NCBI GenBank assembly: GCA_944389895.1
Contig: CALXOA010000008.1
Coordinates: 1 to 64,000 of the forward strand
From: an uncultured Victivallis sp.
GTDB taxonomy: Bacteria; Verrucomicrobiota; Lentisphaeria; Victivallales; Victivallaceae
Reading direction: 5' to 3'
Length of the DNA: 64,000 nucleotides
Part shown: positions 1-64,000 of the stretch, one piece after another
How positions within the stretch are numbered: the first letter of the stretch is position 1
Layout: every line of letters starts with the position of its first letter
Made by a program: the position numbers and the translations under genes
Notes under the pieces: generated by a model
What the model was told of the DNA's origin: nothing
Seen by the model: the letters and a program-made list of their open reading frames with translations, nothing else
Databases searched by the model: none

Positions 1-76
1 TGGTCACCCGGCTCTCAGACCTTTTCATCAACCTTGCGCCATCGGAGACGCAACAGGGATTTAAAATATCATCGTT

Positions 77-125
77 TTTCAAACTTTCAAATCAATTTCA
101 AATCTTTTTCGAAAGTTTTTTCAAA
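77..125. repeat. phased TTTCAAA repeats in an AT-rich gap (no gene seen in 1-230)
   Basis: The first 230 bases hold no gene I can support. They lie beyond the 3' end of the protease gene that runs leftward. The AT-rich core carries TTTCAAA at 77-83, 85-91, 96-102 and 119-125, with TTTCGAAA near 107-114. The spacing is close to one helical turn. This could bend the DNA or simply be low-complexity sequence. Confidence 0.4.
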
Positions 126-230
126 CATCCCCGCCACACGCTCTCCCCGGGAACCGGCGGCGAAACGGTTCCTAAAGTATCACATCCCTCGCATTTTTCA
201 AGCTCAAATCAGAACTTTCTTGCAAAAAAA

Positions 231-1232
231 TCACTCCCTGACGGAAAGCATACCTACCGGATTATCCTGTGCCACACTCAGTAAAATGCGCATGGAAGCA
301 TTTCCATGCCGACAGAAAGTGGCCCAAAGCACCTTTCCTTCATTGCTCCACAGGCGCGCTCCCCATTCCTGTTTCCGGCCGACTTCAAATGCGGGAGATC
401 CCCATCTGCGTACAAGCTGTTCCCAATTTTCTTCCCCATATGGCAGACTGCACGCAACCTCACCTCCATCCGGAGAAATTCCCAGAAATGCAGCAACGGC
501 ACAGATCCTTTCATATTCCCGCTCAAGCCCCCTGTCTAGAAGGGGAATCCCGACCGGTGCCGTCGGACGAAATCCCCGCAATATCTCCGACGCCGCATGG
601 ACAAGCGCGTCCCCCTGCAGAGACTCAAGCCGACTCAACCCGGCGGAAATCCTGCAGATTTCAAGATAGTGCCGCTGCCACCCCGACCACGCCGCGCAGG
701 AAATCCTGACCCCCGTTCCGGGAACCAGATCGTCAAAACGGACGGCTTCAATCTGATCCGGATTGCCGGTTCGATAGCCGCGCAAAACCGCAAATATTCT
801 CCCGAACGCATCGGCAACGGCACCACCGGACTCCCCGGGGGAGATCGTGCCTCCATAAATCAACACCCCTCCGGCATCCACCGCCAGCAGTACTCCGCTT
901 CGGCCGCCATAAAAAACCGGTTGCCCGGTCCGAAGAGAGCTTCCCCCGTCCGGCACACATCCTGCAAGGGGCGGAGCAACTTCAAGAAATACCAGATCGC
1001 GATCGGCAAAAAATTCCAGCGCGACAATTTCATATTCCCGGCCGGAACCATCGATCAACCGGCACTTCGGATTCCCAAACAGAACATGCGCGGCCGTGAC
1101 GACATAAGCCTTTCCCTCAACACTCACGGCCACGCCCCGGCCACGCATCCGGGACCCCACGATTTCAAGCTCCGTCGCCGGACAGCAGAGGAGCCAGAAG
1201 ACCATCGTCAGCAACCCGAAATACCGTATCAT
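231..1232 (-). CDS. secreted trypsin-like serine protease
   Basis: This 333-aa protein has an export signal (charged MIRYF, then a hydrophobic run to about residue 19) and a chymotrypsin-fold core. The triad is visible: His49 in VVTAAHVLFG, Asp79 in ADRDLVFLEV and Ser135 in SPGESGGAV. The S1/HtrA-like protease acts outside the cytoplasmic membrane; two Cys follow the signal, but the lipobox is not canonical. The C-terminal half (about 190-333) has no PDZ repeat I recognise. I chose the ATG at 1232 over an upstream TTG because a GGAG ribosome site sits about 9 bases before it. It is divergent from the peroxiredoxin gene. The substrate is unknown. Confidence 0.8.
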   Translation of the reverse strand: MIRYFGLLTMVFWLLCCPATELEIVGSRMRGRGVAVSVEGKAYVVTAAHVLFGNPKCRLIDGSGREYEIVALEFFADRDLVFLEVAPPLAGCVPDGGSSLRTGQPVFYGGRSGVLLAVDAGGVLIYGGTISPGESGGAVADAFGRIFAVLRGYRTGNPDQIEAVRFDDLVPGTGVRISCAAWSGWQRHYLEICRISAGLSRLESLQGDALVHAASEILRGFRPTAPVGIPLLDRGLEREYERICAVAAFLGISPDGGEVACSLPYGEENWEQLVRRWGSPAFEVGRKQEWGARLWSNEGKVLWATFCRHGNASMRILLSVAQDNPVGMLSVRE

Positions 1233-1355
1233 TCGCCTCGTCTCCAATCAGCTGTTTCCCTCATTCCATTACGATACCCCGCCCGGCCTTTTTTGTCAAC
1301 ATTCCGGGAAACCGGCGAAAACCGGATAATTTTTCATCCTTCGCCTCAACGCAGC

Positions 1356-1383
1356 TTGATTTCAGCGGAAAGGGTTCTATTAT
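1356..1383 (+). promoter_or_regulatory. sigma70-like promoter of the peroxiredoxin gene
   Basis: TTGATT (1356-1361), a 16-base spacer and TATTAT (1378-1383) lie about 70 bases upstream of the peroxiredoxin start, in the gap divergent from the protease gene. Both hexamers are close to consensus and stand out from the GC-rich surroundings. Confidence 0.65.
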
Positions 1384-1451
1384 ATGAAACACAGAGTAAT
1401 TGCCGGAGCGGGAAAACATCTCCGACGGCACAAACAGAAGGAGAAGAACTT

Positions 1452-2045
1452 ATGTCCCTCGTCGCGAAATACGCCCCTGATTTCACTGCGAAATGTGTCA
1501 CTCCCGACAATCTATTTGAAGACTTCACCCTATCGAACCTGCGCGGCAAATATGTGGTGTTGTTCTTTTACCCGATGGATTTCACATTCGTCTGCCCGAC
1601 AGAGCTGGTTGCCTTTGACAACTCCATCGAAAAGTTCAAGGCGCTGAACACCCAGCTGGTTTCGGTCTCGGTCGACTCCGAATACAGCCACTACGCCTGG
1701 AAGATGACCGATCGCTCGAAGGGCGGCATCGGCAAGCTCCGTTACCCGATGGTCGCCGATTTCACCAAGCAGATCAGCCGCGACTACGGCATTTTGCTGG
1801 ACAACTCCGTGGCGTTGCGCGGGCTTTTCATCATCGATAAGGAAGGAGTCGTACGCCATGAGACGGTCAATGATCTGCCGCTCGGCCGTAATGTCGAAGA
1901 GGTGCTCAGAGTTCTGAAGGCTCTCCAGTTCACGGAGAAGTATGGAGAGGTGTGCCCGGCGAACTGGCACGACGGAGCCGAAGGCCTCAAACCAACCGCG
2001 GTCGGAGTCGCCGATTACCTGAACCGGCACGGGAAGGAAGCCTGA
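1452..2045 (+). CDS. typical 2-Cys peroxiredoxin (AhpC/Prx1 type)
   Basis: This 197-aa cytosolic thiol peroxidase reduces hydrogen peroxide and organic hydroperoxides. The peroxidatic Cys48 sits in DFTFVCPTE, and the resolving Cys168 in GEVCPANW, so this is the typical 2-Cys class. Length matches AhpC/Prx1. The frame is open far upstream, but the ATG at 1452 is chosen because AAGGAG lies just before it and homology begins there (SLVAKYAPDF). It has its own promoter and terminator, so it is probably a single-gene unit. No ahpF-type reductase is adjacent; the electron donor is probably a thioredoxin system encoded elsewhere. Confidence 0.93.
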   Translation: MSLVAKYAPDFTAKCVTPDNLFEDFTLSNLRGKYVVLFFYPMDFTFVCPTELVAFDNSIEKFKALNTQLVSVSVDSEYSHYAWKMTDRSKGGIGKLRYPMVADFTKQISRDYGILLDNSVALRGLFIIDKEGVVRHETVNDLPLGRNVEEVLRVLKALQFTEKYGEVCPANWHDGAEGLKPTAVGVADYLNRHGKEA

Positions 2046-2070
2046 TTCCGTTCAGGTTCCTGAAGAAGAA

Positions 2071-2114
2071 GGCGGCGCTTTCCGGAATGGAGAACGCCGC
2101 CATTTTCCTTTTTT
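2071..2114. terminator. terminator after peroxiredoxin
   Basis: A 7-bp GC stem, GGCGGCG (2071-2077) with CGCCGCC (2095-2101), is followed by ATTTTCCTTTTTT. It lies between two convergent genes, but the T-rich tail favours termination of the plus-strand peroxiredoxin transcript. Confidence 0.75.
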
Positions 2115-2127
2115 CATACCGGAAAGA

Positions 2128-2760
2128 TCAGTAACCGTCCGGAGCAGAGGCACAATTCGCCAGATGTGAAGTATCGTTCCAGCAGCCGAGAATCCAGCTT
2201 CCGCCATCGTTCAGAAAGCGGCTCAGCGAAACGTTGCCGATCTGCGGCTGATGCGGCCAGGAACCTGAAAATCCCAGCACATGCCGCAACATCACCCTGA
2301 TCACGCAGCAATGGCTCACCACCAGCACCCTTCCCCCGCGATGACGACGGGCGGCTTCCTCCAGAAAGGCGCCGACCCGCTCCTGCAGCTGCGCCCGACT
2401 TTCGCCGCCGGTGACGGTCATGCCTTCCCGATCCTCGACGAAGCCATCCCACTCTTCCGGGAAAAGAGCCTTTACCTCTGGTACCGTTTTCCCGACCCAT
2501 GCGCCGAGATTCCATTCGCGCAACGCCCGGTCAGGGATGATTTCACACCCCGGCGCGGCAATCCGGGCCGTCGTCATCGCACGATCAAGATCGCTGGCGT
2601 AAACCGCGTCGAAAGACTCTCCGCGGAGCCGGCCGGCCAGCAGTTCCGCCTGCCGGAGCCCCAGTTCATCCAGAGGCACATTGCTCTGTCCCTGAACCAC
2701 ACCGCTCTGATTCGCCGCGGTCCGCCCATGCCGGACCACCCAAAATTCCGTCACCGCCAC
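2128..2760 (-). CDS. histidine phosphatase superfamily protein (phosphoglycerate mutase-like)
   Basis: This 210-aa cytosolic protein belongs to the histidine phosphatase superfamily. The phosphorylated His is in the RHG motif at residues 10-12 (VVRHGRT). The acid region is in ALREWNLGAW, and the second catalytic His is in VVSHCCVIR near residue 150. Such enzymes include cofactor-dependent phosphoglycerate mutases, CobC-type alpha-ribazole phosphatases and broad sugar-phosphate phosphatases. The short length argues against a glycolytic mutase. The GTG start at 2760 is preceded by GGAGGGA at 5-base spacing. It is convergent with the peroxiredoxin gene and divergent from acn. The substrate cannot be told from sequence. 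Confidence 0.85.
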   Translation of the reverse strand: MAVTEFWVVRHGRTAANQSGVVQGQSNVPLDELGLRQAELLAGRLRGESFDAVYASDLDRAMTTARIAAPGCEIIPDRALREWNLGAWVGKTVPEVKALFPEEWDGFVEDREGMTVTGGESRAQLQERVGAFLEEAARRHRGGRVLVVSHCCVIRVMLRHVLGFSGSWPHQPQIGNVSLSRFLNDGGSWILGCWNDTSHLANCASAPDGY

Positions 2761-2812
2761 AAAAATCCCTCCTTAACCTTCCGAATCGAAAATGGACGAA
2801 CAGGATCTTTTT

Positions 2813-2841
2813 AATATAAATCGACAGCCGGGGATTTGCAA
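2813..2841 (-). promoter_or_regulatory. promoter of the histidine phosphatase gene
   Basis: On the minus strand TTGCAA (2836-2841), a 17-base spacer and TATATT (2813-2818) face the phosphatase start about 53 bases away. Confidence 0.55.
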
Positions 2842-2912
2842 AGATGAGATTCCCCCTCCCCCCCGGGAAAAGAAGCGAACTGTTTTTTTCTTGAATTGTC
2901 AGCACTCTCCGT

Positions 2913-2941
2913 TTGCCGCGAAGGAGTTCCGCTGTTATATT
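2913..2941 (+). promoter_or_regulatory. extended -10 promoter of acn
   Basis: TTGCCG (2913-2918), a 17-base spacer and TATATT (2936-2941) preceded by TG at 2933-2934 form an extended -10 promoter about 50 bases before the acn start. The four-gene run acn-ung-GH78-hisA has no other obvious promoter or terminator, so it is probably transcribed from here. Confidence 0.6.
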
Positions 2942-2990
2942 AATGAAATCTTTTCAAAACAGGGAAATCCCGCTCAAGGAGGAACAGCAT

Positions 2991-4928
2991 ATGGCCAGAG
3001 GCACCGTTGTCCAGAAGATCATCGACGCACATTACGCCGGCGGCGAACGCAAAGTCGGCAAGCCGGTCGCAATCCGGATCGACCAGACGCTCACGCAGGA
3101 CGCCACCGGAACGATGGCTTATCTCGAGCTGGAGGCGATGAATATTCCGCAGGTCAAAACCGAGCTTTCCGTCTCCTACGTCGATCACAACATGATGCAG
3201 AACGGCCCGGAGAACCGCAACGACCATCTTTATCTGCAGAGTGTCGCCAATGCCAAGGGCGTTCGATTCTCGCCGCCCGGCAACGGAATCTGCCACCAAC
3301 TCCACCTCGAGCGCTTCGGAGTACCGGGCAAAACGCTGATCGGTTCCGACTCCCACACGCCGACCGGCGGCGGTATCGGGATGCTCGCCATCGGCGCCGG
3401 CGGCCTCGATGTGGCTCTGGCGATGGCCGGGAAACCGTTCCGCATTCCCTTTCCGAAGGTGATCGGGGTCAGATTGACCAACCGCCTCGCGCCATGGTGT
3501 GCGGCCAAGGATGTGATTCTGACCATGCTTTCGATTCTGACCACCAAAGGCAACGTCGGTTCGATCGTCGAATATTTCGGCCCCGGCGTCGCAACGTTGT
3601 CGGTGCCGCAGCGGGCCACCATCACCAACATGGGTGCGGAACTCGGGGTGACCACAAGTATTTTCCCCTCGGACGATGTAACCAGAAAATTTCTCGAGGC
3701 GCAGGGCCGCGGTGTGGATTTCACCCCGCTAACCGCCGAGCCGGACGCCGAATATGATCAGCTGATCGAAATCGATCTCGCGCAGGTTGTCCCCCTGGCA
3801 GCCTGTCCGTCAAGTCCGGACAACGTCAAACCGATCGCCGAACTCTCCGGCCTCAAGGTCGGTCAGGTGATCATCGGCAGCTGTACCAACTCAAGCTACC
3901 GTGATCTCGCAATGGTCGCCGCCGTTCTCAAGAACCGGAAAGTCAATCCGAATCTCACCCTGGCAATCGCCCCCGGAAGCCGGCAGGTGCTCGAAATGCT
4001 CGCCGCGAACGGCATGCTCGCCGACATCATCGGCGCCGGTGCCCGGATCCTTGAAACCGGCTGCGGCCCCTGTATCGGCCAGGGACAGAGTCCGGCCGAT
4101 GATACCATCAGCGTCCGGACCTTCAACCGGAACTTCGCGGGTCGTACCGGGACTAGGGGAGATCAGGCGTATCTGGTCAGCCCGGAAACCGCGGTTGCCG
4201 TCGCGCTGACCGGGGAGTTTACCGATCCGCGCCGTCTCGGGATCGACTATCCCGAAATCGCCGAACCTGAGAAATTCCTGATCAACGACAACATGATCCA
4301 GCTGCCGACAGGGAAAGGCGAAATCATCCGCAAACGCACAATCGGCCAGCCGCCGATCAACACCGCGCTGCCCGACAAGGTCGACGGCGTGGTCGTCATC
4401 AAGGTCGGTGACAAAATCACCACCGACCACATCATGCCGGCCGGCGTACACCTGAAGCTGCGCAGCAACATCCCGGCCTACTCCAAAGTGGTCTTCGAGT
4501 GTTTCAACGAACCGGGAAAACCCTCCTTCGCGGAACGGGCCGCGGCAGTTCGCGACTCCGGCAAGTCCGGTGTGATCGTCGGTCGTGACAGCTACGGTCA
4601 GGGATCCAGCCGGGAACACGCGGCAATCTGCCCGATGTACCTCGGAGTCAAAGTCGTTGCGGCGCTCGCGATCGAACGGATCCACAGCGCGAACCTCGTG
4701 AACTTCGGCATTCTGCCGCTGATGTTCGCCGATCCCGCCGATTACGACGTCATTGAGGAGAAGGATGAACTTCTGTTCGAAAAACTGCGTGAGCAACTCG
4801 CCGTCGGGGAACCGGTCCATGCGACGCTGCGCAAGGCGGACGGGACTCGACGCGAGATCATCTTCAACCACCGCCTTTCGGCCGAGGACATCCGGATCAT
4901 CCTCGCCGGCGGCATGTTGAATCTCTGA
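2991..4928 (+). CDS. acn: aconitate hydratase (short, Aquifex-type)
   Basis: This 645-aa aconitase interconverts citrate and isocitrate in the TCA cycle using a 4Fe-4S cluster. The three cluster cysteines are in GSCTNSS (about residue 297) and TGCGPCIGQG (about 358 and 361). A swivelling C-terminal domain follows, with the substrate-binding stretch GRDSYGQGSSREHAA. The length fits the short Aquifex-type/mitochondrial-like aconitases rather than the roughly 890-aa AcnA. The ATG at 2991 has AAGGAGG about 8 bases upstream; the longer open frame from 2913 lacks homology. It is the first gene of a tight run, with ung starting 6 bases after its stop. Confidence 0.93.
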   Translation: MARGTVVQKIIDAHYAGGERKVGKPVAIRIDQTLTQDATGTMAYLELEAMNIPQVKTELSVSYVDHNMMQNGPENRNDHLYLQSVANAKGVRFSPPGNGICHQLHLERFGVPGKTLIGSDSHTPTGGGIGMLAIGAGGLDVALAMAGKPFRIPFPKVIGVRLTNRLAPWCAAKDVILTMLSILTTKGNVGSIVEYFGPGVATLSVPQRATITNMGAELGVTTSIFPSDDVTRKFLEAQGRGVDFTPLTAEPDAEYDQLIEIDLAQVVPLAACPSSPDNVKPIAELSGLKVGQVIIGSCTNSSYRDLAMVAAVLKNRKVNPNLTLAIAPGSRQVLEMLAANGMLADIIGAGARILETGCGPCIGQGQSPADDTISVRTFNRNFAGRTGTRGDQAYLVSPETAVAVALTGEFTDPRRLGIDYPEIAEPEKFLINDNMIQLPTGKGEIIRKRTIGQPPINTALPDKVDGVVVIKVGDKITTDHIMPAGVHLKLRSNIPAYSKVVFECFNEPGKPSFAERAAAVRDSGKSGVIVGRDSYGQGSSREHAAICPMYLGVKVVAALAIERIHSANLVNFGILPLMFADPADYDVIEEKDELLFEKLREQLAVGEPVHATLRKADGTRREIIFNHRLSAEDIRIILAGGMLNL

Positions 4929-4934
4929 CGCATC

Positions 4935-5627
4935 ATGCCGGAGCAACTGCCGGAAAACTGGCGGCGCTTTTTCGGGGACGCCGTCGATCAGAACCTCCTC
5001 GACGGCGTGCTCGCGAAGCTCGAGGCAGAGCGGGCCGCCGGGACGGTTTTTCCGCCACCCGGCCGCGTGTTCCACGCTTTTGAGCTGACCGCACCCGAAG
5101 AGGTCCGGGTCGTCCTGCTCGGGCAGGACCCCTATCACGACTTCGGCCAGGCGGAGGGACTCGCCTTCTCGGTGGCGCCGGGAGTGAAGTTCCCGCCGAG
5201 CCTGCGCAATGGTCTCCGGGAATACTCCGACGACCTCCCCCGACCGCTTCCGGAATCCGGTTCCCTTGAGAACTGGGGGCGCGGCGGCGTTTTGCTTCTC
5301 AATGCGGTACTTTCCGTTCGCGCCCATACCCCGGGGAGCCATCGCCATCTGGGCTGGGAGACCGTGACAGACCGGATGATCTCCGTTCTGAGCGGGAAGT
5401 CTCCCCGGCTGGTCTTTATTCTGTGGGGCAACTACGCAATCACCAAAAAGCCGCTGATCGATACGACGCGCCATCTGATCATCGAAAGCGTCCACCCGTC
5501 ACCACTCTCTGCCCACCGCGGTTTTTTCGGCAGTCGCCCGTTCTCACGGGCGGCGGCATACTTCGGCGATTGGCAGTGGCCGGAACTCGCGGAAAACGAC
5601 AATCTGTTCTCCTGCACAGGAAAGTGA
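4935..5627 (+). CDS. ung: uracil-DNA glycosylase
   Basis: Family-1 uracil-DNA glycosylase (230 aa) removes uracil from DNA to start base-excision repair. The catalytic water-activating motif GQDPYH is at residues 63-68. The minor-groove loop motif HPSPLSAHRGFFGSRPF begins near residue 186, and the LLLNAVLSVR segment is also present. Length and motifs are standard for bacterial Ung. It starts 6 bases after the acn stop and ends 7 bases before the rhamnosidase gene, so it is probably co-transcribed with genes of unrelated function. Confidence 0.96.
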   Translation: MPEQLPENWRRFFGDAVDQNLLDGVLAKLEAERAAGTVFPPPGRVFHAFELTAPEEVRVVLLGQDPYHDFGQAEGLAFSVAPGVKFPPSLRNGLREYSDDLPRPLPESGSLENWGRGGVLLLNAVLSVRAHTPGSHRHLGWETVTDRMISVLSGKSPRLVFILWGNYAITKKPLIDTTRHLIIESVHPSPLSAHRGFFGSRPFSRAAAYFGDWQWPELAENDNLFSCTGK

Positions 5628-5634
5628 TGGTATC

Positions 5635-7767
5635 ATGAATCTGGACCATGTCAAATTCATCGCCGCCGCCGAAACCGACGGAGGCGCCCCCTATTTCCGA
5701 GCCGAGTTCACCCTTCCCGCCGCGGCAACCGATGCCGCGCTCGCAATCTGCGGGCTCGGGTTCCACGAAATCTGGCTGAACGGCCATCGGGTGGGAGATC
5801 ACCAGCTCGATCCGATCGTCACCGAATTCGACCGGCGCAGCCGCTACGTGATACACGATGTCACACGATACCTGAAGTCCGGAAAAAATGCGATCGGCGT
5901 GATCCTCGGCACCGGGTGGTACAATTGTCCGACCGCGGATGTCTGGAATTTCGATCACGCCACCTGGCGCGACCGGGTCAAATTCGCGTTGCGCCTGACG
6001 GTCGATGCACACGAGGTGCTGACCACTCACCCGGAATGCTGGAAGGTCAGCTGCGCCGGACCGATCCGGCAGGATTCCATCCGCGAAGGCGAATGCTATG
6101 ATGCCCGCCGGGAGTTCGGCCCCTGGAGTGAACCCGGCTTCGATGATTCCGGCTGGGAGCAGGCGATTCTCGTAAGTCCGCCCGGGGGAGTGCTTGAAGA
6201 ACAGACCTCTCCCCCCTGCCGCGTAACACGTACGATTGAACCTCTTCGACTGAACCGGCTCGAAGGGGGATCCCGGGTCGCCGACTTCGGCGTGAATCTC
6301 TCCGGCTGGTGCCGGATCCGGGTTCGCGGCAAGGCCGGCAGCAGGATTGAGCTGCGTTACGGTGAAAGGCTCCACCCGGACGGCAGCGTGGACAAGGAAC
6401 ACATCGGCAAATTCGTCCTCTCCGGAGAAAACCAGTGCGACCGCTACATCCTCCGGGGGGAGGGCGTCGAGGAGTGGGCACCACGCTTCACCTTCCACGG
6501 GTTCCAGTATTGCCAGATCGACGGAGACGCCGAACTGGTGGCGGTAACGGCGGAATTTGTCCACACCTCATTCGCCGGAATCGGTGATTTCTCGAGTTCT
6601 GACGGAGAACTCAACGCGCTGAACCGGATGGTGCAGGAATCCTACCGCGGTAATTTCGTCGGCATTCCCTTCGACTGTCCCCACCGTGAAAAAAACGGCT
6701 GGACCGGCGATACCCAGCTTGCCTGCGAAGCCGGTCTCTGCAACTTCGATGCCGCCTCCAGCCTCGAACAGTGGCTCGATACGCTGGTCGACTGTCAGCG
6801 TCCGAACGGTCAGCTGCCCGGAATTGCCCCGACCAGCGGATGGGGGTACAACTGGGGAGCCGGGCCGGCGTGGGATGCCGCCCTCTTCGTGATCCCGGAA
6901 ACGATCTATCTTTACACCGGCAGTGAACGTTCCTACCGGAAACACTTCGACGCAATGTTGCGGTATCTCGATTACGCCTGGGAGATGACGGACAATGACC
7001 TCGCCGCCTTCGGACTCGGCGATTGGAACCATGTCGACAATTCAAAAATCGCCCCGGTCGAACTGACCAGCAGTTTCTACCTTTACACCTGCACCCGGCT
7101 GGCTGCAAAATTCGCTACAAGGCTGGGCCGCAGCGGCGATGCTGCCGAACTCGCCTCACGCGCCGAACGGATGCGCAGCGCAATCAACCGCCGTTACTAC
7201 AACGGGTCAGGCAGTTATGCCCACGATGAAATGACGGCACTCGGAGGAGCCCTCTACCACGAGGTCGCACCGGAATCCGAACGACAACAGATCGCCGACC
7301 GGCTCGCAGAGCTTGTTCGTGCCAACCGTTACAAACCGTATTTCGGCATCCTCGGAGCGAAAGCGGTACCGCGCGCACTCGCCGATTACGGTCATATCGA
7401 CACGGCATACCGGTTGCTGACCCAGCCGGAGTATCCGGGCTGGATCCACTGGTTGCGTCAGGGAGCGACGACGCTCTGGGGGAACTGGCATGGAGAGGCG
7501 TCACGGAATCATATCATGTTCGGTGACGTCAGCGCCTGGTGTTTCCGTTATCTCGGCGGCCTGACGCCGGACGAGCAACATCCGGGCTTTGCCGGGCATG
7601 TGACCCTGCGCCCGAACCCGGTGCCGGAACTCGACTGGTTCCGGATGTATCACGACACTCCGGCAGGACGGATCGCACTCGAGTGGAGCAACCTCGACGG
7701 CGATTTCAAGGTAAAGGTCACCGTGCCGGAGGGAATCCAATACCATCTGGAGATGCCGGAAAAATGA
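5635..7767 (+). CDS. alpha-L-rhamnosidase (GH78)
   Basis: This 710-aa protein has the GH78 layout. N-terminal beta-sandwich domains (LGFHEIWLNGHRVGDHQLDP) lead into an (alpha/alpha)6 catalytic barrel with the family signature DCPHREKNGWTGD at about residues 347-359; the conserved Glu there is the expected general acid. A C-terminal beta-domain ends the chain. There is no signal peptide, so it should release terminal rhamnose from oligosaccharides or glycosides in the cytoplasm. It is somewhat shorter than many GH78 enzymes. Its stop overlaps the hisA start in an ATGA, giving translational coupling to an amino-acid biosynthesis gene. Confidence 0.9.
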   Translation: MNLDHVKFIAAAETDGGAPYFRAEFTLPAAATDAALAICGLGFHEIWLNGHRVGDHQLDPIVTEFDRRSRYVIHDVTRYLKSGKNAIGVILGTGWYNCPTADVWNFDHATWRDRVKFALRLTVDAHEVLTTHPECWKVSCAGPIRQDSIREGECYDARREFGPWSEPGFDDSGWEQAILVSPPGGVLEEQTSPPCRVTRTIEPLRLNRLEGGSRVADFGVNLSGWCRIRVRGKAGSRIELRYGERLHPDGSVDKEHIGKFVLSGENQCDRYILRGEGVEEWAPRFTFHGFQYCQIDGDAELVAVTAEFVHTSFAGIGDFSSSDGELNALNRMVQESYRGNFVGIPFDCPHREKNGWTGDTQLACEAGLCNFDAASSLEQWLDTLVDCQRPNGQLPGIAPTSGWGYNWGAGPAWDAALFVIPETIYLYTGSERSYRKHFDAMLRYLDYAWEMTDNDLAAFGLGDWNHVDNSKIAPVELTSSFYLYTCTRLAAKFATRLGRSGDAAELASRAERMRSAINRRYYNGSGSYAHDEMTALGGALYHEVAPESERQQIADRLAELVRANRYKPYFGILGAKAVPRALADYGHIDTAYRLLTQPEYPGWIHWLRQGATTLWGNWHGEASRNHIMFGDVSAWCFRYLGGLTPDEQHPGFAGHVTLRPNPVPELDWFRMYHDTPAGRIALEWSNLDGDFKVKVTVPEGIQYHLEMPEK

Positions 7768-8582
7768 ACCTGTCGCCACATGCGGAATTTCGTCCCTGCA
7801 TCGACCTCCACCATGGAGAAGTCAAGCAGATCGTCGGCAGCACCCTCAGCGATGATGACTCGACGGTGCGCACAAACTTCGTGGCCAGCCGTGATTCAAG
7901 CTATTTCGCCGCACTCTACCGGCGGGACAACCTGACCGGCGGCCATGTGATCAAACTCGGCCCGGGCAATGACGAAGCCGCAAAACGCGCGCTGGCCGCC
8001 TGGCCGGGCGGCCTGCAGGTCGGCGGCGGAATCACTGCGGAAAATGCCGCCGGATGGCTGGAGGCCGGGGCGGCACAGGTGATCGTGACCAGTTACATCT
8101 TCCGTGACGGAGAACTCAGGCACGACCGTCTGGAAAAATTGTTCCGGGAAACCGGACGCGACCACCTCGTGCTCGATCTCTCCTGCCGCCGACTGCCGGA
8201 CGGCAGCTACAGAATCGTCACCGACCGCTGGCAGAAGTTCACCGACTGGACGGTTGACCGGTCGACGCTGCAGGAACTCTCGGCTTACGCGACGGAATTT
8301 CTGGTGCACGCGGTGGACGTCGAAGGCAAGCAATCCGGCATCGACCGCGACCTTCTGGCGCTGCTGGCCGGGGCGTCGCCCATTCCCTGCGTCTATGCCG
8401 GGGGAATCGCCGGATGGCAAGACATCGAGACGGTGGAAAACATCGGGCGGGGGCGTATTCACTATACCGTCGGTTCGGCGCTGGATCTCTTCGGGGGCCG
8501 GCTTTCTTATGCGGAATTGGTCGAACACAGCCGACAGAGACGGGTCAACTGCGGCGAAACGCCTCGTCATACTTCCGCCTGA
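7764..8582 (+). CDS. hisA: eukaryote-type HisA (ProFAR isomerase)
   Basis: This 272-aa protein is 5-ProFAR isomerase, a histidine-biosynthesis step. It matches the eukaryotic (yeast HIS6) branch rather than the usual bacterial HisA. It begins with FRPCIDLHHGEVKQIVGSTL and continues with SSYFAALYRRD, HVIKLGPGNDEAAKRAL, LQVGGGI, VIVTSYIF, LVLDLSCRR, FLVHAVDVEGKQSGID, CVYAGGI and VGSALDLFGG, in the same order as HIS6. Catalytic Asp positions are in CIDL and HAVDVEG. The ATG overlaps the rhamnosidase stop by 4 bases. No other his genes are nearby. The last 38 bases overlap the convergent recD2 gene. Confidence 0.9.
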   Translation: MNLSPHAEFRPCIDLHHGEVKQIVGSTLSDDDSTVRTNFVASRDSSYFAALYRRDNLTGGHVIKLGPGNDEAAKRALAAWPGGLQVGGGITAENAAGWLEAGAAQVIVTSYIFRDGELRHDRLEKLFRETGRDHLVLDLSCRRLPDGSYRIVTDRWQKFTDWTVDRSTLQELSAYATEFLVHAVDVEGKQSGIDRDLLALLAGASPIPCVYAGGIAGWQDIETVENIGRGRIHYTVGSALDLFGGRLSYAELVEHSRQRRVNCGETPRHTSA

Positions 8583-10737
8583 ACTCCCTCATCCGTTCGG
8601 TCAGCAGCGAGAAGCGCGGCTCCTGACGCGAGTTGCCGACCGCGATCTCGACCGCTCGGCGGCTGCCGATCAGAATCAGCAATTTTCGGGCGCGGGTCAT
8701 CGCAGTATAGAGCAGATTGCGCTGCAACATCATATAGTGTTGTGACAACAGGGGAAGCACGACCACCGGAAATTCACTCCCCTGTGATTTGTGGACGGTC
8801 ACTGCATAAGCGGGAGTCAGCTGATCAGCCTCATCCATGCTGTATTCCACCTGCCGTCCTCCTTCAAACACTACGGAAAAACTCTTCTCCCTGGATTGGA
8901 TCCTCACAAGGCGGCCGAGGTCGCCGTTGAAAACGTTCTTATCATAATTATTGCTGATCTGCATCAACTTGTCGCCTGCCTTGTAGACCCTTTCGCCAAA
9001 TTTGAACTGCGGCTTGTCACCGGGATTGAGCAACGCCTCAAGCCGTTCGTTGATTGCGGCCGTACCACAGACGCCGCGATTCATCGGCGTCAAGATCTGC
9101 ACATCGTTGACCGGATGAAAACCGAACCGGGCCGGAATCCGCTCCGCCACCAGCTTTTCGATTGTCGCAAGCGCCTTCTCCGGATCGTCCTGTTCGATCC
9201 AGTAGAAATCCGTCAGACCTCCTCCCGGAGGCGTTTTTTCCGGAAGCAGCCCCCGGTTGACCCTGTGAGCATTGATGATGATCCGGCTGTCGGCGGCCTG
9301 CCGGAAGATCCGTACCAGCCGCGTCACCTGAAACCAGCCGGATGCGAGAAAACTTGCAAGGACGGTTCCGGGGCCGACCGAAGGAAGCTGATCGGCGTCT
9401 CCGACCAGCACCAGAGAACATCCCGGTTTCACCGCCCGCAACAACGCCTGGGCAAGCAGCAGATCCAGCATTGAAACTTCGTCGATAATCAACAGATCGT
9501 ACGGCAACGGATCATCCGCCCCGTACCCGAACCTGCCGGTATTCGGATCGTACATCAACAACCGGTGCAGCGTCCTGGCGGTCAGTCCGGTAGATTCCGA
9601 CAGCCGTTTTGCAGCACGGCCGGTCGGCGCGGCAAGCCCGATGTTCAATCCTGCCGCCCGGGCTCGGGCTACGATCTCCCCGACCACCGTGGTCTTACCG
9701 ACGCCGGGACCACCGGTGATGATCGACAGCGGTGTCCGGCAGACGGTTTCGACCGCCTGTTCCTGTTCGGCATTCAACCGGATGCCGCTCCCGCCGCCGG
9801 CCGGACGCAGCCGACTGCCGGCGAACTCCTTCACCGTTGCCAGTCTCGCAACCAGTTCCGGCACCTCCGTCTCGGCGCGGGCAAGCAGCGGCGTATAGAT
9901 CATGCCATCGAGTCGGCGCAGCAGATGACGCTCCATCGCCCGGTTGACTCCGTTGGCAGCGGCTTCCGGCGGTTGCCCGGTCAACTCGGCAGTCAGCCGG
10001 ATCAATTCCGGTTCGGGGCAACAAACATGCCCGGAGTCAATCAGTGTATTCAGAGAGTAAACCGCCGCCGCGGTCAGCCGATCGGGGGACTCCGGCGCAA
10101 TGCCGAGCGCCCGGGCGATCTCATCCGCCTTCAGAAAACCGATTCCATCCACCTCTTCGGCAAGTCGGTAGGGATTCTTGCGTACCACCTGTGCCGCCTC
10201 GTCGCCGTAACGCCGGAAGAGTCGCGCACAGAAAGCCGGAGATATGCCGATTCCCTGAAGAAATATGAAGCTGTCCCGTCGCGATCCGGAAGAGCGCCAC
10301 GCCTTGACGATCTGCTCCGCCCGGGCGGCACCGATGCCGGGAACTTCGCGCAGCCGCCGGGAGTTGTTGTCCAGCACGGTCAACGTCTCATCACCGAAAT
10401 AATCGACGATCAGGGCGGCCATCTTCTTTCCGATTCCGGGAATTGCGCCGGATCCCAGATAACGCTTGATTCCTTCGGCGGTCGACGGCAGGCTGATCCG
10501 GAACGATTCCACGCGGAATTGGCGCCCGAATTCGGCGTGGCGGTCCCAATATCCCTCCAGTTCGAGAAACTGTCCGGCAGACAGGCCGCACAGAGAACCG
10601 CGAACCGCATGCTCATTCCCGGCGGGATCGACGATCTTCAAGACCGCAAAAGCCCCGTCATCGCTCTCGAACACCACCCGCCGGATCTCCCCGCGCAACG
10701 TCGTCCGGGTCAATCCGGGAATCAGCTCGCCGCTCAC
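8545..10737 (-). CDS. recD2: RecD2-type ATP-dependent DNA helicase
   Basis: This 730-aa helicase has an N-terminal OB-like region, helix-hairpin-helix segments (LREVPGIGAARAEQIV) and a superfamily 1 motor. The Walker A is GGPGVGKTT near residue 340; LLIIDEVSMLDL is Walker B, LVGDADQLPSVGPG is motif III, and TVHKSQGSEFPVV is the C-terminal SF1B motif. This is the RecD2 family found without RecBC, a 5'-3' helicase in DNA repair. I chose the GTG at 10737 because it overlaps the upstream gene stop as GTGA; the longer in-frame extension lacks homology. It is probably co-transcribed with the upstream membrane-protein gene, and its 3' end overlaps hisA. Confidence 0.9.
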   Translation of the reverse strand: MSGELIPGLTRTTLRGEIRRVVFESDDGAFAVLKIVDPAGNEHAVRGSLCGLSAGQFLELEGYWDRHAEFGRQFRVESFRISLPSTAEGIKRYLGSGAIPGIGKKMAALIVDYFGDETLTVLDNNSRRLREVPGIGAARAEQIVKAWRSSGSRRDSFIFLQGIGISPAFCARLFRRYGDEAAQVVRKNPYRLAEEVDGIGFLKADEIARALGIAPESPDRLTAAAVYSLNTLIDSGHVCCPEPELIRLTAELTGQPPEAAANGVNRAMERHLLRRLDGMIYTPLLARAETEVPELVARLATVKEFAGSRLRPAGGGSGIRLNAEQEQAVETVCRTPLSIITGGPGVGKTTVVGEIVARARAAGLNIGLAAPTGRAAKRLSESTGLTARTLHRLLMYDPNTGRFGYGADDPLPYDLLIIDEVSMLDLLLAQALLRAVKPGCSLVLVGDADQLPSVGPGTVLASFLASGWFQVTRLVRIFRQAADSRIIINAHRVNRGLLPEKTPPGGGLTDFYWIEQDDPEKALATIEKLVAERIPARFGFHPVNDVQILTPMNRGVCGTAAINERLEALLNPGDKPQFKFGERVYKAGDKLMQISNNYDKNVFNGDLGRLVRIQSREKSFSVVFEGGRQVEYSMDEADQLTPAYAVTVHKSQGSEFPVVVLPLLSQHYMMLQRNLLYTAMTRARKLLILIGSRRAVEIAVGNSRQEPRFSLLTERMREFRRKYDEAFRRS

Positions 10738-12761
10738 AGCCGCGCCTCCGGGCGGAGTTCGAAGAAGCCGTAACCGGGTTCCACGATCTTCGGGATGAAA
10801 TCCTCGGGATGATCCAGCGCCCACTGCAGCTCCAGGCTGTGGTTCGGAACGTTGAAGGTGCGCGGATCAACCACCAGATACCGTACCCCCGCCCGGCGCA
10901 GCCGCCGCAGGAACTCCGGATATTCACAGGGAGTGCGCATCTCCTCGATCGATCGGTAGGCGTCAAGCTCCGTCCGACCGGAACGCGATACCGGAATCGA
11001 AACGACCCGATTCTCATAATCGTCGCCGAGGTAGAGATAAAAGAAACTGCCGAGGTAGGCGATCACCGCTCCGCTGCCACCGGTTTCGACGGCGATCTGC
11101 CGCCGGGCCGCCTCATCCGCGGCGGAAATGAAATTCTGACGCAATATCGAGGAGCTGGCATTGGCGCTGGCAAGCGTCCCGCCGATGTAAAGAGCGACCC
11201 CCACTGCCGCAACCGCAGTAGCCAGCCGCGCGGATTTGACCATCCCTCTGCGCCAGAGTTCCAGCAATGCGGCAAAACCGGCCGTCCAGAGCAAAATGCC
11301 TGTTCCATGGACACCGTACTCCATCTGGCTGTACGACCCGGCCCAGGCCAGAAACAAGGCGAGCAAGGCGATCCCCCACTCCCCGTACCGCAACCGGGCA
11401 AACAATGAAAAGAATCCCATCCCGGCCGCAGCGGCAAGCAACGCCAGCGGAATGATCTGCCGCGCCTGGGCGTTCGCAGGGAAAAGGGCGATTTGCAATA
11501 ATCCGAGCAGAATGATACCGCCGGCCAGACACCACAACACCCGCCGCGCACAGCGGAGCCGGCGGCGCAACAGGAACGGAACCGCAAATGCCAGCACGAC
11601 AAACGCCAGCAGAATCACACCGTTCCAGAATCCGACCCCGTTGCGGCTGCCGTCGACAAAAAAACGCCAGATCGCCGGGATTCGCCAGCCGATCGTCGAA
11701 TACGGGATTTCCATCCAGGCGTTGAAAAGATCAAAATTCCCAACCTTTACCCGGACCGGAAAAACCGGATTGCCGTAGACAATCCAGTTTGCAATATAAC
11801 AGGGGGCGCCGACGACGGCAAACGCAAGCATACTCCAGCAGACGCCGCGGCGACAACGGGGAACCAGCAGCCAGACTGCGCCGCCGAACAGCAGAAATGC
11901 CGGCGGAGCCAGAAGCAATCCGAGATTCTTCGTCCCGGCTGCCATGCCGAATCCCGCTCCAGCCAGCAGAAAGAAGCCGATATGGCGACGCCGGGCGGCA
12001 ATCAGCAGAAACACCACCCCCGCCAGCAGAAACGTACCGGTGAACAAGTCTGTATTGGCCACGGCCGCACTGCGGAAAATCACTCCGGAACAGGTCATGA
12101 CCAGCGCGGCAGCAATCGCGCCAACCCTCGGAAACCCGGCTGCCAGCCCGCCGGCAATCACCAGTACGGCGGCGACCAGCAGGGCGAAGAACTGGAAATT
12201 CTTGGCAAAAAAATCAATGATGAGGGGAGCCATGTTCCACGCATAAATCAATTCCCCGTAACATGGATATGCCGCCGTAACGTAACCGGTCTGCCCGATC
12301 CGTTCCAACTGCCCGGTGGAAAGCCAGACCGCGGGATAATAGAGATGGTAGAGAAGCGAGTCGGACCCCACCACCGGAAGCATACCGAACATCCGCCACT
12401 GATAACAGACGAAACCGAGCAGCACGGCAAGCATCAGAATCTCGGGCGGAGTGAGCCGCAGCGGAGGAAGTTTCGGAATCGCCGTCCGACAGGAACGCTC
12501 ACCTGCCAGCGCCACGGCGGAAACCGTCAGCGCGGCAAAAAACATGACCGTGGGATTCATGACCCCGAACAACCCGCAAATTCCCGGCAGCGCAATCATC
12601 AGCAACAGCCACAACACTCCGACGGCGGCGAAAAACTCAAAATGATTCGCCACCCGGCAACGCCGGGCCCAGATCACGGCAGGGAAAGCGAGAAAAAGAT
12701 GCCAGATGAGTTGAATCAAAACCATGATCCCACCGTAGAAAATCACCATCCGGCTGTCCAT
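10734..12761 (-). CDS. polytopic membrane protein, GT-C glycosyltransferase-like
   Basis: This 675-aa protein has roughly 12 or more predicted membrane segments and a soluble C-terminal portion of about 130 residues. The stretch VVGSDSLLYHLYYPAVWLSTG after the third or fourth membrane helix resembles the first periplasmic loop of GT-C (ArnT/PMT-like) glycosyltransferases, where an acidic residue is catalytic. It may transfer sugar from a polyprenyl carrier on the outer face of the inner membrane, but the substrate cannot be told and it may be a family of unknown function. The ATG at 12761 follows GGGAGGAGGAG. recD2 overlaps its stop, so the two form one unit. Confidence 0.55.
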   Translation of the reverse strand: MDSRMVIFYGGIMVLIQLIWHLFLAFPAVIWARRCRVANHFEFFAAVGVLWLLLMIALPGICGLFGVMNPTVMFFAALTVSAVALAGERSCRTAIPKLPPLRLTPPEILMLAVLLGFVCYQWRMFGMLPVVGSDSLLYHLYYPAVWLSTGQLERIGQTGYVTAAYPCYGELIYAWNMAPLIIDFFAKNFQFFALLVAAVLVIAGGLAAGFPRVGAIAAALVMTCSGVIFRSAAVANTDLFTGTFLLAGVVFLLIAARRRHIGFFLLAGAGFGMAAGTKNLGLLLAPPAFLLFGGAVWLLVPRCRRGVCWSMLAFAVVGAPCYIANWIVYGNPVFPVRVKVGNFDLFNAWMEIPYSTIGWRIPAIWRFFVDGSRNGVGFWNGVILLAFVVLAFAVPFLLRRRLRCARRVLWCLAGGIILLGLLQIALFPANAQARQIIPLALLAAAAGMGFFSLFARLRYGEWGIALLALFLAWAGSYSQMEYGVHGTGILLWTAGFAALLELWRRGMVKSARLATAVAAVGVALYIGGTLASANASSSILRQNFISAADEAARRQIAVETGGSGAVIAYLGSFFYLYLGDDYENRVVSIPVSRSGRTELDAYRSIEEMRTPCEYPEFLRRLRRAGVRYLVVDPRTFNVPNHSLELQWALDHPEDFIPKIVEPGYGFFELRPEARL

Positions 12762-12849
12762 GGTCGACTCCTCCTCCCTGCTGCCGTTCCTTCACAGTTC
12801 CGCCGCCTCCCTCGCACGGGGGGAGAGGAAAGCGGCGAAACCGGCTCTC

Positions 12850-14373
12850 TCACTTTCTGATACGCATCTGCGGAAACAGGATCACATCGCGAATCGCTTC
12901 CGCACCGGTCAGAATCATCACCAGACGGTCGATTCCGACCCCCATGCCTCCGGCCGGTGGCATACCGTGTTCCAACGCGACCAGAAAATCTTCATCCACC
13001 TTGTCGGAAAGCTTGTCGCCTTCCTGGCGGTTCTTCTCAAACTGTTCCATCAGCCGTTTCCGCTGAATCACCGGGTTGTTGAGTTCACTGTAGGCCGGAG
13101 CGACCTCGACGCCGTTGATTCCCAGTTCGAAAACATCGACGTGGGCCGGATCATCGGCGCACGCCTTGGCCAGCGGCAGCAGTTCAACCGGAATACGGGT
13201 CACAAAGGTCGGCTGGATCAGAGTCGGCTCGACCAGTTTCTCATAGAGCTCGTTGGTGACATCGAGGTCGGACATACCGGCATGGACGTCAAGTTTGAGC
13301 TCCTGGCCGCGCCGGATCCGCTCTTCCGGAGTCAGCCGGAACCAGTCCGCCCCGCCCTTCTCCTCGCAGAGTTCATTGTAGGTGGCGCGCCGCCAGGGCA
13401 GGGTGAGGTCGATCACCTTGCCGTTACCGTGGTCGATCTTCAAAGTACCGACGGTCTTCATCGCGACGGTGGTGATCAGCGACTCGATCAATTCCATCAT
13501 CGTCCGGCAATCGCCGTAGGCCTGGTAGACCTCCATCATCGTGAACTCCGGATTGTGGCGGCGATCCATCCCCTCGTTCCGGAAGTTCCGGTTGAGTTCG
13601 TAGACCTTCTCGAATCCGCCGACCAGCAGCCGCTTCAGGTAGAGTTCAGGCGCGATGCGCATGTACATCGTCGAATTGAGCGCTTCATAATAGGTCGTGA
13701 AGGGATTGGCTGAAGCGCCACCGGCCAGCGCCTGCAACATGGGAGTTTCCACCTCGAGGAATCCCCGATCGTTCATGAAATTACGGATCTCGGTCAGAAT
13801 CCGGCTGCGCAGTTTCAGAACCCGGAAGCTCTCCTCGTTGGTGATCAGATCGAGGTAACGCTGCCGGTAACGCTGCTCGACATCCTGCAAACCGTGGAAC
13901 TTTTCAGGCAGCGGGCGCAGCGACTTGGCCAGCAATGTGCACTCGTGCACCCGGATGGTCAGCTCGCCCATGCGGGTGACGAAGGTGGGTCCCTTGATTC
14001 CGACGATGTCGCCGATGTCAAGTTTCCGGAAGAGGGCGAACGCCTCCTCTCCGATCTCGCTGCGCCCGACGAACAACTGGATCTTGCCCGAACTGTCCTT
14101 CAGATCGGCGAAGATCGATTTCCCCATGCCGCGCTTGGCCATCAGGCGACCGGCGACGGTGACCTCCGGCCCGTACTCGCCTTCCGGGGGGGCGGTGAAG
14201 TTCGCCCGGACATCGCTGATCATCTCCGTACCGGGAAACGCGCTGCCGTAAGGATCGATCCCGGCGGCCTCGAGCTCCCTGAGTTTAGCCATCCGCTGGG
14301 CCATCAGATTGTTCATATCCTGTTCGGGCAATTCCGGCTTCGCGGCCGGAGCGGGGCACTTTTCCTGACTCAT
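12850..14373 (-). CDS. lysS: lysyl-tRNA synthetase, class II
   Basis: This 507-aa class II LysRS charges tRNA-Lys. An N-terminal OB-fold anticodon-binding domain (VTVAGRLMAKRGMGKSIFADL) precedes the class II core. Motif 1 is around the MNDRGFLEVETPML segment, motif 2 is FRNEGMDRRHNPEFTMMEVY, and motif 3 is GMGVGIDRLVM near the C terminus. Length is normal. The ATG at 14373 is preferred over an upstream TTG; its GGAG is about 13 bases away, so initiation may be modest. It is divergent from hppA through overlapping promoters. Confidence 0.95.
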   Translation of the reverse strand: MSQEKCPAPAAKPELPEQDMNNLMAQRMAKLRELEAAGIDPYGSAFPGTEMISDVRANFTAPPEGEYGPEVTVAGRLMAKRGMGKSIFADLKDSSGKIQLFVGRSEIGEEAFALFRKLDIGDIVGIKGPTFVTRMGELTIRVHECTLLAKSLRPLPEKFHGLQDVEQRYRQRYLDLITNEESFRVLKLRSRILTEIRNFMNDRGFLEVETPMLQALAGGASANPFTTYYEALNSTMYMRIAPELYLKRLLVGGFEKVYELNRNFRNEGMDRRHNPEFTMMEVYQAYGDCRTMMELIESLITTVAMKTVGTLKIDHGNGKVIDLTLPWRRATYNELCEEKGGADWFRLTPEERIRRGQELKLDVHAGMSDLDVTNELYEKLVEPTLIQPTFVTRIPVELLPLAKACADDPAHVDVFELGINGVEVAPAYSELNNPVIQRKRLMEQFEKNRQEGDKLSDKVDEDFLVALEHGMPPAGGMGVGIDRLVMILTGAEAIRDVILFPQMRIRK

Positions 14374-14432
14374 TTTTCGTATGCAGCTCCGTATTGAATC
14401 CTGTCGTGATTGAAACAAAATCTTATGAATTT

Positions 14433-14461
14433 AATGTATCACCAATCCAATCATCTTGCAA
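14433..14461 (-). promoter_or_regulatory. lysS promoter using a shared palindromic -35
   Basis: On the minus strand TTGCAA (14456-14461), a 17-base spacer and TACATT (14433-14438) preceded by TGA form an extended -10 promoter about 60 bases before lysS. The -35 hexamer is self-complementary and is also the best -35 for hppA on the plus strand. Confidence 0.55.
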
Positions 14462-14483
14462 TTCGAAAAAAAGAAACTATTAT
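14456..14483 (+). promoter_or_regulatory. hppA promoter using the same -35 hexamer
   Basis: TTGCAA (14456-14461), a 16-base spacer and TATTAT (14478-14483) point toward hppA. The -35 is the same six bases used by lysS on the other strand, so polymerase should not occupy both promoters at once. Confidence 0.55.
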
Positions 14484-14489
14484 ATTTTG

Positions 14490-14651
14490 AACTTAGCCAT
14501 GACAACGCTACAACTACGGCAGGAGCAATTCGGCTGAAAAATCCAGCAGTTTTACCGGAATGTCCATAGGATTTTTCCATACCGGAGTTATGTTTCCAGA
14601 AAGAAAAGGTGCGACGCACCCGGGGTATATCATCATAAGAAAGGTTTGTTT
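14490..14651 (+). promoter_or_regulatory. long 5' leader of hppA
   Basis: From the predicted start site to the hppA ATG there are about 160 bases without a gene I would call. The leader contains a GGTGC/GCACC hairpin at 14606-14618 and repeated ACCGGA segments that could pair. It also has a possible 26-codon reading frame from 14590 overlapping the hppA start. I do not recognise a known riboswitch class. Confidence 0.35.
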
Positions 14652-17063
14652 ATGCAAAAGATCCTGCTGACACTCCTGTTGTGCGTCTCCGGCGCGGCGG
14701 CTTTCCCGGCCGACGCGATCGCCGGAGGTGCGGTCGGTTCCACGAGCATGTCCGGAGGGATGCCCACTCTCTGGTGGAGCGCCCCCTTTGCGGCGATTCT
14801 CGCACTGCTGATGGCCGCGGTCTTCTATCAGAAGATGGTGGCAGCAGATGAAGGGACCGACCGCATGAAGGAGATCGCCGGGTATGTCAGAGAAGGAGCG
14901 ATGGCCTATCTCCGCCGCCAGTACAGGGTGGTCGGGGTGGTTTTCTTCGTTCTCTTCGTGATCTTTGCGGTGCTGGCCTTCTGCGGCGTGCAGAATCCGT
15001 TTGTACCGGTCGCCTTTCTGACCGGCGGATTCTTCTCCGGACTCTGCGGTTACATCGGCATGAAGACCGCGACGCGCGCCTCAAACCGTACTGCTCAGGC
15101 CGCCAGCGAAGGCCTGAACCGCGGCCTGCAGGTCGCCTTCCGTTCCGGCGCGGTGATGGGGATGGTGGTGGTCGGGTTCGGCCTGCTCGACATCTGCCTC
15201 TGGTACCTGATCCTCGACAAACTGGTCTACACGCCGGCGCACATGGCGAACGGCTTTTCCCTTCTCGGCCTCGAACTGGTCCCGGCGGGATGCGGAGTGC
15301 TTGAGAAGTATGTCCACATCACCACCACCATGCTGACTTTCGGCATGGGTGCTTCGACGCAGGCGCTCTTTGCCCGTGTCGGCGGCGGGATCTACACCAA
15401 AGCCGCCGACGTCGGTGCCGACCTGGTCGGCAAGGTCGAAGCCGGCATCCCCGAGGATGACCCGCGCAACCCGGCCACCATCGCGGACAACGTCGGCGAC
15501 AACGTCGGCGATGTCGCAGGCATGGGCGCCGATCTCTACGAATCCTATTGCGGTTCAATCCTTGCGACTGCTGCGCTGGGAGCCGCCGTTGCGGCACAGA
15601 CCGCAGACGCGACGGAGGATTTCGCGCTCAAGCTGATCCTGTCCCCGATGATCGTCGCCGGTTTCGGGACACTGCTCTCGCTGATCGGGATCCGGATGGT
15701 GCGTTGCAAAGAGGGAGCCACCCAGAAGCAGCTGTTGCGCAGCCTGCTGACCGGAACGCTCGGCAGCTCGGTTCTGATTCTCATCGCACTGTTGTTCCTG
15801 ATCTTCATGGGATTCATCACCTGGGGAATCTTCGGTTCGGTCGTCTCCGGGCTTCTCGCCGGCGTGATCATCGGCCAGGGAACCGAGTATTACACCAGTG
15901 CCGAATACAAGCCGACCCGCGGCATCGCCTTCCAGGCTCAGATGGGCCCGGCCACCACCATCATCGACGGCTTGGCGACCGGCATGTACTCCGCCGGAAT
16001 CCCGGTGGTGACCATCGTGATCGGAATCCTGTGCGCCTTCGGTTTCGCGGGGGGATTCGAGCAGACGGCGGGTGCCTTCTCGATGGGGCTTTACGGAGTC
16101 GGGTTCGCCGCGGTCGGCATGCTCTCGACCCTCGGCATCACGCTGGCGACCGATGCATATGGCCCGATTGCAGACAACGCGGGAGGCAACGCGGAAATGG
16201 CCGGTCTGCCGCCGGAAGTCCGTCAGCGCACCGATGCGCTCGACGCGCTCGGCAACACCACCGCCGCGACCGGCAAGGGATTCGCGATCGGTTCGGCGGC
16301 ACTGACCGCGCTGGCGCTTCTTGCCAGCTTCATCGAGGAGAGCAAGATCTGGATCGGAAGATTCGATACCGGACTCGGAGCGGACATCGATGTGGCCACC
16401 GCCTCGCAGATGACCATTCTCAAGTTTGTCGACGAGCAGCAGCTCACCATCATGAATCCGATGCTTCTCGGCGGCCTCTTCATCGGCGGCATGGCGGCAT
16501 TCCTCTTCTGTGCAATGACGATGAAGGCGGTCGGCCGCGCCGCGGGTTCGATGGTTGAGGAAGTACGCCGTCAGTTCAAGGCGCTGCCCGGCATCATGGA
16601 AGGGACGGAGAAGCCCGACTATGCCCGCTGCGTCGCCATTTCGACTGCCGGCGCCCAGCGCGAAATGATCGTGCCGTCGCTGCTGGCGATCGTGATCCCG
16701 GTACTGACCGGGTTGATTCTCGGGATTCCCGGCGTAATGGGCATGCTCGCCGGCGGTCTGGCGACCGGTTTCGTGCTCGCCACGATGCTCAACAACGCAG
16801 GCGGCGCATGGGACAACGCCAAGAAATATATCGAAAACGGCGCCTACGGCGGCAAAAAACTCCCCGACGGCAGCAAAAATCCGACCCATGGGGCGGCCGT
16901 GATCGGCGATACCGTCGGCGATCCCTGCAAGGACACCAGCGGCCCCGCGCTGAATATCCTGATCAAGCTGATGAGCATGGTCTGTATCGTCTTTGCGCCG
17001 GTGTTCATCAAGTTCTCGCCGGTCATTCAGAGCTGGTTCGGCATCGGCGGCACGTTGCAGTAA
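14652..17063 (+). CDS. hppA: K+-dependent membrane-bound pyrophosphatase (H+ and/or Na+ pump)
   Basis: This 803-aa integral membrane pyrophosphatase couples PPi hydrolysis to ion pumping across the inner membrane. It has about 16 membrane helices, the PPi-binding motif [19 protein letters not shown] near residue 253 and [20 protein letters not shown]. At about residues 534-543 it has [10 protein letters not shown]. Ala and Gly at the diagnostic positions mark the K+-dependent subclass; K+-independent enzymes have Lys and Thr there. The N terminus resembles a cleavable signal peptide, as known in some family members. The ATG at 14652 has AAGG 7 bases upstream. K+-dependent members include both H+ and Na+ pumps. 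A strong terminator follows. Confidence 0.93.
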
Positions 17064-17083
17064 GCCGGAATCCTGACCAAACG

Positions 17084-17127
17084 ACGGGAGCGGAAGAGTC
17101 GGAAATTGCTCTTCCGCTCCCGTTTTT
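17084..17127. terminator. strong terminator after hppA
   Basis: A perfect 15-bp stem (17084-17098 with 17109-17123), a 10-base loop and a run of T ending the right arm form a strong terminator for hppA. It also lies just past the convergent coaB gene, where the complementary strand could serve as well. Confidence 0.88.
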
Positions 17128-17151
17128 CTTCACCGTCGAAAGGCGGAGTTT

Positions 17152-17784
17152 TCAGCAGCAGCCCGTTACGATCTCGAGCAGTCGCCGGGCGATCTCGATC
17201 TTCGGCGCCGGCCCGAGTTCGAATATCGCGCCGTTGCGCCCGATCAAAGTGACCGCGTTCCGGTCGCTGCCGAAGCCGATGTCACTTCGGCTGACATCGT
17301 TGGCGGCAATCCAGTCGAGATTCTTGCGTTCGAGCTTGTCGGCCGCGTAGGCGAGCAGATTCTCCGTTTCGGCGGCGAAGCCGACGAGAAGTTGCCCCGG
17401 GCGTTTCTCCTGCCCGAGTCCGGCCAGAATATCCACGGTGCGTTCCAATTCGAGCGTCAGGCGCCCCGGTTGCTTTTTGAGTTTGCCGGAGGCGGCTGAA
17501 ACCGGCCGATAATCGGCAACGGCGGCCGTCATCACAATCAGGTCGGCCTGCGGAGACCGGGAGAAAATCGCCCCGGCCATCTCCGCGGCGGATTCCACCG
17601 AAACAAATTCGACCCCCTCCGGCGGCCTCAACGCGACCGGACCGGAGACGAGAGTCACCCGGTGTCCGAGAGCGCAGGCGGCCTCGGCGACCGCGTATCC
17701 CATTTTTCCGGTGGAGCGGTTGGTGATGAAACGGACCGCATCGATTTTTTCGCGGGTCGGCCCCGCGCTGACGAGAATGTTCAT
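17152..17784 (-). CDS. coaB: stand-alone phosphopantothenate-cysteine ligase (CoaB)
   Basis: This 210-aa protein is the CoaB domain alone, which joins 4'-phosphopantothenate and cysteine in CoA synthesis. Family motifs are AGPTREKIDAVRFITNRSTGKMG at the N terminus, MTAAVADYRP, the loop KLKKQPGRL, and KLERKNLDWIAANDV with the conserved Lys and Asn. In most bacteria CoaB is fused behind the flavoprotein CoaC; here nothing precedes it, so coaC must be elsewhere. It starts at an ATG behind a purine-rich stretch and is convergent with hppA and divergent from gatB. Confidence 0.9.
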   Translation of the reverse strand: MNILVSAGPTREKIDAVRFITNRSTGKMGYAVAEAACALGHRVTLVSGPVALRPPEGVEFVSVESAAEMAGAIFSRSPQADLIVMTAAVADYRPVSAASGKLKKQPGRLTLELERTVDILAGLGQEKRPGQLLVGFAAETENLLAYAADKLERKNLDWIAANDVSRSDIGFGSDRNAVTLIGRNGAIFELGPAPKIEIARRLLEIVTGCC

Positions 17785-17817
17785 TTCGGAGAGCTTCCCT
17801 TCCTGTTGCCGGGGTAA

Positions 17818-17845
17818 ACTATAGCACCACCCGCCGTCAAATCAA
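17818..17845 (-). promoter_or_regulatory. coaB promoter
   Basis: On the minus strand TTGATT (17840-17845), a 16-base spacer and TATAGT (17818-17823) lie 34 bases before the coaB start. Confidence 0.5.
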
Positions 17846-17887
17846 TCACCGGAGGGCGAAAATCGGTCTTTTTGCCGTATTTCCACA

Positions 17888-17916
17888 TTGACAAAGCCTT
17901 CCGAATCCGTTAAATT
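17888..17916 (+). promoter_or_regulatory. gatB promoter
   Basis: A perfect -35 TTGACA (17888-17893), a 17-base spacer and TAAATT (17911-17916) lie about 50 bases before the gatB start. Confidence 0.65.
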
Positions 17917-17966
17917 ATAGCGTTGAAAAATAGAAAATTCACTTAACGGTCTCTGAGCTGTCACAC

Positions 17967-19406
17967 ATGAAATACGAAGCGGTAATCGGTCTCGAAGTGC
18001 ACGTCCAGATTCGGACTGCGAGCAAAATGTTCTGTTCCTGCCCCAACCGGTACGGGGCGGAACCCAATACATTGATCTGCCCCGTCTGCATGGGATATCC
18101 CGGCACGCTGCCGGTGCCGAACCATGAGGCGATCCTGAAAGCGGTTCGAGCCGGCCTGCTGACCGGATGCCGGATCGCCCGCTTCAGTAAGTTCGACCGC
18201 AAGAACTACTTCTACCCCGATCTGCCGAAGAACTACCAGATCTCCCAGCTGGATCTTCCGTTCTGCGAACACGGTGCGCTTCATCTCTCCGGAACCGGGT
18301 TCTCCGGCGCGCCGCTGCCGGAAAAATCGGTCGGGATCACCCGGATCCATCTAGAAGAAGATCCCGCCAAGCTGACCCACGCAGCCGGAGCTTCGGGAGC
18401 GGACTACAACCGTGCCGGCGTCCCGCTGCTCGAAGTGGTCAGCGAACCGGACATGCGCAGCGCAGACGAGGCCTACGCCTACCTCACCGCGCTCAAGGAA
18501 ATCATGCAGTACGGCGACATCAGCGACTGCGACATGGAAAAGGGGCAGATGCGCTGCGACGTGAATATCTCGCTGCGTCCGGTCGGGCAGAAGGAGTTCG
18601 GCACCAAGATCGAACTCAAGAACCTGAACAGTTTTCGCGCCGCCCACCGGGCGGTGGAATACGAGATCTGGCGGCAGGCTGATATCCTGGACCGGGGGGA
18701 AACGCTGCGCCAGGAGACCCGCGGCTGGAATGACGATCGCGGAGAAAGTTATCTGATGCGGACCAAGGAACAGGCGCACGACTACCGTTATTTCCCGGAT
18801 CCCGACCTGATGCCGGTTACCTTCACCGACGCCGAAATCGAAGCGCTCCGGGCGGCGTTGCCGGAGCTGCCGGCAGCCAAACGTGAAAGGTTCGTCGCGG
18901 AGTGCGGCCTGACGCCGTATGATGCCGAAGTGCTGACGCTCGATCGCGCGGTCGCGGCCTACTTCGATGCCGCCGCGAAACTGACGAAGTCGCCGAAACT
19001 GGTCGCGAACTGGATCATCTCCGAACTTCTCCGGCTGCTCGGAGAAGAGAAGATTTCGATCGACGCCTGTAAAATCACTCCTGCCGCCCTGGCCGAACTG
19101 GTCGATCTGATTGAAAAGGGAACGATCAACGGGAAGATCGCAAAAGAGGTATTCGCGGAGATGTTCGCCACCGGCAAAAAACCGGCGGCGATCGTCGAGG
19201 AGAAAGGGCTGGTTCAGGTCAGTGATTCCGGTGCGATCAGCGCGGTCGTCACCGAGGCGATCCGGGCCAATCCCGCCCAGGTGGAACAGTACAAGGCAGG
19301 GAATGCAAAGGTATTGCAGTTTCTTGTCGGGCAGGTGATGAAGTTGAGCAGGGGAAAGGCGAATCCGCAACTGGTGATCGCCGAGCTGAAGAAGCAGCTC
19401 GGCTGA
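17967..19406 (+). CDS. gatB: Asp-tRNA(Asn)/Glu-tRNA(Gln) amidotransferase subunit B
   Basis: This 479-aa GatB is the kinase/tRNA-binding subunit of the GatCAB amidotransferase, which makes Gln-tRNA or Asn-tRNA from misacylated precursors. The N-terminal cradle has YEAVIGLEVHVQ and the zinc ligands CSCPN and CPVCMGYPG. The tail (about 330-479) is the helical and YqeY-like tRNA-binding region. Length is standard. gatA and gatC are not adjacent. No clear ribosome site precedes the ATG, although the promoter is strong. An 8-bp hairpin spans its 3' end (19380-19403) but lacks a T run. Confidence 0.95.
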   Translation: MKYEAVIGLEVHVQIRTASKMFCSCPNRYGAEPNTLICPVCMGYPGTLPVPNHEAILKAVRAGLLTGCRIARFSKFDRKNYFYPDLPKNYQISQLDLPFCEHGALHLSGTGFSGAPLPEKSVGITRIHLEEDPAKLTHAAGASGADYNRAGVPLLEVVSEPDMRSADEAYAYLTALKEIMQYGDISDCDMEKGQMRCDVNISLRPVGQKEFGTKIELKNLNSFRAAHRAVEYEIWRQADILDRGETLRQETRGWNDDRGESYLMRTKEQAHDYRYFPDPDLMPVTFTDAEIEALRAALPELPAAKRERFVAECGLTPYDAEVLTLDRAVAAYFDAAAKLTKSPKLVANWIISELLRLLGEEKISIDACKITPAALAELVDLIEKGTINGKIAKEVFAEMFATGKKPAAIVEEKGLVQVSDSGAISAVVTEAIRANPAQVEQYKAGNAKVLQFLVGQVMKLSRGKANPQLVIAELKKQLG

Positions 19407-19501
19407 ACGGTTCCGCCGGAGATTTCAGTCCCCCGCGCCGGGGGGCCCCTCTGCCGTTATACAGTCCCGGGATCACCCCCGGAAGAACAAGGGAGGACTC
19501 C

Positions 19502-22237
19502 ATGAAGATGTTGTTTGCCGTTCTCTTCACCGCGGCGGCGTTGCTGCTGCCAGCTGCGGAAGAGTTGAAGATCCGGGGATCCGCATTCGGGAACTGGTAC
19601 CTGCTCGGAGACGAGGTCTGTTTCAAACCCGAAAAAAAAGCCACCCGTCCCCTGCAGGTAATTCTGCGTGACGGAAATGAAAAAACAATTCTGACAGAGA
19701 CGATTTCCGCAGAAGCCTTCAATCAAGAGGGATGGAGGTGGAAAGCGGTGAGCCCCGGCTTCTACGATGTGCAATTCCAGCAGGACGGGGAACCGGTCAC
19801 CGACTGGCTGCACCGTAAACTGCACAAGCAGGATCCGCAGGACAAACGCCGGTACAAGCTGGTCGAGGATATGAAACTGCCGATCGCCCGCCATAACTTC
19901 GTGGTCGCGACCGAAGCAACGCGGCCGGTCTCTGAGATCTCTCCCCAGTTCGGCATGTCGCCGCACGGCGACCGTTACAAAACCATCCTGCCGTTGTCAC
20001 GGCTGGTGGGCTTCGGCGCCATCCGTTACCACGCAGTTCACTGGGACTGGATGGAGAAGAAGAAGGGAGAAATCAACTGGGAGCCTCTCGACGATTTCTT
20101 CCGGAAAGCTCATGAGCTCGGCTATACCGACGACCGGATCGTGCTCAATGTGTTCGGGGTTCCGCAGTGGGCCTCGAGCCGCCCGGAAGCGGATTGGATC
20201 AACATCTGCGTCTACGAATACGCCGCCGTGGTGCCACGTGATCTCGACGACTGGCGGAACTTTCTGCGCGCCCTGATGCGCCGCTACCCCGGTGTTCGCA
20301 ACTGGGAGCTCTGGAATGAACCCCATCTGGTCGGGTTCAGCTGTTTCTGGAGCGACACCACCGAGAACTTCATCCGGCTGCTGAAGGCCGGTTACGAGAC
20401 GGTGAAAGAGGAAAATCCGGAAAACATCGTGATCCTCGGTGGAATCGGGACCCGTTACCTGCCGTTCTACAAGGAGTTCCTCGAAAAGGGCGGCGGCGAA
20501 AGTTACGATGTTTTCGGAGTTCATGCCGCAGCTCGCGCACCATTCATCCGTTCCACTTTCGCCGGCCTCGACCGCGCCCGGGGAGTCCCGGTCCGCCCCT
20601 GGCGGGTCACCGAATGGCACGCCAACCTGCTGAACCCGCACATGACCCCCTACCCCTCGGAGCGGCAGCTTGCCCGGCCCCAGCTGCTGAACTTCCTCCA
20701 CCTGATCCGTCAGGGGGCTCAGGCGGTCGATCTCTTCTGCATCACCAACAATCAGGAAAAGGAGGAGCTGCCGATCTACGACAAGCACAAGCTGATCGGC
20801 CACACCGCCGGACTCTTCCGCAGCAGGCCGTATCTGCAGCCCCGTTACGTCGCGGCGACCTGGCACGTGTTCACCGACCTGATCAAAGGAACGCTTGAAG
20901 TTGGTTCCGGTTATGCTTTTCCGAAGGATCAGGCGGCAGTCGTATTCCGGAGCGATGCCGGTCCGATGCTGCTGGTCTGGAACCGCGGCGACGAACCGAC
21001 CGGAATCGATCCGGCGCTTTTCGCGGCCCTCGACGGGAAGCGGGTGCTCACCGGCGACGGGCGAAGCGTCGCCGTCCCGGCGGACTTCCGGCTTCTTCCC
21101 GATGAGTACTATCTGGTGACCGATCCCGACATGGCGGTGGTCGGAACGTGGCGCAACACGGCAGAAGTGCTGCTTCCGAAGGAGAGTTCTCTCCCCCTCG
21201 ACGAAAGTGTCCGTGGCGAATACCGGCCGGGCCGTCTCTTCAATGACCGGATGGAGGTGATTGATCCTGACACCCTTTCGTGGCAGCGGACCCATCGTGA
21301 AATTCCATATGCTGAACGGCGAACCGATCCTTCGAATCGCCTGGAGGCCCGTTTCGCGGTCGGGTGCTCACCGGAAGGGATCGATCTGATCGCAGAAGTG
21401 ACCGATTCGACTCATTTTCCGAACCCGGGTTCCGAAGCGTGGAAGGGGGATTCCCTGCAGTTCGCGCTGGACACCGCAGAGCGTGGTCTTGCAAACGACA
21501 TTCTGGAATTTTCCGTCTGGCGTGCGCCAGACGGAGAAACCGTGGTTTACAAGCAGATCGCACCGATGCCGATGGGAGACCTGCCGGATGGTTATACCTT
21601 CGCGAACAGCATTGTCCGCAACGCAAAGGCTCTCTCCGAACGGCGGGAGGGAAAGACCGTCTACAAGGTCCACATCGCCAATTCGGAACTCTATCCCTAT
21701 GCCTGCGCAACGGGCTGTTCCCCGCGTTTCTCCTTCCTCGTCAACAACAACGACGGCAAGGGCCGTGACTGCTACCTCGAGTGGGGTTCCGGAATCGGCG
21801 GCGACAAGGATCCGACCGTCTATGGACGGCTGACCACGCAACTGGAGGACAAAGTTTTTCTGACGGAGGCTGACTTCAACCGGAAGTGTTGGGATACGCC
21901 CTTCTCGTGGGAGTACCGCGACGGCGTACTCTCTCTACAGGCCGACGGCGCGGTGAACTCCGGATTGCGAACGGGAAAACCGCTGAAACTGGTTCCCGGC
22001 GCCTCCTATCGGATCACCTTCGAGGCACGCGGGACGGGACGGCTGCAGCTGATGCTCTATGGGGAAGGGGTTCCGCGCACCGATCCCGTGTTGCCGACTC
22101 CGCTCACCGGAGAGTACCGGAATTTCGACGTCCGGTTCACAGCGCCGCCGAATGGAATCAACGCAACGATACAACTGTTCTTCTGGCAGCAGCCCGACGC
22201 GAAATTCGAGGTCAGGAACCTCAAAGTCACGAAATAG
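19502..22237 (+). CDS. secreted multidomain glycoside hydrolase (clan GH-A barrel with CBM-like tail)
   Basis: This 911-aa exported protein starts with a signal peptide (MKMLFAVLFTAAALLLPAAE). A beta domain (about 22-110) is followed by a TIM barrel (about 120-470). The barrel carries the clan GH-A acid/base motif WELWNEPH with Glu273, and a likely nucleophile near Glu371 in WRVTEWHAN. It resembles GH39-type enzymes, but I cannot fix the family. From about 600-760 there is a CBM9/DOMON-like beta-sandwich (DLIAEVTDSTHF, WKGDSLQFALD), and the last 125 residues look like a CBM4/9-type module. GGGAGGA precedes the ATG. It is convergent with the LacI gene, overlapping it by 11 bases. Confidence 0.8.
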   Translation: MKMLFAVLFTAAALLLPAAEELKIRGSAFGNWYLLGDEVCFKPEKKATRPLQVILRDGNEKTILTETISAEAFNQEGWRWKAVSPGFYDVQFQQDGEPVTDWLHRKLHKQDPQDKRRYKLVEDMKLPIARHNFVVATEATRPVSEISPQFGMSPHGDRYKTILPLSRLVGFGAIRYHAVHWDWMEKKKGEINWEPLDDFFRKAHELGYTDDRIVLNVFGVPQWASSRPEADWINICVYEYAAVVPRDLDDWRNFLRALMRRYPGVRNWELWNEPHLVGFSCFWSDTTENFIRLLKAGYETVKEENPENIVILGGIGTRYLPFYKEFLEKGGGESYDVFGVHAAARAPFIRSTFAGLDRARGVPVRPWRVTEWHANLLNPHMTPYPSERQLARPQLLNFLHLIRQGAQAVDLFCITNNQEKEELPIYDKHKLIGHTAGLFRSRPYLQPRYVAATWHVFTDLIKGTLEVGSGYAFPKDQAAVVFRSDAGPMLLVWNRGDEPTGIDPALFAALDGKRVLTGDGRSVAVPADFRLLPDEYYLVTDPDMAVVGTWRNTAEVLLPKESSLPLDESVRGEYRPGRLFNDRMEVIDPDTLSWQRTHREIPYAERRTDPSNRLEARFAVGCSPEGIDLIAEVTDSTHFPNPGSEAWKGDSLQFALDTAERGLANDILEFSVWRAPDGETVVYKQIAPMPMGDLPDGYTFANSIVRNAKALSERREGKTVYKVHIANSELYPYACATGCSPRFSFLVNNNDGKGRDCYLEWGSGIGGDKDPTVYGRLTTQLEDKVFLTEADFNRKCWDTPFSWEYRDGVLSLQADGAVNSGLRTGKPLKLVPGASYRITFEARGTGRLQLMLYGEGVPRTDPVLPTPLTGEYRNFDVRFTAPPNGINATIQLFFWQQPDAKFEVRNLKVTK

Positions 22238-23252
22238 CCGGCGGCGCGGTGCTCTCCCCGGGCAGCAGCCGGGTCTTCAACACGGCCGGGCCGGATCGGG
22301 TTCCGCTCTCCAGCTCGGCCAGCGCAAAATCCACTGCGCGCACCCCCATCTCCTCGAAGGGCTGGCTTAACGTAGTCAGCCGCGGGGAAGCGAGATGCGC
22401 CAGCGACAGATTGCCGTAACCGGTCACCGAAACCCGGTCCGGTACCCGGAGGCCGAGTGCCTGCAGAATCATCACGGCGTTCAACGCGAAACAGTCCGAT
22501 CCGCAACAGAGCGCCGTCGGCGCATCGGGGGCACTGAAAATGCGTGAAAATGCCGCCCGTACCTTCTCATGCTCACCGGTCGCCTTCGAAGTGATCACCT
22601 CATCATCGCGAACCACAAGACCGTGCTCGCGCATTGCGGCACGGAACGCGGCAAACCGCACCACGGCGAATTGTGCGGCAAAATCATCCGTATAATGGGC
22701 GATCCGCCGGTGCCCGAGGCCGACAAGATGCGCCACCGCCTGCCGGATGCCGTCCTCGTCATCGGTACAGATGCTGTTGACTCCGGGGCCGTAGGAACGG
22801 TCGAGCATCACCAGCGGCAGAGCACACTCTCCGCAGAGCCGGCAGAGCAGCTCCGCCTCACATGCGCCGATCTCCCCCCAGCAGAGCACTGCCGCCGGAC
22901 ACTGCCCGAGAATGTGATCCACCTGCAGTCCGAAAGATTCAGCGCTGTCGATCAGAACGATCTTCAGAAAGTAACCGCGACGTTCCGCCTCACTGCCGGC
23001 CGCCACCGCAGCCTGAAGGCTGAACTCCGTCGCGTCGGTACGCCGCATCAGCATCACCAGCGTCGCTGAACGGCCGGATTTCATCTGCGCGGCAATGCCG
23101 TTGCGCCGGTAGCGCAGGCGGGCGGCAACCAGCCGGACCCGCCGACTGGTCTCCTCCTTGATGCCGAGTTTTCCATCCTGGCCGCACAGTACCGCCGACA
23201 CGGTCGACTTACTGACGCCGGCCGCCTCGGCCACATCCTTCAACGTCACCAT
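22227..23252 (-). CDS. LacI-family transcription regulator
   Basis: This 341-aa regulator has the LacI HTH at its N terminus (VTLKDVAEAAGVSKSTVSAVL) followed by a hinge region and a periplasmic-binding-like ligand domain. The C-terminal part contains SVTGYGNLSLAHLASPRLTTLSQPF, which is typical. The ATG at 23252 is preferred because homology starts exactly there; the longer open frame is not LacI-like. It is divergent from a small orphan gene and convergent with the GH-A glycosidase gene. A GCATA-AAG-TATGC palindrome over its own -10 could be an autoregulatory site. The sugar effector is unknown. Confidence 0.92.
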   Translation of the reverse strand: MVTLKDVAEAAGVSKSTVSAVLCGQDGKLGIKEETSRRVRLVAARLRYRRNGIAAQMKSGRSATLVMLMRRTDATEFSLQAAVAAGSEAERRGYFLKIVLIDSAESFGLQVDHILGQCPAAVLCWGEIGACEAELLCRLCGECALPLVMLDRSYGPGVNSICTDDEDGIRQAVAHLVGLGHRRIAHYTDDFAAQFAVVRFAAFRAAMREHGLVVRDDEVITSKATGEHEKVRAAFSRIFSAPDAPTALCCGSDCFALNAVMILQALGLRVPDRVSVTGYGNLSLAHLASPRLTTLSQPFEEMGVRAVDFALAELESGTRSGPAVLKTRLLPGESTAPPAIS

Positions 23253-23283
23253 GGTTCGAATTTGCTTTCCGGATTCTGTTTCC

Positions 23284-23318
23284 GCATAAAGTATGCCACG
23301 GCGCCCCCCCTTTGTCAA
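23284..23318 (-). promoter_or_regulatory. LacI gene promoter with small palindrome over the -10
   Basis: On the minus strand TTGACA (23313-23318), a 17-base spacer and CATACT (23290-23295) face the LacI gene. The palindrome GCATAAAGTATGC (23284-23296) covers the -10 and could be a binding site for the encoded repressor. Confidence 0.55.
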
Positions 23319-23359
23319 GGCGGAAGCGAGAGAAAAGCGCGGGAAAGTCCGCCGGAGGC

Positions 23360-23388
23360 TTGACAACCGCTCCGATTTGTGGTATGAT
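23360..23388 (+). promoter_or_regulatory. near-consensus extended -10 promoter of the 74-aa orphan
   Basis: Perfect TTGACA (23360-23365), a 17-base spacer and TATGAT (23383-23388) preceded by TGG make one of the strongest promoters in the window. It reads only into the 74-aa gene, with a leader of about 75 bases. Confidence 0.75.
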
Positions 23389-23471
23389 TAAAAAAATAAG
23401 GAAATCCGCATTGTTTCCCGGGGGACAGGGGGAAAGGGTGCGGGAAAAATCTGCAATTCAGGGAGATTGAA

Positions 23472-23696
23472 ATGAGTAGCGAACCAATTACGCTGCTGAA
23501 CCAGGCGGATCTGAACGAGCTTCCGGTCAGCGGCAGGAAGGACGGCGACCGCGTCGTCGAAATCACCACCCTTTCCGGCAACCTGACCATCTCAGCCGAT
23601 CAACTGGCCGGCTGGAAGGCGCGTCATCCGGGGCACCACGCGATCTACAAATTCGGCACCTGGCGTGCCTCCGGCAGCATTGAGTGGGACAAATAA
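23472..23696 (+). CDS. small hypothetical protein, 74 aa
   Basis: I do not recognise this 74-aa protein. It is soluble, with no signal peptide, membrane segment or Cys. The middle (about 22-45: DGDRVVEITTLSGNLTISADQL) looks like short beta strands, and the end is rich in aromatic and charged residues (YKFGTWRASGSIEWDK). GGGAG lies about 8 bases before the ATG, and a near-consensus promoter drives it, so I believe it is real and well expressed. It sits between a LacI gene (divergent) and an AraC gene whose stop is 14 bases beyond its own. Confidence 0.7.
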   Translation: MSSEPITLLNQADLNELPVSGRKDGDRVVEITTLSGNLTISADQLAGWKARHPGHHAIYKFGTWRASGSIEWDK

Positions 23697-23710
23697 GTTT
23701 TCCCGCCGGG

Positions 23711-24544
23711 TCACCGCGCCGCGACTTCTCCGTTTCCGCCCCGCCGGAATGCGCCCGGCGTGATTCCCGTATAAGCCTTGAACTGCCGGGCGAATGTGTA
23801 TAGATCGGGGTACCCGAAACGTTCCGCCGTCTCTTTGAGCGTCACATCGTTGTTGCGCAAAAACGCCTGTATTTTTTCCATCCGCTTCCGGATTCGATAC
23901 TCCCCCGGAGGAATACCGACGTAACGTGTGAAGAGCCGACGGAAATTCGCATAGGTCATTCCAATCTGTTCGGCCACCTCTTTCGGAGTAATCCTCCGTT
24001 CCGGATCACGTTCCAGCAGCGCCATCCCGGCCATCACGCCGGCGTAATGGGGTTGTCGTCGCGATTCCAGCAACAATAGTTCCGTCAGAAAAAGGAACAT
24101 ATTGCCCATGGAGAGTGCCAGTTCGTCCTCGCGTCGTGTACCGAGTTCATCCGCCAGTGCGTCGAATCGGTCACGGATCCAGCTGTGAAGTCCGAGCTCG
24201 ATCAGAGGCCGTTCCGTCTGCAGGAGGTTTCTGGCGGTCAACACATGGCCGAACGAAGCCGGCAAGACAAAAAATTTGTCGATGTAAATGCCTTCCTCAT
24301 GACGCTGATGGTGCAACATCCAGGGGTGCCGTATCAACAGCGTACCGGGCCCGAACGGCAACTCCCTGCCCGCCGCGTCGATATAGAGGCCCTCTCCGGA
24401 AAGAATGTAGCTCGGATTCAGAAAACCGTTGCAGATGTTGCGCCGCACACAGGCACCGGCCAGAACCGATGTGCCTGCCTGCAACTCCCCGCCGCAACGG
24501 TAAATGTGGCGGGGCAGTGTTTTGAATTTATCGTCCATGATCAT
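23711..24544 (-). CDS. AraC-family transcription regulator
   Basis: This protein of about 277 aa has a cupin-like N-terminal sensing domain (LPFGPGTLLIRHPWMLHHQRHEEGIY) and a C-terminal AraC double HTH. The HTH region includes ITPKEVAEQIGMTYANFRRLFTRYVGIPPGEYRIRKR, split by a helix from ETAERFGYPDLYTFARQFKAYTGITPGAFR. The start could be the ATG at 24544 or 24538, or an upstream GTG at 24559; the ribosome site is weak for all. It is divergent from the barrel protein gene at 24675, its most likely target. It probably responds to a glycan-derived sugar. Confidence 0.9.
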   Translation of the reverse strand: MIMDDKFKTLPRHIYRCGGELQAGTSVLAGACVRRNICNGFLNPSYILSGEGLYIDAAGRELPFGPGTLLIRHPWMLHHQRHEEGIYIDKFFVLPASFGHVLTARNLLQTERPLIELGLHSWIRDRFDALADELGTRREDELALSMGNMFLFLTELLLLESRRQPHYAGVMAGMALLERDPERRITPKEVAEQIGMTYANFRRLFTRYVGIPPGEYRIRKRMEKIQAFLRNNDVTLKETAERFGYPDLYTFARQFKAYTGITPGAFRRGGNGEVAAR

Positions 24545-24598
24545 ACCGGAATATATCACTCCGGAAGAAGTTTCGCAAATCAGACAAAAAAATCTTCA

Positions 24599-24636
24599 AT
24601 TATGCCATTTCAATCGCGCTGTTTTCGAGGTACAAT
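24599..24636. promoter_or_regulatory. divergent promoters between the AraC gene and the barrel-protein gene
   Basis: Rightward: TTTCAA (24608-24613), a 17-base spacer and TACAAT (24631-24636). Leftward: an extended -10 TGG-CATAAT at 24599-24607. The two abut, so the regulator could control both from one site. Confidence 0.45.
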
Positions 24637-24674
24637 AAAAGCAAACAAGACATCGAAAGGAGCCTGTGAAACTC

Positions 24675-26222
24675 ATGGAGAACATCGTCAACATCGTCAA
24701 CTTCATCCGCGCCGTCGAACCCCGCCCGGACCACCCCGGGATTGATCTCTTTGAACCGGTCCGGGAACAGATGGCACTCGCCAAAAAGCACAATATGCCC
24801 GTGACCTGGCTGCTCCAGTACGATGCACTGATCATGGGGCCCTTTGTCGACTTTCTGAAACGGGAGATGCCGGAAGGACATGAAATCGGGATCTGGTTTG
24901 AAGTCGTCCAGCAGAACGCCGAAGCCGCCGGCGTCGAGTGGCGCGGACGCTGGTCCTGGGACTGGCACACCGATGTCGGTTTCTCCGTCGGCTACACGCC
25001 GGAAGAGCGTGAACGCATCGCCGATTGCTTCGTCGAACAATTTGCCTCCTGTTTCGGACACAAACCCGGTGTCATGGGCAGCTGGCTGTTCGATGCGCAT
25101 CTTCTCGACTACCTTCACCGCCGCCACGGTATCACAACCGCCTGCAACTGCAAGGATCAGTACGGGACCGACGGCTACACCCTCTGGGGAGGCTACTGGG
25201 CAAACGCATACTACCCGAACCGCCGTAACGCCTACCTGCCGGCACAACGGGAACAGGATCAGATCCCGGTACCGGTGTTCCGGATGCTCGGCAGCGACCC
25301 GCTCTACCAGTACTGCGCCGGGTTGACCGAAAACGGGCAGTGGGTAACAACGCTGGAACCGATCTCCAGACCTCCGGACGGCGGCGGCGGTTCCAACCCG
25401 CAATGGAGCCGCTGGTTCCTCACGGAGAACTGCCGGGAGCCTCACTTCGCACTCTCCTACGCCCAGGCGGGACAGGAGAACTCCTTCGGCTGGCCGGCCA
25501 TGCGTGACGGACTCATTGCGCAATTCGACATTCTGGATGAATTTCGCCGTGACGGCAGGATCCGGATCGAAACGCTGGGGGAGACCGGTCACCGCTTCCG
25601 CACCGCCTTCCCGACCACTCCGGTCAGCGCGGTGGTGACTCTCGATGACTGGAAGAGACAAAATCGTGCCGGAATCTGGTACCTCTGCCGGAATGGAAGA
25701 CAGAACCTTTTCCGTGAAGCCGATCGTACCCTTTCAATCCGGGACTGGCAGATCTTCTCCGATGATTACACGGAAGATTTCCTCAAACGGAGATGTACCA
25801 CCAGCGCCTGTACTTACGATGCGCTCCCGATCATGGACGGAATGCTCTGGCATCCGGCAATGATCCGATTCTCCGGCGGCCCGGGAGAGTTTTCCGGAAT
25901 CGACCGCATCGACGACGAAACGATGGAGATCCGCTGGCGTACCGACTCCGGGCGTGTCACGCAGATCACGTTGAAACCGGATGGTCTCCGGATTGCATTC
26001 GACGACGATTCCGCTCATCTCGAATTTCGCTTCAACCCGGCAGCGGCACAACGGCACAGTACCGGAATTGAATTTCGAGACGGAGAACTGAAATATCGCC
26101 ACCGCAATTTCCCGTACCGCCTCGTTGCGCGCAGCGGGCGGATCGTTCCCGTGGCGGACGGTTTCGATCTGCTGCCCGCAGGACACCACCTCCATCTGGT
26201 TGCGGAACCGGAGAGAAATTGA
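24675..26222 (+). CDS. predicted polysaccharide deacetylase/glycosidase-like barrel protein
   Basis: This protein of about 515 aa has no signal peptide. The first 300 residues read like a (beta/alpha)7 barrel of the glycoside hydrolase/deacetylase fold: NIVNFIRAVEPR, PVTWLLQYDALIMGPF, HEIGIWFEVVQQNAEAAG, and PGVMGSWLFDAHLLDYLHR. Asp and Glu residues follow strand ends. A C-terminal beta domain (about 380-515) follows. I cannot name the family or substrate. Start choice is uncertain: AAAGGAG is 12 bases from this ATG and only 3 from a GTG at 24666. It is divergent from the AraC regulator and ends before a very strong terminator. Confidence 0.65.
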   Translation: MENIVNIVNFIRAVEPRPDHPGIDLFEPVREQMALAKKHNMPVTWLLQYDALIMGPFVDFLKREMPEGHEIGIWFEVVQQNAEAAGVEWRGRWSWDWHTDVGFSVGYTPEERERIADCFVEQFASCFGHKPGVMGSWLFDAHLLDYLHRRHGITTACNCKDQYGTDGYTLWGGYWANAYYPNRRNAYLPAQREQDQIPVPVFRMLGSDPLYQYCAGLTENGQWVTTLEPISRPPDGGGGSNPQWSRWFLTENCREPHFALSYAQAGQENSFGWPAMRDGLIAQFDILDEFRRDGRIRIETLGETGHRFRTAFPTTPVSAVVTLDDWKRQNRAGIWYLCRNGRQNLFREADRTLSIRDWQIFSDDYTEDFLKRRCTTSACTYDALPIMDGMLWHPAMIRFSGGPGEFSGIDRIDDETMEIRWRTDSGRVTQITLKPDGLRIAFDDDSAHLEFRFNPAAAQRHSTGIEFRDGELKYRHRNFPYRLVARSGRIVPVADGFDLLPAGHHLHLVAEPERN

Positions 26223-26258
26223 GCCGCCCTTTGGCGCGAAGCGAACCGGTTACGCCGG

Positions 26259-26304
26259 AGCCGATTTCAGAAAAAAACCTTTTTTTTCTGAAATCGGCTT
26301 GCTT
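26259..26304 (+). terminator. 19-bp perfect hairpin terminator
   Basis: A perfect 19-bp stem (26259-26277 with 26281-26299) has a 3-base loop, and the right arm is followed by TTGCTTTTT. A run of seven A in the left arm pairs with seven T in the right, so it could act in both directions. It separates the barrel-protein gene from the GH5 pair, and its tail overlaps the next -35. Confidence 0.85.
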
Positions 26305-26348
26305 TTTCCGGGAAGTTCTGTCATAATTGTATAGATAACATATTATCT
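26299..26348 (+). promoter_or_regulatory. GH5 promoter with operator-like palindrome at the start site
   Basis: TTGCTT (26299-26304), a 17-base spacer and CATAAT (26322-26327) precede the GH5 pair. The palindrome AGATAACATATTATCT (26333-26348), with 6-bp arms, lies at the predicted transcription start, where a bound protein would block initiation. Confidence 0.55.
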
Positions 26349-26406
26349 TTACAATTCAATACACGTTCGCGAAAAACAGCATGCAACCGGGAGGAAACAA
26401 TTTACG

Positions 26407-27987
26407 ATGATCAAACTGCAATGCCTGGCCGCCGTCCTGATGGGCTGCCTCGCCCTTTCAGCGGCGGAATACGGTTACAAAACCGTCTACGAGTGTAATT
26501 TCCGGCCCTCCCAGCTGGAAGGATGGCGTTTTGACAAACGCGCGAGCGCCGTTCCGGGGAAAGGAGACGGTCCGGGGATGATCAAGGTGGAAGTTCCGCC
26601 GGGGCCGGAGGTCGGAACACAGAACTTCGTCCGACGCGAAATCGACCTGAGCCCCTACCAGGGAAAGAATCTGATCTTCACCGTTGAAACGAAAGCGGAA
26701 AAGGTTTCCAAACCGCTGCAGGCCTGGAACGGAATCAAGTTCATGTTGAACTATGAAATCAACGGCAAGATGAGCTGGTTCCATCCGATGAATCTCTGGA
26801 AATCCTTCGACTGGAAAGAGATTGAGTTCGGATGCCGCATCGCTCCGAATGCGGGGAAAGGTACCCTTTCACTCGGTCTTCAGGACTCTTCGGGAACCGT
26901 CTGGTTCCGAAATCTTAAAATCCGCGAAGTCGACACGTCGAAGATCTACAACAACCCGCCGGTGCCGGCCGGTTTTCGGGCAGAATATACCGACCGCGTT
27001 ACGGCGATGCCGACGCTGCGCGGCGTCATGTCTCCCGGCAGTTACCGTAAAGGCGATCTCGATGACCTTGCGAAATGGGGAGCCAATCTGATTCGCTGGC
27101 AGCTGGTGCGCAACTGGGGGAAACTCGATTCCGATCTCGATCAGACCGAATACAACCGGTGGATCGACAGCAAAATCTCCGAGCTCGAAAAAGTGCTTGC
27201 CGATGCCGAACGACTCGGGATCAAGGTGGTGATCGATCTGCATTCGCCGCCGGGCGGCCGGATGGCCAACCGGAACATGCGCATGTTCGTCGAGGACAAA
27301 TACGCCGACCAGTTCGTCGAGGTCTGGCGGAAAATCGCCACGAAGTTCAAGGGGCATCCCGCAATCTGGGCATACGATCTGGTGAATGAGCCGGTACAGT
27401 CGACTCCGGCCAAGAACGACTATCTCTCTCTCCAAATCCGTGCGGCGAAAGCGATCCGGGAGATCGATCCCGAGGTCCCGGTGATCATCGAGTCAAATGA
27501 GTGGGACGCTCCCGACACCTATCGTCATCTCGGTCCGGTACCGATGAAGAATATCATCTACCAGGTTCACATGTATCAGCCGGGCGGGTTCACCCACCAG
27601 CTGGTGAACAACAACTGGGGAGAACGTTCCGACGCGGTCAAGTTGATTCAATATCCGGGGAAGATTGGAGACCGCGTCTGGAACCGTGCCGCACTGGAGG
27701 AGGTGCTGCAGCCGGTCATTGATTTCCAGAAAAAATACGGTGTGCGGGTTTACGTCGGAGAATTTTCGGCGATCCGCTGGGCTCCCGGAGCCGATAAATA
27801 TCTTGAGGACTGCATCGCGATCTTCGAGAAACACGGATGGGATTGGAGTTACCATGCGTTCCGGGAATGGAGCGGCTGGAGTGTCGAACACTCCGACGAT
27901 CCGCTGGTCACCGGGCGCGTCAAGGAGGATACCAACCGCAAGAAAGTTCTGCTGAAAGCATTTGAACGTAACGAAAAGGTGAAGTAA
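26407..27987 (+). CDS. secreted GH5-type endoglycosidase, first of a tandem pair
   Basis: This 526-aa protein has a signal peptide (residues 1-20). A beta-sandwich, CBM-like domain covers about 25-180, and a GH5 TIM barrel about 200-510. The acid/base is Glu328 in YDLVNEP and the nucleophile Glu452 in YVGEFSA. WSYHAFREWSGWS near the end is a typical last-strand motif. GH5 enzymes cut beta-glucans, mannans and related chains; the subfamily cannot be told by eye. The start has GGAGG about 12 bases upstream. The next gene begins 2 bases after its stop and is a paralogue, so the pair is co-transcribed. Confidence 0.88.
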   Translation: MIKLQCLAAVLMGCLALSAAEYGYKTVYECNFRPSQLEGWRFDKRASAVPGKGDGPGMIKVEVPPGPEVGTQNFVRREIDLSPYQGKNLIFTVETKAEKVSKPLQAWNGIKFMLNYEINGKMSWFHPMNLWKSFDWKEIEFGCRIAPNAGKGTLSLGLQDSSGTVWFRNLKIREVDTSKIYNNPPVPAGFRAEYTDRVTAMPTLRGVMSPGSYRKGDLDDLAKWGANLIRWQLVRNWGKLDSDLDQTEYNRWIDSKISELEKVLADAERLGIKVVIDLHSPPGGRMANRNMRMFVEDKYADQFVEVWRKIATKFKGHPAIWAYDLVNEPVQSTPAKNDYLSLQIRAAKAIREIDPEVPVIIESNEWDAPDTYRHLGPVPMKNIIYQVHMYQPGGFTHQLVNNNWGERSDAVKLIQYPGKIGDRVWNRAALEEVLQPVIDFQKKYGVRVYVGEFSAIRWAPGADKYLEDCIAIFEKHGWDWSYHAFREWSGWSVEHSDDPLVTGRVKEDTNRKKVLLKAFERNEKVK

Positions 27988-27989
27988 TC

Positions 27990-29522
27990 ATGAAAAAAAT
28001 CCTTATCGCCGCCGTACTGGCCGGAACCTTCCTGACCGTCAGGGGGGCCGATCCGGTAACCGTATTCCAGACCGATTTCAACTCGAAGGCCGAGTACGAT
28101 CGCTGGAGTAACACCCCCGAGCGCAGCTTTGACGCGACCGGCGGTCGCAATGGTTCCGGGGCGGTCAAATTCACTCTGCCGCAGGAGAGTTCGGGACTCT
28201 CAACGCTTGACATTCCGGTTAATGAGCTGCGCGGCTGCGGCGTGGTCCTCGAAGGATGGATGCGGGGCGAAAAACTCGTTCCTCCGAAAATCTCCTACCT
28301 CGGCCCCAAGTTGATGATGATTGTCGAAACCGAAAACACACAGACCTATCCTGACCAGACCAAACAATATGATTCCTTTGACTGGAAGAAGTTCAACATC
28401 TACACCTGGATCCCCCGCGATGTAACCAAGCTGTCGCTGGCAATCGGCCTTCAGGGAACCACCGGAACACTCTGGATCGACGATGTGAAACTGCTGCGGC
28501 TCGATCCGCCGGGCAATGCGAAACTCTCGCCGGCCAACCAGCTCAGGGAACTGCAGAAGGAACCGCGTTTCCGCGGTGTGATGTCCGGTGGCGACTGGAG
28601 TGAGGACGCGTTCCGCACTCTCGCCGATTACGGGGTCAATCTGATGCGCTTTCAGATCTCCAAATCCCCCGGTGAGGACAACGTCACCGAGCAGGGATTC
28701 CGCAATCTGGTGAACCGTTCGCTTCAGACGTTGGACCGGGTGCTGCCGCTCGCGCGGAAATACAACATCAACATGCTGATCGACATGCATTTCGGAGCCG
28801 GAACGGTCGCCACAAAACTGCTCAGCAATGAATTGAGCTGGGAGCCGGCCAAACAGCAGCTGTTGATCGACGTCTGGCGCGAAATCGCCGAAAAATACAA
28901 GGATGAACCGATCATCTGGGGCTACGATCTGCTGAACGAGCCGCGTGAAAACAACTACACCTACATCGAGGGGAACTCCGACTGGAACGGGCTGGCCGAA
29001 CGGATCGCCAGGGCAATCCGCGAAGTCGATCCGCAAAAGCGGATCATCGTCGAATCGACCGGATGGGGCAGTCCCGCGGATTTTCCGAACCTGCGTCCGA
29101 TCGACCTGCCGAACATCGTCTACAGTTTCCACTTCTACGCGCCGGGGGAATTTACCCATCAGGGAGTCCACAACCGGCCGCGCGGCATCCGCTATCCCGG
29201 CGTAATCGCCGGGCGGGAGTGGAACCGCGAAGAGCTCAGGAAAGCTGTCCAGCCCGTGATCGATTTCCAGAAAAAATACCGGGTTCCGGTCTATGTCGGG
29301 GAATTTGGCGCGGCCCGCTGGGCGCCGGGTGCGGAGCAGTACTTCGACGACCTGATCTCCATCTTCGAGGAGAACGGCTGGGACTGGACCTACCACGCCT
29401 TCCGCGAGTGGGACGGCTGGAGCTTCGAACACTCCAGCGACTTCAACGACAACAAACGCAGTGATGCGATGAATCCGCGCAAGGCGGTCCTTCTGAAGTA
29501 CTTCAAGAAAAACAACCGCTGA
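27990..29522 (+). CDS. secreted GH5-type endoglycosidase, second of a tandem pair
   Basis: This 510-aa paralogue of its upstream neighbour has the same plan: signal peptide (MKKILIAAVLAGTFLTVRGA), N-terminal beta-sandwich (about 22-170) and GH5 barrel. The acid/base is Glu317 in YDLLNEP and the nucleophile Glu438 in YVGEFGA. Shared passages such as AIREVDP, VQPVIDFQKKY and WTYHAFREWDGWS show duplication followed by divergence, especially around the mid-barrel loops. Both are exported, so they may attack different linkages of one polymer. A symmetrical hairpin follows. Confidence 0.88.
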   Translation: MKKILIAAVLAGTFLTVRGADPVTVFQTDFNSKAEYDRWSNTPERSFDATGGRNGSGAVKFTLPQESSGLSTLDIPVNELRGCGVVLEGWMRGEKLVPPKISYLGPKLMMIVETENTQTYPDQTKQYDSFDWKKFNIYTWIPRDVTKLSLAIGLQGTTGTLWIDDVKLLRLDPPGNAKLSPANQLRELQKEPRFRGVMSGGDWSEDAFRTLADYGVNLMRFQISKSPGEDNVTEQGFRNLVNRSLQTLDRVLPLARKYNINMLIDMHFGAGTVATKLLSNELSWEPAKQQLLIDVWREIAEKYKDEPIIWGYDLLNEPRENNYTYIEGNSDWNGLAERIARAIREVDPQKRIIVESTGWGSPADFPNLRPIDLPNIVYSFHFYAPGEFTHQGVHNRPRGIRYPGVIAGREWNREELRKAVQPVIDFQKKYRVPVYVGEFGAARWAPGAEQYFDDLISIFEENGWDWTYHAFREWDGWSFEHSSDFNDNKRSDAMNPRKAVLLKYFKKNNR

Positions 29523-29550
29523 TCGGACTCTCCCGCTTCCGGGGATCGAC

Positions 29551-29581
29551 CGTTCTCCGGCGGAAATTCCGCCGGAGAACG
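29551..29581. terminator. perfect palindromic hairpin between GH5 and feoB
   Basis: A perfect 31-base palindrome (15-bp arms around 29566) lies between the convergent GH5 and feoB genes. There is no long T run on either side, so it could be a bidirectional terminator or a transcript-end stabiliser. Confidence 0.6.
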
Positions 29582-29590
29582 GCAATCTGT

Positions 29591-31894
29591 TCAACCGATC
29601 AATTTCGTACCGATCCGGAGAAGAGAGCCGGCCTGATAGACGATCATGGTCGTAAGATAGGCCAGAAGGAACAGGCCTCCGGCCTCATACAACGGCATCG
29701 TCCAGGAGTTCAACTCGCGCCTGATGATCGCCAGCGTCGCGAGGCACGGAATCGACAGCAGGCAGAACAGCATGATGCAGAACGCCTGCAGTGGAGTGTA
29801 GTTTTGGATCAACTGCTGACGAAGCGGTACGGACTCCTCGTCAGCCTCCCCGGCAGCATAGAGAATCCCGAGCTGTGACACGAACACCTCCTTCGCCGCC
29901 AGAGCGCCGATGGTCGCCGTCGTCAACTTCCAGTCGAAACCGATGGGTCGGAAGAACGGTTCCAGCATGTGTCCGACCCGGCCGGAAATCGTGTATTCCA
30001 TCAACTCCGACTGCCTCTCGTTCTCCAGTTCGGCAATTGCCTCGTTCCGTTCCTGTGCGACCTCGACCGCACTGCACAGCACCGAGGGAAGTTCTTCTTT
30101 CCGAAGCTCATCGAGCAGCTCATCCGGCAGTGTGCCGGTTGCTTTCACCTCGGCCAGAACTTCTCCGCTGACCAGGCCGGAACGCTCCAGCGCCCCGATC
30201 TGAAGAGGAGTGAGCCTCTTGTCGTTCTCCAGCCGGGCGATTCCGGCGTCGTAGTCCTTGTCGAAAACGGTTTTTTCCGGCCAGGTGTTGCAGATGTAAA
30301 GGATCATGCTGGTTGCAAGAATGATCGTACCCGCCTTCTGAACATACATCCGACCGCGATCCCACATGTGCAGCAGCAGGCTCCGGAGTGTCGGCATCCG
30401 GTAGGGGGGAAGTTCCATCAGATAGATTTCGCCATCGCCTTTGAACAGCGTCGACTTCAGAATACGGGCCGCAATCAGCGCGACCACGACACCGATCAGG
30501 TAGATCAGCCACATGACAAGCGCCTGGTATTGCGCAATGAAGAAAGCCGGAATAATCAGCGCGTAAATCGGCAGACGTGCGCCGCAACTCATCAACGGCA
30601 ATATCATGATGGTGGTTTTTCGGTCACGTTCCGACTCGATGCAGCGTGTCGCCATGATCGCCGGAACGGTACAGCCGAAGCCGAGTACCAGCGGAACAAA
30701 GGAACGCCCCTGCAACCCGAACCTGCGCATCACGCCATCCATCACGAATGCCGCCCGCGCCATGTAACCGGAATCCTCCAGAATCGCAATCGCAAAGAAG
30801 AGGAACAGTATATTCGGCAGAAATACCAGAACCCCGCCGACGCCGCCGATCACACCGTCCGTCAACAGGGAACGCAGATAAGGCAAGGTAGCCTCCGGCC
30901 AGCTTCCCTTGACCAGATCCGACAACCATGCGAAACCATCCTCAATGTATCCCATCAACGGATCCGCCAGAGTGAAAGTGAACCAGAACGTGAGGTAGAT
31001 GATCAGGAAAAACAACGGAAGCCCGATGTATTTGTTGGTCATGACCACATCGATCCGGTCGGAGATTTCGCGGCGACGTTCACGGGTAGTCGTAATCGCA
31101 TCGCGACAGGCCCCGGCAAGCATCGCATAGCGACGGTCCGCCATGAACGTATCCGTCTCGATGGCATGTCTGTCCAGCAGATGCTTGATCTGCGCCTCAA
31201 CCTCCCCGAGTATCGGCCGGAACGCGTCAATGTGCCATGCACTCCTGTCGTGCTCCAGAAGTTTGATTGCGAAAAAACGCGATGGAACATGGTTGTATCC
31301 GACGATATCCAGCGTGTCGATCTTTGCGGCAACCGCGCTGACCGCCTCGTCGATATCCGCTCCATAGGAGAGCATCGGCACACCATGTCGATCGGGTTCC
31401 GTCAACATCCCGGCAAGCTTTTCCAACAGCGCCTGAACCCCTCCGGCCCGACAACCGACCGTCCTGACGATCGGAGAACCGAAATACCGTTCCAGTTTCG
31501 GGATGTCGAACTTCAGCCCTTTCTTTGCCGCATCATCACTCATATTAAAGGCGAGCAGCATCGGAATGTGAAGCTCGGCGAGCTGCGTCGTCAGGTAGAG
31601 ACTGCGCTGCGGAATGGTGGAGTCGATCACGTTCAAAATCAGATCGATCCCCGGCCGGGTCAACTCCCGGAATACCACCTCTTCCTCCGGCGAATTGGAG
31701 GAGAGCGAATAGACACCCGGCAAATCGATCAGCCTGATTTCCATCCCATTGAGAACAAAACGGCCGGATTTGCTCTCCACTGTGACGCCGGGGTAGTTCC
31801 CGACGTGCTGCCGCGCGCCGGTCAGAGCATTGAAGATGCAGGTCTTACCGCAATTCGGATTCCCCGCCAGCGCAATGGTGAACTCTCTTTTCAT
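29591..31894 (-). CDS. feoB: ferrous iron transporter FeoB
   Basis: This 767-aa inner-membrane Fe2+ importer has an N-terminal G domain: G1 GNPNCGKT at residues 11-18, the G2 region HVGNYPGVTVE, G3 DLPG and G4 NMSD. A regulatory helical domain and a C-terminal membrane region with two Gate segments (FLPNILFLFFAIAILEDSGYMAR, FGCTVPAIMATR) follow. A charged insertion is present between late membrane helices (about 575-645). Its ATG overlaps the feoA stop as ATGA. Expression is probably set by metal-responsive sites upstream of the broken regulator gene. Confidence 0.95.
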   Translation of the reverse strand: MKREFTIALAGNPNCGKTCIFNALTGARQHVGNYPGVTVESKSGRFVLNGMEIRLIDLPGVYSLSSNSPEEEVVFRELTRPGIDLILNVIDSTIPQRSLYLTTQLAELHIPMLLAFNMSDDAAKKGLKFDIPKLERYFGSPIVRTVGCRAGGVQALLEKLAGMLTEPDRHGVPMLSYGADIDEAVSAVAAKIDTLDIVGYNHVPSRFFAIKLLEHDRSAWHIDAFRPILGEVEAQIKHLLDRHAIETDTFMADRRYAMLAGACRDAITTTRERRREISDRIDVVMTNKYIGLPLFFLIIYLTFWFTFTLADPLMGYIEDGFAWLSDLVKGSWPEATLPYLRSLLTDGVIGGVGGVLVFLPNILFLFFAIAILEDSGYMARAAFVMDGVMRRFGLQGRSFVPLVLGFGCTVPAIMATRCIESERDRKTTIMILPLMSCGARLPIYALIIPAFFIAQYQALVMWLIYLIGVVVALIAARILKSTLFKGDGEIYLMELPPYRMPTLRSLLLHMWDRGRMYVQKAGTIILATSMILYICNTWPEKTVFDKDYDAGIARLENDKRLTPLQIGALERSGLVSGEVLAEVKATGTLPDELLDELRKEELPSVLCSAVEVAQERNEAIAELENERQSELMEYTISGRVGHMLEPFFRPIGFDWKLTTATIGALAAKEVFVSQLGILYAAGEADEESVPLRQQLIQNYTPLQAFCIMLFCLLSIPCLATLAIIRRELNSWTMPLYEAGGLFLLAYLTTMIVYQAGSLLRIGTKLIG

Positions 31895-32208
31895 TCTGTC
31901 GTTTCCCCGCGTTTCATCATGACATGGGCGGCATCATCGCGATGCATCGCCACGCTGGTCTCAAGCACCTTGACGCGCAGCAGACCTCCGAACGGCGCAT
32001 GCGCCTCCATCAGCAATTCCGCCCCTTCCACCAATCCGACATCGGCGAATTTTTTCCGTCCGCGCCACCCGGGAAGCACCTTGATGATGGTTCCGGCGGT
32101 ACCGACCGGCAGATCGGCCAGCGTCATTGCCCGGTTACCGACGCGGTAGTTGCGGGAACTTGCCGGCATCGTACCACAGCCACAGGAACATTTTCGCACT
32201 TTGCTCAT
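31891..32208 (-). CDS. feoA: FeoA-domain protein with Cys-rich N terminus
   Basis: This 105-aa cytosolic protein has the SH3-like FeoA domain (MTLADLPVGTAGTIIKVLPG to VAMHRDDAAHVMMKR), an accessory to FeoB. It has an additional 27-residue N-terminal segment containing KCSCGCG, which could bind metal. The ATG at 32208 has GGAGGG 10 bases upstream. The frame stays open far upstream, into remains of a regulator gene, but homology and ribosome site fix the start here. Its stop overlaps the feoB start, giving translational coupling. Confidence 0.88.
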   Translation of the reverse strand: MSKVRKCSCGCGTMPASSRNYRVGNRAMTLADLPVGTAGTIIKVLPGWRGRKKFADVGLVEGAELLMEAHAPFGGLLRVKVLETSVAMHRDDAAHVMMKRGETTE

Positions 32209-32212
32209 TTTT

Positions 32213-32669
32213 TCATATCCCTCCGTATTCGGAATCCGACTCCTCTTCCTGATCGACACGTCCCGGCTTTTCCTGCCAATAGAGGCGCAACCGCCGGCAA
32301 TCCGGTCGAACCGCGTCACACTGAAGTTCAATGGCCCGCATTGCCGCGCCGTCGACACCATATGTTCGACCCGACAGGCGAGAGCATTTGCCCTCCCGGG
32401 CGGAAAAAGCAGAACGCTCCGGAAAAACCGCCGCAGACCGCGATGCTTCAGGATCACCGCCTCAGCCAGCGCCTGTCCCCCAACCGTCAACCGAACCGGA
32501 AGACTGGGGAATCATCCAGACAGCCGCGCCCGGTCAACAACCTCAATGCATTCGTCACCGAAGACATCCTGAGATTGAGCCGCCTGGCACCATCACCGGC
32601 ATGGGTCTGCCCGTGTTCCTCAAACAGCAGAGCAATCGCTTCCAGATAGTCCTCCAGATTGGAATTCAT
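32213..32669 (-). pseudogene. frame-disrupted DtxR/MntR-family metal regulator
   Basis: Three successive frames together encode one DtxR-like protein. The first, from the ATG at 32669 (AAGAGG upstream), gives the winged helix: NLEDYLEAIALLFEEHG through SSVTNALRLLTGRG, stopping at 32487. The next frame, from about 32490, continues with LTVGGQALAEAVILKHRGLRRFF and ACRVEH, a typical dimerisation domain. Near 32355-32361 coding jumps again to VDGAAMRAIELQCDAVRP and ends EEESDSEYGGI with a stop at 32213, 4 bases before feoA. Each break fits loss of one base. Several normally conserved HTH residues are also changed, which favours a decaying gene over two sequencing errors. It was probably the iron or manganese regulator of feoAB. 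Confidence 0.72.
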
Positions 32670-32711
32670 CCGATCCTCTTTGATCTTTTTTTCCATCTGC
32701 ACGATCCAATA

Positions 32712-32727
32712 ATTAGATACAACTAAT
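32712..32727. promoter_or_regulatory. ATTAG-N6-CTAAT box (proximal)
   Basis: ATTAGATACAACTAAT has perfect 5-bp arms and lies 43 bases upstream of the regulator start. The TTAG/CTAA arms resemble DtxR-family operators, and the same arrangement recurs 117 bases upstream. Confidence 0.55.
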
Positions 32728-32801
32728 CAAAATACCATAAAAAAACGCTTCTTTCGATCACATTCAGCCGAAGCGCATAACCTTATCCGATTTTCATTAA
32801 C

Positions 32802-32829
32802 AATATAGTGCAGAAAAACAAAAAATCAA
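32802..32829 (-). promoter_or_regulatory. promoter of the regulator-feoA-feoB unit
   Basis: On the minus strand TTGATT (32824-32829), a 16-base spacer and TATATT (32802-32807) give a leader of about 130 bases before the regulator gene. The distal ATTAG box touches this -35. Confidence 0.55.
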
Positions 32830-32844
32830 TTAGCTTTTCCTAAT
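32829..32844. promoter_or_regulatory. ATTAG-N6-CTAAT box (distal)
   Basis: ATTAGCTTTTCCTAAT has the same arms and spacing as the box at 32712-32727 and abuts the -35 of the feo promoter. The rest of this 208-base gap is AT-rich. A weak hairpin (GCCGG at 32899-32903 with CCGGC at 32884-32888) may end the zwf transcript. Confidence 0.55.
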
Positions 32845-32910
32845 ACAACACAAAAAATCCTTTTTTTTCCTGTAAAACAAATCCCGGCTCCCCCGCACGC
32901 CGGAAACAGT

Positions 32911-34395
32911 TCAAAGCGGTCGCCACTCGCGCCCTTCGCGGAAGAGCAGCCGGGCAGCTTCCTCCGGTCCCTCGGAGCCGGGTGCGTAAACCGCCAGCGG
33001 GCATTTCTCCTGCCAGTTCTCAAGAACCGGAGTGAAAAGGCGCCAGCTCCCGGCGATCACGTCGCTGCGAATGAACAGTGTCTGATCCCCCAACATCGCA
33101 TCGAGCAACAACCGTTCATAAGCCTCGAAACTTTCGCCGCCGGGCAATTCGGAATAACGAAAATTCAAGCTCAATCCCCCCATGCAGAGTTTCGGCCCCG
33201 GCTGTTTGGCCTGAATGGTCAACTCCATGCCCTCATCGGGCTGTACTTTGAGCACCAGCGTATCCGGCTGCATGTCGGCAGCCCGGATCGGTTCGAAGAT
33301 CGAATGGGGAACAGACTTGAAGACGATCGCGATTTCGCTCTTGCGCGCCGCGAGCCGCTTTCCGGAACGCAGGTAGAAGGGAACACCGGCCCACCGCCAG
33401 TTGTCTATCAACAGTCGGGCCGCGACAAAGGTCTCCGTCCGGGAATCCGGAGCGACACCGGGTTCTGCGCGATAACCGTCATACTGGGCCCGAATCACCG
33501 AATCGCCGAGACGATTCAGATCAAAGGGCCGGATCGCCTTGATCAACTTGACCTTTTCGTCACGCACCGCGTCCGGAGAAAACGACGCCGGCATCTCCAT
33601 CGCCGCCATCGCCAGCATTTCAAGCATGTGGTTCTGAAACATGTCACGCAGCAGACCGTACTGATCGTAATAACCGGCCCGGTGCTCGACCCCGAGCGTC
33701 TCTGCCACGGTCAACTGGATATGATCAATATAGTGAGCGTTCCAGACCGGTTCGAAAATCAGGTTCGCGAAACGAAGCATCAGAATATTCTGTACGGTAT
33801 CCTTGCCCAGGTAATGGTCGATCCGGTAGATCTGGTCCTCCTTGAGGTACCGGTGCAGCAGAAGATCCAGTTCCTCGGCAGAAGCGAGATCGCGGCCGAA
33901 AGGTTTTTCCAGCACGACATGCCGCCACGAACTGCCGTCCTCCGGCTCGGTCAATAACCCGGCCCCGGAGAGCTGTTCTATAATCGGGGGATAGAGCCGG
34001 GCCGGCATCGCGAGGTAGATCGTCCGGTTGGCAGGCAGTTCGGCTCCCTGCTCGAGGCGCTCGAGAAGTTTTCCGAGGGAAGCGTAGAACTCCGGATCAC
34101 CGTAGTCTCCGGCATGGTAGTGAACCCGCTTCAGGAAATCACTCTTCTGCGCCTCACTTCCGCCGACAAGTTCCGGAGCAATGTGAGCCCGGAAGCCGTC
34201 ATCGTCGTAGAACGTACGGGCACAACCGACGATCCGGGACTCCTCATGCAGCAGGCCGCGGCGGAAGAGATGATAGAGCGCCGGGTAGAGCTTCCGCTTC
34301 GCCAGATCACCCGAGGCGCCGAAAATCACCAGCGCACCGGGAGCGGGATTGACCTCGATACAGAAATTTCCGCGCCAGTAGTTACTGTCCAACAT
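32911..34395 (-). CDS. zwf: glucose-6-phosphate 1-dehydrogenase
   Basis: This 494-aa G6PDH oxidises glucose-6-phosphate to 6-phosphogluconolactone, feeding NADPH and the oxidative pentose phosphate pathway. The Rossmann motif IFGASGDLAKRKLYPAL is near the N terminus, the catalytic signature RIDHYLGKDTVQNI is in the middle, and the structural-site region RSGKRLAARKSEI follows. Length is normal. The ATG follows a strong GGAGG. It is a single gene, with feo regulation downstream and V-ATPase genes upstream; pgl and gnd are not adjacent. Confidence 0.95.
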   Translation of the reverse strand: MLDSNYWRGNFCIEVNPAPGALVIFGASGDLAKRKLYPALYHLFRRGLLHEESRIVGCARTFYDDDGFRAHIAPELVGGSEAQKSDFLKRVHYHAGDYGDPEFYASLGKLLERLEQGAELPANRTIYLAMPARLYPPIIEQLSGAGLLTEPEDGSSWRHVVLEKPFGRDLASAEELDLLLHRYLKEDQIYRIDHYLGKDTVQNILMLRFANLIFEPVWNAHYIDHIQLTVAETLGVEHRAGYYDQYGLLRDMFQNHMLEMLAMAAMEMPASFSPDAVRDEKVKLIKAIRPFDLNRLGDSVIRAQYDGYRAEPGVAPDSRTETFVAARLLIDNWRWAGVPFYLRSGKRLAARKSEIAIVFKSVPHSIFEPIRAADMQPDTLVLKVQPDEGMELTIQAKQPGPKLCMGGLSLNFRYSELPGGESFEAYERLLLDAMLGDQTLFIRSDVIAGSWRLFTPVLENWQEKCPLAVYAPGSEGPEEAARLLFREGREWRPL

Positions 34396-34497
34396 CTCAT
34401 TCCTCCTCTCTCAAACTCAAAAGCGGCCCGCCGGCGGCCGATTTGCAACGCCAGTTCCGGAAATACAATAAACGATCGGAAACGCTTTTTCAAGAAG

Positions 34498-34530
34498 AAA
34501 AAAGCGGGAGCCGCATTTCTGCGCTCCCGC
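34498..34530 (-). terminator. terminator after the V-ATPase K gene
   Basis: Reading leftward, GCGGGAGC (complement of 34523-34530) pairs with GCTCCCGC (complement of 34504-34511) and is followed by six T. It ends the I-K transcript 24 bases past the K-subunit stop. Confidence 0.82.
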
Positions 34531-34553
34531 CTTTCGACCGGGATTCGGCCGGA

Positions 34554-35009
34554 TCACTGCATCGCCAGCAGCGAAAACACCAGTGCGAAAATCGCACAGG
34601 TCTCAACCACACCGAGAATCATCAGGTAGTTCGCAAATCCCTGGTTGGTTTCAGCAAAGGCGTTGCAGCCGCCCGCTGCGGCACGCCCCTGAAACGCAGC
34701 GGAAATCAGCTGCGCCACGCCACCGAAAATACCGACCGCCAGATAGACCGGCCAGTTCTGCGGATTGCTCTGGGCCGCTCCGTTGATCAGGATCAACATG
34801 ATCATGCCGTAAATCGTCTGCGACAGCGGCGCACCGGCCAGCGCCAGCAGCAGAAACGGCGCGGGTTTATCCTGCTGGTAGCACTTCTTCCACGCTCCGA
34901 TCGCGGCGGACCCCGCAATTCCGGTGCCGAGAGACGATCCGACCGCCGCCAGACCGACTGCCGCATAACCGCCGGCCTTGGCCAGCGCCATCATCATTTC
35001 CTGTTCCAT
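34554..35009 (-). CDS. ntpK: V-type ATPase membrane ring subunit K (two-hairpin), Na+-type site
   Basis: This 151-aa protein has four membrane helices, a duplicated hairpin like Enterococcus hirae NtpK. By eye alignment the Na+ ligands there (Thr64, Gln65, Gln110, Glu139) correspond to Ser63 and Gln64 in APLSQTIYG, Gln107 in AAFQGRAAAGG and Glu136 in GVVETCAIF. All four polar positions are kept, which argues for Na+ rather than H+ coupling. The ring carries ions through the inner-membrane V-ATPase. It lies 2 bases after subunit I and ends before a terminator; subunits A, B, D and E are not in the window. Confidence 0.9.
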   Translation of the reverse strand: MEQEMMMALAKAGGYAAVGLAAVGSSLGTGIAGSAAIGAWKKCYQQDKPAPFLLLALAGAPLSQTIYGMIMLILINGAAQSNPQNWPVYLAVGIFGGVAQLISAAFQGRAAAGGCNAFAETNQGFANYLMILGVVETCAIFALVFSLLAMQ

Positions 35010-35011
35010 GT

Positions 35012-36811
35012 TCAGTTTTCCTCCGATTTGGTGATATTTTTAAACGGTTTGAACCTCGATCCGGCCCAACGCAACCCGATATGGTTGGAAAATTCCAGCG
35101 TATTCAGACGTACGCCATGCACCATCACACTCATCACGCAGAGCGCCAGATTGAGCAGGTGCCCGAAGAGAATCACCGCCACACCGCCGATCAGCAGAAA
35201 CGGAGAAATCCGGCAGATGTCGGTTCCCATGTCGTTGAAACTGGTCGCGATGTAATATCCCGCCATTCCCACGGCGAAGAGACGGATGTACGAAAGGACA
35301 TCGACGAAACTGCCGATGATGTTGAAGGGGAACTGGAAGATATCCGCCGGATTCTTCCAGTCCACATCACAGCAGATCACCAGCAACAGGCCGACACCGT
35401 ACAGCCAGTACATGTATCCCGGGAAATCGCCCGGATAGACAATCAGCCGGATCGTCAGGAAGAAATTCGCCCAGATGACCAGCATCCAGCCGACATTACG
35501 CAAAATACTGCGCAGATTGCCGTCGTGAATCGCCCGCCAGATCCGCCCGAGGGAAAGCTGCGCCACGGCGAGAATGAAACAGAAACATTGCGTATTCTGA
35601 TCCTTGAAGGCGGTGTCGTTCAACGCCGGGACCTGCGCCCAGGCCAGCCAGGACGGAGCCGGGCACCCGAAGATGTTGCTCGTCATCAAGCCCCAGACGA
35701 TCGTCGCCACACTGAGAATCGTCAGCAGCCGCACCGGAGTCTTCGCCGCCGGATTATCGCGGAACTTCCACTTCGCAAAAAGTGCTCCGAGCAGGAAAAC
35801 CAGCCCGTAACCGGCATCCCCGACGATCATGGCGTAAAAGATCGTGAAGAACACCAGAACTCCACCCGAAACGTCAATCTCATCATATCCGGGCGAAATC
35901 CCGAGAAAGCTGAAAAGCGGCGAGATCAATTTCGTGAATTTCGATTCCCGCAACAGCGTCGGCACCTGTTCTCCGGCGGCGGGATCGACGATCAACAAAC
36001 CCCAGCCCTCCGCCTTTGCCGCAGCGCGCAAACGCTCAATCTCCGGCTCCGGAACAAACCCCCGCAATGAAACCACCGCGCCGTGAGCGGAAAGGGCGTC
36101 ATGAACCTGCGCATACTCAAGCTCCGCATCCAGTTCCGTCACCCGCTCCGCTGCTTTCGCAGCTGCACCGGAAAGTTTCGTCAACTCGAAAAGAACCGAA
36201 TCGTACTCCTTGACCAACGCCGCTTCACGAATACGCAGCTGCGGGGGATCGTCCTCCCGGCCGAGCCGTACCTCCGGAAGCGTTCCAGCCTCAGGCTCCG
36301 TCAGCGTGACAACCGCGAAGAATACCCGCACACCATCCGTGCCGATCTCCCTGCACTCGGCCTGTTCAAGCTTCGCAGCCTCCTCAAACTGGGCCCGGCT
36401 GCCGGCACACAAAGTCACAAATACGCCCTTCCGCCGGAGCTCCTCGAGCGAATCCCGCCGGAAATCCCCCCATACCTCGAGGGCACGAAGGCGCTGCCGA
36501 ACCGAATCGAGTTCGCCGACCACCTGGTCGCGGCGCTCAATCAACGCGGCCGCGCGCTCAAGCACCGCCGCGCCCGAAAGCTCCTCCCGGGCTCCCGCCG
36601 CCTCAACCGCATGATCTCCGGCAAGTTTGCCGAGTTCGGCAAGCACCCGGCGACTGCCGTCAAGTTTTTCGGCGAGGAGCTGCGAATTTTCGGACTCCAC
36701 CGAGCCGACCAGCTCCACCTGCATCACACCGAGATCACGCAGCACTTCAAGCGCACGTTCCTGTTCGGAAGCCAGCGCCAGCAGCGTAACCTTTTTCATC
36801 GGTACAATCAT
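35012..36811 (-). CDS. ntpI: V-type ATPase subunit I
   Basis: This 599-aa subunit I (a-subunit homologue) forms the stator half-channel beside the K ring. The N-terminal half (about 1-310) is cytosolic, with alpha/beta and coiled-coil stretches (KVTLLALASEQERALEVLRDLGVMQVEL, VREL-type heptads). The C-terminal half has about 7-8 membrane helices, including FPFNIIGSFVDVLSYIRLFAVGMAGY with the conserved Arg. MIVPMKK starts at 36811, 10 bases after GGGAGGAG. proA ends 25 bases upstream, so this I-K pair may be read from the proA promoter or a short one of its own. Confidence 0.93.
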   Translation of the reverse strand: MIVPMKKVTLLALASEQERALEVLRDLGVMQVELVGSVESENSQLLAEKLDGSRRVLAELGKLAGDHAVEAAGAREELSGAAVLERAAALIERRDQVVGELDSVRQRLRALEVWGDFRRDSLEELRRKGVFVTLCAGSRAQFEEAAKLEQAECREIGTDGVRVFFAVVTLTEPEAGTLPEVRLGREDDPPQLRIREAALVKEYDSVLFELTKLSGAAAKAAERVTELDAELEYAQVHDALSAHGAVVSLRGFVPEPEIERLRAAAKAEGWGLLIVDPAAGEQVPTLLRESKFTKLISPLFSFLGISPGYDEIDVSGGVLVFFTIFYAMIVGDAGYGLVFLLGALFAKWKFRDNPAAKTPVRLLTILSVATIVWGLMTSNIFGCPAPSWLAWAQVPALNDTAFKDQNTQCFCFILAVAQLSLGRIWRAIHDGNLRSILRNVGWMLVIWANFFLTIRLIVYPGDFPGYMYWLYGVGLLLVICCDVDWKNPADIFQFPFNIIGSFVDVLSYIRLFAVGMAGYYIATSFNDMGTDICRISPFLLIGGVAVILFGHLLNLALCVMSVMVHGVRLNTLEFSNHIGLRWAGSRFKPFKNITKSEEN

Positions 36812-36836
36812 TTAAACCGGACTCCTCCCGCTGAAA

Positions 36837-38114
36837 TTATGAACGAATCTGGCCGTCGCCCCTGACCAGAAACTTGTAGCTGGTCAACTCATCGGCCCCC
36901 ATCGGCCCGCGGGCGTGAAGCTTGTCGGTACTGATGCCGATCTCGGCGCCCATGCCGAATTCCCCGCCGTCGGTGAACCGCGTCGAAGCGTTGGCATAGA
37001 GCGTCGACGAATCCACGTTAGCAAAAAAGTAATCGATGTCCGCGGGAATCGAGCTGATGATCCCGTCACTGTGCCGGGAACCGTAGCGGTTGATGTGCTC
37101 AACCGCCTCCTCAACAGAACCGACCATTTTGACGGTCAGGATCAGATCGAGGTATTCGGCATAATAATCCTCTTCGGTCGCCGGCCGGGCGGCAGGATCG
37201 AGCCGGCAGTACTCCCCGTCACCACGCAACTCCACTCCACGCGCCTTCATCGCCGCGGCAAACGGCGGAACAAACCGCCCGGCAACCCGGCGATCGATCA
37301 ACAACGTCTCGAGAGCGTTGCAGGCACTCGGACGCTGACACTTGGCGTTTTCAACGATCGCGACCGCCTTCTCGACGTCGCACTCGGCGTCGATGTAGAG
37401 ATGGCAGACGCCCTTGTAGTGCTTCAACACCGGCATGGTCGCCTCGGCGCAGACCAGCCGGATCAACCGTTCGCCGCCGCGCGGAATCACCAGATCGATG
37501 TATTGATCCATTTTGAGCAGAAGATTGACGGCGGCATGATCGGTCCACGGCACCAGCTGCACCATCCCGTCGGGAAGGCCGCACCCGATCGCGGCATCGT
37601 TCAGCACCCGTGCCAGCGCAAGATTGGAGTGGAACGCCTCACTGCCGCCGCGCAGAATCACCGCATTCCCCGCCTTGAGGCAGATTCCCGCAGCATCGAC
37701 CGTCACATTCGGCCGGGATTCGTAGATGATGCCGATCACCCCGAGCGGCACACTGATCTTGGTGATCACCAGCCCGTTCGGGCGAACCGTTTCGGAGAGG
37801 ATACGCCCCACAGGATCACGCTGGGACGCCACCACCCTCAACCCTTCGGCCATCTCGCGGACCCGACGATCATTGAGAGTCAGGCGATCGAGCATCGCTG
37901 CCGAAATTCCCGCGGCACGCGCAGCCTCAAGATCACGCTGATTGGCCTCCATCACCGAAGCGGCGGCGCCTTCCAGTTCGCGGGCCATCGCCTCGAGACA
38001 TTGCTTCTTGCGTTCGGCGGGGAGCACAGCCAGCGCACGGGAGGCGATTTTCGCCTTTTTCCCCATTTCCAGCAGAGTTTCCCGCATCGTTTCGGTTGTC
38101 ACCGCAGTGCTCAC
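36837..38114 (-). CDS. proA: gamma-glutamyl phosphate reductase
   Basis: This 425-aa ALDH-superfamily enzyme makes glutamate-5-semialdehyde for proline synthesis. Motifs include ITKISVPLGVIGIIYESRPNVTVDA, LKAGNAVILRGGSEAFHSN, the catalytic Cys region ENAKCQRPSACNALET and the C-terminal SSTLYANASTRFTDGGEFGMGAEIGIST. I chose the GTG at 38114 because AGGGAGG lies about 9 bases upstream; the further open frame is not conserved. proB is not adjacent. It is followed closely by the V-ATPase I gene. Confidence 0.94.
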   Translation of the reverse strand: MSTAVTTETMRETLLEMGKKAKIASRALAVLPAERKKQCLEAMARELEGAAASVMEANQRDLEAARAAGISAAMLDRLTLNDRRVREMAEGLRVVASQRDPVGRILSETVRPNGLVITKISVPLGVIGIIYESRPNVTVDAAGICLKAGNAVILRGGSEAFHSNLALARVLNDAAIGCGLPDGMVQLVPWTDHAAVNLLLKMDQYIDLVIPRGGERLIRLVCAEATMPVLKHYKGVCHLYIDAECDVEKAVAIVENAKCQRPSACNALETLLIDRRVAGRFVPPFAAAMKARGVELRGDGEYCRLDPAARPATEEDYYAEYLDLILTVKMVGSVEEAVEHINRYGSRHSDGIISSIPADIDYFFANVDSSTLYANASTRFTDGGEFGMGAEIGISTDKLHARGPMGADELTSYKFLVRGDGQIRS

Positions 38115-38277
38115 GGCAGAATACCTCCCTGCGTCAGAATGTTTCAGAATTACAAAATACACCCTTAAAATACAACAATTCCGGCCGAGTTGCAAATCTC
38201 AACACGGTAAATAATTGACCAATCTTGCTTTTTTCCGGGCGAAGGCGCGTATTCGACGATTTTTCACGCGCGGGAGA

Positions 38278-38305
38278 TTGCATTTTGACGAAATCGGGCT
38301 ATGTT
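38278..38305 (+). promoter_or_regulatory. possible purA promoter
   Basis: TTGCAT (38278-38283), a 16-base spacer and TATGTT (38300-38305) lie about 57 bases before purA. TTGACG at 38285 is an alternative -35 without a well-spaced -10. The 248-base gap between proA and purA otherwise holds only AT-rich sequence and a likely proA promoter near 38170-38205. Confidence 0.4.
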
Positions 38306-38362
38306 ATTTTCCTTGTTTTCTTTTGCGAAAATCTGTTCCATTTCAATACGGGAGAATTTGAG

Positions 38363-39631
38363 ATGCCGGTTGACATTCTGGTCGGAACCCAGTGGGGGGA
38401 CGAAGGGAAAGGCAAGCTGATCGACGTGCTGACGCGCGATGTGGATATGGTGGTCCGGTTCCAGGGCGGCAACAATGCCGGGCACACCGTCGAAATCGGT
38501 GACAAGCACTACGTGCTCCACCTTGTCCCCTCCGGGATCTTCCGCGAAAACGTCGTCAACGTGATCGGCAACGGTCTGGTGGTCGACGTGCTCGGGCTGG
38601 TTGAGGAAATGAAGGGGATTGCAGCGGCCGGATTCTCTGTCGACAATGTGATGCTCTCAAGCCGCGCCCAGCTGATCTTCGAATACCACAAGCGGGCCGA
38701 CGCCCTCCGGGAAGCGAGTGCGGGGTCCCGGAAGATCGGAACGACCAGACGCGGAATCGGCCCGGCGTATGCCGACAAGATGAACCGGACCGGCATCCGC
38801 GGCATCGACCTGACCTGCCCGGAACGGCTGGAGGAGCAGTTCCGCCGCGAAGCGGAAAAATACAACAAGCTGTTTTCCGAATACGGCATCGCCCAGCTGG
38901 ATATCGACGCCGAATGGGAACGCGTCCGCGAAGCGGCCGAATACCTCCGCGGGCATGTCTGCGACACCGTTTACGCCGTGAATGCGGCAATCAAGGCCGG
39001 GAAAAAGATCCTCTGCGAGGGAGCTCAGGCAGCATTGCTCGACATCGATCACGGGACCTACCCCTTTGTGACCAGCAGCAACACCGTCTCCGGCGGCGCC
39101 TGCACCGGCGCCGGAATCGCGCCTCAGAAGATCCGCGATGTGTGGGGAGTGATCAAAGCCTACACCACCAGAGTCGGCGAAGGACCGTTCCCGACCGAAC
39201 TCTTCGACGAGTGCGGTGAAAAACTCCGGCAGATCGGGCATGAGTTCGGTGCGACCACCGGCCGGCCGCGCCGCTGCGGCTGGTTCGACGCGGTGGCCGG
39301 GCGTTACGCCTGCATGGTTGACGGGGTCAACAAACTGGCGGTAACCAAGCTCGACGTTCTCGACGATCTTGACCGCATCGGGATATGCGTGGCCTACGAG
39401 ATCAACGGGCGGACCACTTCGGAGTTTCCGGCCTCCATCGAAGAACTTGCCGCGGCAAAACCGGTGCTCGAATGGCTGCCCGGCTGGAAACAGGACACCA
39501 GCAGGGCCACGCGCTGGGAAGACCTGCCCGAAAATGCGCAGAACTACCTGAAGCGCATCGCCGGTCTGGTCGATTCCACCATCGCCATCGTCTCGGTCGG
39601 CCCGCGCCGTGACCAGACGTTCCTGGTCTGA
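38363..39631 (+). CDS. purA: adenylosuccinate synthetase
   Basis: This 422-aa enzyme joins IMP and aspartate using GTP, the first committed step to AMP. The P-loop-like GTQWGDEGKGKLIDVL is at the N terminus, followed by FQGGNNAGHTVE, GTTRRGIGPAYADKMNR, the L-Asp loop region TTGRPRRCGWFD and the C-terminal KLDVLDDL. The ATG at 38363 has GGGAG 8 bases upstream; the open frame to 38225 has no homology. It is a single-gene unit with a strong terminator. Confidence 0.95.
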   Translation: MPVDILVGTQWGDEGKGKLIDVLTRDVDMVVRFQGGNNAGHTVEIGDKHYVLHLVPSGIFRENVVNVIGNGLVVDVLGLVEEMKGIAAAGFSVDNVMLSSRAQLIFEYHKRADALREASAGSRKIGTTRRGIGPAYADKMNRTGIRGIDLTCPERLEEQFRREAEKYNKLFSEYGIAQLDIDAEWERVREAAEYLRGHVCDTVYAVNAAIKAGKKILCEGAQAALLDIDHGTYPFVTSSNTVSGGACTGAGIAPQKIRDVWGVIKAYTTRVGEGPFPTELFDECGEKLRQIGHEFGATTGRPRRCGWFDAVAGRYACMVDGVNKLAVTKLDVLDDLDRIGICVAYEINGRTTSEFPASIEELAAAKPVLEWLPGWKQDTSRATRWEDLPENAQNYLKRIAGLVDSTIAIVSVGPRRDQTFLV

Positions 39632-39669
39632 CACTCAGACCGGGTGAAAGACAAGGCGTGACCGTAATC

Positions 39670-39711
39670 GGCGACCGTGACCGGCATCTTCCGGACGGTC
39701 GCCCTTTTTTT
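39670..39711 (+). terminator. terminator after purA
   Basis: A stem of GGCGACCGT (39670-39678) with ACGGTCGCC (39695-39703), extended inside by CCGG pairing with CCGG, is followed by seven T. The rodA start lies only about 39 bases beyond. Confidence 0.85.
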
Positions 39712-39749
39712 CAACCGGCGTTCCGGAAACAGAAGGCATTGAATCGATA

Positions 39750-40946
39750 GTGCGGATCGAAACCAGAAACGACTTTCGGGTACGGCGTGACGGCGGCGAC
39801 GGGCTGCTGCTGCGCCTCCGCTGTTTTTTCGCGGGTTTCGACTTCGTCCAGTTCATGGCACTCATCACGTTGTGCGGAGCGGGGCTTCTTTTCATCCATT
39901 CCACCGGCATTCAGATCGGAACGCCGTCCGCACGGCTCTTTTTTTTCAAGCAGGTGCAGTGGGTCACGCTCGGCGGAATCCTCTGGTTCGCAGCCTCTCT
40001 GATCGATTACCGCCAGATTCACTTCCGTTTGTTTGCGCTGCTCTTCTATTTCGCCTCGCTGGTGTTGCTGGTGCTGGTTTTCTTCATCGGGACCAGGGTG
40101 TACGGAGCTCAGAGCTGGATCCGGATTTTCGGCCTGAATCTGCAGCCTTCGGAGTTCAGCAAACTCGCGGTTGTGGTGCTGTTGTCGGCGATGTTCTCGA
40201 CGCCGATGTTCAATGTGAACCGCCTGCCCTGCCTGCTGCTCGGCGCGATAGTCGTGGCGATCCCCTTCGGACTGATCCTGAAGGAACCGGACTTCGGCAG
40301 CGCAATCATCCTGCTGCCGACCTTCCTGCTGATCATCTTCTGTGCCGGATTGAAATGGCGCTACATCATCGTGACGGTGGTCATGGCGCTGCTGGTCGGA
40401 GGTGCGGCAATTCTGAATGAAGCAGTGGAGTTCCGCCCATTGCTCAAAGACTATCAGCGCGCCCGCATCCGGGTGTTTCTGAGGCCGGAAACCGATCTGA
40501 TGCACCGCGGTTACAACCAGTATCAGGCCCGCCTCGCGGTCGGCTCCGGCGGTCTCTGGGGGAAAGGCATCGGGCAGGGAACCCAGAACACGCTCGGATT
40601 TCTGCCGCAGACCGTCTCCAACAACGATTTCATCTTCTCGGTGATCGCCGAAGAGGTCGGATTCGCCGGCTGTCTGGTGTTGCTGCTGGCTTATCTCGCC
40701 CTCTTCTATTCGATTCTGCGAACCGCCTTCACCACATCGGATCCCTTCGGGCGTTACATCGCAATCGGCATGGTCGGGATCATCTTCACTCACACCTACA
40801 TCAACATCGGCATGAGCATCGGCCTGATGCCGGTCACCGGGGTGCCGCTGCCGTTTGTAAGCTACGGCGGCTCCTTCGTTCTGATGGGGCTCACCGGCTG
40901 CGGCATCCTGCAATCGGTCTACCGTTACCGCGATACGGGAAACTGA
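39750..40946 (+). CDS. rodA: SEDS-family peptidoglycan polymerase RodA
   Basis: This 398-aa membrane protein has about 10 helices and the SEDS signatures. LQPSEFSKLAVVVLL and LKEPDFGSAIILLPTFL are in the first half. The extracellular loop contains YNQYQARLAVGSGGLWGKGIGQGTQ and FIFSVIAEEVGF, and PVTGVPLPFVSYGGS is near the end. It polymerises lipid II during elongation, normally with a class B PBP. It is called RodA rather than FtsW by length and loop sequence; mreB, mreC and pbp2 are not in the window. Start is the GTG at 39750, with a weak ribosome site. Confidence 0.88.
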   Translation: MRIETRNDFRVRRDGGDGLLLRLRCFFAGFDFVQFMALITLCGAGLLFIHSTGIQIGTPSARLFFFKQVQWVTLGGILWFAASLIDYRQIHFRLFALLFYFASLVLLVLVFFIGTRVYGAQSWIRIFGLNLQPSEFSKLAVVVLLSAMFSTPMFNVNRLPCLLLGAIVVAIPFGLILKEPDFGSAIILLPTFLLIIFCAGLKWRYIIVTVVMALLVGGAAILNEAVEFRPLLKDYQRARIRVFLRPETDLMHRGYNQYQARLAVGSGGLWGKGIGQGTQNTLGFLPQTVSNNDFIFSVIAEEVGFAGCLVLLLAYLALFYSILRTAFTTSDPFGRYIAIGMVGIIFTHTYINIGMSIGLMPVTGVPLPFVSYGGSFVLMGLTGCGILQSVYRYRDTGN

Positions 40947-40967
40947 CGCTTCGCCGGTGGTGCATCC

Positions 40968-43900
40968 CTACTTCGGCTGCTGTTCCCGAATGATCTCCAC
41001 GGCATTGAAATGACGGATGGAGGAATCCCCCTCTTCCGCAATGCATTTCAACGTCAGGATTCCATCGGAGACCTCCACTCCGGGAAACTCCAGAATCACC
41101 GGATTGCGGAGATCCCCCTTCATCGCCCGGTAGAAATCGAGTCTCCGGAACAGGACCTTTCCCTGCGCCTCAAGTGTGAACATCAGCGGAATATCCGGCT
41201 TGAATTTCGGAGCATAAGCGTAGCGCATGTAGAGTTTCACCGTATATCTGCCATTCGGCACCCGGAACCGGTAGCCGTCGATGTCCCACGCCTCGGTTTC
41301 GAAAACACCGGGAGCTCCGCCATCCTGAACATCATCCACGTCACGCCGGCAGGTCTTATGCTGGCCGAAATAACCGTAGACCCCCTGTCGGCTGAACTCG
41401 GCATCCGGAAAAAAGAGCCGTCCATCCGGCGTGGAATAGAACTCATTGGAACCGCAGTTGACGGCAATGTGGTTCGCATCGAGCATCCGCTGCATTTCCG
41501 CGATCTCGCGGACGTTCCGGGTCGAGAGCAGAAATTCCTGAAGCAGAACACTGAAAAGCAGCCGGTGCGCCTCCGCATAGTGCCCCGCGGCGACCTCCGC
41601 TTCCGCACGACGGAACACTTCCCGCTCCGCGGCGACCGCTTTTTCCCCGCGAATCGCCTCCACCTCCCGGAGGCGGGTGCGAAGTTCAGCGAGCCGATCG
41701 GAATAGAAGCGGATCGCCCGCTCCGGAACTTCAACTTCAATCCGGAACTCCTCCTCTGCACGGCCGGGCAGCAGGAACGACCGCAGCTGGTAGGCCTCCA
41801 GCGTGATCTCGTCAAGCTTTACCGTTTCCCCGGTACTCAGGTCACGAACTTCCACCGCCCGACCGGCCGCCTGAACCGTGACCCGTACTCCGGACCAGAG
41901 CGTATTGGCCAGATAGAGATAAGTTCCGTTTTTCGTCGGAAGATACCGTGCGGCAACCGGATCAACCGCCGACGGAATATCCCGGAAAGGCAGTGCGGGC
42001 AGAGCCCGGTAGGCCTGTGCAAACTCGCGGGTCTCCATCTCACGACCCAGCGCGCCGAGCGGCTGGGCGCCGAACACGATATGTTGTGCATCGGAGGCGG
42101 CTACCTGACAGGTGAGCTCCTTCAGAAAATAACGGCCGTACGGCTTGACATCGGTGTCCTGGAAAAAACAGGAGTATTTCTCCGGCAGCAGCGTCGGAGA
42201 GGGATGCAGGATCGCGATACTTTCGAAATAGTCATGATAGATTCCGGCCAGCTGACGGCTCCGCCCGTCCCGACGGTAAAGATTCCGGTCGGCCGCGGCG
42301 GAGTAGACCAACTCGTTGAGCGGTTCCAGCCGACTGTACTGGTAGAGCTTCTGCGGCTGCTTGCTCGGGCTGAGCTGCGGCGCGAAAAAAACCCGATCCA
42401 GTTTTTCCAGAGCATCGATATCCATTCCGAAGTTCTCGTAAAAGTAACGTTTCCGGTCCAATGCGGCATCGACGTCAACCGGGAGGCTCTGTGTCACCGG
42501 ATCCTTGAAGGCCCCCTCATCCTGGGGAAAGATCAACAGATTCCATTCCGGGTTGACTTCGTGAATGGTCTCGGCGATCGCACGGATCAACCGGGTGGTC
42601 CTGTCGGCACGCCAGCGGAGCCACGCTTCACGCTGCGGACCGGTGAGAAACTCATAACGCCCCTCTTCCGGAACCTTGATCCCGGTCTCTTTCGTGAACA
42701 ACGCGATATTGTAGTCGTCATATCCCCACGCCAGTCCCTTCCACGGCACCGTCCAGAGGGCAAAACCGGTGACGTTGTCGTGCCTGCCGAGCTGGGTCGC
42801 CAGATCCCGGATGTGCGCGAGGTAAAACGCCATGATCTCCGGATTGGTCGGAAAGTTCGGATACCGTGAACCGAACATGCCGCCGTCGATTCTTCCGGTA
42901 CGATCCCCCATCAGCCACCCGCGCTTCTCCGCGTCGGGCATCGTCACCGTGGAATGCGCCACTTCGGGAATGGAAGAGATGTTGATCCCGCACAGAAAGG
43001 AGATCCCATTCTCCTTCAGCGCCCGGAGCATATAGTCCAACCCGCCCGCCTTCTCCGGCGGAAATCCCGGCGGAACGTCGGTGTCCATCATGGAGTAGAC
43101 GTAGAAATAACGCAGCAGATTGTACTGAATCGAGTTCATGCCGACATAGGAGAAATACTTCCCCAGTTCTCCGAACACATGGAAGTCGAAGTTCGGGAAC
43201 TTCCGTTTGCGTTCCCACAGCACACTGTCGTAGTAATCCCGGTTCAGGTTCATGTAGAAGGTCTGATCTTCATCAAGGTGCCCCAGCGTCCGGGCCGGAA
43301 GTCCGGCGGGCTCCTCTATCTGCAATGCGGGCAACGCCCCGCCCTCGATCTCGTAGATGCGCAACGCGGAGACGGCCGCAGGACGCCCGGCGGCAAGATT
43401 GCGGAACTCAAACAGATATTCCGGGAATCCCGGCCAGAAGAGATAGCGGGTGGTGATCATCTTTCCGGACAGGGGATATTCAATGCCGGATTGAATCCCC
43501 TGCTGAAGCCGGTCACGGTCGCAATATCCCTGTGAAGGGCGATAGATGTAATGGGCGGCAAGGCGCGGTTTGTCATCCGGCCAGTCGATCTCGATCAGGA
43601 CCGGTTTTCCCATCGCCTCTTCCGGAAATTTCACCTCGAACCCGAAACGGCCGAAATTTTCCTGTACTCCTTCCAGATAATGCAGAGAACCTTCGGTCAC
43701 CCGCCTGAACTCTCCCAGCATGGGCGGCGGTGCATTCACCAGATCGCAGGAATAGAGCTCACGCCCCCGTTTGAAATCCTCCCGGGTCGCGGAAGCCGGT
43801 CGCGGAAGCGGCGGGCAGACATCGATTCCGAACGTGCGCTGAAACACGGTGCCCCCGTTCCCCCGCACCGAGGTGCGCAACAGGTAGTTCCCGGGCGCCA

Positions 43901-45320
43901 GATTCGTTACAGGCAGCGGGATGTCGACCGGTTGATCGACCACATATTCACGGGGTTCCAGGCGCAGCAGTTCCTTCCCGCCCCCGGAGGCAGTCAGAAT
44001 CGCAGAAATTTCCACCTTCGCCCGGTTGAGCGGCGCCTCCACCGGCATCGGGCGCATGAAAAAGCCGCCGGGAGCGGCATTCAGCACCATTCGTATCGGC
44101 TCGTCCCCCCGGAACATCTGGGTCTGCATCACCAGATCGATCGGCATCCCCTTCCGGTATTCTTCGTAAACCTCCCGGGGAGAAACCGGGCGCTGAAAAA
44201 AGCGCAATCCGTCGAACGTCACCCCGGCCGGAATCCGCAGCCTTCGAATCCCTTCGAGATCCGGACTGGTCAAAGGCGGGATATTCGATTGATCATATTG
44301 AATGGTGGAGTAAGGCATGGAATTCACATAGAGCCGTACCGCCTCCCGATCCCAGGTCAGAGCGACATGACCGCGGTTTCCATCGCCGTACCGCCACGGA
44401 TTCAAGCCGAGCGCAAACCGGTACGCCGGCAGAGAATCCTTCCGGCGGATCGATACGGTCGTCTCCCAGGGAGTCTGCTGCGTGATCGAGAGAGCCGTAC
44501 CTTTCGCGTCATCACAGCTGAGCAGCCGCCGGGAACCGGTAAAAGCCGGCAGGGTCATCCAGAACATGATCCCGCCGGACTGGTTGCGGAACATCCCTTC
44601 AACCGGGAATGAGAGTTCCCGCCTGACGGCTTCCCCTCCGGGAACCGGTTCCGCCGTGCCTTCCACTCCACTGCCGGAACCGGAGAGAGGAAACGGCTGC
44701 TGCGCAATATCGGTTCGCTCCTCCGGAGCGGACTCCAGACGGAAATCGTCAAACTCCAGCTCGCAGCCGTTGCGGGTAAGCAGCAGAGAATTGACCGGCA
44801 ACAGTTTGACCCGCTTCGAAAACACCTGCCGGCTGTCGAGATAGAGTTCCACCCCAGTCTCCGAAACAATCAGACGAAACTTCTTCCACGCGCCGGTCGT
44901 CTCATAAACGTCACAGCGGTGAAAATCGTAAAAACGCTGAACCTTTTTCTCCCGGTAGATCGCAAAGAAACCATTTCCCTTCTCGTGGGAGAGCAACAAC
45001 AACTCGGTTCCCGGTTCCGCCGAAGCCACCCGAATCAGAAAATATCCTTTGGTCGCCTTCGCCTGAATCGGACGCATCGTGAAATCAACCTGAAACGGCC
45101 TCGTGCAATCGAGATTCTTCAATACCAGATCGGCATGCCCCTCCATCGGGAATTTCATTATGCCGTCAGCAAAGGTCACCGCGCCGCCGCAACTGGCCAG
45201 TTTCGGATCAGGGCGGGTGGAAAAATCAAATGAGACCGGCTCCTTCACCGGTCCGGCCCAACCGGTGATGGCGGCAGCCAACCCGATTGCCAGACTGCAA
45301 ATCAGGATCCCCTTCTTCAT
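40968..45320 (-). CDS. giant secreted multidomain protein: lectin-like domains, TIM barrel, malectin-like tail
   Basis: This protein of about 1450 aa has a signal peptide (MKKGILICSLAIGLAAAITGWA). Two concanavalin/LamG-like beta domains follow (about 25-200 and 225-400), then Ig-like linkers and a further beta domain to about 660. A probable TIM barrel spans about 690-1020 (YVGMNSIQYNLLRYFYVYSM, NVTGFALWTVPWKG, NPEWNLLIFPQDEG). A helical stretch (about 1225-1290) leads to a malectin-like beta domain at the C terminus (NCGSNEFYSTPDGRLFFPDAEF). It looks like a surface glycosidase or glycan-binding enzyme of no family I can name. The ATG at 45320 follows GGGGGGAG and overlaps the stop of a 22-codon peptide. 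Confidence 0.7.
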   Translation of the reverse strand: MKKGILICSLAIGLAAAITGWAGPVKEPVSFDFSTRPDPKLASCGGAVTFADGIMKFPMEGHADLVLKNLDCTRPFQVDFTMRPIQAKATKGYFLIRVASAEPGTELLLLSHEKGNGFFAIYREKKVQRFYDFHRCDVYETTGAWKKFRLIVSETGVELYLDSRQVFSKRVKLLPVNSLLLTRNGCELEFDDFRLESAPEERTDIAQQPFPLSGSGSGVEGTAEPVPGGEAVRRELSFPVEGMFRNQSGGIMFWMTLPAFTGSRRLLSCDDAKGTALSITQQTPWETTVSIRRKDSLPAYRFALGLNPWRYGDGNRGHVALTWDREAVRLYVNSMPYSTIQYDQSNIPPLTSPDLEGIRRLRIPAGVTFDGLRFFQRPVSPREVYEEYRKGMPIDLVMQTQMFRGDEPIRMVLNAAPGGFFMRPMPVEAPLNRAKVEISAILTASGGGKELLRLEPREYVVDQPVDIPLPVTNLAPGNYLLRTSVRGNGGTVFQRTFGIDVCPPLPRPASATREDFKRGRELYSCDLVNAPPPMLGEFRRVTEGSLHYLEGVQENFGRFGFEVKFPEEAMGKPVLIEIDWPDDKPRLAAHYIYRPSQGYCDRDRLQQGIQSGIEYPLSGKMITTRYLFWPGFPEYLFEFRNLAAGRPAAVSALRIYEIEGGALPALQIEEPAGLPARTLGHLDEDQTFYMNLNRDYYDSVLWERKRKFPNFDFHVFGELGKYFSYVGMNSIQYNLLRYFYVYSMMDTDVPPGFPPEKAGGLDYMLRALKENGISFLCGINISSIPEVAHSTVTMPDAEKRGWLMGDRTGRIDGGMFGSRYPNFPTNPEIMAFYLAHIRDLATQLGRHDNVTGFALWTVPWKGLAWGYDDYNIALFTKETGIKVPEEGRYEFLTGPQREAWLRWRADRTTRLIRAIAETIHEVNPEWNLLIFPQDEGAFKDPVTQSLPVDVDAALDRKRYFYENFGMDIDALEKLDRVFFAPQLSPSKQPQKLYQYSRLEPLNELVYSAAADRNLYRRDGRSRQLAGIYHDYFESIAILHPSPTLLPEKYSCFFQDTDVKPYGRYFLKELTCQVAASDAQHIVFGAQPLGALGREMETREFAQAYRALPALPFRDIPSAVDPVAARYLPTKNGTYLYLANTLWSGVRVTVQAAGRAVEVRDLSTGETVKLDEITLEAYQLRSFLLPGRAEEEFRIEVEVPERAIRFYSDRLAELRTRLREVEAIRGEKAVAAEREVFRRAEAEVAAGHYAEAHRLLFSVLLQEFLLSTRNVREIAEMQRMLDANHIAVNCGSNEFYSTPDGRLFFPDAEFSRQGVYGYFGQHKTCRRDVDDVQDGGAPGVFETEAWDIDGYRFRVPNGRYTVKLYMRYAYAPKFKPDIPLMFTLEAQGKVLFRRLDFYRAMKGDLRNPVILEFPGVEVSDGILTLKCIAEEGDSSIRHFNAVEIIREQQPK

Positions 45321-45385
45321 GAACACTCCCCCCTCAATTCGATCTTCAATATCGTCAAATACAGTCTATGATACCTTTTCTTCAT
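45317..45385 (-). CDS. 22-codon leader peptide coupled to the giant gene
   Basis: A short reading frame begins MKKRYHRLYL and ends RGECS. It starts behind GGGGGAGGAGTGTTC and stops at a TGA that overlaps the ATG of the giant gene. Its ribosome site and first codons repeat those of the giant gene almost exactly (the block GGAGTGTTCATGAAGAA occurs at both starts), so it may have arisen by a 65-bp duplication. It follows the pseudopilin stop by 17 bases. It could couple or attenuate translation of the giant gene; the peptide itself may have no function. Confidence 0.45.
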   Translation of the reverse strand: MKKRYHRLYLTILKIELRGECS

Positions 45386-45402
45386 GAACACTCCTCCCCC
45401 TG

Positions 45403-46227
45403 TTACGGACACGGTCTGGTCCAGGTGTTGAAGTAGAGCGAATAGACCGGGTAACCGCTGAGCGCATTCTGTGCACGAATCACCTCTCCGTTGGACATGA
45501 AACCGACATGCCCGTCGCCGAACAGCATGTTGCCGCCGTTGCCGTGCAACTCATAACCGGTAGTCGTATTGTCATACCATTGCGGGCGAAACGCCCCGCT
45601 CTGCCCAAACTGCTGCCCGGCCTTGTAATAGTGACCGGGATTCCAGAATTCGGTTGCCAGATTGAAGCGTGACGGGGAACATTTTGCAGCGCCCACCATG
45701 GACATCTTCGGCATCCGCCCGGCCATTCCGGCCTGGAAATACCATTCATTCGGAAGCGGTCCGAGAAGATTTCCGTTCAACTCGTAACTTGTCGGCGGAC
45801 ACGGCTCGTTACGCTTGAGCGTATCAGACGGGCACTGGAAAAGTTTCAGATCGCTGACACTGCAGTAAGCGCTGTTGAGTACCACATCTGCGTCACAAAG
45901 CATATACTGAAATACCCCCCTCCCATTCCAGGTCTTATCGAGGGGGCGGGAGAAGAAGTCGTTGTTCGAATCGGTGTAATTGAGGATGATGTAGTTGATC
46001 TGCTTGAGGTTGCTGACGCACTTGATCGATTTCCCACGCTCCCGCGCCTTGTTCAATGCCGGAAGCAGCATGGAAGCCAGAATGGCGATGATCGCAATCA
46101 CGATCAGCAACTCTATCAATGTGAAAAAGAATCTCGAGTGCCGCCTCGTCTCTGGACCCCACCCGCATGAACGACACGATATACCGAAGCGGGAGTCGCC
46201 GCGGCCATCAAGTTTAAAATTACTCAT
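45403..46227 (-). CDS. pseudopilin-type secreted protein with H-X9-DG box
   Basis: This protein of about 274 aa has a basic leader, then the type IV pilin-like segment [20 protein letters not shown] with Glu5 and a continuing helix ([13 protein letters not shown]). The C-terminal domain carries the H-X9-DG motif [12 protein letters not shown], typical of the abundant pseudopilin-like proteins of PVC bacteria. The residue before FTLIE is Phe, not the Gly expected for prepilin peptidase. Two ATGs (46230 and 46227) follow AAGGAGG; the second has better spacing. It lies upstream of the leader peptide and giant gene, probably one transcript, and is divergent from an AraC regulator. It may form or join a surface structure; the role is unproven. 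Confidence 0.85.
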
Positions 46228-46310
46228 CATGATCCTCCTTCCGCATGTTTCAGGTGGAATCGATTCCCCGTCTGGAATCATTTTCCAGTCCCATCTCAAC
46301 GACTTCTATA

Positions 46311-46339
46311 ATTATATCACAGACCTTTGAAATCCCCAA
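46311..46339 (-). promoter_or_regulatory. extended -10 promoter of the pseudopilin-giant gene unit
   Basis: On the minus strand a perfect TATAAT (46311-46316) preceded by TGA has a poor -35, TTGGGG, 17 bases further upstream (46334-46339). Promoters with a strong -10 and weak -35 are often activator-dependent, which fits the divergent AraC gene. Confidence 0.6.
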
Positions 46340-46423
46340 TGCCGGAATCGGCAAATCATTTATCATTTTGCGTTATCAATACCCGAAAAATGAAATTTCT
46401 CCATCCGAAGAGAAGAGTCGGAT

Positions 46424-46452
46424 TTGACAATGGGAGCCGCCACGATTATTAT
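46424..46452 (+). promoter_or_regulatory. promoter of the AraC regulator
   Basis: Perfect TTGACA (46424-46429), a 17-base spacer and TATTAT (46447-46452) lie about 53 bases before the AraC start. About 85 bases separate it from the divergent pseudopilin promoter. Confidence 0.7.
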
Positions 46453-46505
46453 ATTTCCGTCACCCGTATTTCAGAGCTGCCTTTCCGTGGAGTAATGAGC
46501 GAAAA

Positions 46506-47513
46506 ATGGATTCCGTTTCCGACCAGCAGAAACAACGGCGACCGTCCGGAGGGAAACGATCGACCGGCAGGGAGAAACCATCACAGCATCAACCGGACAC
46601 CCCTCTGGAAGTCGAACATGCACTCGCCTACGACCTGGTGCAACAGGGGGAACACAACTCCAGACTTTACCTTTTTGCGAATGCGTTTTCCCCGAATCTC
46701 GGAGCCAGATTGCTCCATCCGAGTGAATTTGTGTTCTTCAAAGTGGCCGACTCCTATCGGGAACCATTGCACATCCATCGCTATCACGACGAATTTCTGA
46801 TCGCTCTGGAGGGAGAATACTCCTGCTCGGTCAATGCGCAGGAGTTGATCCTCAAGCCATGGGAGGGCGTATTGATTCAGAAAGGAGACGCCCACGCCGA
46901 CCACTGCTGCAAACCGGGATTTTTTCTCGGACTCGCATTTTATCCGGTGGATTCTCTCGGGCGAAACTGGAATGGCCGGATTCTCAGGGAAACCGACTCG
47001 ATCCGGGAACACTGTTTTTCCCTTACCGGAGACTCCGATCTCAAGACTCTGGTGGAACTGGCCAGACATCAGGCGGATTCGACCGAACCATTCATCCGGC
47101 AGGCAAGCCACGCTTTCGCTCAGATACTGATCTGGCGCCTGCTCGGGAAACTGGAATCGCAACTGGCTCCGGAATTTCTCGAGACGTTCGCAAACAATCT
47201 CTTCCGGCTCCGGGTCAATCAGCTTTTCGAGGAAAATCTCCACCGGGAGCTTCCGGTTCCCGAGATGGCAAAGAAGCTCGGAATGAGTCGCAAGACTCTG
47301 GAAAACAAGATGATGCGTTTATTCAACTGCTCTCCGGCCAGAGCATTCCTCGCTTTCCGGCTCGAACATGCGGCGCAACTGCTCCAGCGGGGAAAAAGTT
47401 CCAAAGAGGTGACCCGTGAACTCGGATTCAGCAATCAATTTCACTTTTCACGGATTTTCAAGGCGCATTTCGGCATCAACGCCTCCGCATACGGAATGGA
47501 AAACATTCCTTAG
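46506..47513 (+). CDS. AraC-family transcription regulator (cupin-type sensor)
   Basis: This 335-aa protein starts with a polar tail of about 35 residues. A cupin-like sensing domain follows (EPLHIHRYHDEFLIALEGEY, LKPWEGVLIQKGDAHADH), then the AraC HTH pair at the C terminus (LPVPEMAKKLGMSRKTLENKMMRLF and VTRELGFSNQFHFSRIFKAHFG). The His-rich cupin strand suggests a small-molecule or metal-bound sugar effector. It has its own strong promoter. It is divergent from the pseudopilin-giant gene unit and just upstream of the GH42 operon, so it could control both. The GGAG site is about 13 bases from the ATG. Confidence 0.9.
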   Translation: MDSVSDQQKQRRPSGGKRSTGREKPSQHQPDTPLEVEHALAYDLVQQGEHNSRLYLFANAFSPNLGARLLHPSEFVFFKVADSYREPLHIHRYHDEFLIALEGEYSCSVNAQELILKPWEGVLIQKGDAHADHCCKPGFFLGLAFYPVDSLGRNWNGRILRETDSIREHCFSLTGDSDLKTLVELARHQADSTEPFIRQASHAFAQILIWRLLGKLESQLAPEFLETFANNLFRLRVNQLFEENLHRELPVPEMAKKLGMSRKTLENKMMRLFNCSPARAFLAFRLEHAAQLLQRGKSSKEVTRELGFSNQFHFSRIFKAHFGINASAYGMENIP

Positions 47514-47534
47514 ACGGCACGAGAGATCACGATT

Positions 47535-47557
47535 CGCAAAACGATAAATGTTTTGCG
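47535..47557. promoter_or_regulatory. inverted repeat upstream of the GH42 operon
   Basis: CGCAAAAC (47535-47542), a 7-base centre and GTTTTGCG (47550-47557) form a perfect 8-bp inverted repeat, 10 bases upstream of the GH42 -35 region. No T run follows, so an operator or activator site is more likely than a terminator for the AraC gene. Confidence 0.5.
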
Positions 47558-47567
47558 GGTTACGGCA

Positions 47568-47596
47568 TTTTCTTTTCCGGATCACGCCGGTATAAT
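47568..47596 (+). promoter_or_regulatory. promoter of the GH42 operon
   Basis: A perfect TATAAT at 47591-47596 has only a weak -35 (TTTTCT at 47568-47573), which suggests activator dependence. The predicted leader is about 52 bases. Confidence 0.55.
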
Positions 47597-47655
47597 AAAA
47601 AAGCTGTTCTCAGACAGCTTCAACTCGAACAGGATTCCGGAAAGGAGCAGCAACC

Positions 47656-49767
47656 ATGCAGCCGATGCCTTTTTTATGGGGAGTACAGTATTATCGCGCA
47701 CCGTCACAAGCCCCGGAGCGCTGGGAGGAGGACCTCCGTAACATCAAAGCCATGCATTGCAACACCGTCAAATTCTGGGTGCAATGGCGGTGGAGCGAAC
47801 GCAGAGAAGGAGAGTATTACTGGGATGATCTCGACCGCCTGATGGAGCTGGCCGAGAAATATCGCCTCAAGGTGATTCTCAATCTGATCCTCGACGTGAT
47901 GCCGGTCTGGGTCGAACGCGACTACCCAGAAACCTTGATGACCGACCGCACGGGGCGCCCGACACCGACCCAGACCTTTCTCGCCCGGCAGCTCGGCGGA
48001 TATCCCGGGCCATGTTACAGTTCCGCCCTGATGAGAGAGAAACGCGAGCGCTTTTCCCGGGCCGCCATGCTCCATTTCAAACCCTGCCGGGCGCTGCTGG
48101 CCTGGGATGTCTGGAACGAACCCGAAAACCACTCCGCCCAGCGCGAGGCCGACCACATTCCGGAACTCTGCTACTGTCCGAGCTGCCGCAGCGCATTCCG
48201 GCTCTGGCTGCGGAAAAAGTACGGTTCGATCGAAAGGCTCAATGCGGTATGGGGGCGCTGCTACAATGACTTCGACGAAGTGGAGATGCCCTATGACACC
48301 GGAACACTGATCGATTTCGTCGACTGGCGGGAATTTCATCTGGACAAACTCACCGCCGATGCCGAATGGCGGTTGCGCCTGGTCCGGGAGATCGATCCGG
48401 AACGTCATCCGCATCTGCACACGGTTCCCAACACCTGCTGGTGTTTCAGCTCACTGACCGGCGTCGACGACTACGCCCTCGCCGAGCGATGTGAGATCTT
48501 CGGTGCCTCGATGATGAACGACCCGCAGCTGTGCGCTCAGGCCATCTCCCCGGCGCGGGGAAAGTATTTCTACAATGCCGAGTGGCATGTGAACTACGGC
48601 AACATCACCATGCACCAGCGGATTCTCGGGGAAGAACGATTTCTCTACGAACTGCTGCCTCAGATCGGCTGGGGGGTCAGAGGATTCCTCTTCTGGCAAT
48701 ACGGTGCGGAAACCATCGGTCGCGACGCCCCGGCATGGGGACTGGTGCGCCCCGACGGTTCACCGCGACCGGTGACGAAACATGCGGAAAGATTCATCCG
48801 CGCCATGGAACCGGAATTGCCGCTGCTTCTGCGTTGTCGTTCCGCCGCTCCGCGGGTGATGATCTACCGGAGCAGACGCAACGATATCTTCCAGTTCGGT
48901 TGTTTCGGCAATCTGGAGACATTCCGGCGCAGCCTCAAACAGTACGCCGACACCCTTTACCGGATGAATGTTCCGTTCGGATTCACCGACCGCATCGATC
49001 CGTCGGAGTGTGCCCTGCTGATTCTGCCGCAGCTGTATCTGCTCAGTCACTCCGAAGCCGAAGCGCTCGATCGTTTCCTGCAATCCGGCGGCGTTGTATT
49101 CAGCGAAAGTTCACTCGGCGGTTACGATGATGACATCGGGCGCCACTCGGAGCAGACACCCGGTTGCGGACTGGCGGAACGCTGGCGGATCCGGGAAGAG
49201 GAGAGTACCTCCTCCTATCATCTGCCGGCGGAAGAGAGTGCCGACGAGGTTGCCGGAGCGACCGGCGACCTGCGCAAGGCGCTTGAGGCGACCGGGGTTC
49301 AGGGAGGAGAGCTCTTCCGGCTGACCGGCTGTGACGGCACCGCCGGTACCGGTGCGATTCATTTCGCGGAGCTTTCCGGAGGGGAGACGCTGGCGCATTT
49401 CCACGGTGTCGCCTGCGTGGTGAAACAGCGGGTCGGATCAGGAACGCTTTTCTACGCGGGAACCCTGCTCGGTTACGCCGCAGCCCGGGAAAACAACGAA
49501 CTCTTTCATTTGCTGTTGCAGCAGGCGTGCAATGCGGCGGGAATCCCGCTCCCGGATTCACCGATCCACACCGACCTGCTCCATGACGAGCAGGGGGAAC
49601 TGCGGATGCTGGTCGCGGTCAATCCCGGATCGGACACGGCGACGGTATCTCTGCCGGCGGGCGAATGGCATGAACTGTTCGACCGTTCGACCACTCTCGA
49701 AGGCGCCACGGCGCGCCTGTTCATCCGGAAAAATCTCTCTCAGCCAGAAGGAGTACAGGAATCATGA
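47656..49767 (+). CDS. beta-galactosidase (GH42)
   Basis: This 703-aa cytoplasmic GH42 enzyme has no signal peptide. A TIM barrel starts PFLWGVQYYRAPSQAPERWEEDL. The acid/base is Glu155 in AWDVWNEPE, and Glu309 in YNAEWH is the likely nucleophile. The GH42 structural zinc site is complete: Cys120, Cys172, Cys174 and Cys177 (CYCPSC). A trimerisation domain and a C-terminal beta domain follow. GH42 enzymes act on galacto-oligosaccharides and arabino-galactans. AAAGGAG precedes the ATG. The stop overlaps the next gene start as ATGA, so the enzymes are coupled. Confidence 0.92.
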   Translation: MQPMPFLWGVQYYRAPSQAPERWEEDLRNIKAMHCNTVKFWVQWRWSERREGEYYWDDLDRLMELAEKYRLKVILNLILDVMPVWVERDYPETLMTDRTGRPTPTQTFLARQLGGYPGPCYSSALMREKRERFSRAAMLHFKPCRALLAWDVWNEPENHSAQREADHIPELCYCPSCRSAFRLWLRKKYGSIERLNAVWGRCYNDFDEVEMPYDTGTLIDFVDWREFHLDKLTADAEWRLRLVREIDPERHPHLHTVPNTCWCFSSLTGVDDYALAERCEIFGASMMNDPQLCAQAISPARGKYFYNAEWHVNYGNITMHQRILGEERFLYELLPQIGWGVRGFLFWQYGAETIGRDAPAWGLVRPDGSPRPVTKHAERFIRAMEPELPLLLRCRSAAPRVMIYRSRRNDIFQFGCFGNLETFRRSLKQYADTLYRMNVPFGFTDRIDPSECALLILPQLYLLSHSEAEALDRFLQSGGVVFSESSLGGYDDDIGRHSEQTPGCGLAERWRIREEESTSSYHLPAEESADEVAGATGDLRKALEATGVQGGELFRLTGCDGTAGTGAIHFAELSGGETLAHFHGVACVVKQRVGSGTLFYAGTLLGYAAARENNELFHLLLQQACNAAGIPLPDSPIHTDLLHDEQGELRMLVAVNPGSDTATVSLPAGEWHELFDRSTTLEGATARLFIRKNLSQPEGVQES

Positions 49768-51764
49768 TCACTGAGTTTCGCGACGGTCTGCCTTTTTCCG
49801 CCCACGGGTTCGGCGTCAAGCGCAATGTCTACGTGTCGGGCAGAATCAATTTTTCCGTGGGGGAGAACGGAGGGATCTTCAGGCTGGGCTATCTCGGAAC
49901 CCAGCTCTGGAACAACTTCGACCTGCTGACGGTGCCGGAGGCTTCCGTGTTCAAGCAGCTCTTCCGGCTCCATGTGCTGATCGACGGAACCGCCTACCGG
50001 ATGGAGTACAACAACACCACGCACTACCCCTTCGGCTACCGTTCGGAATGCCGCCTCGGCGGTGTGTTGCTCCAGCATGAGCTGATCGCCGACAACGATA
50101 CGATTTTCCACAGAATCCGGGTTCTCGACAATCCGCATGGAGCACGGGTCACCGCCCGGATCTGCCAGACCTACGACGCGGTGGAAGCGCGCCGGGAGAG
50201 AAGTTTTGAGCCCTGGTGGCGGAATTTCGACCGGGGAACCCTCAATACCGTGATCAATGACGACGGGCACACAACCCGAATCGAGATCGGCGCGGCGGGG
50301 ACCTGTATCTTCAAACCATTCACCCACCAGTTCAAAGCCTACCTGCTCTCTTCGGAACCGGCGGAGGAACATCTCTTCTATCTGACCTTCAATCCGGAGC
50401 CGGGACGGGAGCTCTCCCCGGCCCGCGTCGACCGGAAATTCGCCGAGTTCGAAGAGCTGCGACGGCAGGGGGCCCGGATCGAGAGCGGCGACGACGCCTA
50501 TGACTCGGCGTTGATGTTCACGCCGCTGCTGATGCACTATCTGGAAGTGCCGGATCACCCGGGAGCGTTCCGTGCCTCACCGTTCTACTGGGTCTGGGGA
50601 TGGGACACGATGGTCCACTGCGATGCGTTGATCTTCACCGGATATCCCGACCAGGTGCGCAGAATGCTTCTCTTCTTCGCCCGGACCGCCGATCCGGAGT
50701 TCGGCATACAGATGTGTTATGCAACCGACCTCGCGCCGTCCCACCGTCAGGAACCGGTTCCGGTCCAGGCGTTTTTCCTGATCACGATCTACCACTACAT
50801 CGCAGCGACCGGCGATACGGAAATCCTCGACGAGTTGCGGGATTTCGCCCGACTGACCGCCCGGAGGATCGCGGTCGCACTGGTGCCCGGAGTCGATCTG
50901 GTACGGGGGCGCGGCTACTTCCCGGATTATCCGCAGTTCATCGGATTGACCCGCCACGATTTCAGCGCAATCAACAACTCGATCTGTTACCAGGGGTTGC
51001 GGGCATGGCGCGAACTCTCCGGCGAATTTGCCGATCCATGTGACCGCCTGGAGAAAGCAATCGACCGCTTTTTCGACGAAAAGGAGGGGATGTGGGTCGA
51101 TTCACTCGACGGCGACTCGCTCGAACAACGCCGTTATTACACGATATTCGGCATGTTCTATGTCTCTCCGCTCGCGTTGCGCCCGCGCGCAGCCGATCAC
51201 GGGCGGATCGCCGACTTCATGAAACGGCACCTCCTCTCGCGTTACGGCATCTGGATGCTCCCCCCGGACCGTCCGGGCTTCATGGCCGACGGCGGCCAGA
51301 TCGGGGAGTACTTCCCGGCGGTGGACCGCCCCTACTGGAATATGATGAACCTCGCCGGCGACGCCGCCTCGGCTGCCGATCATCGGAGGATCGTGGGAAC
51401 CTTCTGGCGCAGTTGTACCTATCCGGAGGGGGAGACGACGGATGTCGCCAATGTGGAACCGGGTCTTTATGAGGATGAACCCGGCATGAAACAGCTCTTC
51501 ACGGCAAAGTCGTGGACAAGTTCGGCCGTCGATCTCAATCTCGGTCTCCGCTGGAATCTGGAGGGATTCAGTCTCAATCCGCTGCCCGGCAACGGAGAGT
51601 TCGCAATCCACGGCATGCGGTTGCGCGGGAAACGGGTTTCATTCATCCGGACCGGCAACGGTTCGACTCCGGAGATCACCTGCGGGAAACAACGCATCAC
51701 GGCAGGATTCATTCCGTGGGATCTGCTCGAAGAGAACACCACCATCCGAATCGACATGCGCTGA
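49764..51764 (+). CDS. (alpha/alpha)6-barrel glycosidase-like protein
   Basis: This 666-aa cytoplasmic protein has an N-terminal beta domain (about 1-240) and a six-hairpin helical toroid (about 245-600), ending in a small beta tail. SPFYWVWGWDTMVHCDAL resembles the catalytic entrance of trehalase/GH63-like and MGH1-like families, with Asp in WGWD a possible catalytic acid; the later FPDYPQFIGLTRHDFSAINNSICYQ and EGETTDVANVEPGLY are other candidate active-site segments. I cannot assign the family. Overlap with GH42 and the following esterase gene suggest joint processing of one imported oligosaccharide. Confidence 0.7.
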   Translation: MITEFRDGLPFSAHGFGVKRNVYVSGRINFSVGENGGIFRLGYLGTQLWNNFDLLTVPEASVFKQLFRLHVLIDGTAYRMEYNNTTHYPFGYRSECRLGGVLLQHELIADNDTIFHRIRVLDNPHGARVTARICQTYDAVEARRERSFEPWWRNFDRGTLNTVINDDGHTTRIEIGAAGTCIFKPFTHQFKAYLLSSEPAEEHLFYLTFNPEPGRELSPARVDRKFAEFEELRRQGARIESGDDAYDSALMFTPLLMHYLEVPDHPGAFRASPFYWVWGWDTMVHCDALIFTGYPDQVRRMLLFFARTADPEFGIQMCYATDLAPSHRQEPVPVQAFFLITIYHYIAATGDTEILDELRDFARLTARRIAVALVPGVDLVRGRGYFPDYPQFIGLTRHDFSAINNSICYQGLRAWRELSGEFADPCDRLEKAIDRFFDEKEGMWVDSLDGDSLEQRRYYTIFGMFYVSPLALRPRAADHGRIADFMKRHLLSRYGIWMLPPDRPGFMADGGQIGEYFPAVDRPYWNMMNLAGDAASAADHRRIVGTFWRSCTYPEGETTDVANVEPGLYEDEPGMKQLFTAKSWTSSAVDLNLGLRWNLEGFSLNPLPGNGEFAIHGMRLRGKRVSFIRTGNGSTPEITCGKQRITAGFIPWDLLEENTTIRIDMR

Positions 51765-51832
51765 GTCCACCGGTATGCAACGGGGAAAACGATTCGACAA
51801 CGCCATACCTTGAAACAACGGGAGTATTCACC

Positions 51833-52591
51833 ATGGAAAAAGAGAAGGACCGCTTCGATGAACCGGTCGACAAACTGCCCTTTCTGGAGGCCTCCCACCG
51901 GCCGGAAGAGTTTCAGAAAGAACCCGGCGATTTCCTGATCCTCTTCAAGGGGAACAGCATTACCGCCCACGGCTTCAGCCGGGAGAGCGTGGAAAAGCTC
52001 GGCTGGGATCACCTTTCCGGCATGGCGGCAAGTTCCGCGGAACGTGATTACGTTCACCTCTTTTCCGGCCTTGTCCAGCAGACAATGCCGGGAAGGCGCG
52101 TCCGCATCCTGATCGGCCAGGGCGGCAGACCGGGACTGGTCCTCTCCCATCTGGAGCCGGAACGCCGTCTGGACCCGGATCTGGTGATCGTCCAGAACGG
52201 AGAGCATTGCGCCCATGTGCCTCTGCTTGATGAGTTCCGCCGGGACCATCCGCTCCTCTTGAATACCTTGAAGGAACTTTACCCTCGCGCCCGGATTTTT
52301 TCCGTCGGCGTCTGGAATCCCCGGTGCCGCGAGGAGTTCATCGAGGCCGCCGGCGCCGACTATGCCGCTTCCGCCCGGCAGATCGAAGAGATCCAGCGAT
52401 GTTCCGCCGCCGCGGCCGGGATTCCCTTTGTGCCGGTCTCCGGTTTTGAGAACGATCCGGCCAACAGCGGCAGCGGCAAGGTCGCCCCGGTGCGCTGGCA
52501 CCCCAACGACAACGGAATGCGCTGTTATGCGGAGGCGCTTTTCAACGCCTTTCTGGATCACCGGTCCGCCCGGAGCTCCCGCCCTCAATAG
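51833..52591 (+). CDS. SGNH/GDSL-family hydrolase
   Basis: This 252-aa cytoplasmic hydrolase has the SGNH blocks: Ser42 in [11 protein letters not shown] (GNSIT in place of the usual GDSIT), Gly in GQGGRPG, Asn in VQNGEH and His223 in VRWHPNDNG. The Asp that normally stands three residues before the catalytic His is Val here, so the enzyme may use a Ser-His dyad. Such proteins often remove acetyl groups from oligosaccharides. GGGAG precedes the ATG at 51833; the longer upstream frame is antecedent coding of the previous gene in another frame. It overlaps the convergent pseudopilin gene by 7 bases. Confidence 0.78.
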
Positions 52592-53298
52592 GTGCGCTGT
52601 GCACCGTTTTCAATGATGGTTGTGAAATCCATCGACCGCAGTTCGGCGGAACCGAAACCGCCGGTATGTCCGTCCGCGAATGCGAGGTTCGCCTGTCCGC
52701 TGTGATGGGTGCTGACACCGCCCTGTTCGGCAAACGTGCGCGGATTGAAGGTCCACTCCATGCAACCTTTGTTGGTGCCGGCGGTGATGTAGGTATCGGC
52801 ATACAGAACGATCTCGGTCGGGGCGCGCATTTTGCGCAATGTGTAGAACACCTGATCGGCCGAGACGCCGCCGCCCTTGTTGCCGAAGTCGCCGTGCTTT
52901 TCTTTTTTCATCTCATAATAGGTGTTGTCGAGGTCGAAACGGTAGATTCCATACGTCCGGTAACTCCATTCGGTCGTCACTTTGCCGGGCACGGAAGGAC
53001 AGACCATGATGTTCTGGGAGGCGTAATGGTTGTCGTCGAGAATCCGGCCCCACATATCGGTCATGTAGTCCGTGTTCCGCTGGTGGGTGACAATCCACTC
53101 CGTATTGTCATTGGCGTAGAAGAGTGTTCCCTTCATGATCTGGTTGAGTTGACTGTTGCAGTTGATCTTGTTGGCGGCCTCACGCGCTTTGTTCAGCGCA
53201 GGAAGCAACATGGCCGCCAGAATCGCGATGATCGCTATAACGACCAATAATTCAATCAATGTGAAATGACGGCGGCGGGGAAAAACATGACGAACCAT
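52585..53298 (-). CDS. pseudopilin-type secreted protein with H-X9-DG box
   Basis: This 237-aa protein has an 11-residue basic leader ([11 protein letters not shown]) and the pilin-like helix [20 protein letters not shown] followed by [13 protein letters not shown]. The C-terminal domain carries H-X9-DG ([12 protein letters not shown]). The residue before the helix is His rather than Gly, as unusual as the Phe in the other copy. The ATG at 53298 has GGGAGG about 9 bases upstream and lies 22 bases after the LacI stop, so the regulator and pseudopilin are co-transcribed. It is probably exported and anchored by the helix; assembly into a filament is unproven. Confidence 0.85.
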
Positions 53299-53320
53299 TT
53301 GACAACCTCCCTTGTACTGG

Positions 53321-54334
53321 TTAGAAGACATCATAATAGGTATCCGCACATTGACGAAGATAGTATTCACGAACCTTTTCCGGAGTCAGGAAGTAGCCGT
53401 CGAGAATGATGTCCCGCCGGGCGCCGTCGGATTTCTCAATCATCTCAATCATCCGGGCAACCTGAAGTTCGATCCTCTCCCGGAAGGGATCGACCAGGGC
53501 GCCGAGACACCCGGAATCGGGAAGAATGTAATCAAACGGCAATGTATACGGGTAGATGAAATCCGGCCGGAACGCGATCGACTGCTCGCGCAGATAGGCC
53601 AGCAGATTCTGGATGATGTCGTTGGAGAGCGTGAACACCGCCGGGATGCCGCTTTTCAGGAACTTGACGATGCTTTCCCGGATGGAGGAACGCAGCGGCA
53701 CATGGAGAAACGGCGTCACCGTGATCCCGTATTCCGCAGCCAGTTCTTCATAGAACGGCCGTTGGTAGTTGGATTCGCTGGTAATGATGCCGACCCGGTC
53801 GTGCCCGTGTTCGTGAAAGACCCGGAACGCTTCCCGGATCCCGCCCCGCCAGTTGACGGAGAGCGTATTGAAAAGATTTCCCCTCCCGGAAGTCAACAGC
53901 AGGGGGAAGTTCATCTCGTGGAGTCGGCGGGCAATTGCCGACTCCGGATTGAGTCCGACGTGGTAGATGACCCCCTCGTTCTGGAGATTGACCAGATTTT
54001 CCAGAGCCTTCTCCTCCTCTTCGGGAGCATAATTGGTGATCTCGATATTCAGCTTGTAATTGTATTTCTTGACCTCGTTGAGCAACGCATGGGCGCAGCA
54101 TGCCTGGGTGTGCCCTGAGATCTTGCCGATCACCAGCCCGATCGACCATGTTCGCCCGGTCCGCAACGCCCGGGCCGCCTGATTCGACTGGTAATTCAGC
54201 TTCCGGGCGGCCCGGCGAATGCGCGCCTGCAATGCCGGACTGACGTGGTTGAGCTGCTTCCCATTAATCACACGTGAAACCGCCATGCAGTTGCAACCGG
54301 CCTCACGGGCAACATCCTTCAATGTGACTCTCAT
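53321..54334 (-). CDS. LacI-family regulator, co-transcribed with a pseudopilin
   Basis: This 337-aa regulator has an N-terminal LacI HTH ([24 protein letters not shown]), the hinge helix ([15 protein letters not shown]) and a periplasmic-binding-like effector domain. The turn between HTH helices has the uncommon residues GCNCM. GGAGAAAC precedes the ATG. A consensus promoter and an 18-bp operator lie immediately upstream, and a second, matching operator lies downstream of the divergent promoter. It probably represses both itself with the pseudopilin and the 1297-aa gene until its sugar ligand appears. Confidence 0.93.
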
Positions 54335-54351
54335 GTTTCTCCGCGTTCATT

Positions 54352-54369
54352 ATGGTTATCGTAAACCAT
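54352..54369. promoter_or_regulatory. LacI-type operator O1 at the regulator start site
   Basis: On the minus strand the site reads ATGGTTTACGATAACCAT, an 18-bp imperfect palindrome centred on CG as in LacI-family operators. It covers the predicted transcription start of the regulator gene and matches O2 at 13 of 18 positions. Confidence 0.68.
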
Positions 54370-54373
54370 GTTA

Positions 54374-54402
54374 ATTATACCATAAAAAGGAGCAAATGTC
54401 AA
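54374..54402 (-). promoter_or_regulatory. consensus promoter of the LacI-pseudopilin unit
   Basis: On the minus strand perfect TTGACA (54397-54402), a 17-base spacer and perfect TATAAT (54374-54379) preceded by TGG form the best promoter in the window. Such a strong promoter next to O1 suggests it is normally held down by the encoded repressor. Confidence 0.85.
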
Positions 54403-54441
54403 TACTTCCATGTTAAAAAAATATTTTTTCGCTTTTTCCTC

Positions 54442-54470
54442 TTGAAAATCATCTGATTTTGATTTATACT
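54442..54470 (+). promoter_or_regulatory. promoter of the 1297-aa gene
   Basis: TTGAAA (54442-54447), a 17-base spacer and TATACT (54465-54470) face right. Operator O2 begins about 12 bases after the -10, placed to block initiation or early elongation. Confidence 0.72.
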
Positions 54471-54481
54471 TAAACAAACGA

Positions 54482-54499
54482 ACGGATAACGTTATCCAT
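54482..54499. promoter_or_regulatory. LacI-type operator O2 downstream of the 1297-aa gene promoter
   Basis: ACGGATAACGTTATCCAT has a perfect 14-bp palindromic core (54484-54497) centred on CG. Its centre is 130 bp from the centre of O1, so a tetrameric repressor could bridge both. Confidence 0.72.
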
Positions 54500-54524
54500 A
54501 ACCATTCAGCAGAGGAGCGAGAAA

Positions 54525-57500
54525 ATGAGAAATCGATTCCTGGCCGTCGTCCTGTTGCTCGCAGTTTCCGGAGTTGCTGCCGACACCCCTCCGGATCTGA
54601 AATTGACTCCGGAAATTCCGAACCGGACGCTTCCATATCCGAAACGAAGTCACGCCCAGCACAAACTCTCCTTTGCCTGCCGGAGCACCGATGGAGCCAC
54701 TCTCGCCGTAGGAATGCGAATCAGGGGAGAAAACGATCTCCGGATAAAATCGATCAAAATTCCGGCTGATCCGCTGTTTCAGACCGTCGTTCTCGGACTG
54801 GACACCGATTTTCGCCTGGCCGACGCTTTCTGGGAGATCGAAGAGATCACGTTCCGGGTGGAAGAGGGCGCCGCGGAAGTCCGCGAAGTGCGGGTCGCCT
54901 CGCAGGCGGAATTGTCTGGTGCGGCGAAATTCCTGGTGATCCCGCCGGAAAACCGCGCCCTCCCCGCAGAACACGCCGATCTCTGCCGGGTCTATTTCGA
55001 TTTTGACAATCTCGACGCGGTTCCCCACTTCAACGGAGCTCCGGACCCGGTTCCCTATCAGGGGTTCCGGGATCGGCTTCTGGAAGGGAGCGAGAGTGTG
55101 ATCCGCCGTGTGGACACCCCGGAGGAAGCGGACGTAATCGTCTATTCCCGCGCCCGGGCCGGAGTGAATCCGGCCGTAGTGACGGAGCTGAACAAGGGGA
55201 AGCGACTGGTGCTCTACGGCCTCCCGGCCGATCCGGAAATCGCGGCTCTGGCTCCGATCCGGCTGACTCCGCTCACCCACACCGATTTCCCGGAACGCGG
55301 CAAATTGAAAATTCTGGCGGAAGAACACTACCTATTCTCCGATGCCCTCCCCCGGCCGGGTGCTGATTACGGCCGCTATTTCAAGGCGGAGGCGACCGAC
55401 GGCGGCCGGGTGCTGGCGACCAACGAAAGAGGCGAACCGGCGGTGGTGGAAAAGGGCAATGTTCTGCATTTCGCCGGAGGCGTCGGGACCGCCCTGCTGG
55501 ATAACGGTCCGTGGTACGACCTCACCCTGCTGCGGGCCGTTCTCGGGAACGATCCGGCAAAACGCGAACGGCTCCGGGAGGCCGGAGAGACCCGCCGGTC
55601 CCGGGAAAGACAACAGGAAACCGCACTGATCAACTCGCTGCCGGGGCGGACCGGTGACCACTGGCATGTCGGCGTCTCACGCGACAACTTCGGCCGTTTC
55701 GGCAGGGAGATCGGGGAAGGACTGCTCACCGCCCGGCTGGAAAACGATCTGACGGTGATGAACGGAGAACAGTTCTTCCGCTTCGAATTTTCTGAAAAAA
55801 GGCCGGAGTTCCCGATCGTGGACTGGCAGGTTTCGGTCGTGGAGGGAAAGATCACGCTGCCGACTGGGGCCGAAGACCCGACCCGGCTCTGGAGCGGCGA
55901 AGGGTGCGTCGAATACACCGCCGATATCGTATTCGACCCGGCGTGGCGGAAACGGAAACTGAGCTTCGAAGTGGACAAGGGCATCGACGACACGGATGTG
56001 GTCACTCTGAACGGAGTTCTGATCGGTCGTACCGATACGGACACTCCGAACTACTGGGTAGCGCCGCGCCGCTATGAAATTCCGGAGGAGATCGTCCGCT
56101 GGAATGAACCGAACCGGCTCTCCGTCAAGGTTGCCAACCTGCGCGGCGACGCCGGTTTCGGCAGCCGGCCGCTGCTCCGGGTGGGCGAAGAACAGGAAAC
56201 TCTGCCGACTCTGGCGGTCACCCGAGCCGACTGGGTGGGCAAGGAGTACCGCATCCGGAGCGGCGAATCCGACGACCGTGTCATCCTGTCATTGCTGACA
56301 CCGTTCACCCGGTTTGAACTGAGTCGCGAGAACATCCTGATGACGCTCGAAGAACGAACCGCTCAATACGCCGCGTGGTCCACGCCGCGGGGAATCCGTA
56401 TCGTTCCGTTGTCCGGCGACTTTTTCGACCGGGAGCGTGACGGAGAGTGGAATGCCCCCTGGCTGCTCCTCTTCCGCAAGAACTGGAGCCGTGGCAGACC
56501 TCTTCTGCTGGTCTTCGAAAAACAGCCGGAGAAGCTGGAAGCGCTCCGGAACGGCAATTACGTCACCGGAATCGAATTTCATCGCAAAGGCGGTCTGGGG
56601 ACCATCGCCGCCGGTTGGCCCTGGGGCGTTACGCCGGTTCGTGCCGACCGCTGGGTGAAGGGATTGCCGCCGGAAACGGTTGAAAAGATTCATCAGAGCC
56701 TCGACCTCGCGCTCCATTTCCCGGTCGGATGCGATGAGATCTTCCGGATCGATCGGGAGAAACAACAGATCGAAGTACGCAATCGTTTCCGTTTCCGCCC
56801 ACTTGCAACCCGGTGGAATACGCCGACCCGGCCTTTCGTGTTCCTGCCCCCCCTGATCGGACTGGCGCTTCGGGAAAAACTGAATATCGTCGAAGTTCCC
56901 GGAGAACCGACCGACTTTGCAATCAACGCAACCCACGGCCCCCTGCTGGGGAAACGGGGAACCGACACCATCGGTTACCTGCTGCCGCTGCCGCGGGAAC
57001 GTGAGTTCACTCCGGTCAACGTTCTGGCCGATCCGGAACTGCACCGGCTGATGGATGACGCCGCAGCTCAGGGATTTCACTGGAGCTGGGGCGGACTCGG
57101 AGTCAATGAGTTGACCCCGGAATTTCCAAACGGGAAAAAGCCTTACCCCGACAACACCAACATCGGTTTCTTCGGCTGGCATCTGGGACTGGGTTCCGCC
57201 CTGCAGGGCTACTGCTTCCTCAATCCGGAAAACCGGGCCAGACTCGGCGCCAGGCTCGGCAACCGTTATCTCGCGCCGTTCGAACTCTACCAGTACAAAG
57301 CCTTCAGCCGTTTCCGGGAGGAGCCCTTCAGCGGAATCCGCTATACGATTCTCTTCCCGAGCACCCGCGAGCTGAGCACCAATTTCACCCCCGGGTACGG
57401 TTCGACCCTCTTCTTCGCAGACTGCAACGAGGCGGCGACCTTCATGGCCTGGATCGCCCGGCAGCTCGGAGACCTCCATGGTCATGCCGGTTTCATCCGG

Positions 57501-58418
57501 TCCAACTGGAGCGCCCTGCGTGAAGGGATGCGGTTCAGCTGGTGCATGAATGACTGGAGTTATCTCTCCGGCAGCCTCAGTGACAACGGCGGCGGCGCGT
57601 GGATTGACATGCTCAATGCCGAATATGCCGGAATGATCGCCTTCGCCGGACTTGCACGAATTGCAGGAGATTCCGAAACGGTGGATCAGAGTCTCTATCG
57701 CGCCGCTCGACGGGCAATTCCGACCCTGGTGCGCTTTCGGGCGGCCGATTATCTGAAAAGCTCCCGCCCCGATCTCGATCTCCAGGATGTCATCGTTGTC
57801 GGCTTCCATGAGAGCGGAATCAAATACTTCCAGACACCACTCTCCCCCAAAGACGGGAACTTCGTCAAAGGATACTACTTTCTGGACTTCTCCCGCGGCG
57901 TTCCCGGTCCGACGCTGGATCTTTACCGGCAATATGTGATGCCGGAATACCGCAAGTACATGGATCATCAGGTGATGCCGGTCGTAACCACCACCGGCGG
58001 AGAAACTCTGCTGAAAGCCTCCGGGCTGCGGGAACCGATCTTCTTCGCTGGAGGGGAATGGCCCTTCCGGAAATGGGTCGATACGATCTACGCTCAGAAC
58101 AAAACCGCACTCAGTCACGACGTGTGGGGAATCGAACTGGCCGCGTTCTTCAGCCCGATCCTGTGGCGCCAATACGGCAGAATCTCCATTGCCGAAGCCT
58201 CCGGAATCGATCTCCGGAGCGCAGATTACGATCCCGGAACCGGAACACTGCACATGAGGCTGACGGCGGATCAGGGAGCTTCGCTCGCCATCGCCGCCGA
58301 CCTCCCGGTGAAGGAGGTACAGATCAACAACCGCACCGTCACGCTCTCCGGCCGGCAGGAGTTGATCCACCTGCCGGTGGATGGCGAGACCCGGGAAATC
58401 AATATTCAATTTCAGTGA
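54525..58418 (+). CDS. giant secreted protein of unknown family, carbohydrate-active features
   Basis: This 1297-aa exported protein has a signal peptide (MRNRFLAVVLLLAVSGVAA). Residues 20-145 form a beta domain. Residues about 150-330 look like an alpha/beta (GATase1- or flavodoxin-like) domain (ADVIVYSRARAGVN, KGKRLVLYGLP). Residues 440-560 resemble the galactose-binding jelly roll of GH2 enzymes (VEYTADIVFDPAWRKRKLSFEVDKG). The C-terminal 500 residues contain helical stretches (WSWGGLGVNELTPEFPNG, FADCNEAATFMAWIARQLGD, WCMNDWSYLSGSLSDNGGGAW) that could be an (alpha/alpha) toroid. I do not recognise the family. GAGGAG precedes the ATG. It is under the LacI-type operator O2 and followed 8 bases later by a small secreted gene. 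Confidence 0.7.
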   Translation: MRNRFLAVVLLLAVSGVAADTPPDLKLTPEIPNRTLPYPKRSHAQHKLSFACRSTDGATLAVGMRIRGENDLRIKSIKIPADPLFQTVVLGLDTDFRLADAFWEIEEITFRVEEGAAEVREVRVASQAELSGAAKFLVIPPENRALPAEHADLCRVYFDFDNLDAVPHFNGAPDPVPYQGFRDRLLEGSESVIRRVDTPEEADVIVYSRARAGVNPAVVTELNKGKRLVLYGLPADPEIAALAPIRLTPLTHTDFPERGKLKILAEEHYLFSDALPRPGADYGRYFKAEATDGGRVLATNERGEPAVVEKGNVLHFAGGVGTALLDNGPWYDLTLLRAVLGNDPAKRERLREAGETRRSRERQQETALINSLPGRTGDHWHVGVSRDNFGRFGREIGEGLLTARLENDLTVMNGEQFFRFEFSEKRPEFPIVDWQVSVVEGKITLPTGAEDPTRLWSGEGCVEYTADIVFDPAWRKRKLSFEVDKGIDDTDVVTLNGVLIGRTDTDTPNYWVAPRRYEIPEEIVRWNEPNRLSVKVANLRGDAGFGSRPLLRVGEEQETLPTLAVTRADWVGKEYRIRSGESDDRVILSLLTPFTRFELSRENILMTLEERTAQYAAWSTPRGIRIVPLSGDFFDRERDGEWNAPWLLLFRKNWSRGRPLLLVFEKQPEKLEALRNGNYVTGIEFHRKGGLGTIAAGWPWGVTPVRADRWVKGLPPETVEKIHQSLDLALHFPVGCDEIFRIDREKQQIEVRNRFRFRPLATRWNTPTRPFVFLPPLIGLALREKLNIVEVPGEPTDFAINATHGPLLGKRGTDTIGYLLPLPREREFTPVNVLADPELHRLMDDAAAQGFHWSWGGLGVNELTPEFPNGKKPYPDNTNIGFFGWHLGLGSALQGYCFLNPENRARLGARLGNRYLAPFELYQYKAFSRFREEPFSGIRYTILFPSTRELSTNFTPGYGSTLFFADCNEAATFMAWIARQLGDLHGHAGFIRSNWSALREGMRFSWCMNDWSYLSGSLSDNGGGAWIDMLNAEYAGMIAFAGLARIAGDSETVDQSLYRAARRAIPTLVRFRAADYLKSSRPDLDLQDVIVVGFHESGIKYFQTPLSPKDGNFVKGYYFLDFSRGVPGPTLDLYRQYVMPEYRKYMDHQVMPVVTTTGGETLLKASGLREPIFFAGGEWPFRKWVDTIYAQNKTALSHDVWGIELAAFFSPILWRQYGRISIAEASGIDLRSADYDPGTGTLHMRLTADQGASLAIAADLPVKEVQINNRTVTLSGRQELIHLPVDGETREINIQFQ

Positions 58419-58426
58419 GGTGAAAC

Positions 58427-58933
58427 ATGTTTTTCAGGACAATTGCCTTCTCCCTGTTGTTTCTGACCGTCCAGGCGTATGCGGCCGAGGAGGCTGACGA
58501 TTCCGACATTCTGTTCCGGAACCCGTTCCACACCGCCTTCCGGGAGTTTGACGGGAAGGGCGCGACGGCTGAAATCGTCGATCTGGAAGACGGCAGGGCA
58601 CTCAAGATCACCGGAGGAGGACTCAGCAGGTGGCTGGATCTTCCGGAGGGGGAAACCGTCCTCTTCTCGGTGATGATCCGGACCGAAAACGTCACCCGCA
58701 ATCCGCCCGGCAACCACTGGTTCGGCGCAGTCTGGAAGGCGATGGTTCAGATCGACGGGAAAAACACCTGGCCCGGCGCTCCGGCCACCGTCGGAACCAC
58801 GCCGTGGCACCGCGTCTCCTTCAAGGTCGATGTTCCGCTGGGGAAGAAAGTTTCCGCCCGGATCGGGCTGGGACTCGACAGCGCAACCGGAACAGTCTAC
58901 TACAGAGATCTGACGGTCCGGCTGCTGAAATAG
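58427..58933 (+). CDS. small secreted beta-sandwich protein (CBM-like)
   Basis: This 168-aa protein has a signal peptide (MFFRTIAFSLLFLTVQAYAA) and one beta-sandwich domain. Stretches such as FSVMIRTENVTRN, PWHRVSFKVDVP and TGTVYYRDLTVRLLK have the pattern of CBM4/9-like modules, as also seen at the end of the 911-aa glycosidase. It may bind the polymer attacked by the upstream giant protein, with which it is surely co-transcribed (8-base gap, ribosome site GAGGTGA). It is convergent with ftsQ, 20 bases apart. No family assigned. Confidence 0.7.
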   Translation: MFFRTIAFSLLFLTVQAYAAEEADDSDILFRNPFHTAFREFDGKGATAEIVDLEDGRALKITGGGLSRWLDLPEGETVLFSVMIRTENVTRNPPGNHWFGAVWKAMVQIDGKNTWPGAPATVGTTPWHRVSFKVDVPLGKKVSARIGLGLDSATGTVYYRDLTVRLLK

Positions 58934-58953
58934 CCGCGACACTGCGACCGGCT

Positions 58954-59775
58954 TCAGTTGATGATTACGTAACCGTCGTATCGCAGATCGAAATTTCCGC
59001 GAGAATCGCCGCGCTGGGCGGCCTGAATGATCGCACTCTGCAAAGCTTCCAGCAGAAACGTGAAATCTCCGTCGTGCGGCATCAACACCTTGCAGCTCTT
59101 CTGATCGCGGTAACTCATGTAAAATTCGAGCTTCTGCGGATGACGCATGCTGACCGCCTTGATCGTGATATCCGGAAAGCTGCGCACCGTGAGCATGATC
59201 AGCTCCAGCGCCGGCCGCAGCATTTCAAGCTCCATACCGGCGGCAAGCGTCCCCGTCGTCCGGAAGAAGATCACCGGCAACGGCGTCGATACGTTCATCG
59301 ATTCGTTACGCGGCATCACCAGCGCGGTCTCGTCGATCACCCATGGAGACCAGACGCTGCCCAGAACCGCACGCGGGATACGCTCAACCACCTTCAGTTG
59401 AAGTGTATCCGGCAACACCCGGATCACCTCTCCGCTCTCAATACTCGGAATCGCTTCGAGGCGGCGGCGCAACTCCCCGGGACGCAGCCGGAACAGATTG
59501 TCTCCGAGCCGGATGCCGAGCCGGCCGGCCAGCTCGCCCGACCGCTCCTGCCAATATCCGCCGGAAAGCACTTCGATCGAGCGGAGATTGAACCGTGCAT
59601 TCCCGGTGAAGAGCAACCGCTTCAGCCCGAATACGCCGAACAGCACCGCGCCGCCGGCCGCCAGCAACACCAGCAGCACGACCAGAACGCGCAGAAACTT
59701 CTCCCGGTTGCTGCGCACACCGGCGATGTTCTTGGCCGGAATTTTTTTCACAGTGCTGTTTTTCGAAACCGCCAT
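58954..59775 (-). CDS. ftsQ: FtsQ/DivIB-type cell division protein
   Basis: This 273-aa protein has a basic cytosolic tail, one membrane helix (about 29-50) and a periplasmic POTRA domain (FNLRSIEVLSGGYWQERSGELAGRLGIRLGDNLFRL, then IPSIESGEVIRVLPDTLQLKVVERIPRAVL), followed by a beta domain. This is the FtsQ layout, linking early and late divisome proteins. Sequence in the C-terminal domain is divergent. It is away from the usual ftsA/ftsZ/ddl neighbours, at least on its 3' side. A GGGACA ribosome site precedes the ATG. Confidence 0.8.
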   Translation of the reverse strand: MAVSKNSTVKKIPAKNIAGVRSNREKFLRVLVVLLVLLAAGGAVLFGVFGLKRLLFTGNARFNLRSIEVLSGGYWQERSGELAGRLGIRLGDNLFRLRPGELRRRLEAIPSIESGEVIRVLPDTLQLKVVERIPRAVLGSVWSPWVIDETALVMPRNESMNVSTPLPVIFFRTTGTLAAGMELEMLRPALELIMLTVRSFPDITIKAVSMRHPQKLEFYMSYRDQKSCKVLMPHDGDFTFLLEALQSAIIQAAQRGDSRGNFDLRYDGYVIIN

Positions 59776-59953
59776 CTTGTCCCGTCGGATGTTGAAATTG
59801 AAAGCCCGTGTCTGTAATATAGACCAAACCCGCCGTTTTTAAACTCCGCCCGCGGAAAAAATCACGGAAAAAGCACTTCCCGGAAACAAACCGCCCGGAG
59901 GAAGTTTTCCGGAATAAAATTCCGCCGACAGCCGTGCAAAAACTTGACGCCTG

Positions 59954-59962
59954 TGGTATATT
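59954..59962 (+). promoter_or_regulatory. extended -10 promoter of uvrA
   Basis: TGG followed by TATATT (59957-59962) forms an extended -10; no good -35 is properly spaced, although TTGACG lies at 59944. The 217-base gap between ftsQ and uvrA shows no other gene. I found no convincing SOS box. Confidence 0.4.
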
Positions 59963-59992
59963 ATCCGGAATGAAAAACAAGGATATCCACTC

Positions 59993-62878
59993 ATGTTTGA
60001 AAATATCTTCATTCGAGGCGCAACTCAGCACAACCTGAAGGGGATAGACGTCACGATCCCACGCAACAAACTGGTGGTCATCACCGGGTTGTCCGGCTCC
60101 GGCAAGAGTTCGCTCGCCTTTGACACCCTCTACGCCGAAGGACAGCGGCGCTATGTCGAAAGTCTTTCGGCCTACGCACGTCAGTTTCTCGACCGGATGC
60201 AGAAACCCAAGGTTGAACATATCGAGGGGCTCTCCCCGGCGATTGCGATTGAACAACGCACCGCCGGCGGCACGCCGCGTTCCACCGTGGCAACCGTCAC
60301 GGAAATCTACGATTATCTCCGGCTGCTGTACGCCCATACCGGAACACCTCACTGTCCGCACTGCGGCCGCGTACTGACCTCACAGTCGGCGCAGGCAATC
60401 GCCGAACAGCTTCTGAGACTGAAGCCGGGGCAGAAGATGATGCTCCTCGCACCGTTCGTCACCGGGAAGAAAGGGGAGCACCGCGACATCCTGGAAACAA
60501 TCCGTTCCGAAGGTTTCATACGGGCCCGGATCGACGGCAGACTCATCCAGATCGACGAGGAGGAGCTGCCGGTACTCGAAAAAAACAAGCGTCACACCAT
60601 CGAAGCGGTTGTGGATCGGCTGATCACCGGGAAACTCGACCGTTCACGGTTGACCGATTCGATCGAAACCGCGCTGCGCCACGGCTCCGGTACGATTTCG
60701 GTACTGCTCGATGCTCCGGAGGGGCTCGAGCCGGATTTTACCGAGGAGAAATTCAGCGAGAATCTGGCCTGCCCGGACTGCGGCGTCTCCTATGGAGAAC
60801 TGCTGCCGCGCAACTTCTCCTTCAACTCTCCCTACGGCGCCTGTACCGAGTGCAACGGACTCGGTGTCCAGCAGGTGATGGATCCGGTCAAGGTGATTCC
60901 CGACCCGTCGCTGTCGATCAGGAACGGTGCGATTCCCGGCTGGCGGCGCGGACCTCGCCATCTGATCATCTACTACAACCTGCTGCTGCGCAAACTCGCC
61001 GAATGGCTCGGGGAGCCGGAGATGCTGACGACGCCGTTCAACAAGCTCTCCGAACGGACCCGAAACATCATCCTCTACGGTTCCGGCAGGGAACCGCTGG
61101 AGTTCGATTACTACATGCACGGCCGGAAATATCACTGGAGCAAGCCGTTCGAAGGGGTTCTCGAAAACATGCACCGCCGGATGACCGAGACCGAATCCGA
61201 CTCGGTTCGTGAAAGGCTGGGAGAGTACCTGAGTCCCCGCGAGTGTCCGGCGTGCCATGGTTCGCGGTTGAATCCGGTCAGCCTCGCCGTGACCGTCGGC
61301 GGACTTGCGATCGACAGATTCAACGCGCTGAGTGTCGAAGCGGCATTGAAGTTCGTCTCGGAACTCAAGCTCGACGCCGAACATGCCGTGATCGCCGCGG
61401 ATATTCTCAAGGAGATCCGCAACCGCCTCACATTCCTCTGCGATGTCGGGCTGAACTATCTGACGCTGAACCGGGTTTCGAGTACGCTCTCCGGCGGAGA
61501 AGCCCAGCGCATCCGGCTCGCAACACAGCTCGGCTGCGGCCTGGTCGGCGTCCTTTACATTCTCGACGAACCCTCGATCGGCCTGCACCAGCGTGACAAC
61601 GACCGGCTCCTCGACACACTGGGGAAACTGCGCGACATCGGCAACACGGTTCTGGTGGTCGAACACGACCTCGACACCATCGAACGCGCCGATTATGTGC
61701 TCGATCTCGGTCCCGGCGCCGGGGTTCACGGCGGCGAACTCGTCGCCTGGGGAACCCCGGCGGAGATCCGCAACTTCCCGAACTCCCTGACGGCCGACTT
61801 CCTCGCGGGGCGGCGACAGATCGCAGTTCCCGCCGAACGGCATAAGGGTAACGGGCACAAGCTGGTGATTCGAGGAGCGGAACACAACAACCTGCGGAAA
61901 ATCACCGCTGAAATTCCTCTCGGGACCTTCACCTGTATCACCGGAGTCTCCGGTTCCGGCAAAAGTTCGCTGATCAACGGCATCCTCGTGCGGGCACTGA
62001 ACCGGCATCAGGGCATTCAGGACCTGCCTCCCGGCCGATATGCGAAGATCGAAGGATTGGAATTTGTCGATAAGGCGATCGTGATCGACCAGAGCCCGAT
62101 CGGACGGACCCCCCGCTCCAACCCGGCCACCTACACCGATGCGTTCGGCGGCATCCGCAAACTTTTCAGCGAACTGCCGGAATCCAGAATGCGCGGCTAC
62201 GGGCCGGGCCGCTTCAGTTTCAATGTCAAGGGCGGCCGCTGTGAGGAGTGCAAGGGCGACGGAATCAAAAAAATTGAGATGCAGTTCCTCTCCGACGTCT
62301 ACGTGGAGTGTTCCGCCTGCGGCGGACGGCGATTCAACAAGGAGACGCTCAGTGTCCATTACCGGAAGAAGAGCATCGCAGACGTGCTCGATCTCACCGT
62401 AAACCAGGCGGTTGAATTTTTCAGTGCGATCCCTTCGCTGGCCCGCAAATTCAGGACGCTGCAGGAGGTGGGACTCGGTTACGTGACGCTCGGGCAGCCC
62501 GCAACCACTCTCTCCGGCGGGGAGGCCCAACGTGTCAAGCTCGCCGCCGAACTCGCCCGGGTGCCGCGCGGTCACACGGTCTACATCCTCGACGAGCCGA
62601 CCACCGGCCTCCATCTGGCCGATATCGATCAGTTGCTCAAGGTTCTGTTCAAGCTCCGCGACATGGGCAACACCGTGATCGTGATCGAACACAACCTCGA
62701 CGTGATCAAAACCGCCGACTACCTTCTCGACCTCGGCCCGGAAGGAGGAGACAACGGCGGCCGGATCATCGCCAGGGGAACGCCCGAGGAAGTGGCACAG
62801 GTTGCAAAGTCCCATACCGGGCGTTACCTGAAGAAGTATCTTCCGGTTCCGGTCGTCTCCGGCCCCGACGAGAAATGA
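59993..62878 (+). CDS. uvrA: excinuclease ABC subunit A
   Basis: This 961-aa ABC ATPase is the damage-recognition subunit of nucleotide-excision repair. Two ATPase modules are visible. The first Walker A is GLSGSGKSS at residues 32-40, and the second is GVSGSGKSS. Signature motifs are LSGGEAQRIRLATQ and LSGGEAQRVKLAAEL, each followed by Walker B ILDEPSIGLH and ILDEPTTGLH. Zinc-binding pairs are CPHCGRV, CPDCGVSY with CTECNGLG, and CEECKGDG with CSACGG. It is slightly longer than E. coli UvrA. A small hairpin with TTTT at 62894-62909 may end its transcript. Confidence 0.96.
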   Translation: MFENIFIRGATQHNLKGIDVTIPRNKLVVITGLSGSGKSSLAFDTLYAEGQRRYVESLSAYARQFLDRMQKPKVEHIEGLSPAIAIEQRTAGGTPRSTVATVTEIYDYLRLLYAHTGTPHCPHCGRVLTSQSAQAIAEQLLRLKPGQKMMLLAPFVTGKKGEHRDILETIRSEGFIRARIDGRLIQIDEEELPVLEKNKRHTIEAVVDRLITGKLDRSRLTDSIETALRHGSGTISVLLDAPEGLEPDFTEEKFSENLACPDCGVSYGELLPRNFSFNSPYGACTECNGLGVQQVMDPVKVIPDPSLSIRNGAIPGWRRGPRHLIIYYNLLLRKLAEWLGEPEMLTTPFNKLSERTRNIILYGSGREPLEFDYYMHGRKYHWSKPFEGVLENMHRRMTETESDSVRERLGEYLSPRECPACHGSRLNPVSLAVTVGGLAIDRFNALSVEAALKFVSELKLDAEHAVIAADILKEIRNRLTFLCDVGLNYLTLNRVSSTLSGGEAQRIRLATQLGCGLVGVLYILDEPSIGLHQRDNDRLLDTLGKLRDIGNTVLVVEHDLDTIERADYVLDLGPGAGVHGGELVAWGTPAEIRNFPNSLTADFLAGRRQIAVPAERHKGNGHKLVIRGAEHNNLRKITAEIPLGTFTCITGVSGSGKSSLINGILVRALNRHQGIQDLPPGRYAKIEGLEFVDKAIVIDQSPIGRTPRSNPATYTDAFGGIRKLFSELPESRMRGYGPGRFSFNVKGGRCEECKGDGIKKIEMQFLSDVYVECSACGGRRFNKETLSVHYRKKSIADVLDLTVNQAVEFFSAIPSLARKFRTLQEVGLGYVTLGQPATTLSGGEAQRVKLAAELARVPRGHTVYILDEPTTGLHLADIDQLLKVLFKLRDMGNTVIVIEHNLDVIKTADYLLDLGPEGGDNGGRIIARGTPEEVAQVAKSHTGRYLKKYLPVPVVSGPDEK

Positions 62879-62954
62879 GGAGGGGTGCACTCCCACGGAG
62901 CCGTGTTTTCCGGGGAGGAAATCCCCGGCAACCGGAGGATTTCTCCCCTCGGGA

Positions 62955-62971
62955 AATATTTTCAAAATATT
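62955..62971. promoter_or_regulatory. 17-bp AT-rich palindrome upstream of the Lrp-like gene
   Basis: AATATTTTCAAAATATT is a perfect 17-bp palindrome ending 13 bases before the -35 of the next gene. It could be a regulator site or an UP-like element. The 209-base gap after uvrA also holds a GC hairpin (62910-62928) without a T run. Confidence 0.5.
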
Positions 62972-62984
62972 CTTCGGATTTCAT

Positions 62985-63012
62985 TTGCATTCCGGTTCCG
63001 GCTGGGTATAGT
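62985..63012 (+). promoter_or_regulatory. promoter of the Lrp-domain gene
   Basis: TTGCAT (62985-62990), a 16-base spacer and TATAGT (63007-63012) lie 75 bases before the start. Confidence 0.5.
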
Positions 63013-63087
63013 TAGAGGTGTGAGGGGGGAGCATCTCCGCTCTCGGGAAACCGTAAGACACCAGCAACCAGAAGGAGGACATTGCAT

Positions 63088-63366
63088 ATGGTGACAGGCA
63101 TCGTTTTGGTCAATGTGGAGCGGGCGATGATCCGCACAGTGATCGAAGATCTGATGAAGATCGACGGAGTCTCCGAAGTATGCGCCGTCGCCGGTGAATA
63201 CGACCTCGTCGTGATGATCCGGGTCAAGAGCAACACTGAGCTGGCGGAAATCATCGCTTCACGTATGACGCACGACATCAACGGCATTATCCATACCAAG
63301 ACGCTCGTTGCGCTCAACTCCTATTCCAAACTCGATCTGGAACAGTTCTATCTCGGGGGCCAGTAA
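63088..63366 (+). CDS. stand-alone Lrp/AsnC ligand-binding (RAM) domain protein
   Basis: This 92-aa protein is the alpha-beta sandwich effector domain of the Lrp/AsnC family without an HTH: TGIVLVNVERAMIRTVIEDLMKIDGV, CAVAGEYDLVVMIRVKSNTELAEII and GIIHTKTLVAL. Such stand-alone RAM proteins bind amino acids and form decamers or hetero-oligomers with full regulators; they cannot bind DNA alone. AAGGAGGA precedes the ATG at 63088. It is a single-gene unit between its own promoter and a strong terminator, with an AT-rich palindrome upstream. Confidence 0.88.
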   Translation: MVTGIVLVNVERAMIRTVIEDLMKIDGVSEVCAVAGEYDLVVMIRVKSNTELAEIIASRMTHDINGIIHTKTLVALNSYSKLDLEQFYLGGQ

Positions 63367-63392
63367 GGCATCCGGAGAGTGACGCCATGACT

Positions 63393-63419
63393 GCGGCCGG
63401 GAAAAACCGGCCGCTTTTT
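63393..63419 (+). terminator. terminator after the Lrp-domain gene
   Basis: An 8-bp GC stem (GCGGCCGG with CCGGCCGC), a GAAAAA loop and TTTTT form a textbook intrinsic terminator. Confidence 0.92.
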
Positions 63420-63431
63420 CTTTCCGCACAC

Positions 63432-63460
63432 TTGCCAAATCGCCGTCATGATTATAGATT
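63432..63460 (+). promoter_or_regulatory. possible promoter of the lipoprotein gene
   Basis: TTGCCA (63432-63437), a 17-base spacer and TAGATT (63455-63460) sit in a short AT-rich stretch (ATTATAGATTATAAC) about 55 bases before the lipoprotein start. Other -10 choices overlap. Confidence 0.35.
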
Positions 63461-63515
63461 ATAACATTAGGACTTTGTCGGAAAACATCACTTGGAAAAG
63501 ATTGGAGTTCACCTC

Positions 63516-64000
63516 ATGCCGCGTCGTTCGCTTCTGCCCCTGCTGGCCGGAATTTTCCTGCTGGCCGCCGGCTGCGCCGATCCTGTGGTCTTCTCGGAGA
63601 TCTTCCAGCAGCAGGAAGGTCAGAAGATCTATACCGCCTACAACATCTGGTACACCGATCCGGATGCGATCAGCTGCCTGAACATTCAGCAGGGGTCGTT
63701 CATTCCGATCGGAACGGAGATCATCCCGGAAGAGACTACCAGCGCCCCCTTCGGCCTCGGATTCTATGAACGGATCCGTTTCAGAGATACCGCGGGCCGG
63801 GAGTACACGATCCGTTTCGATTCCGGCTACCGGCTCACTTCGATGCGGGATTACATCGGGTACACCTTCACCACCACGCCGCCCGAGGAGCTGTTGAAGG
63901 ATGTTCCGGAGCAGAACCGGCTCCGGATCTCCCGGGGGGAGGTCGTCCCCGGCATGAACCGTCGCGAGGTTACGTTCGCCTATGGTCCGCCGCCGCTCTG
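63516..64000 (+). CDS. predicted lipoprotein (3' end beyond the window)
   Basis: The frame opens at an ATG with GGAG about 9 bases upstream and stays open to the window edge (161 codons seen). The start MPRRSLLPLLAGIFLLAAGC is a lipoprotein signal with lipobox LAAGC, so the mature chain should be lipidated at Cys20. The rest (ADPVVFSEIFQQQEGQKIY onward) is soluble and rich in beta-strand-like segments (YERIRFRDTAGREYTIRF). Near the edge, VVPGMNRREVTFAYGPPP resembles the SmpA/BamE-type pattern of a Gly-Met pair before an allosteric helix, but that is only suggestive. Function unknown. Confidence 0.72.
   Translation, partial: MPRRSLLPLLAGIFLLAAGCADPVVFSEIFQQQEGQKIYTAYNIWYTDPDAISCLNIQQGSFIPIGTEIIPEETTSAPFGLGFYERIRFRDTAGREYTIRFDSGYRLTSMRDYIGYTFTTTPPEELLKDVPEQNRLRISRGEVVPGMNRREVTFAYGPPPL

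Follow-up and report, generated by a model that had tools for sequence, protein, structure and literature searches.

The eukaryote-type HisA of an uncultured Victivallis species is ordinary for its family and probably of bacterial origin

Introduction

Two profile families describe the HisA proteins relevant here: hisA_euk (TIGR02129), to which yeast HIS6 and plant HISN3 belong, and ordinary HisA (TIGR00007). The family notes of TIGR02129 reportedly name Fibrobacter as a bacterial holder, and the Ruszkowski group is said to have published a paper on Medicago HISN3 in 2024. The catalytic residues are presumably two Asp, D14 and D138 in the protein examined below. In the accessible parts of the open-licence literature, no description of eukaryote-type HisA in bacteria was found, and the available portions of PMC8305728 and PMC4462073 do not treat it. 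For other histidine genes, the available part of one article reports that delta-proteobacterial HisHF clusters with that of plants and proposes plants as donors (Fani 2007, PMC1963479), while excerpts of another trace plant HISN2 to Myxococcales-like Deltaproteobacteria (PMC8102479).

The gene described here lies in the window, the whole stretch of 64,000 nucleotides that was analysed, from an uncultured Victivallis sp.; among named organisms, Victivallis vadensis DSM 14823 is closest to it.

Results and Discussion

The window encodes a HisA of the eukaryote type

The gene and its surroundings in the window are as follows.

2913-4928, plus strand: aconitase-family gene, named by eye with no family search
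4935-5627, plus strand: ung (uracil-DNA glycosylase), from a Pfam match made on the copy in genome G112
5635-7767, plus strand: GH78 alpha-L-rhamnosidase-type gene, 710 aa, with four GH78 Pfam domains above cut-offs
7749-7752, plus strand: GGAG in the 3' end of the GH78 gene, putative ribosome-binding site of hisA, located by eye
7764-7767, plus strand: ATGA, four-base overlap of the hisA start and the GH78 stop, read from the sequence
7764-8582, plus strand: hisA, predicted eukaryote-type (TIGR02129) ProFAR isomerase, 272 aa, from profile and structure-database matches
8545-10824, minus strand: RecD2-like helicase ORF, convergent, named by eye, sharing 38 bases with the 3' end of hisA

A preliminary description had likened the product of the 272-aa frame to yeast HIS6 on the strength of four motifs. 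The frame is present, without an internal stop, and all four motifs, HVIKLGPGND, LDLSCRR and HAVDVEG among them, occur in its translation. Of the NCBIfam models, TIGR02129 gave the best match, over the full length (341.7 bits, 3.1e-102, cut-off 229.3). The ordinary HisA model TIGR00007 (cut-off 228.95) reached 56.4 bits and the HisA-TrpF/PriA model TIGR01919 (cut-off 306.45) 21.2 bits; PF00977 matched with 86.4 bits. The scores thus bear out the assignment to the eukaryote type and not to ordinary bacterial HisA. The closest PDB chains were 9fcf (278 bits), presumably a Medicago chain, and 2agk (216.5 bits), which we take to be yeast HIS6, and the next chain reached 36.3 bits. Because the scores are this high, a chance match is not in question. 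BLAST identity was 46% to 2agk, 51% to 9fcf and 77% to the V. vadensis protein, and about 24% over most of the length to ordinary HisA of the same phylum.

Nothing in the window protein sets it apart from TIGR02129. In an alignment of 73 eukaryote-type rows (yeast, plant and bacterial members), nearly all invariant residues were found in it, for example C12, D14, H16, Q22 and D138, and further S140, C141, W156, H182 and E187. D14 was present in 72 rows and D138 in all 73; only the 9fcf chain departed at D14, which might, as a guess, reflect an engineered mutation. The window protein and ordinary HisA agree in the PF00977 domain, in the Asp D14 and at several glycine positions. The Asp that ordinary HisA carries at the S140 column is missing from the window protein, where an Asp stands two columns earlier instead (D138).

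The gene is the only hisA found in its genome

In the window genome, PF00977 gave five matches, three of them full: the window gene and one protein each on contigs C66 and C73. The C66 protein is HisF (379.5 bits, above the HisF cut-off) and the C73 protein a HisF-like paralogue (254.2 bits, below it). The preliminary description had proposed looking for a conventional hisA, and a search of the genome with TIGR00007 gave no match above cut-off, so the window gene is the sole HisA found there. A second, ordinary hisA was rejected as a candidate, the other full PF00977 matches being HisF and HisF-like. The C73 gene (L002:1444-2208, minus strand) adjoins an aldolase-like gene, as judged by eye, and similar HisF-like proteins occur in V. 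vadensis, G002 and G006.

The location of the other his genes had also been raised as a check. Clustering was not found: hisA, hisF and hisI lie on separate contigs (C8, C66 and C69, respectively). The single-contig relative G147 likewise has hisA at 1.31 Mb, hisF at 2.27 Mb and hisH at 2.96 Mb, far apart. HisF of Victivallis is unfused. A search for HisH gave none above cut-off in the window genome (G000, 94% complete), while HisH was above cut-off in 39 of 60 family genomes and in seven of nine genus genomes (all but the window genome and G304). As most congeners have it, its absence here may reflect an assembly gap or a loss, both being possible. V. vadensis is predicted to be histidine-prototrophic in the available part of one study (PMC9026213). 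The window HisA would work as a ProFAR isomerase in histidine synthesis, in a genome where HisH was not found.

The eukaryote type is widespread in bacteria and excludes ordinary HisA

All 47 sampled genomes of the window's family (f1) had a match to TIGR02129 above cut-off, as did 122 of the 288 genomes of its phylum, Verrucomicrobiota. The type was also present in 91/100 genomes of Fibrobacterota (the phylum of locus L023), 10/148 of Desulfobacterota (that of L009) and 9/149 of Planctomycetota (that of L010), and in none of 14 control genomes. Its frequency in the family, the phylum and Fibrobacterota means that the window gene is no stray from a eukaryote. The impression that such a protein is odd for this bacterium, conveyed by the preliminary description, therefore does not hold; the window HisA is a known HisA type, ordinary for its family.

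Ordinary HisA was above cut-off in 139 of the 288 genomes of the phylum, and no genome of the 288 had both types above cut-off, so that the two replace one another. Neither type was found at cut-off in 27 genomes, or in 19 if eight near-cut-off matches are taken as ordinary. A step in a near-universal pathway is thus divided between two mutually exclusive enzyme lineages within one bacterial phylum.

The window protein groups with its own family

The first tree had 84 rows: 71 of the 101 eukaryote-type loci that had been extracted, a further two intermediates (described below), two eukaryotic chains, the window protein and eight ordinary HisA. The 71 were hand-picked and included L137, itself an intermediate; same-genome second copies, near relatives and partial loci were dropped. 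The ordinary rows were eight of 12 loci, with L063, L066, L126 and L127 left out (L126 reads as HisF-like). The second tree was made without the eight ordinary rows and without L050 and L051, which had long branches.

Eukaryote-type and ordinary HisA were split with support of 100/100 in the first tree. The window row and its family formed part of an 18-row clade with support of 96/92. One row of another family of the order also belonged to this clade, as did four rows of f26, a family further removed, a hint of transfer among bacteria. A position within ordinary HisA, which the preliminary description had named as contrary to its reading, was rejected when forced on the window row (p-AU = 1.94e-05). 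When the window row was constrained to group with all eight ordinary rows, p-AU was 0.080. A shift of the window row to the root of the eukaryote-type side satisfies this constraint, which therefore tests another thing; the deep placement of the row is not firm under it. At the root of this tree two long branches come together, which calls for caution in reading it.

Planctomycetota carry intermediate proteins

Three HisA-like proteins of Planctomycetota, of about 240 aa, were intermediate between the types.

L137:1501-2223: intermediate HisA-like protein
L150:1475-2197, minus strand: intermediate HisA-like protein
L151, within 1338-2501, minus strand: intermediate HisA-like protein

They scored 151-167 bits on hisA_euk, under its cut-off of 229.3, and were 33-36% identical to the window HisA; L137 reached 97.7 bits on the ordinary HisA model. 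Like the eukaryote type, they have an N-terminal FRPCID, H182 and E187; unlike it, they have no insert around residues 28-38, and their Asp stands at the ordinary column. In the first tree they grouped with the eukaryote-type side on a self-defined branch of mixed support (94/19). These proteins look like a bridge between ordinary and eukaryote-type HisA, and the existence of intermediates points to an origin of the type within bacteria.

By eye, L137 has uvrB-like and glycosyltransferase-like genes as neighbours, and L150 and L151 have TatA/TatC-like genes.

Eukaryotic HIS6 and the link to HisHF

The trees held only two eukaryotic HisA rows, yeast and plant. In the first, the Planctomycetota row L128 was the partner of yeast (96/81), and plant stood with four rows from Desulfobacterota (85/80). 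In the second, yeast lay in a 38-row clade that excluded plant (99/94), beside a Myxococcota row (91/72), and the plant row was placed without resolution. Yeast and plant as one clade gave p-AU = 0.0947 with ordinary HisA and 0.00899 without it. Two entries of HisA into eukaryotes are hinted at by the trees and these p-AU values, and are not established. The separate positions of the two rows among bacterial ones lean towards bacterial donors of eukaryotic HIS6. The preliminary description had left the direction of transfer open; it now leans from bacteria to eukaryotes, on a sample of two eukaryotic sequences.

Seven of the ten Desulfobacterota having eukaryote-type HisA (all but G386, G421 and G449) encode HisF within a frame of 526 aa or longer, its HisF stretch lengthened, as does one (G321) of 20 without that HisA, these 20 being hand-picked out of 138. 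The association gave a Fisher p of 4.2e-4; G340, whose lengthened HisF lies in a frame of 330 aa, was not counted, and G416 gave only partial matches. The HisHF fusion was confirmed by model in G306 and G307, and the G306 protein matched PDB 1jvn, which we take to be yeast HIS7 HisHF, over its full length (611.9 bits).

L113:1498-3093, minus strand: HisHF fusion of the eukaryotic HIS7 type, Desulfobacterota genome with eukaryote-type HisA
L114:1492-3063, minus strand: HisHF fusion of the eukaryotic HIS7 type, Desulfobacterota genome with eukaryote-type HisA

A more detailed history can be offered tentatively, as a possibility that we rather doubt than believe. Eukaryotic HIS6 would have come from bacteria, possibly on more than one occasion. 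The source of plant HISN3 would be Desulfobacterota-like, with HIS7-type HisHF, possibly as a package, and yeast HIS6 from a Planctomycetota- or Myxococcota-like branch, with the Planctomycetota intermediates marking how the type split off from ordinary HisA.

GH78 precedes hisA in most genus genomes compared

The GH78 gene scored far below the cut-offs of two NCBIfam equivalogs (381.5 of 1720 and 316.1 of 1800), and is a neighbour with no part in histidine synthesis. The overlap of its stop with the hisA ATG, reported earlier, is confirmed as ATGA, and the exact ATGA recurs in G002, V. vadensis and G011, and in G070 after GH78 loss. CTGGAG, near the GGAG site, was seen by eye in all six genomes keeping the GH78 tail. 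The hisA gene is probably translated from a ribosome-binding site in this tail. Scanning 4800-8700 for promoters and terminators turned up two promoter-like (shuffles, 0.7) and five terminator-like (3.3) elements, none informative.

Gene context was compared in seven of the nine genus genomes, with G303 and G304 outside the sample. The flanking order acn-ung-(GH78)-hisA was conserved, the true start of the aconitase-family gene probably lying downstream of the ORF start. GH78 was directly upstream of hisA in five of the seven (the window, G002, V. vadensis, G011 and G064), and ung in the other two (G070 and G112). The stretches fetched from 14 further genomes, belonging to the family and the order, contained no GH78 homologue that could be found. 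In other genera, the nearest long ORF before hisA was a cyclophilin, PLP-dependent enzyme, protein kinase, MraZ or glyoxalase-family gene, as found in a scan of six proteins, one of them the ung of G112, with ORFs sometimes on the strand opposite to hisA.

Between ung and hisA, G070 keeps the end of GH78, with a 24-base exact match to G002 (0/300 shuffles).

L074:6771-6855: scar of GH78 loss in G070, a remnant of the gene's 3' end ahead of hisA

G070 was sister to G002 (100/99) in an 11-row tree of aconitase, UNG and HisA, the root of which was weak (46/68). A GH78 tail in G070, together with a sister carrying the gene, indicates that GH78 was lost at the G070 site. Late insertion of GH78 between ung and hisA was rejected, since the remnant and the tree favour loss there. 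At this site, and so for at least one congener, hisA would have been kept with the GH78 end, whose CTGGAG possibly serves it. In G112, which has no remnant, either loss or primary absence may account for the lack of GH78.

Weighing the explanations

Taken together, the data very probably reflect the regular HisA lineage of the family, vertically kept, with the GH78 adjacency as a genus-level gene order and with a type that probably arose among bacteria. The eukaryote-type lineage would be the family's ordinary HisA, standing in for the usual bacterial one, and eukaryotes would probably have received it from bacteria. A recent horizontal transfer of a plant or fungal HIS6 into this bacterium or genus could explain the high similarity to the plant and yeast proteins, and a gut habitat would, as general knowledge has it, put plant and fungal DNA nearby. 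It is nonetheless scarcely credible, since the type is found in every sampled genome of the family, in most of the Fibrobacterota sample and in other genomes of the phylum, and since the window row is closest to its own genus and family, with yeast and plant as single long branches elsewhere; on distribution and tree together, a passage from a eukaryote to this genome is rejected. An ancient transfer out of eukaryotes, giving rise to the whole bacterial lineage, is a better-founded but still unlikely proposal. It finds a parallel in the plant-to-delta-proteobacteria transfer argued for HisHF (Fani 2007, PMC1963479, in the part available), and the enrichment of HIS7-type HisHF in Desulfobacterota with eukaryote-type HisA (7/10 vs 1/20, hand-picked) would suit it. 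Against it, the two eukaryotic rows are placed apart from each other within a broad range of bacterial ones, and the three Planctomycetota intermediates point to an origin inside bacteria; the one-eukaryotic-clade test, differing with and without ordinary HisA, does not settle the matter.

Beside an origin among bacteria and vertical inheritance in the family, the GH78 neighbour has to be accounted for. The preliminary description saw a coupling of hisA to glycan catabolism, which as a functional operon would mean co-regulation with rhamnoside use, or an isomerase acting on a sugar product. Shared strand, the ATGA overlap and an order kept in five of seven congeners speak for such a pair, and the order, with the exact ATGA in four species, is a point against purely incidental adjacency that could reflect selection on co-expression. 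The order is, however, kept in 5/7 genomes of the genus and 0/14 outside it, the gene upstream varies among genera, and one congener retains a GH78 remnant beside an intact hisA. The role as the genome's only HisA, with exclusion of ordinary HisA across the phylum, fits a housekeeping function. A functional pair is thus judged very improbable from the neighbour survey and the G070 remnant, and the claimed coupling finds no support. The adjacency is most likely gene order and not pathway, arisen by chance and perhaps used for translation, with no metabolic link apparent.

For the window itself these findings carry little weight, since its HisA is the normal one of the family; more weight falls on the wider pattern. 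The parts of interest are the distribution, the mutual exclusion, the Planctomycetota intermediates and the HisHF association. With the fungal and plant HisA lineage widespread in bacteria, the origin of the eukaryotic histidine pathway becomes directly testable by a tree fully sampled for eukaryotes.

One genome of the survey, G156, has two eukaryote-type hisA copies about 1.9 kb apart, with identical scores (G156:C42:48040-50726).

Follow-up and report, generated by a model that had tools for sequence, protein, structure and literature searches.

Candidate LacI operators between a lacI-prepilin unit and a divergent gene for a giant exported protein in an uncultured Victivallis

Two CG-centred 18-bp palindromes, O1 and O2, lie between a lacI gene and the divergent gene of a giant exported protein. 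From their sequence and position, and from the sites of related regulators, we consider it very probable that the LacI-family protein encoded next to them (P0001) reads them as its operators, and that P0001 is a local, sugar-responsive repressor of both the lacI-prepilin unit and the giant gene. The kind of system is well known, while this member and its motif are new. Hence, we regard the locus as a well-supported but ordinary case of a classic bacterial switch. With it, a LacI regulator from a little-studied phylum has an operator that can be tested. It also ties a prepilin-like gene and an exported protein with a GH81-like predicted fold into one switch, which is probably sugar-responsive.

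We propose the following mechanism. Without effector, a P0001 dimer would bind to O2, just beyond the giant-gene -10, and to O1, over the start of its own transcript. Bound P0001 would block the lacI-prepilin promoter and the promoter of the 1297-aa gene, each through its own operator. A sugar would make P0001 let go, and its probable source is the polysaccharide on which the exported protein acts. We infer three parts of this scheme: binding of P0001 at O1 and O2, repression instead of activation, and a sugar as the effector.

Two palindromes at divergent promoters

The window, by which we mean the whole 64-kb stretch of DNA that we analysed, belongs to contig C8; the genome has 3.76 Mb and is 94% complete. 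P0001 is a LacI-family repressor of 337 aa, encoded by lacI on the minus strand (53321..54334). Its N-terminus carries a LacI-type helix-turn-helix (PF00356, E 2.6e-12, residues 4-51), and it matches CcpA and LacI chains in the PDB. The effector domain has no separate Pfam match; PDB alignments to CcpA extend to residue 184, and for one chain to 316. A prepilin-like (pseudopilin) gene follows on the same strand (P0002, 52585..53298), recognised by its prepilin N-terminal motif (TIGR02532, above cut-off). It starts 22 nt after the lacI stop, is preceded by a ribosome-binding site and is presumably co-transcribed with lacI. The giant gene (P0003, 54525..58418, plus strand) runs in the other direction and encodes an exported protein of 1297 aa.

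Both promoters of the region had been called near consensus in a preliminary description of this DNA, and both are. The lacI promoter (54374..54402, minus strand) matches at 12/12 positions, with a -35 of TTGACA (54402-54397), a 17-bp spacer and a -10 of TATAAT (54379-54374). The giant-gene promoter (54442..54470, plus strand) matches at 10/12, with TTGAAA (54442-54447), again a 17-bp spacer, and TATACT (54465-54470). A promoter scan of 1.2 kb is expected to yield 0.5 such consensus matches by chance.

The two predicted operators are placed directly downstream of these promoters. O1 (ATGGTTTACGATAACCAT, 54352..54369, minus strand) begins 4 nt beyond the TATAAT of lacI. It spans about -2 to +16 of the predicted lacI-prepilin transcript and thus covers the predicted start. 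O2 (ACGGATAACGTTATCCAT, 54482..54499, plus strand) begins 11 nt beyond the TATACT of the giant gene and spans about +6 to +23 of its predicted transcript. The earlier coordinates and sequences of both sites are correct to the base, and the positions claimed for them, O1 over the start of the lacI unit and O2 just past the giant-gene -10, are reproduced. A repressor bound at these positions would block initiation or early elongation.

O1 is an 18-bp palindrome with 7/9 complementary pairs, and O2 one with 8/9, the inner 14 bp of which (GGATAACGTTATCC) form a perfect palindrome. The sites are identical at 13/18 positions, with exactly 130 bp from centre to centre, so that the match, the CG centres and the distance all stand as first described. 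Neither site is unique as a palindrome, because the window contains seven CG-centred 18-mers with 8/9 pairs (O2 among them) and 49 with 7/9 pairs (O1 among them).

If single palindromes of this kind are common, then O1 and O2 could be chance palindromes without function. However, in dinucleotide-preserving shuffles of the 190-bp intergenic region, a pair of CG-centred sites with at least 7/9 pairs each that match each other at 13/18 or more positions occurred in 0/20,000 cases. Any two sites with at least 7/9 pairs occurred in 0.2% of these 20,000 shuffles. The same sequence is also found beside related regulators in other genomes (see below), and we give chance practically no credence.

A half-site common to O1 and O2 had been described as well. 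It is present, but in its loose form (CGNNANCC) it is not distinctive alone: GGNTNNCGNNANCC occurs five times in the window, compared to 2.0 expected. An extra half-site that is identical to one O1 half (ATAACCAT, 54498..54505, plus strand) overlaps O2. The second register that it defines over O2 (54488-54505, AACGTTATCCATAACCAT) also matches O1 at 13/18 positions, but its centre is CC, and hence its role, like that of the extra half-site, is doubtful. The sites in relatives support the CG-centred register of O2.

The palindromes could also act in RNA, as hairpins in both 5' leaders. O2 can form a hairpin of five pairs in its leader. Yet folding is no better than that of shuffled sequences (z of -1.3 and -1.1), and the O1 transcript retains a stem of only four pairs, because O1 straddles the predicted start. 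Furthermore, the CG centre and the spread across the promoters are what a LacI operator would have. A function in RNA is therefore highly improbable in our view, and we continue with O1 and O2 as DNA sites of P0001.

Genome scan and relatives of the regulator

CG palindromes at LacI promoters are common in this genome, since 16 of 30 LacI genes have one upstream compared to 2.2 expected from shuffles (counting 14-bp palindromes with at least 6/7 pairs no more than 200 bp upstream of the LacI gene). Across the LacI family, a survey found a CG centre for 1173 of 1303 factors and autoregulation for 72% (PMC4052901). Upstream of three other LacI genes of this genome (L014, L019 and L029), CG palindromes particular to each gene occur in tandem, for example TGATTCCACGTGGAATCA twice, 33 bp apart.

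To look for the full regulon, a genome scan had been proposed earlier; we scanned by pattern, allowing mismatches. The combined pattern ATGGWTWWCGWWAWCCAT matches O1 and O2 and no other site in the whole genome with at most one mismatch. As the pattern was derived from O1 and O2 themselves, the informative point is the absence of further sites. The next best site (G000:C78:8209, two mismatches) has an araC-type gene on one side and a prepilin gene on the other. We rejected it as a further regulon member: it is 180 bp from the start and does not coincide with an evident promoter. We noticed that this site (G000:C78:8209-8226, L083) has a near-identical counterpart 4.3 kb away (G000:C78:12484-12501), the two reading ACGGTTTTCGAAATCCCT and ACGGTTTTTGAAATCCCT. 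A wider regulon was rejected too, as all but one of the examined three-mismatch sites outside this intergenic region lie inside ORFs of at least 120 aa. Because there are no further sites with up to one mismatch, and those examined with three are nearly all inside ORFs, P0001 looks like a local regulator with a regulon confined to the O1/O2 locus.

Conservation in close relatives had been proposed earlier as a test of the sites. No orthologous locus or intergenic region turned up in the family search or in the genome collection, and the best LacI relative is 31% identical. Therefore O1 and O2 have no counterparts for a base-by-base alignment, and conservation can be checked only through the relatives of the regulator.

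Nine genomes of the genus contain four copies of the pattern beyond O1 and O2. One copy is in G005, over the start of an rfbB-like gene. The other three are on a single 8-kb contig of G006, which also carries P0004, a LacI protein with about 30% identity to P0001. On this contig, ATGGATAACGTTACCCAT follows closely on the -10 of an operon that consists of a gene for an exported protein like AXE1 acetyl-xylan esterases, and lacI. The perfect palindrome ATGGATAACGTTATCCAT and ATGGACAACGTTATCCAT are both in the stretch that separates lacI from a prepilin gene. A degenerate site (13/18) is located at a TTGACA/TATAAT promoter directly before lacI. Hence, the same operator accompanies the same trio in G006 (an exported carbohydrate enzyme, LacI and a prepilin), although the genes are arranged differently. 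An order-wide scan with at most one mismatch found, apart from G000 and G006, scattered single matches only; of the two that we examined, one is the G005 site and the other (G046:C9) lies inside a prepilin reading frame.

We then searched 388 genomes of the phylum for further LacI relatives with a profile. In three genomes of another family (G053, G058 and G119) a perfect 18-bp palindrome, ATGGAAAACGTTTTCCAT, is found at -35 or -44 of the lacI start. Each of these genomes has one exact copy, the one before lacI. In G119 lacI is followed by a marC-like gene and not by a prepilin. Like P0004, the G053 LacI protein matches Peripla_BP models weakly.

In a maximum-likelihood tree P0001, P0004 and the LacI proteins of G053, G058 and G119 form one clade (86/95), which is moderate support for the grouping of P0001 with P0004. 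The sister of this clade (99/92) consists of two LacI proteins with the sites TGCACACGTGTGCA and TGCAAACGTGTGCA, and the next clade has mostly TGTTGAAACGATTCAACA-like sites. The TGG/CCA half-site was found in none of the 28 other LacI genes with CG palindromes. Operator and regulator have been inherited together, which is the strongest computational evidence short of binding. In terms of conservation the relatives of the regulator give a clear picture: no orthologous locus was found, and the same operator type occurs beside the nearest LacI relatives in four other genomes.

The residues just before the recognition helix differ between the clades as well. They are GCN, GCS or NCS in P0001 and its relatives with ATGG-type sites, and NIS or NVS in the sister pair. 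We rejected the cysteine as the sole determinant of specificity; it is also present in a few unrelated LacI proteins of our set. The comparison of clades pairs DNA-binding-domain sequences with the half-sites ATGGWW, TGCAMA and TGTTGA, which helps to read LacI specificity in Lentisphaerota.

A different regulator might read O1 and O2. The genome has at least 34 LacI-type matches, another of which might do so, and there is an AraC-type gene at a distance of 7 kb, at 46506. However, four other genomes have the motif type beside relatives of P0001 and not beside other regulators, and other LacI genes have different palindromes of their own. A different regulator is consequently very unlikely, and P0001 is the preferred candidate.

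The two sites may differ in strength. O2 matches the clade site ATGGATAACGTTATCCAT at 17/18 positions and occurs in G006 as a perfect form of its type. O1 matches it at 14/18, differing at four bases. Since O2 is closer to the site of the clade, we infer that P0001 binds it more tightly than O1. In G006, too, the site beside lacI is the weakest (13/18). With tight binding at the enzyme gene and weaker binding at lacI, the repressor would be able to keep up its own supply.

The preliminary description had also suggested DNA looping. In this scenario a LacI tetramer bridges O1 and O2, loops out 130 bp and thereby ties the two promoters to each other. E. coli LacI forms loops from operator to operator, and here both promoters lie between two operators that are spaced by 130 bp. 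However, 130 bp correspond to 12.4 turns at 10.5 bp per turn, which places the sites out of helical phase. LacI carries a C-terminal tetramerisation helix. P0001, with 337 aa, has the length of CcpA compared to 360 for LacI and, judged by length only, appears too short for such a tail. Relatives do not keep the spacing either: their sites are 67 bp apart, kilobases apart or single. Looping is not needed: two divergent promoters are a simple explanation of two sites. We find it unsupported and consider it unlikely. The autoregulated switch that had been predicted for lacI-prepilin and the 1297-aa gene, in contrast, is supported by the promoter geometry, by the genome-wide uniqueness of the sites and by the co-inheritance of the motif with the regulator clade.

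The exported protein and the prepilin

What the giant gene encodes is suggested mainly by a structural model. P0003 matched no family in Pfam or NCBIfam, and a P0003 profile found no GH81 chain among the PDB sequences. For the last 758 residues, AlphaFold with 19 relatives gave a good model (pLDDT 83.9, pTM 0.87). When this C-terminal model was compared to known structures with Foldseek, the first 14 matches were all GH81 beta-1,3-glucanases (E 3e-15 to 8e-9, TM about 0.5, about 10% identity). By sequence P0003 falls outside GH81, and the likeness is one of predicted fold only. Given the GH81 matches and no Pfam family, P0003 is probably exported and active on glycans, as an enzyme of a family outside Pfam, and this large protein probably cuts sugar polymers.

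The P0003 family is spread over records from Lentisphaerota, Planctomycetota and Verrucomicrobiota, often behind a regulator-prepilin pair. In Lentisphaerota a same-strand prepilin often precedes its homologues, with a GntR-like or LacI regulator ahead of both. These prepilin-giant cassettes of relatives are on one strand, unlike the divergent layout at our locus.

Prepilins are frequent neighbours of LacI genes here. A prepilin motif was found no more than about 330 bp downstream of 12/28 LacI genes of this genome and of 14/19 distinct LacI genes of the P0001 superclade. Our literature search found no paper on cassettes of LacI and prepilin genes in Lentisphaerota. Planctomycetes have pili-like fibres to which dextran binds as it is taken up (PMC5394234). 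By analogy, it is conceivable that pilins beside LacI genes act in glycan capture. One may go further and speculate that in Lentisphaerota many polysaccharide regulons own a dedicated prepilin, with a local regulator that co-regulates the prepilin and an exported degrading enzyme. We put this forward tentatively, as an idea that is rather more likely to be wrong than right. If true, it would be as if a substrate-specific pseudopilus part were made for each glycan. The prepilin beside many sugar regulators raises the question of what role those pilins have.

A run of plus-strand genes in the same window (46506-52591) ends tail to tail with the prepilin gene. It encodes an AraC-type regulator, a GH42-like protein, a 666-aa protein without Pfam match and a GDSL lipase/acylhydrolase, and is a probable further gene set for glycan use.

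Comparison with known systems

The closest parallels are local autoregulated LacI regulons with a divergent target (Ravcheev et al. 2014, PMC4052901). Both have a CG-centred even palindrome, operators at the promoter of the regulator itself and at a neighbouring carbohydrate gene, and a small local regulon. In contrast to those regulons, the half-site ATGGWWWA is tied to a specific clade here, the targets include a prepilin, and the enzyme has no Pfam family. The phylum of our locus is not mentioned in that paper.

Over its first 185 residues or so, P0001 shares the helix-turn-helix and, to judge from the alignments, the sugar-binding-protein-like layout of CcpA, GalR and LacI structures, with CcpA as its best PDB match (E 5.6e-16). 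It differs in having at most about 30% identity and its own recognition-helix residues. It also appears to be a local, not a global, regulator, with no sign of the LacI tetramerisation tail.

As in the E. coli lac operon, where O1 is similarly placed, one operator lies at about +7 from the start, and the same regulatory region has a second one. Unlike in lac, each operator here would serve its own promoter, with no evidence of a tetramer or a phased loop.

Finally, the C-terminal 758 aa of P0003 resemble GH81 endo-beta-1,3-glucanases in predicted fold. They differ from them in sequence (about 10% identity, TM about 0.5, no Pfam match), and P0003 has an extra N-terminal half of about 540 aa.
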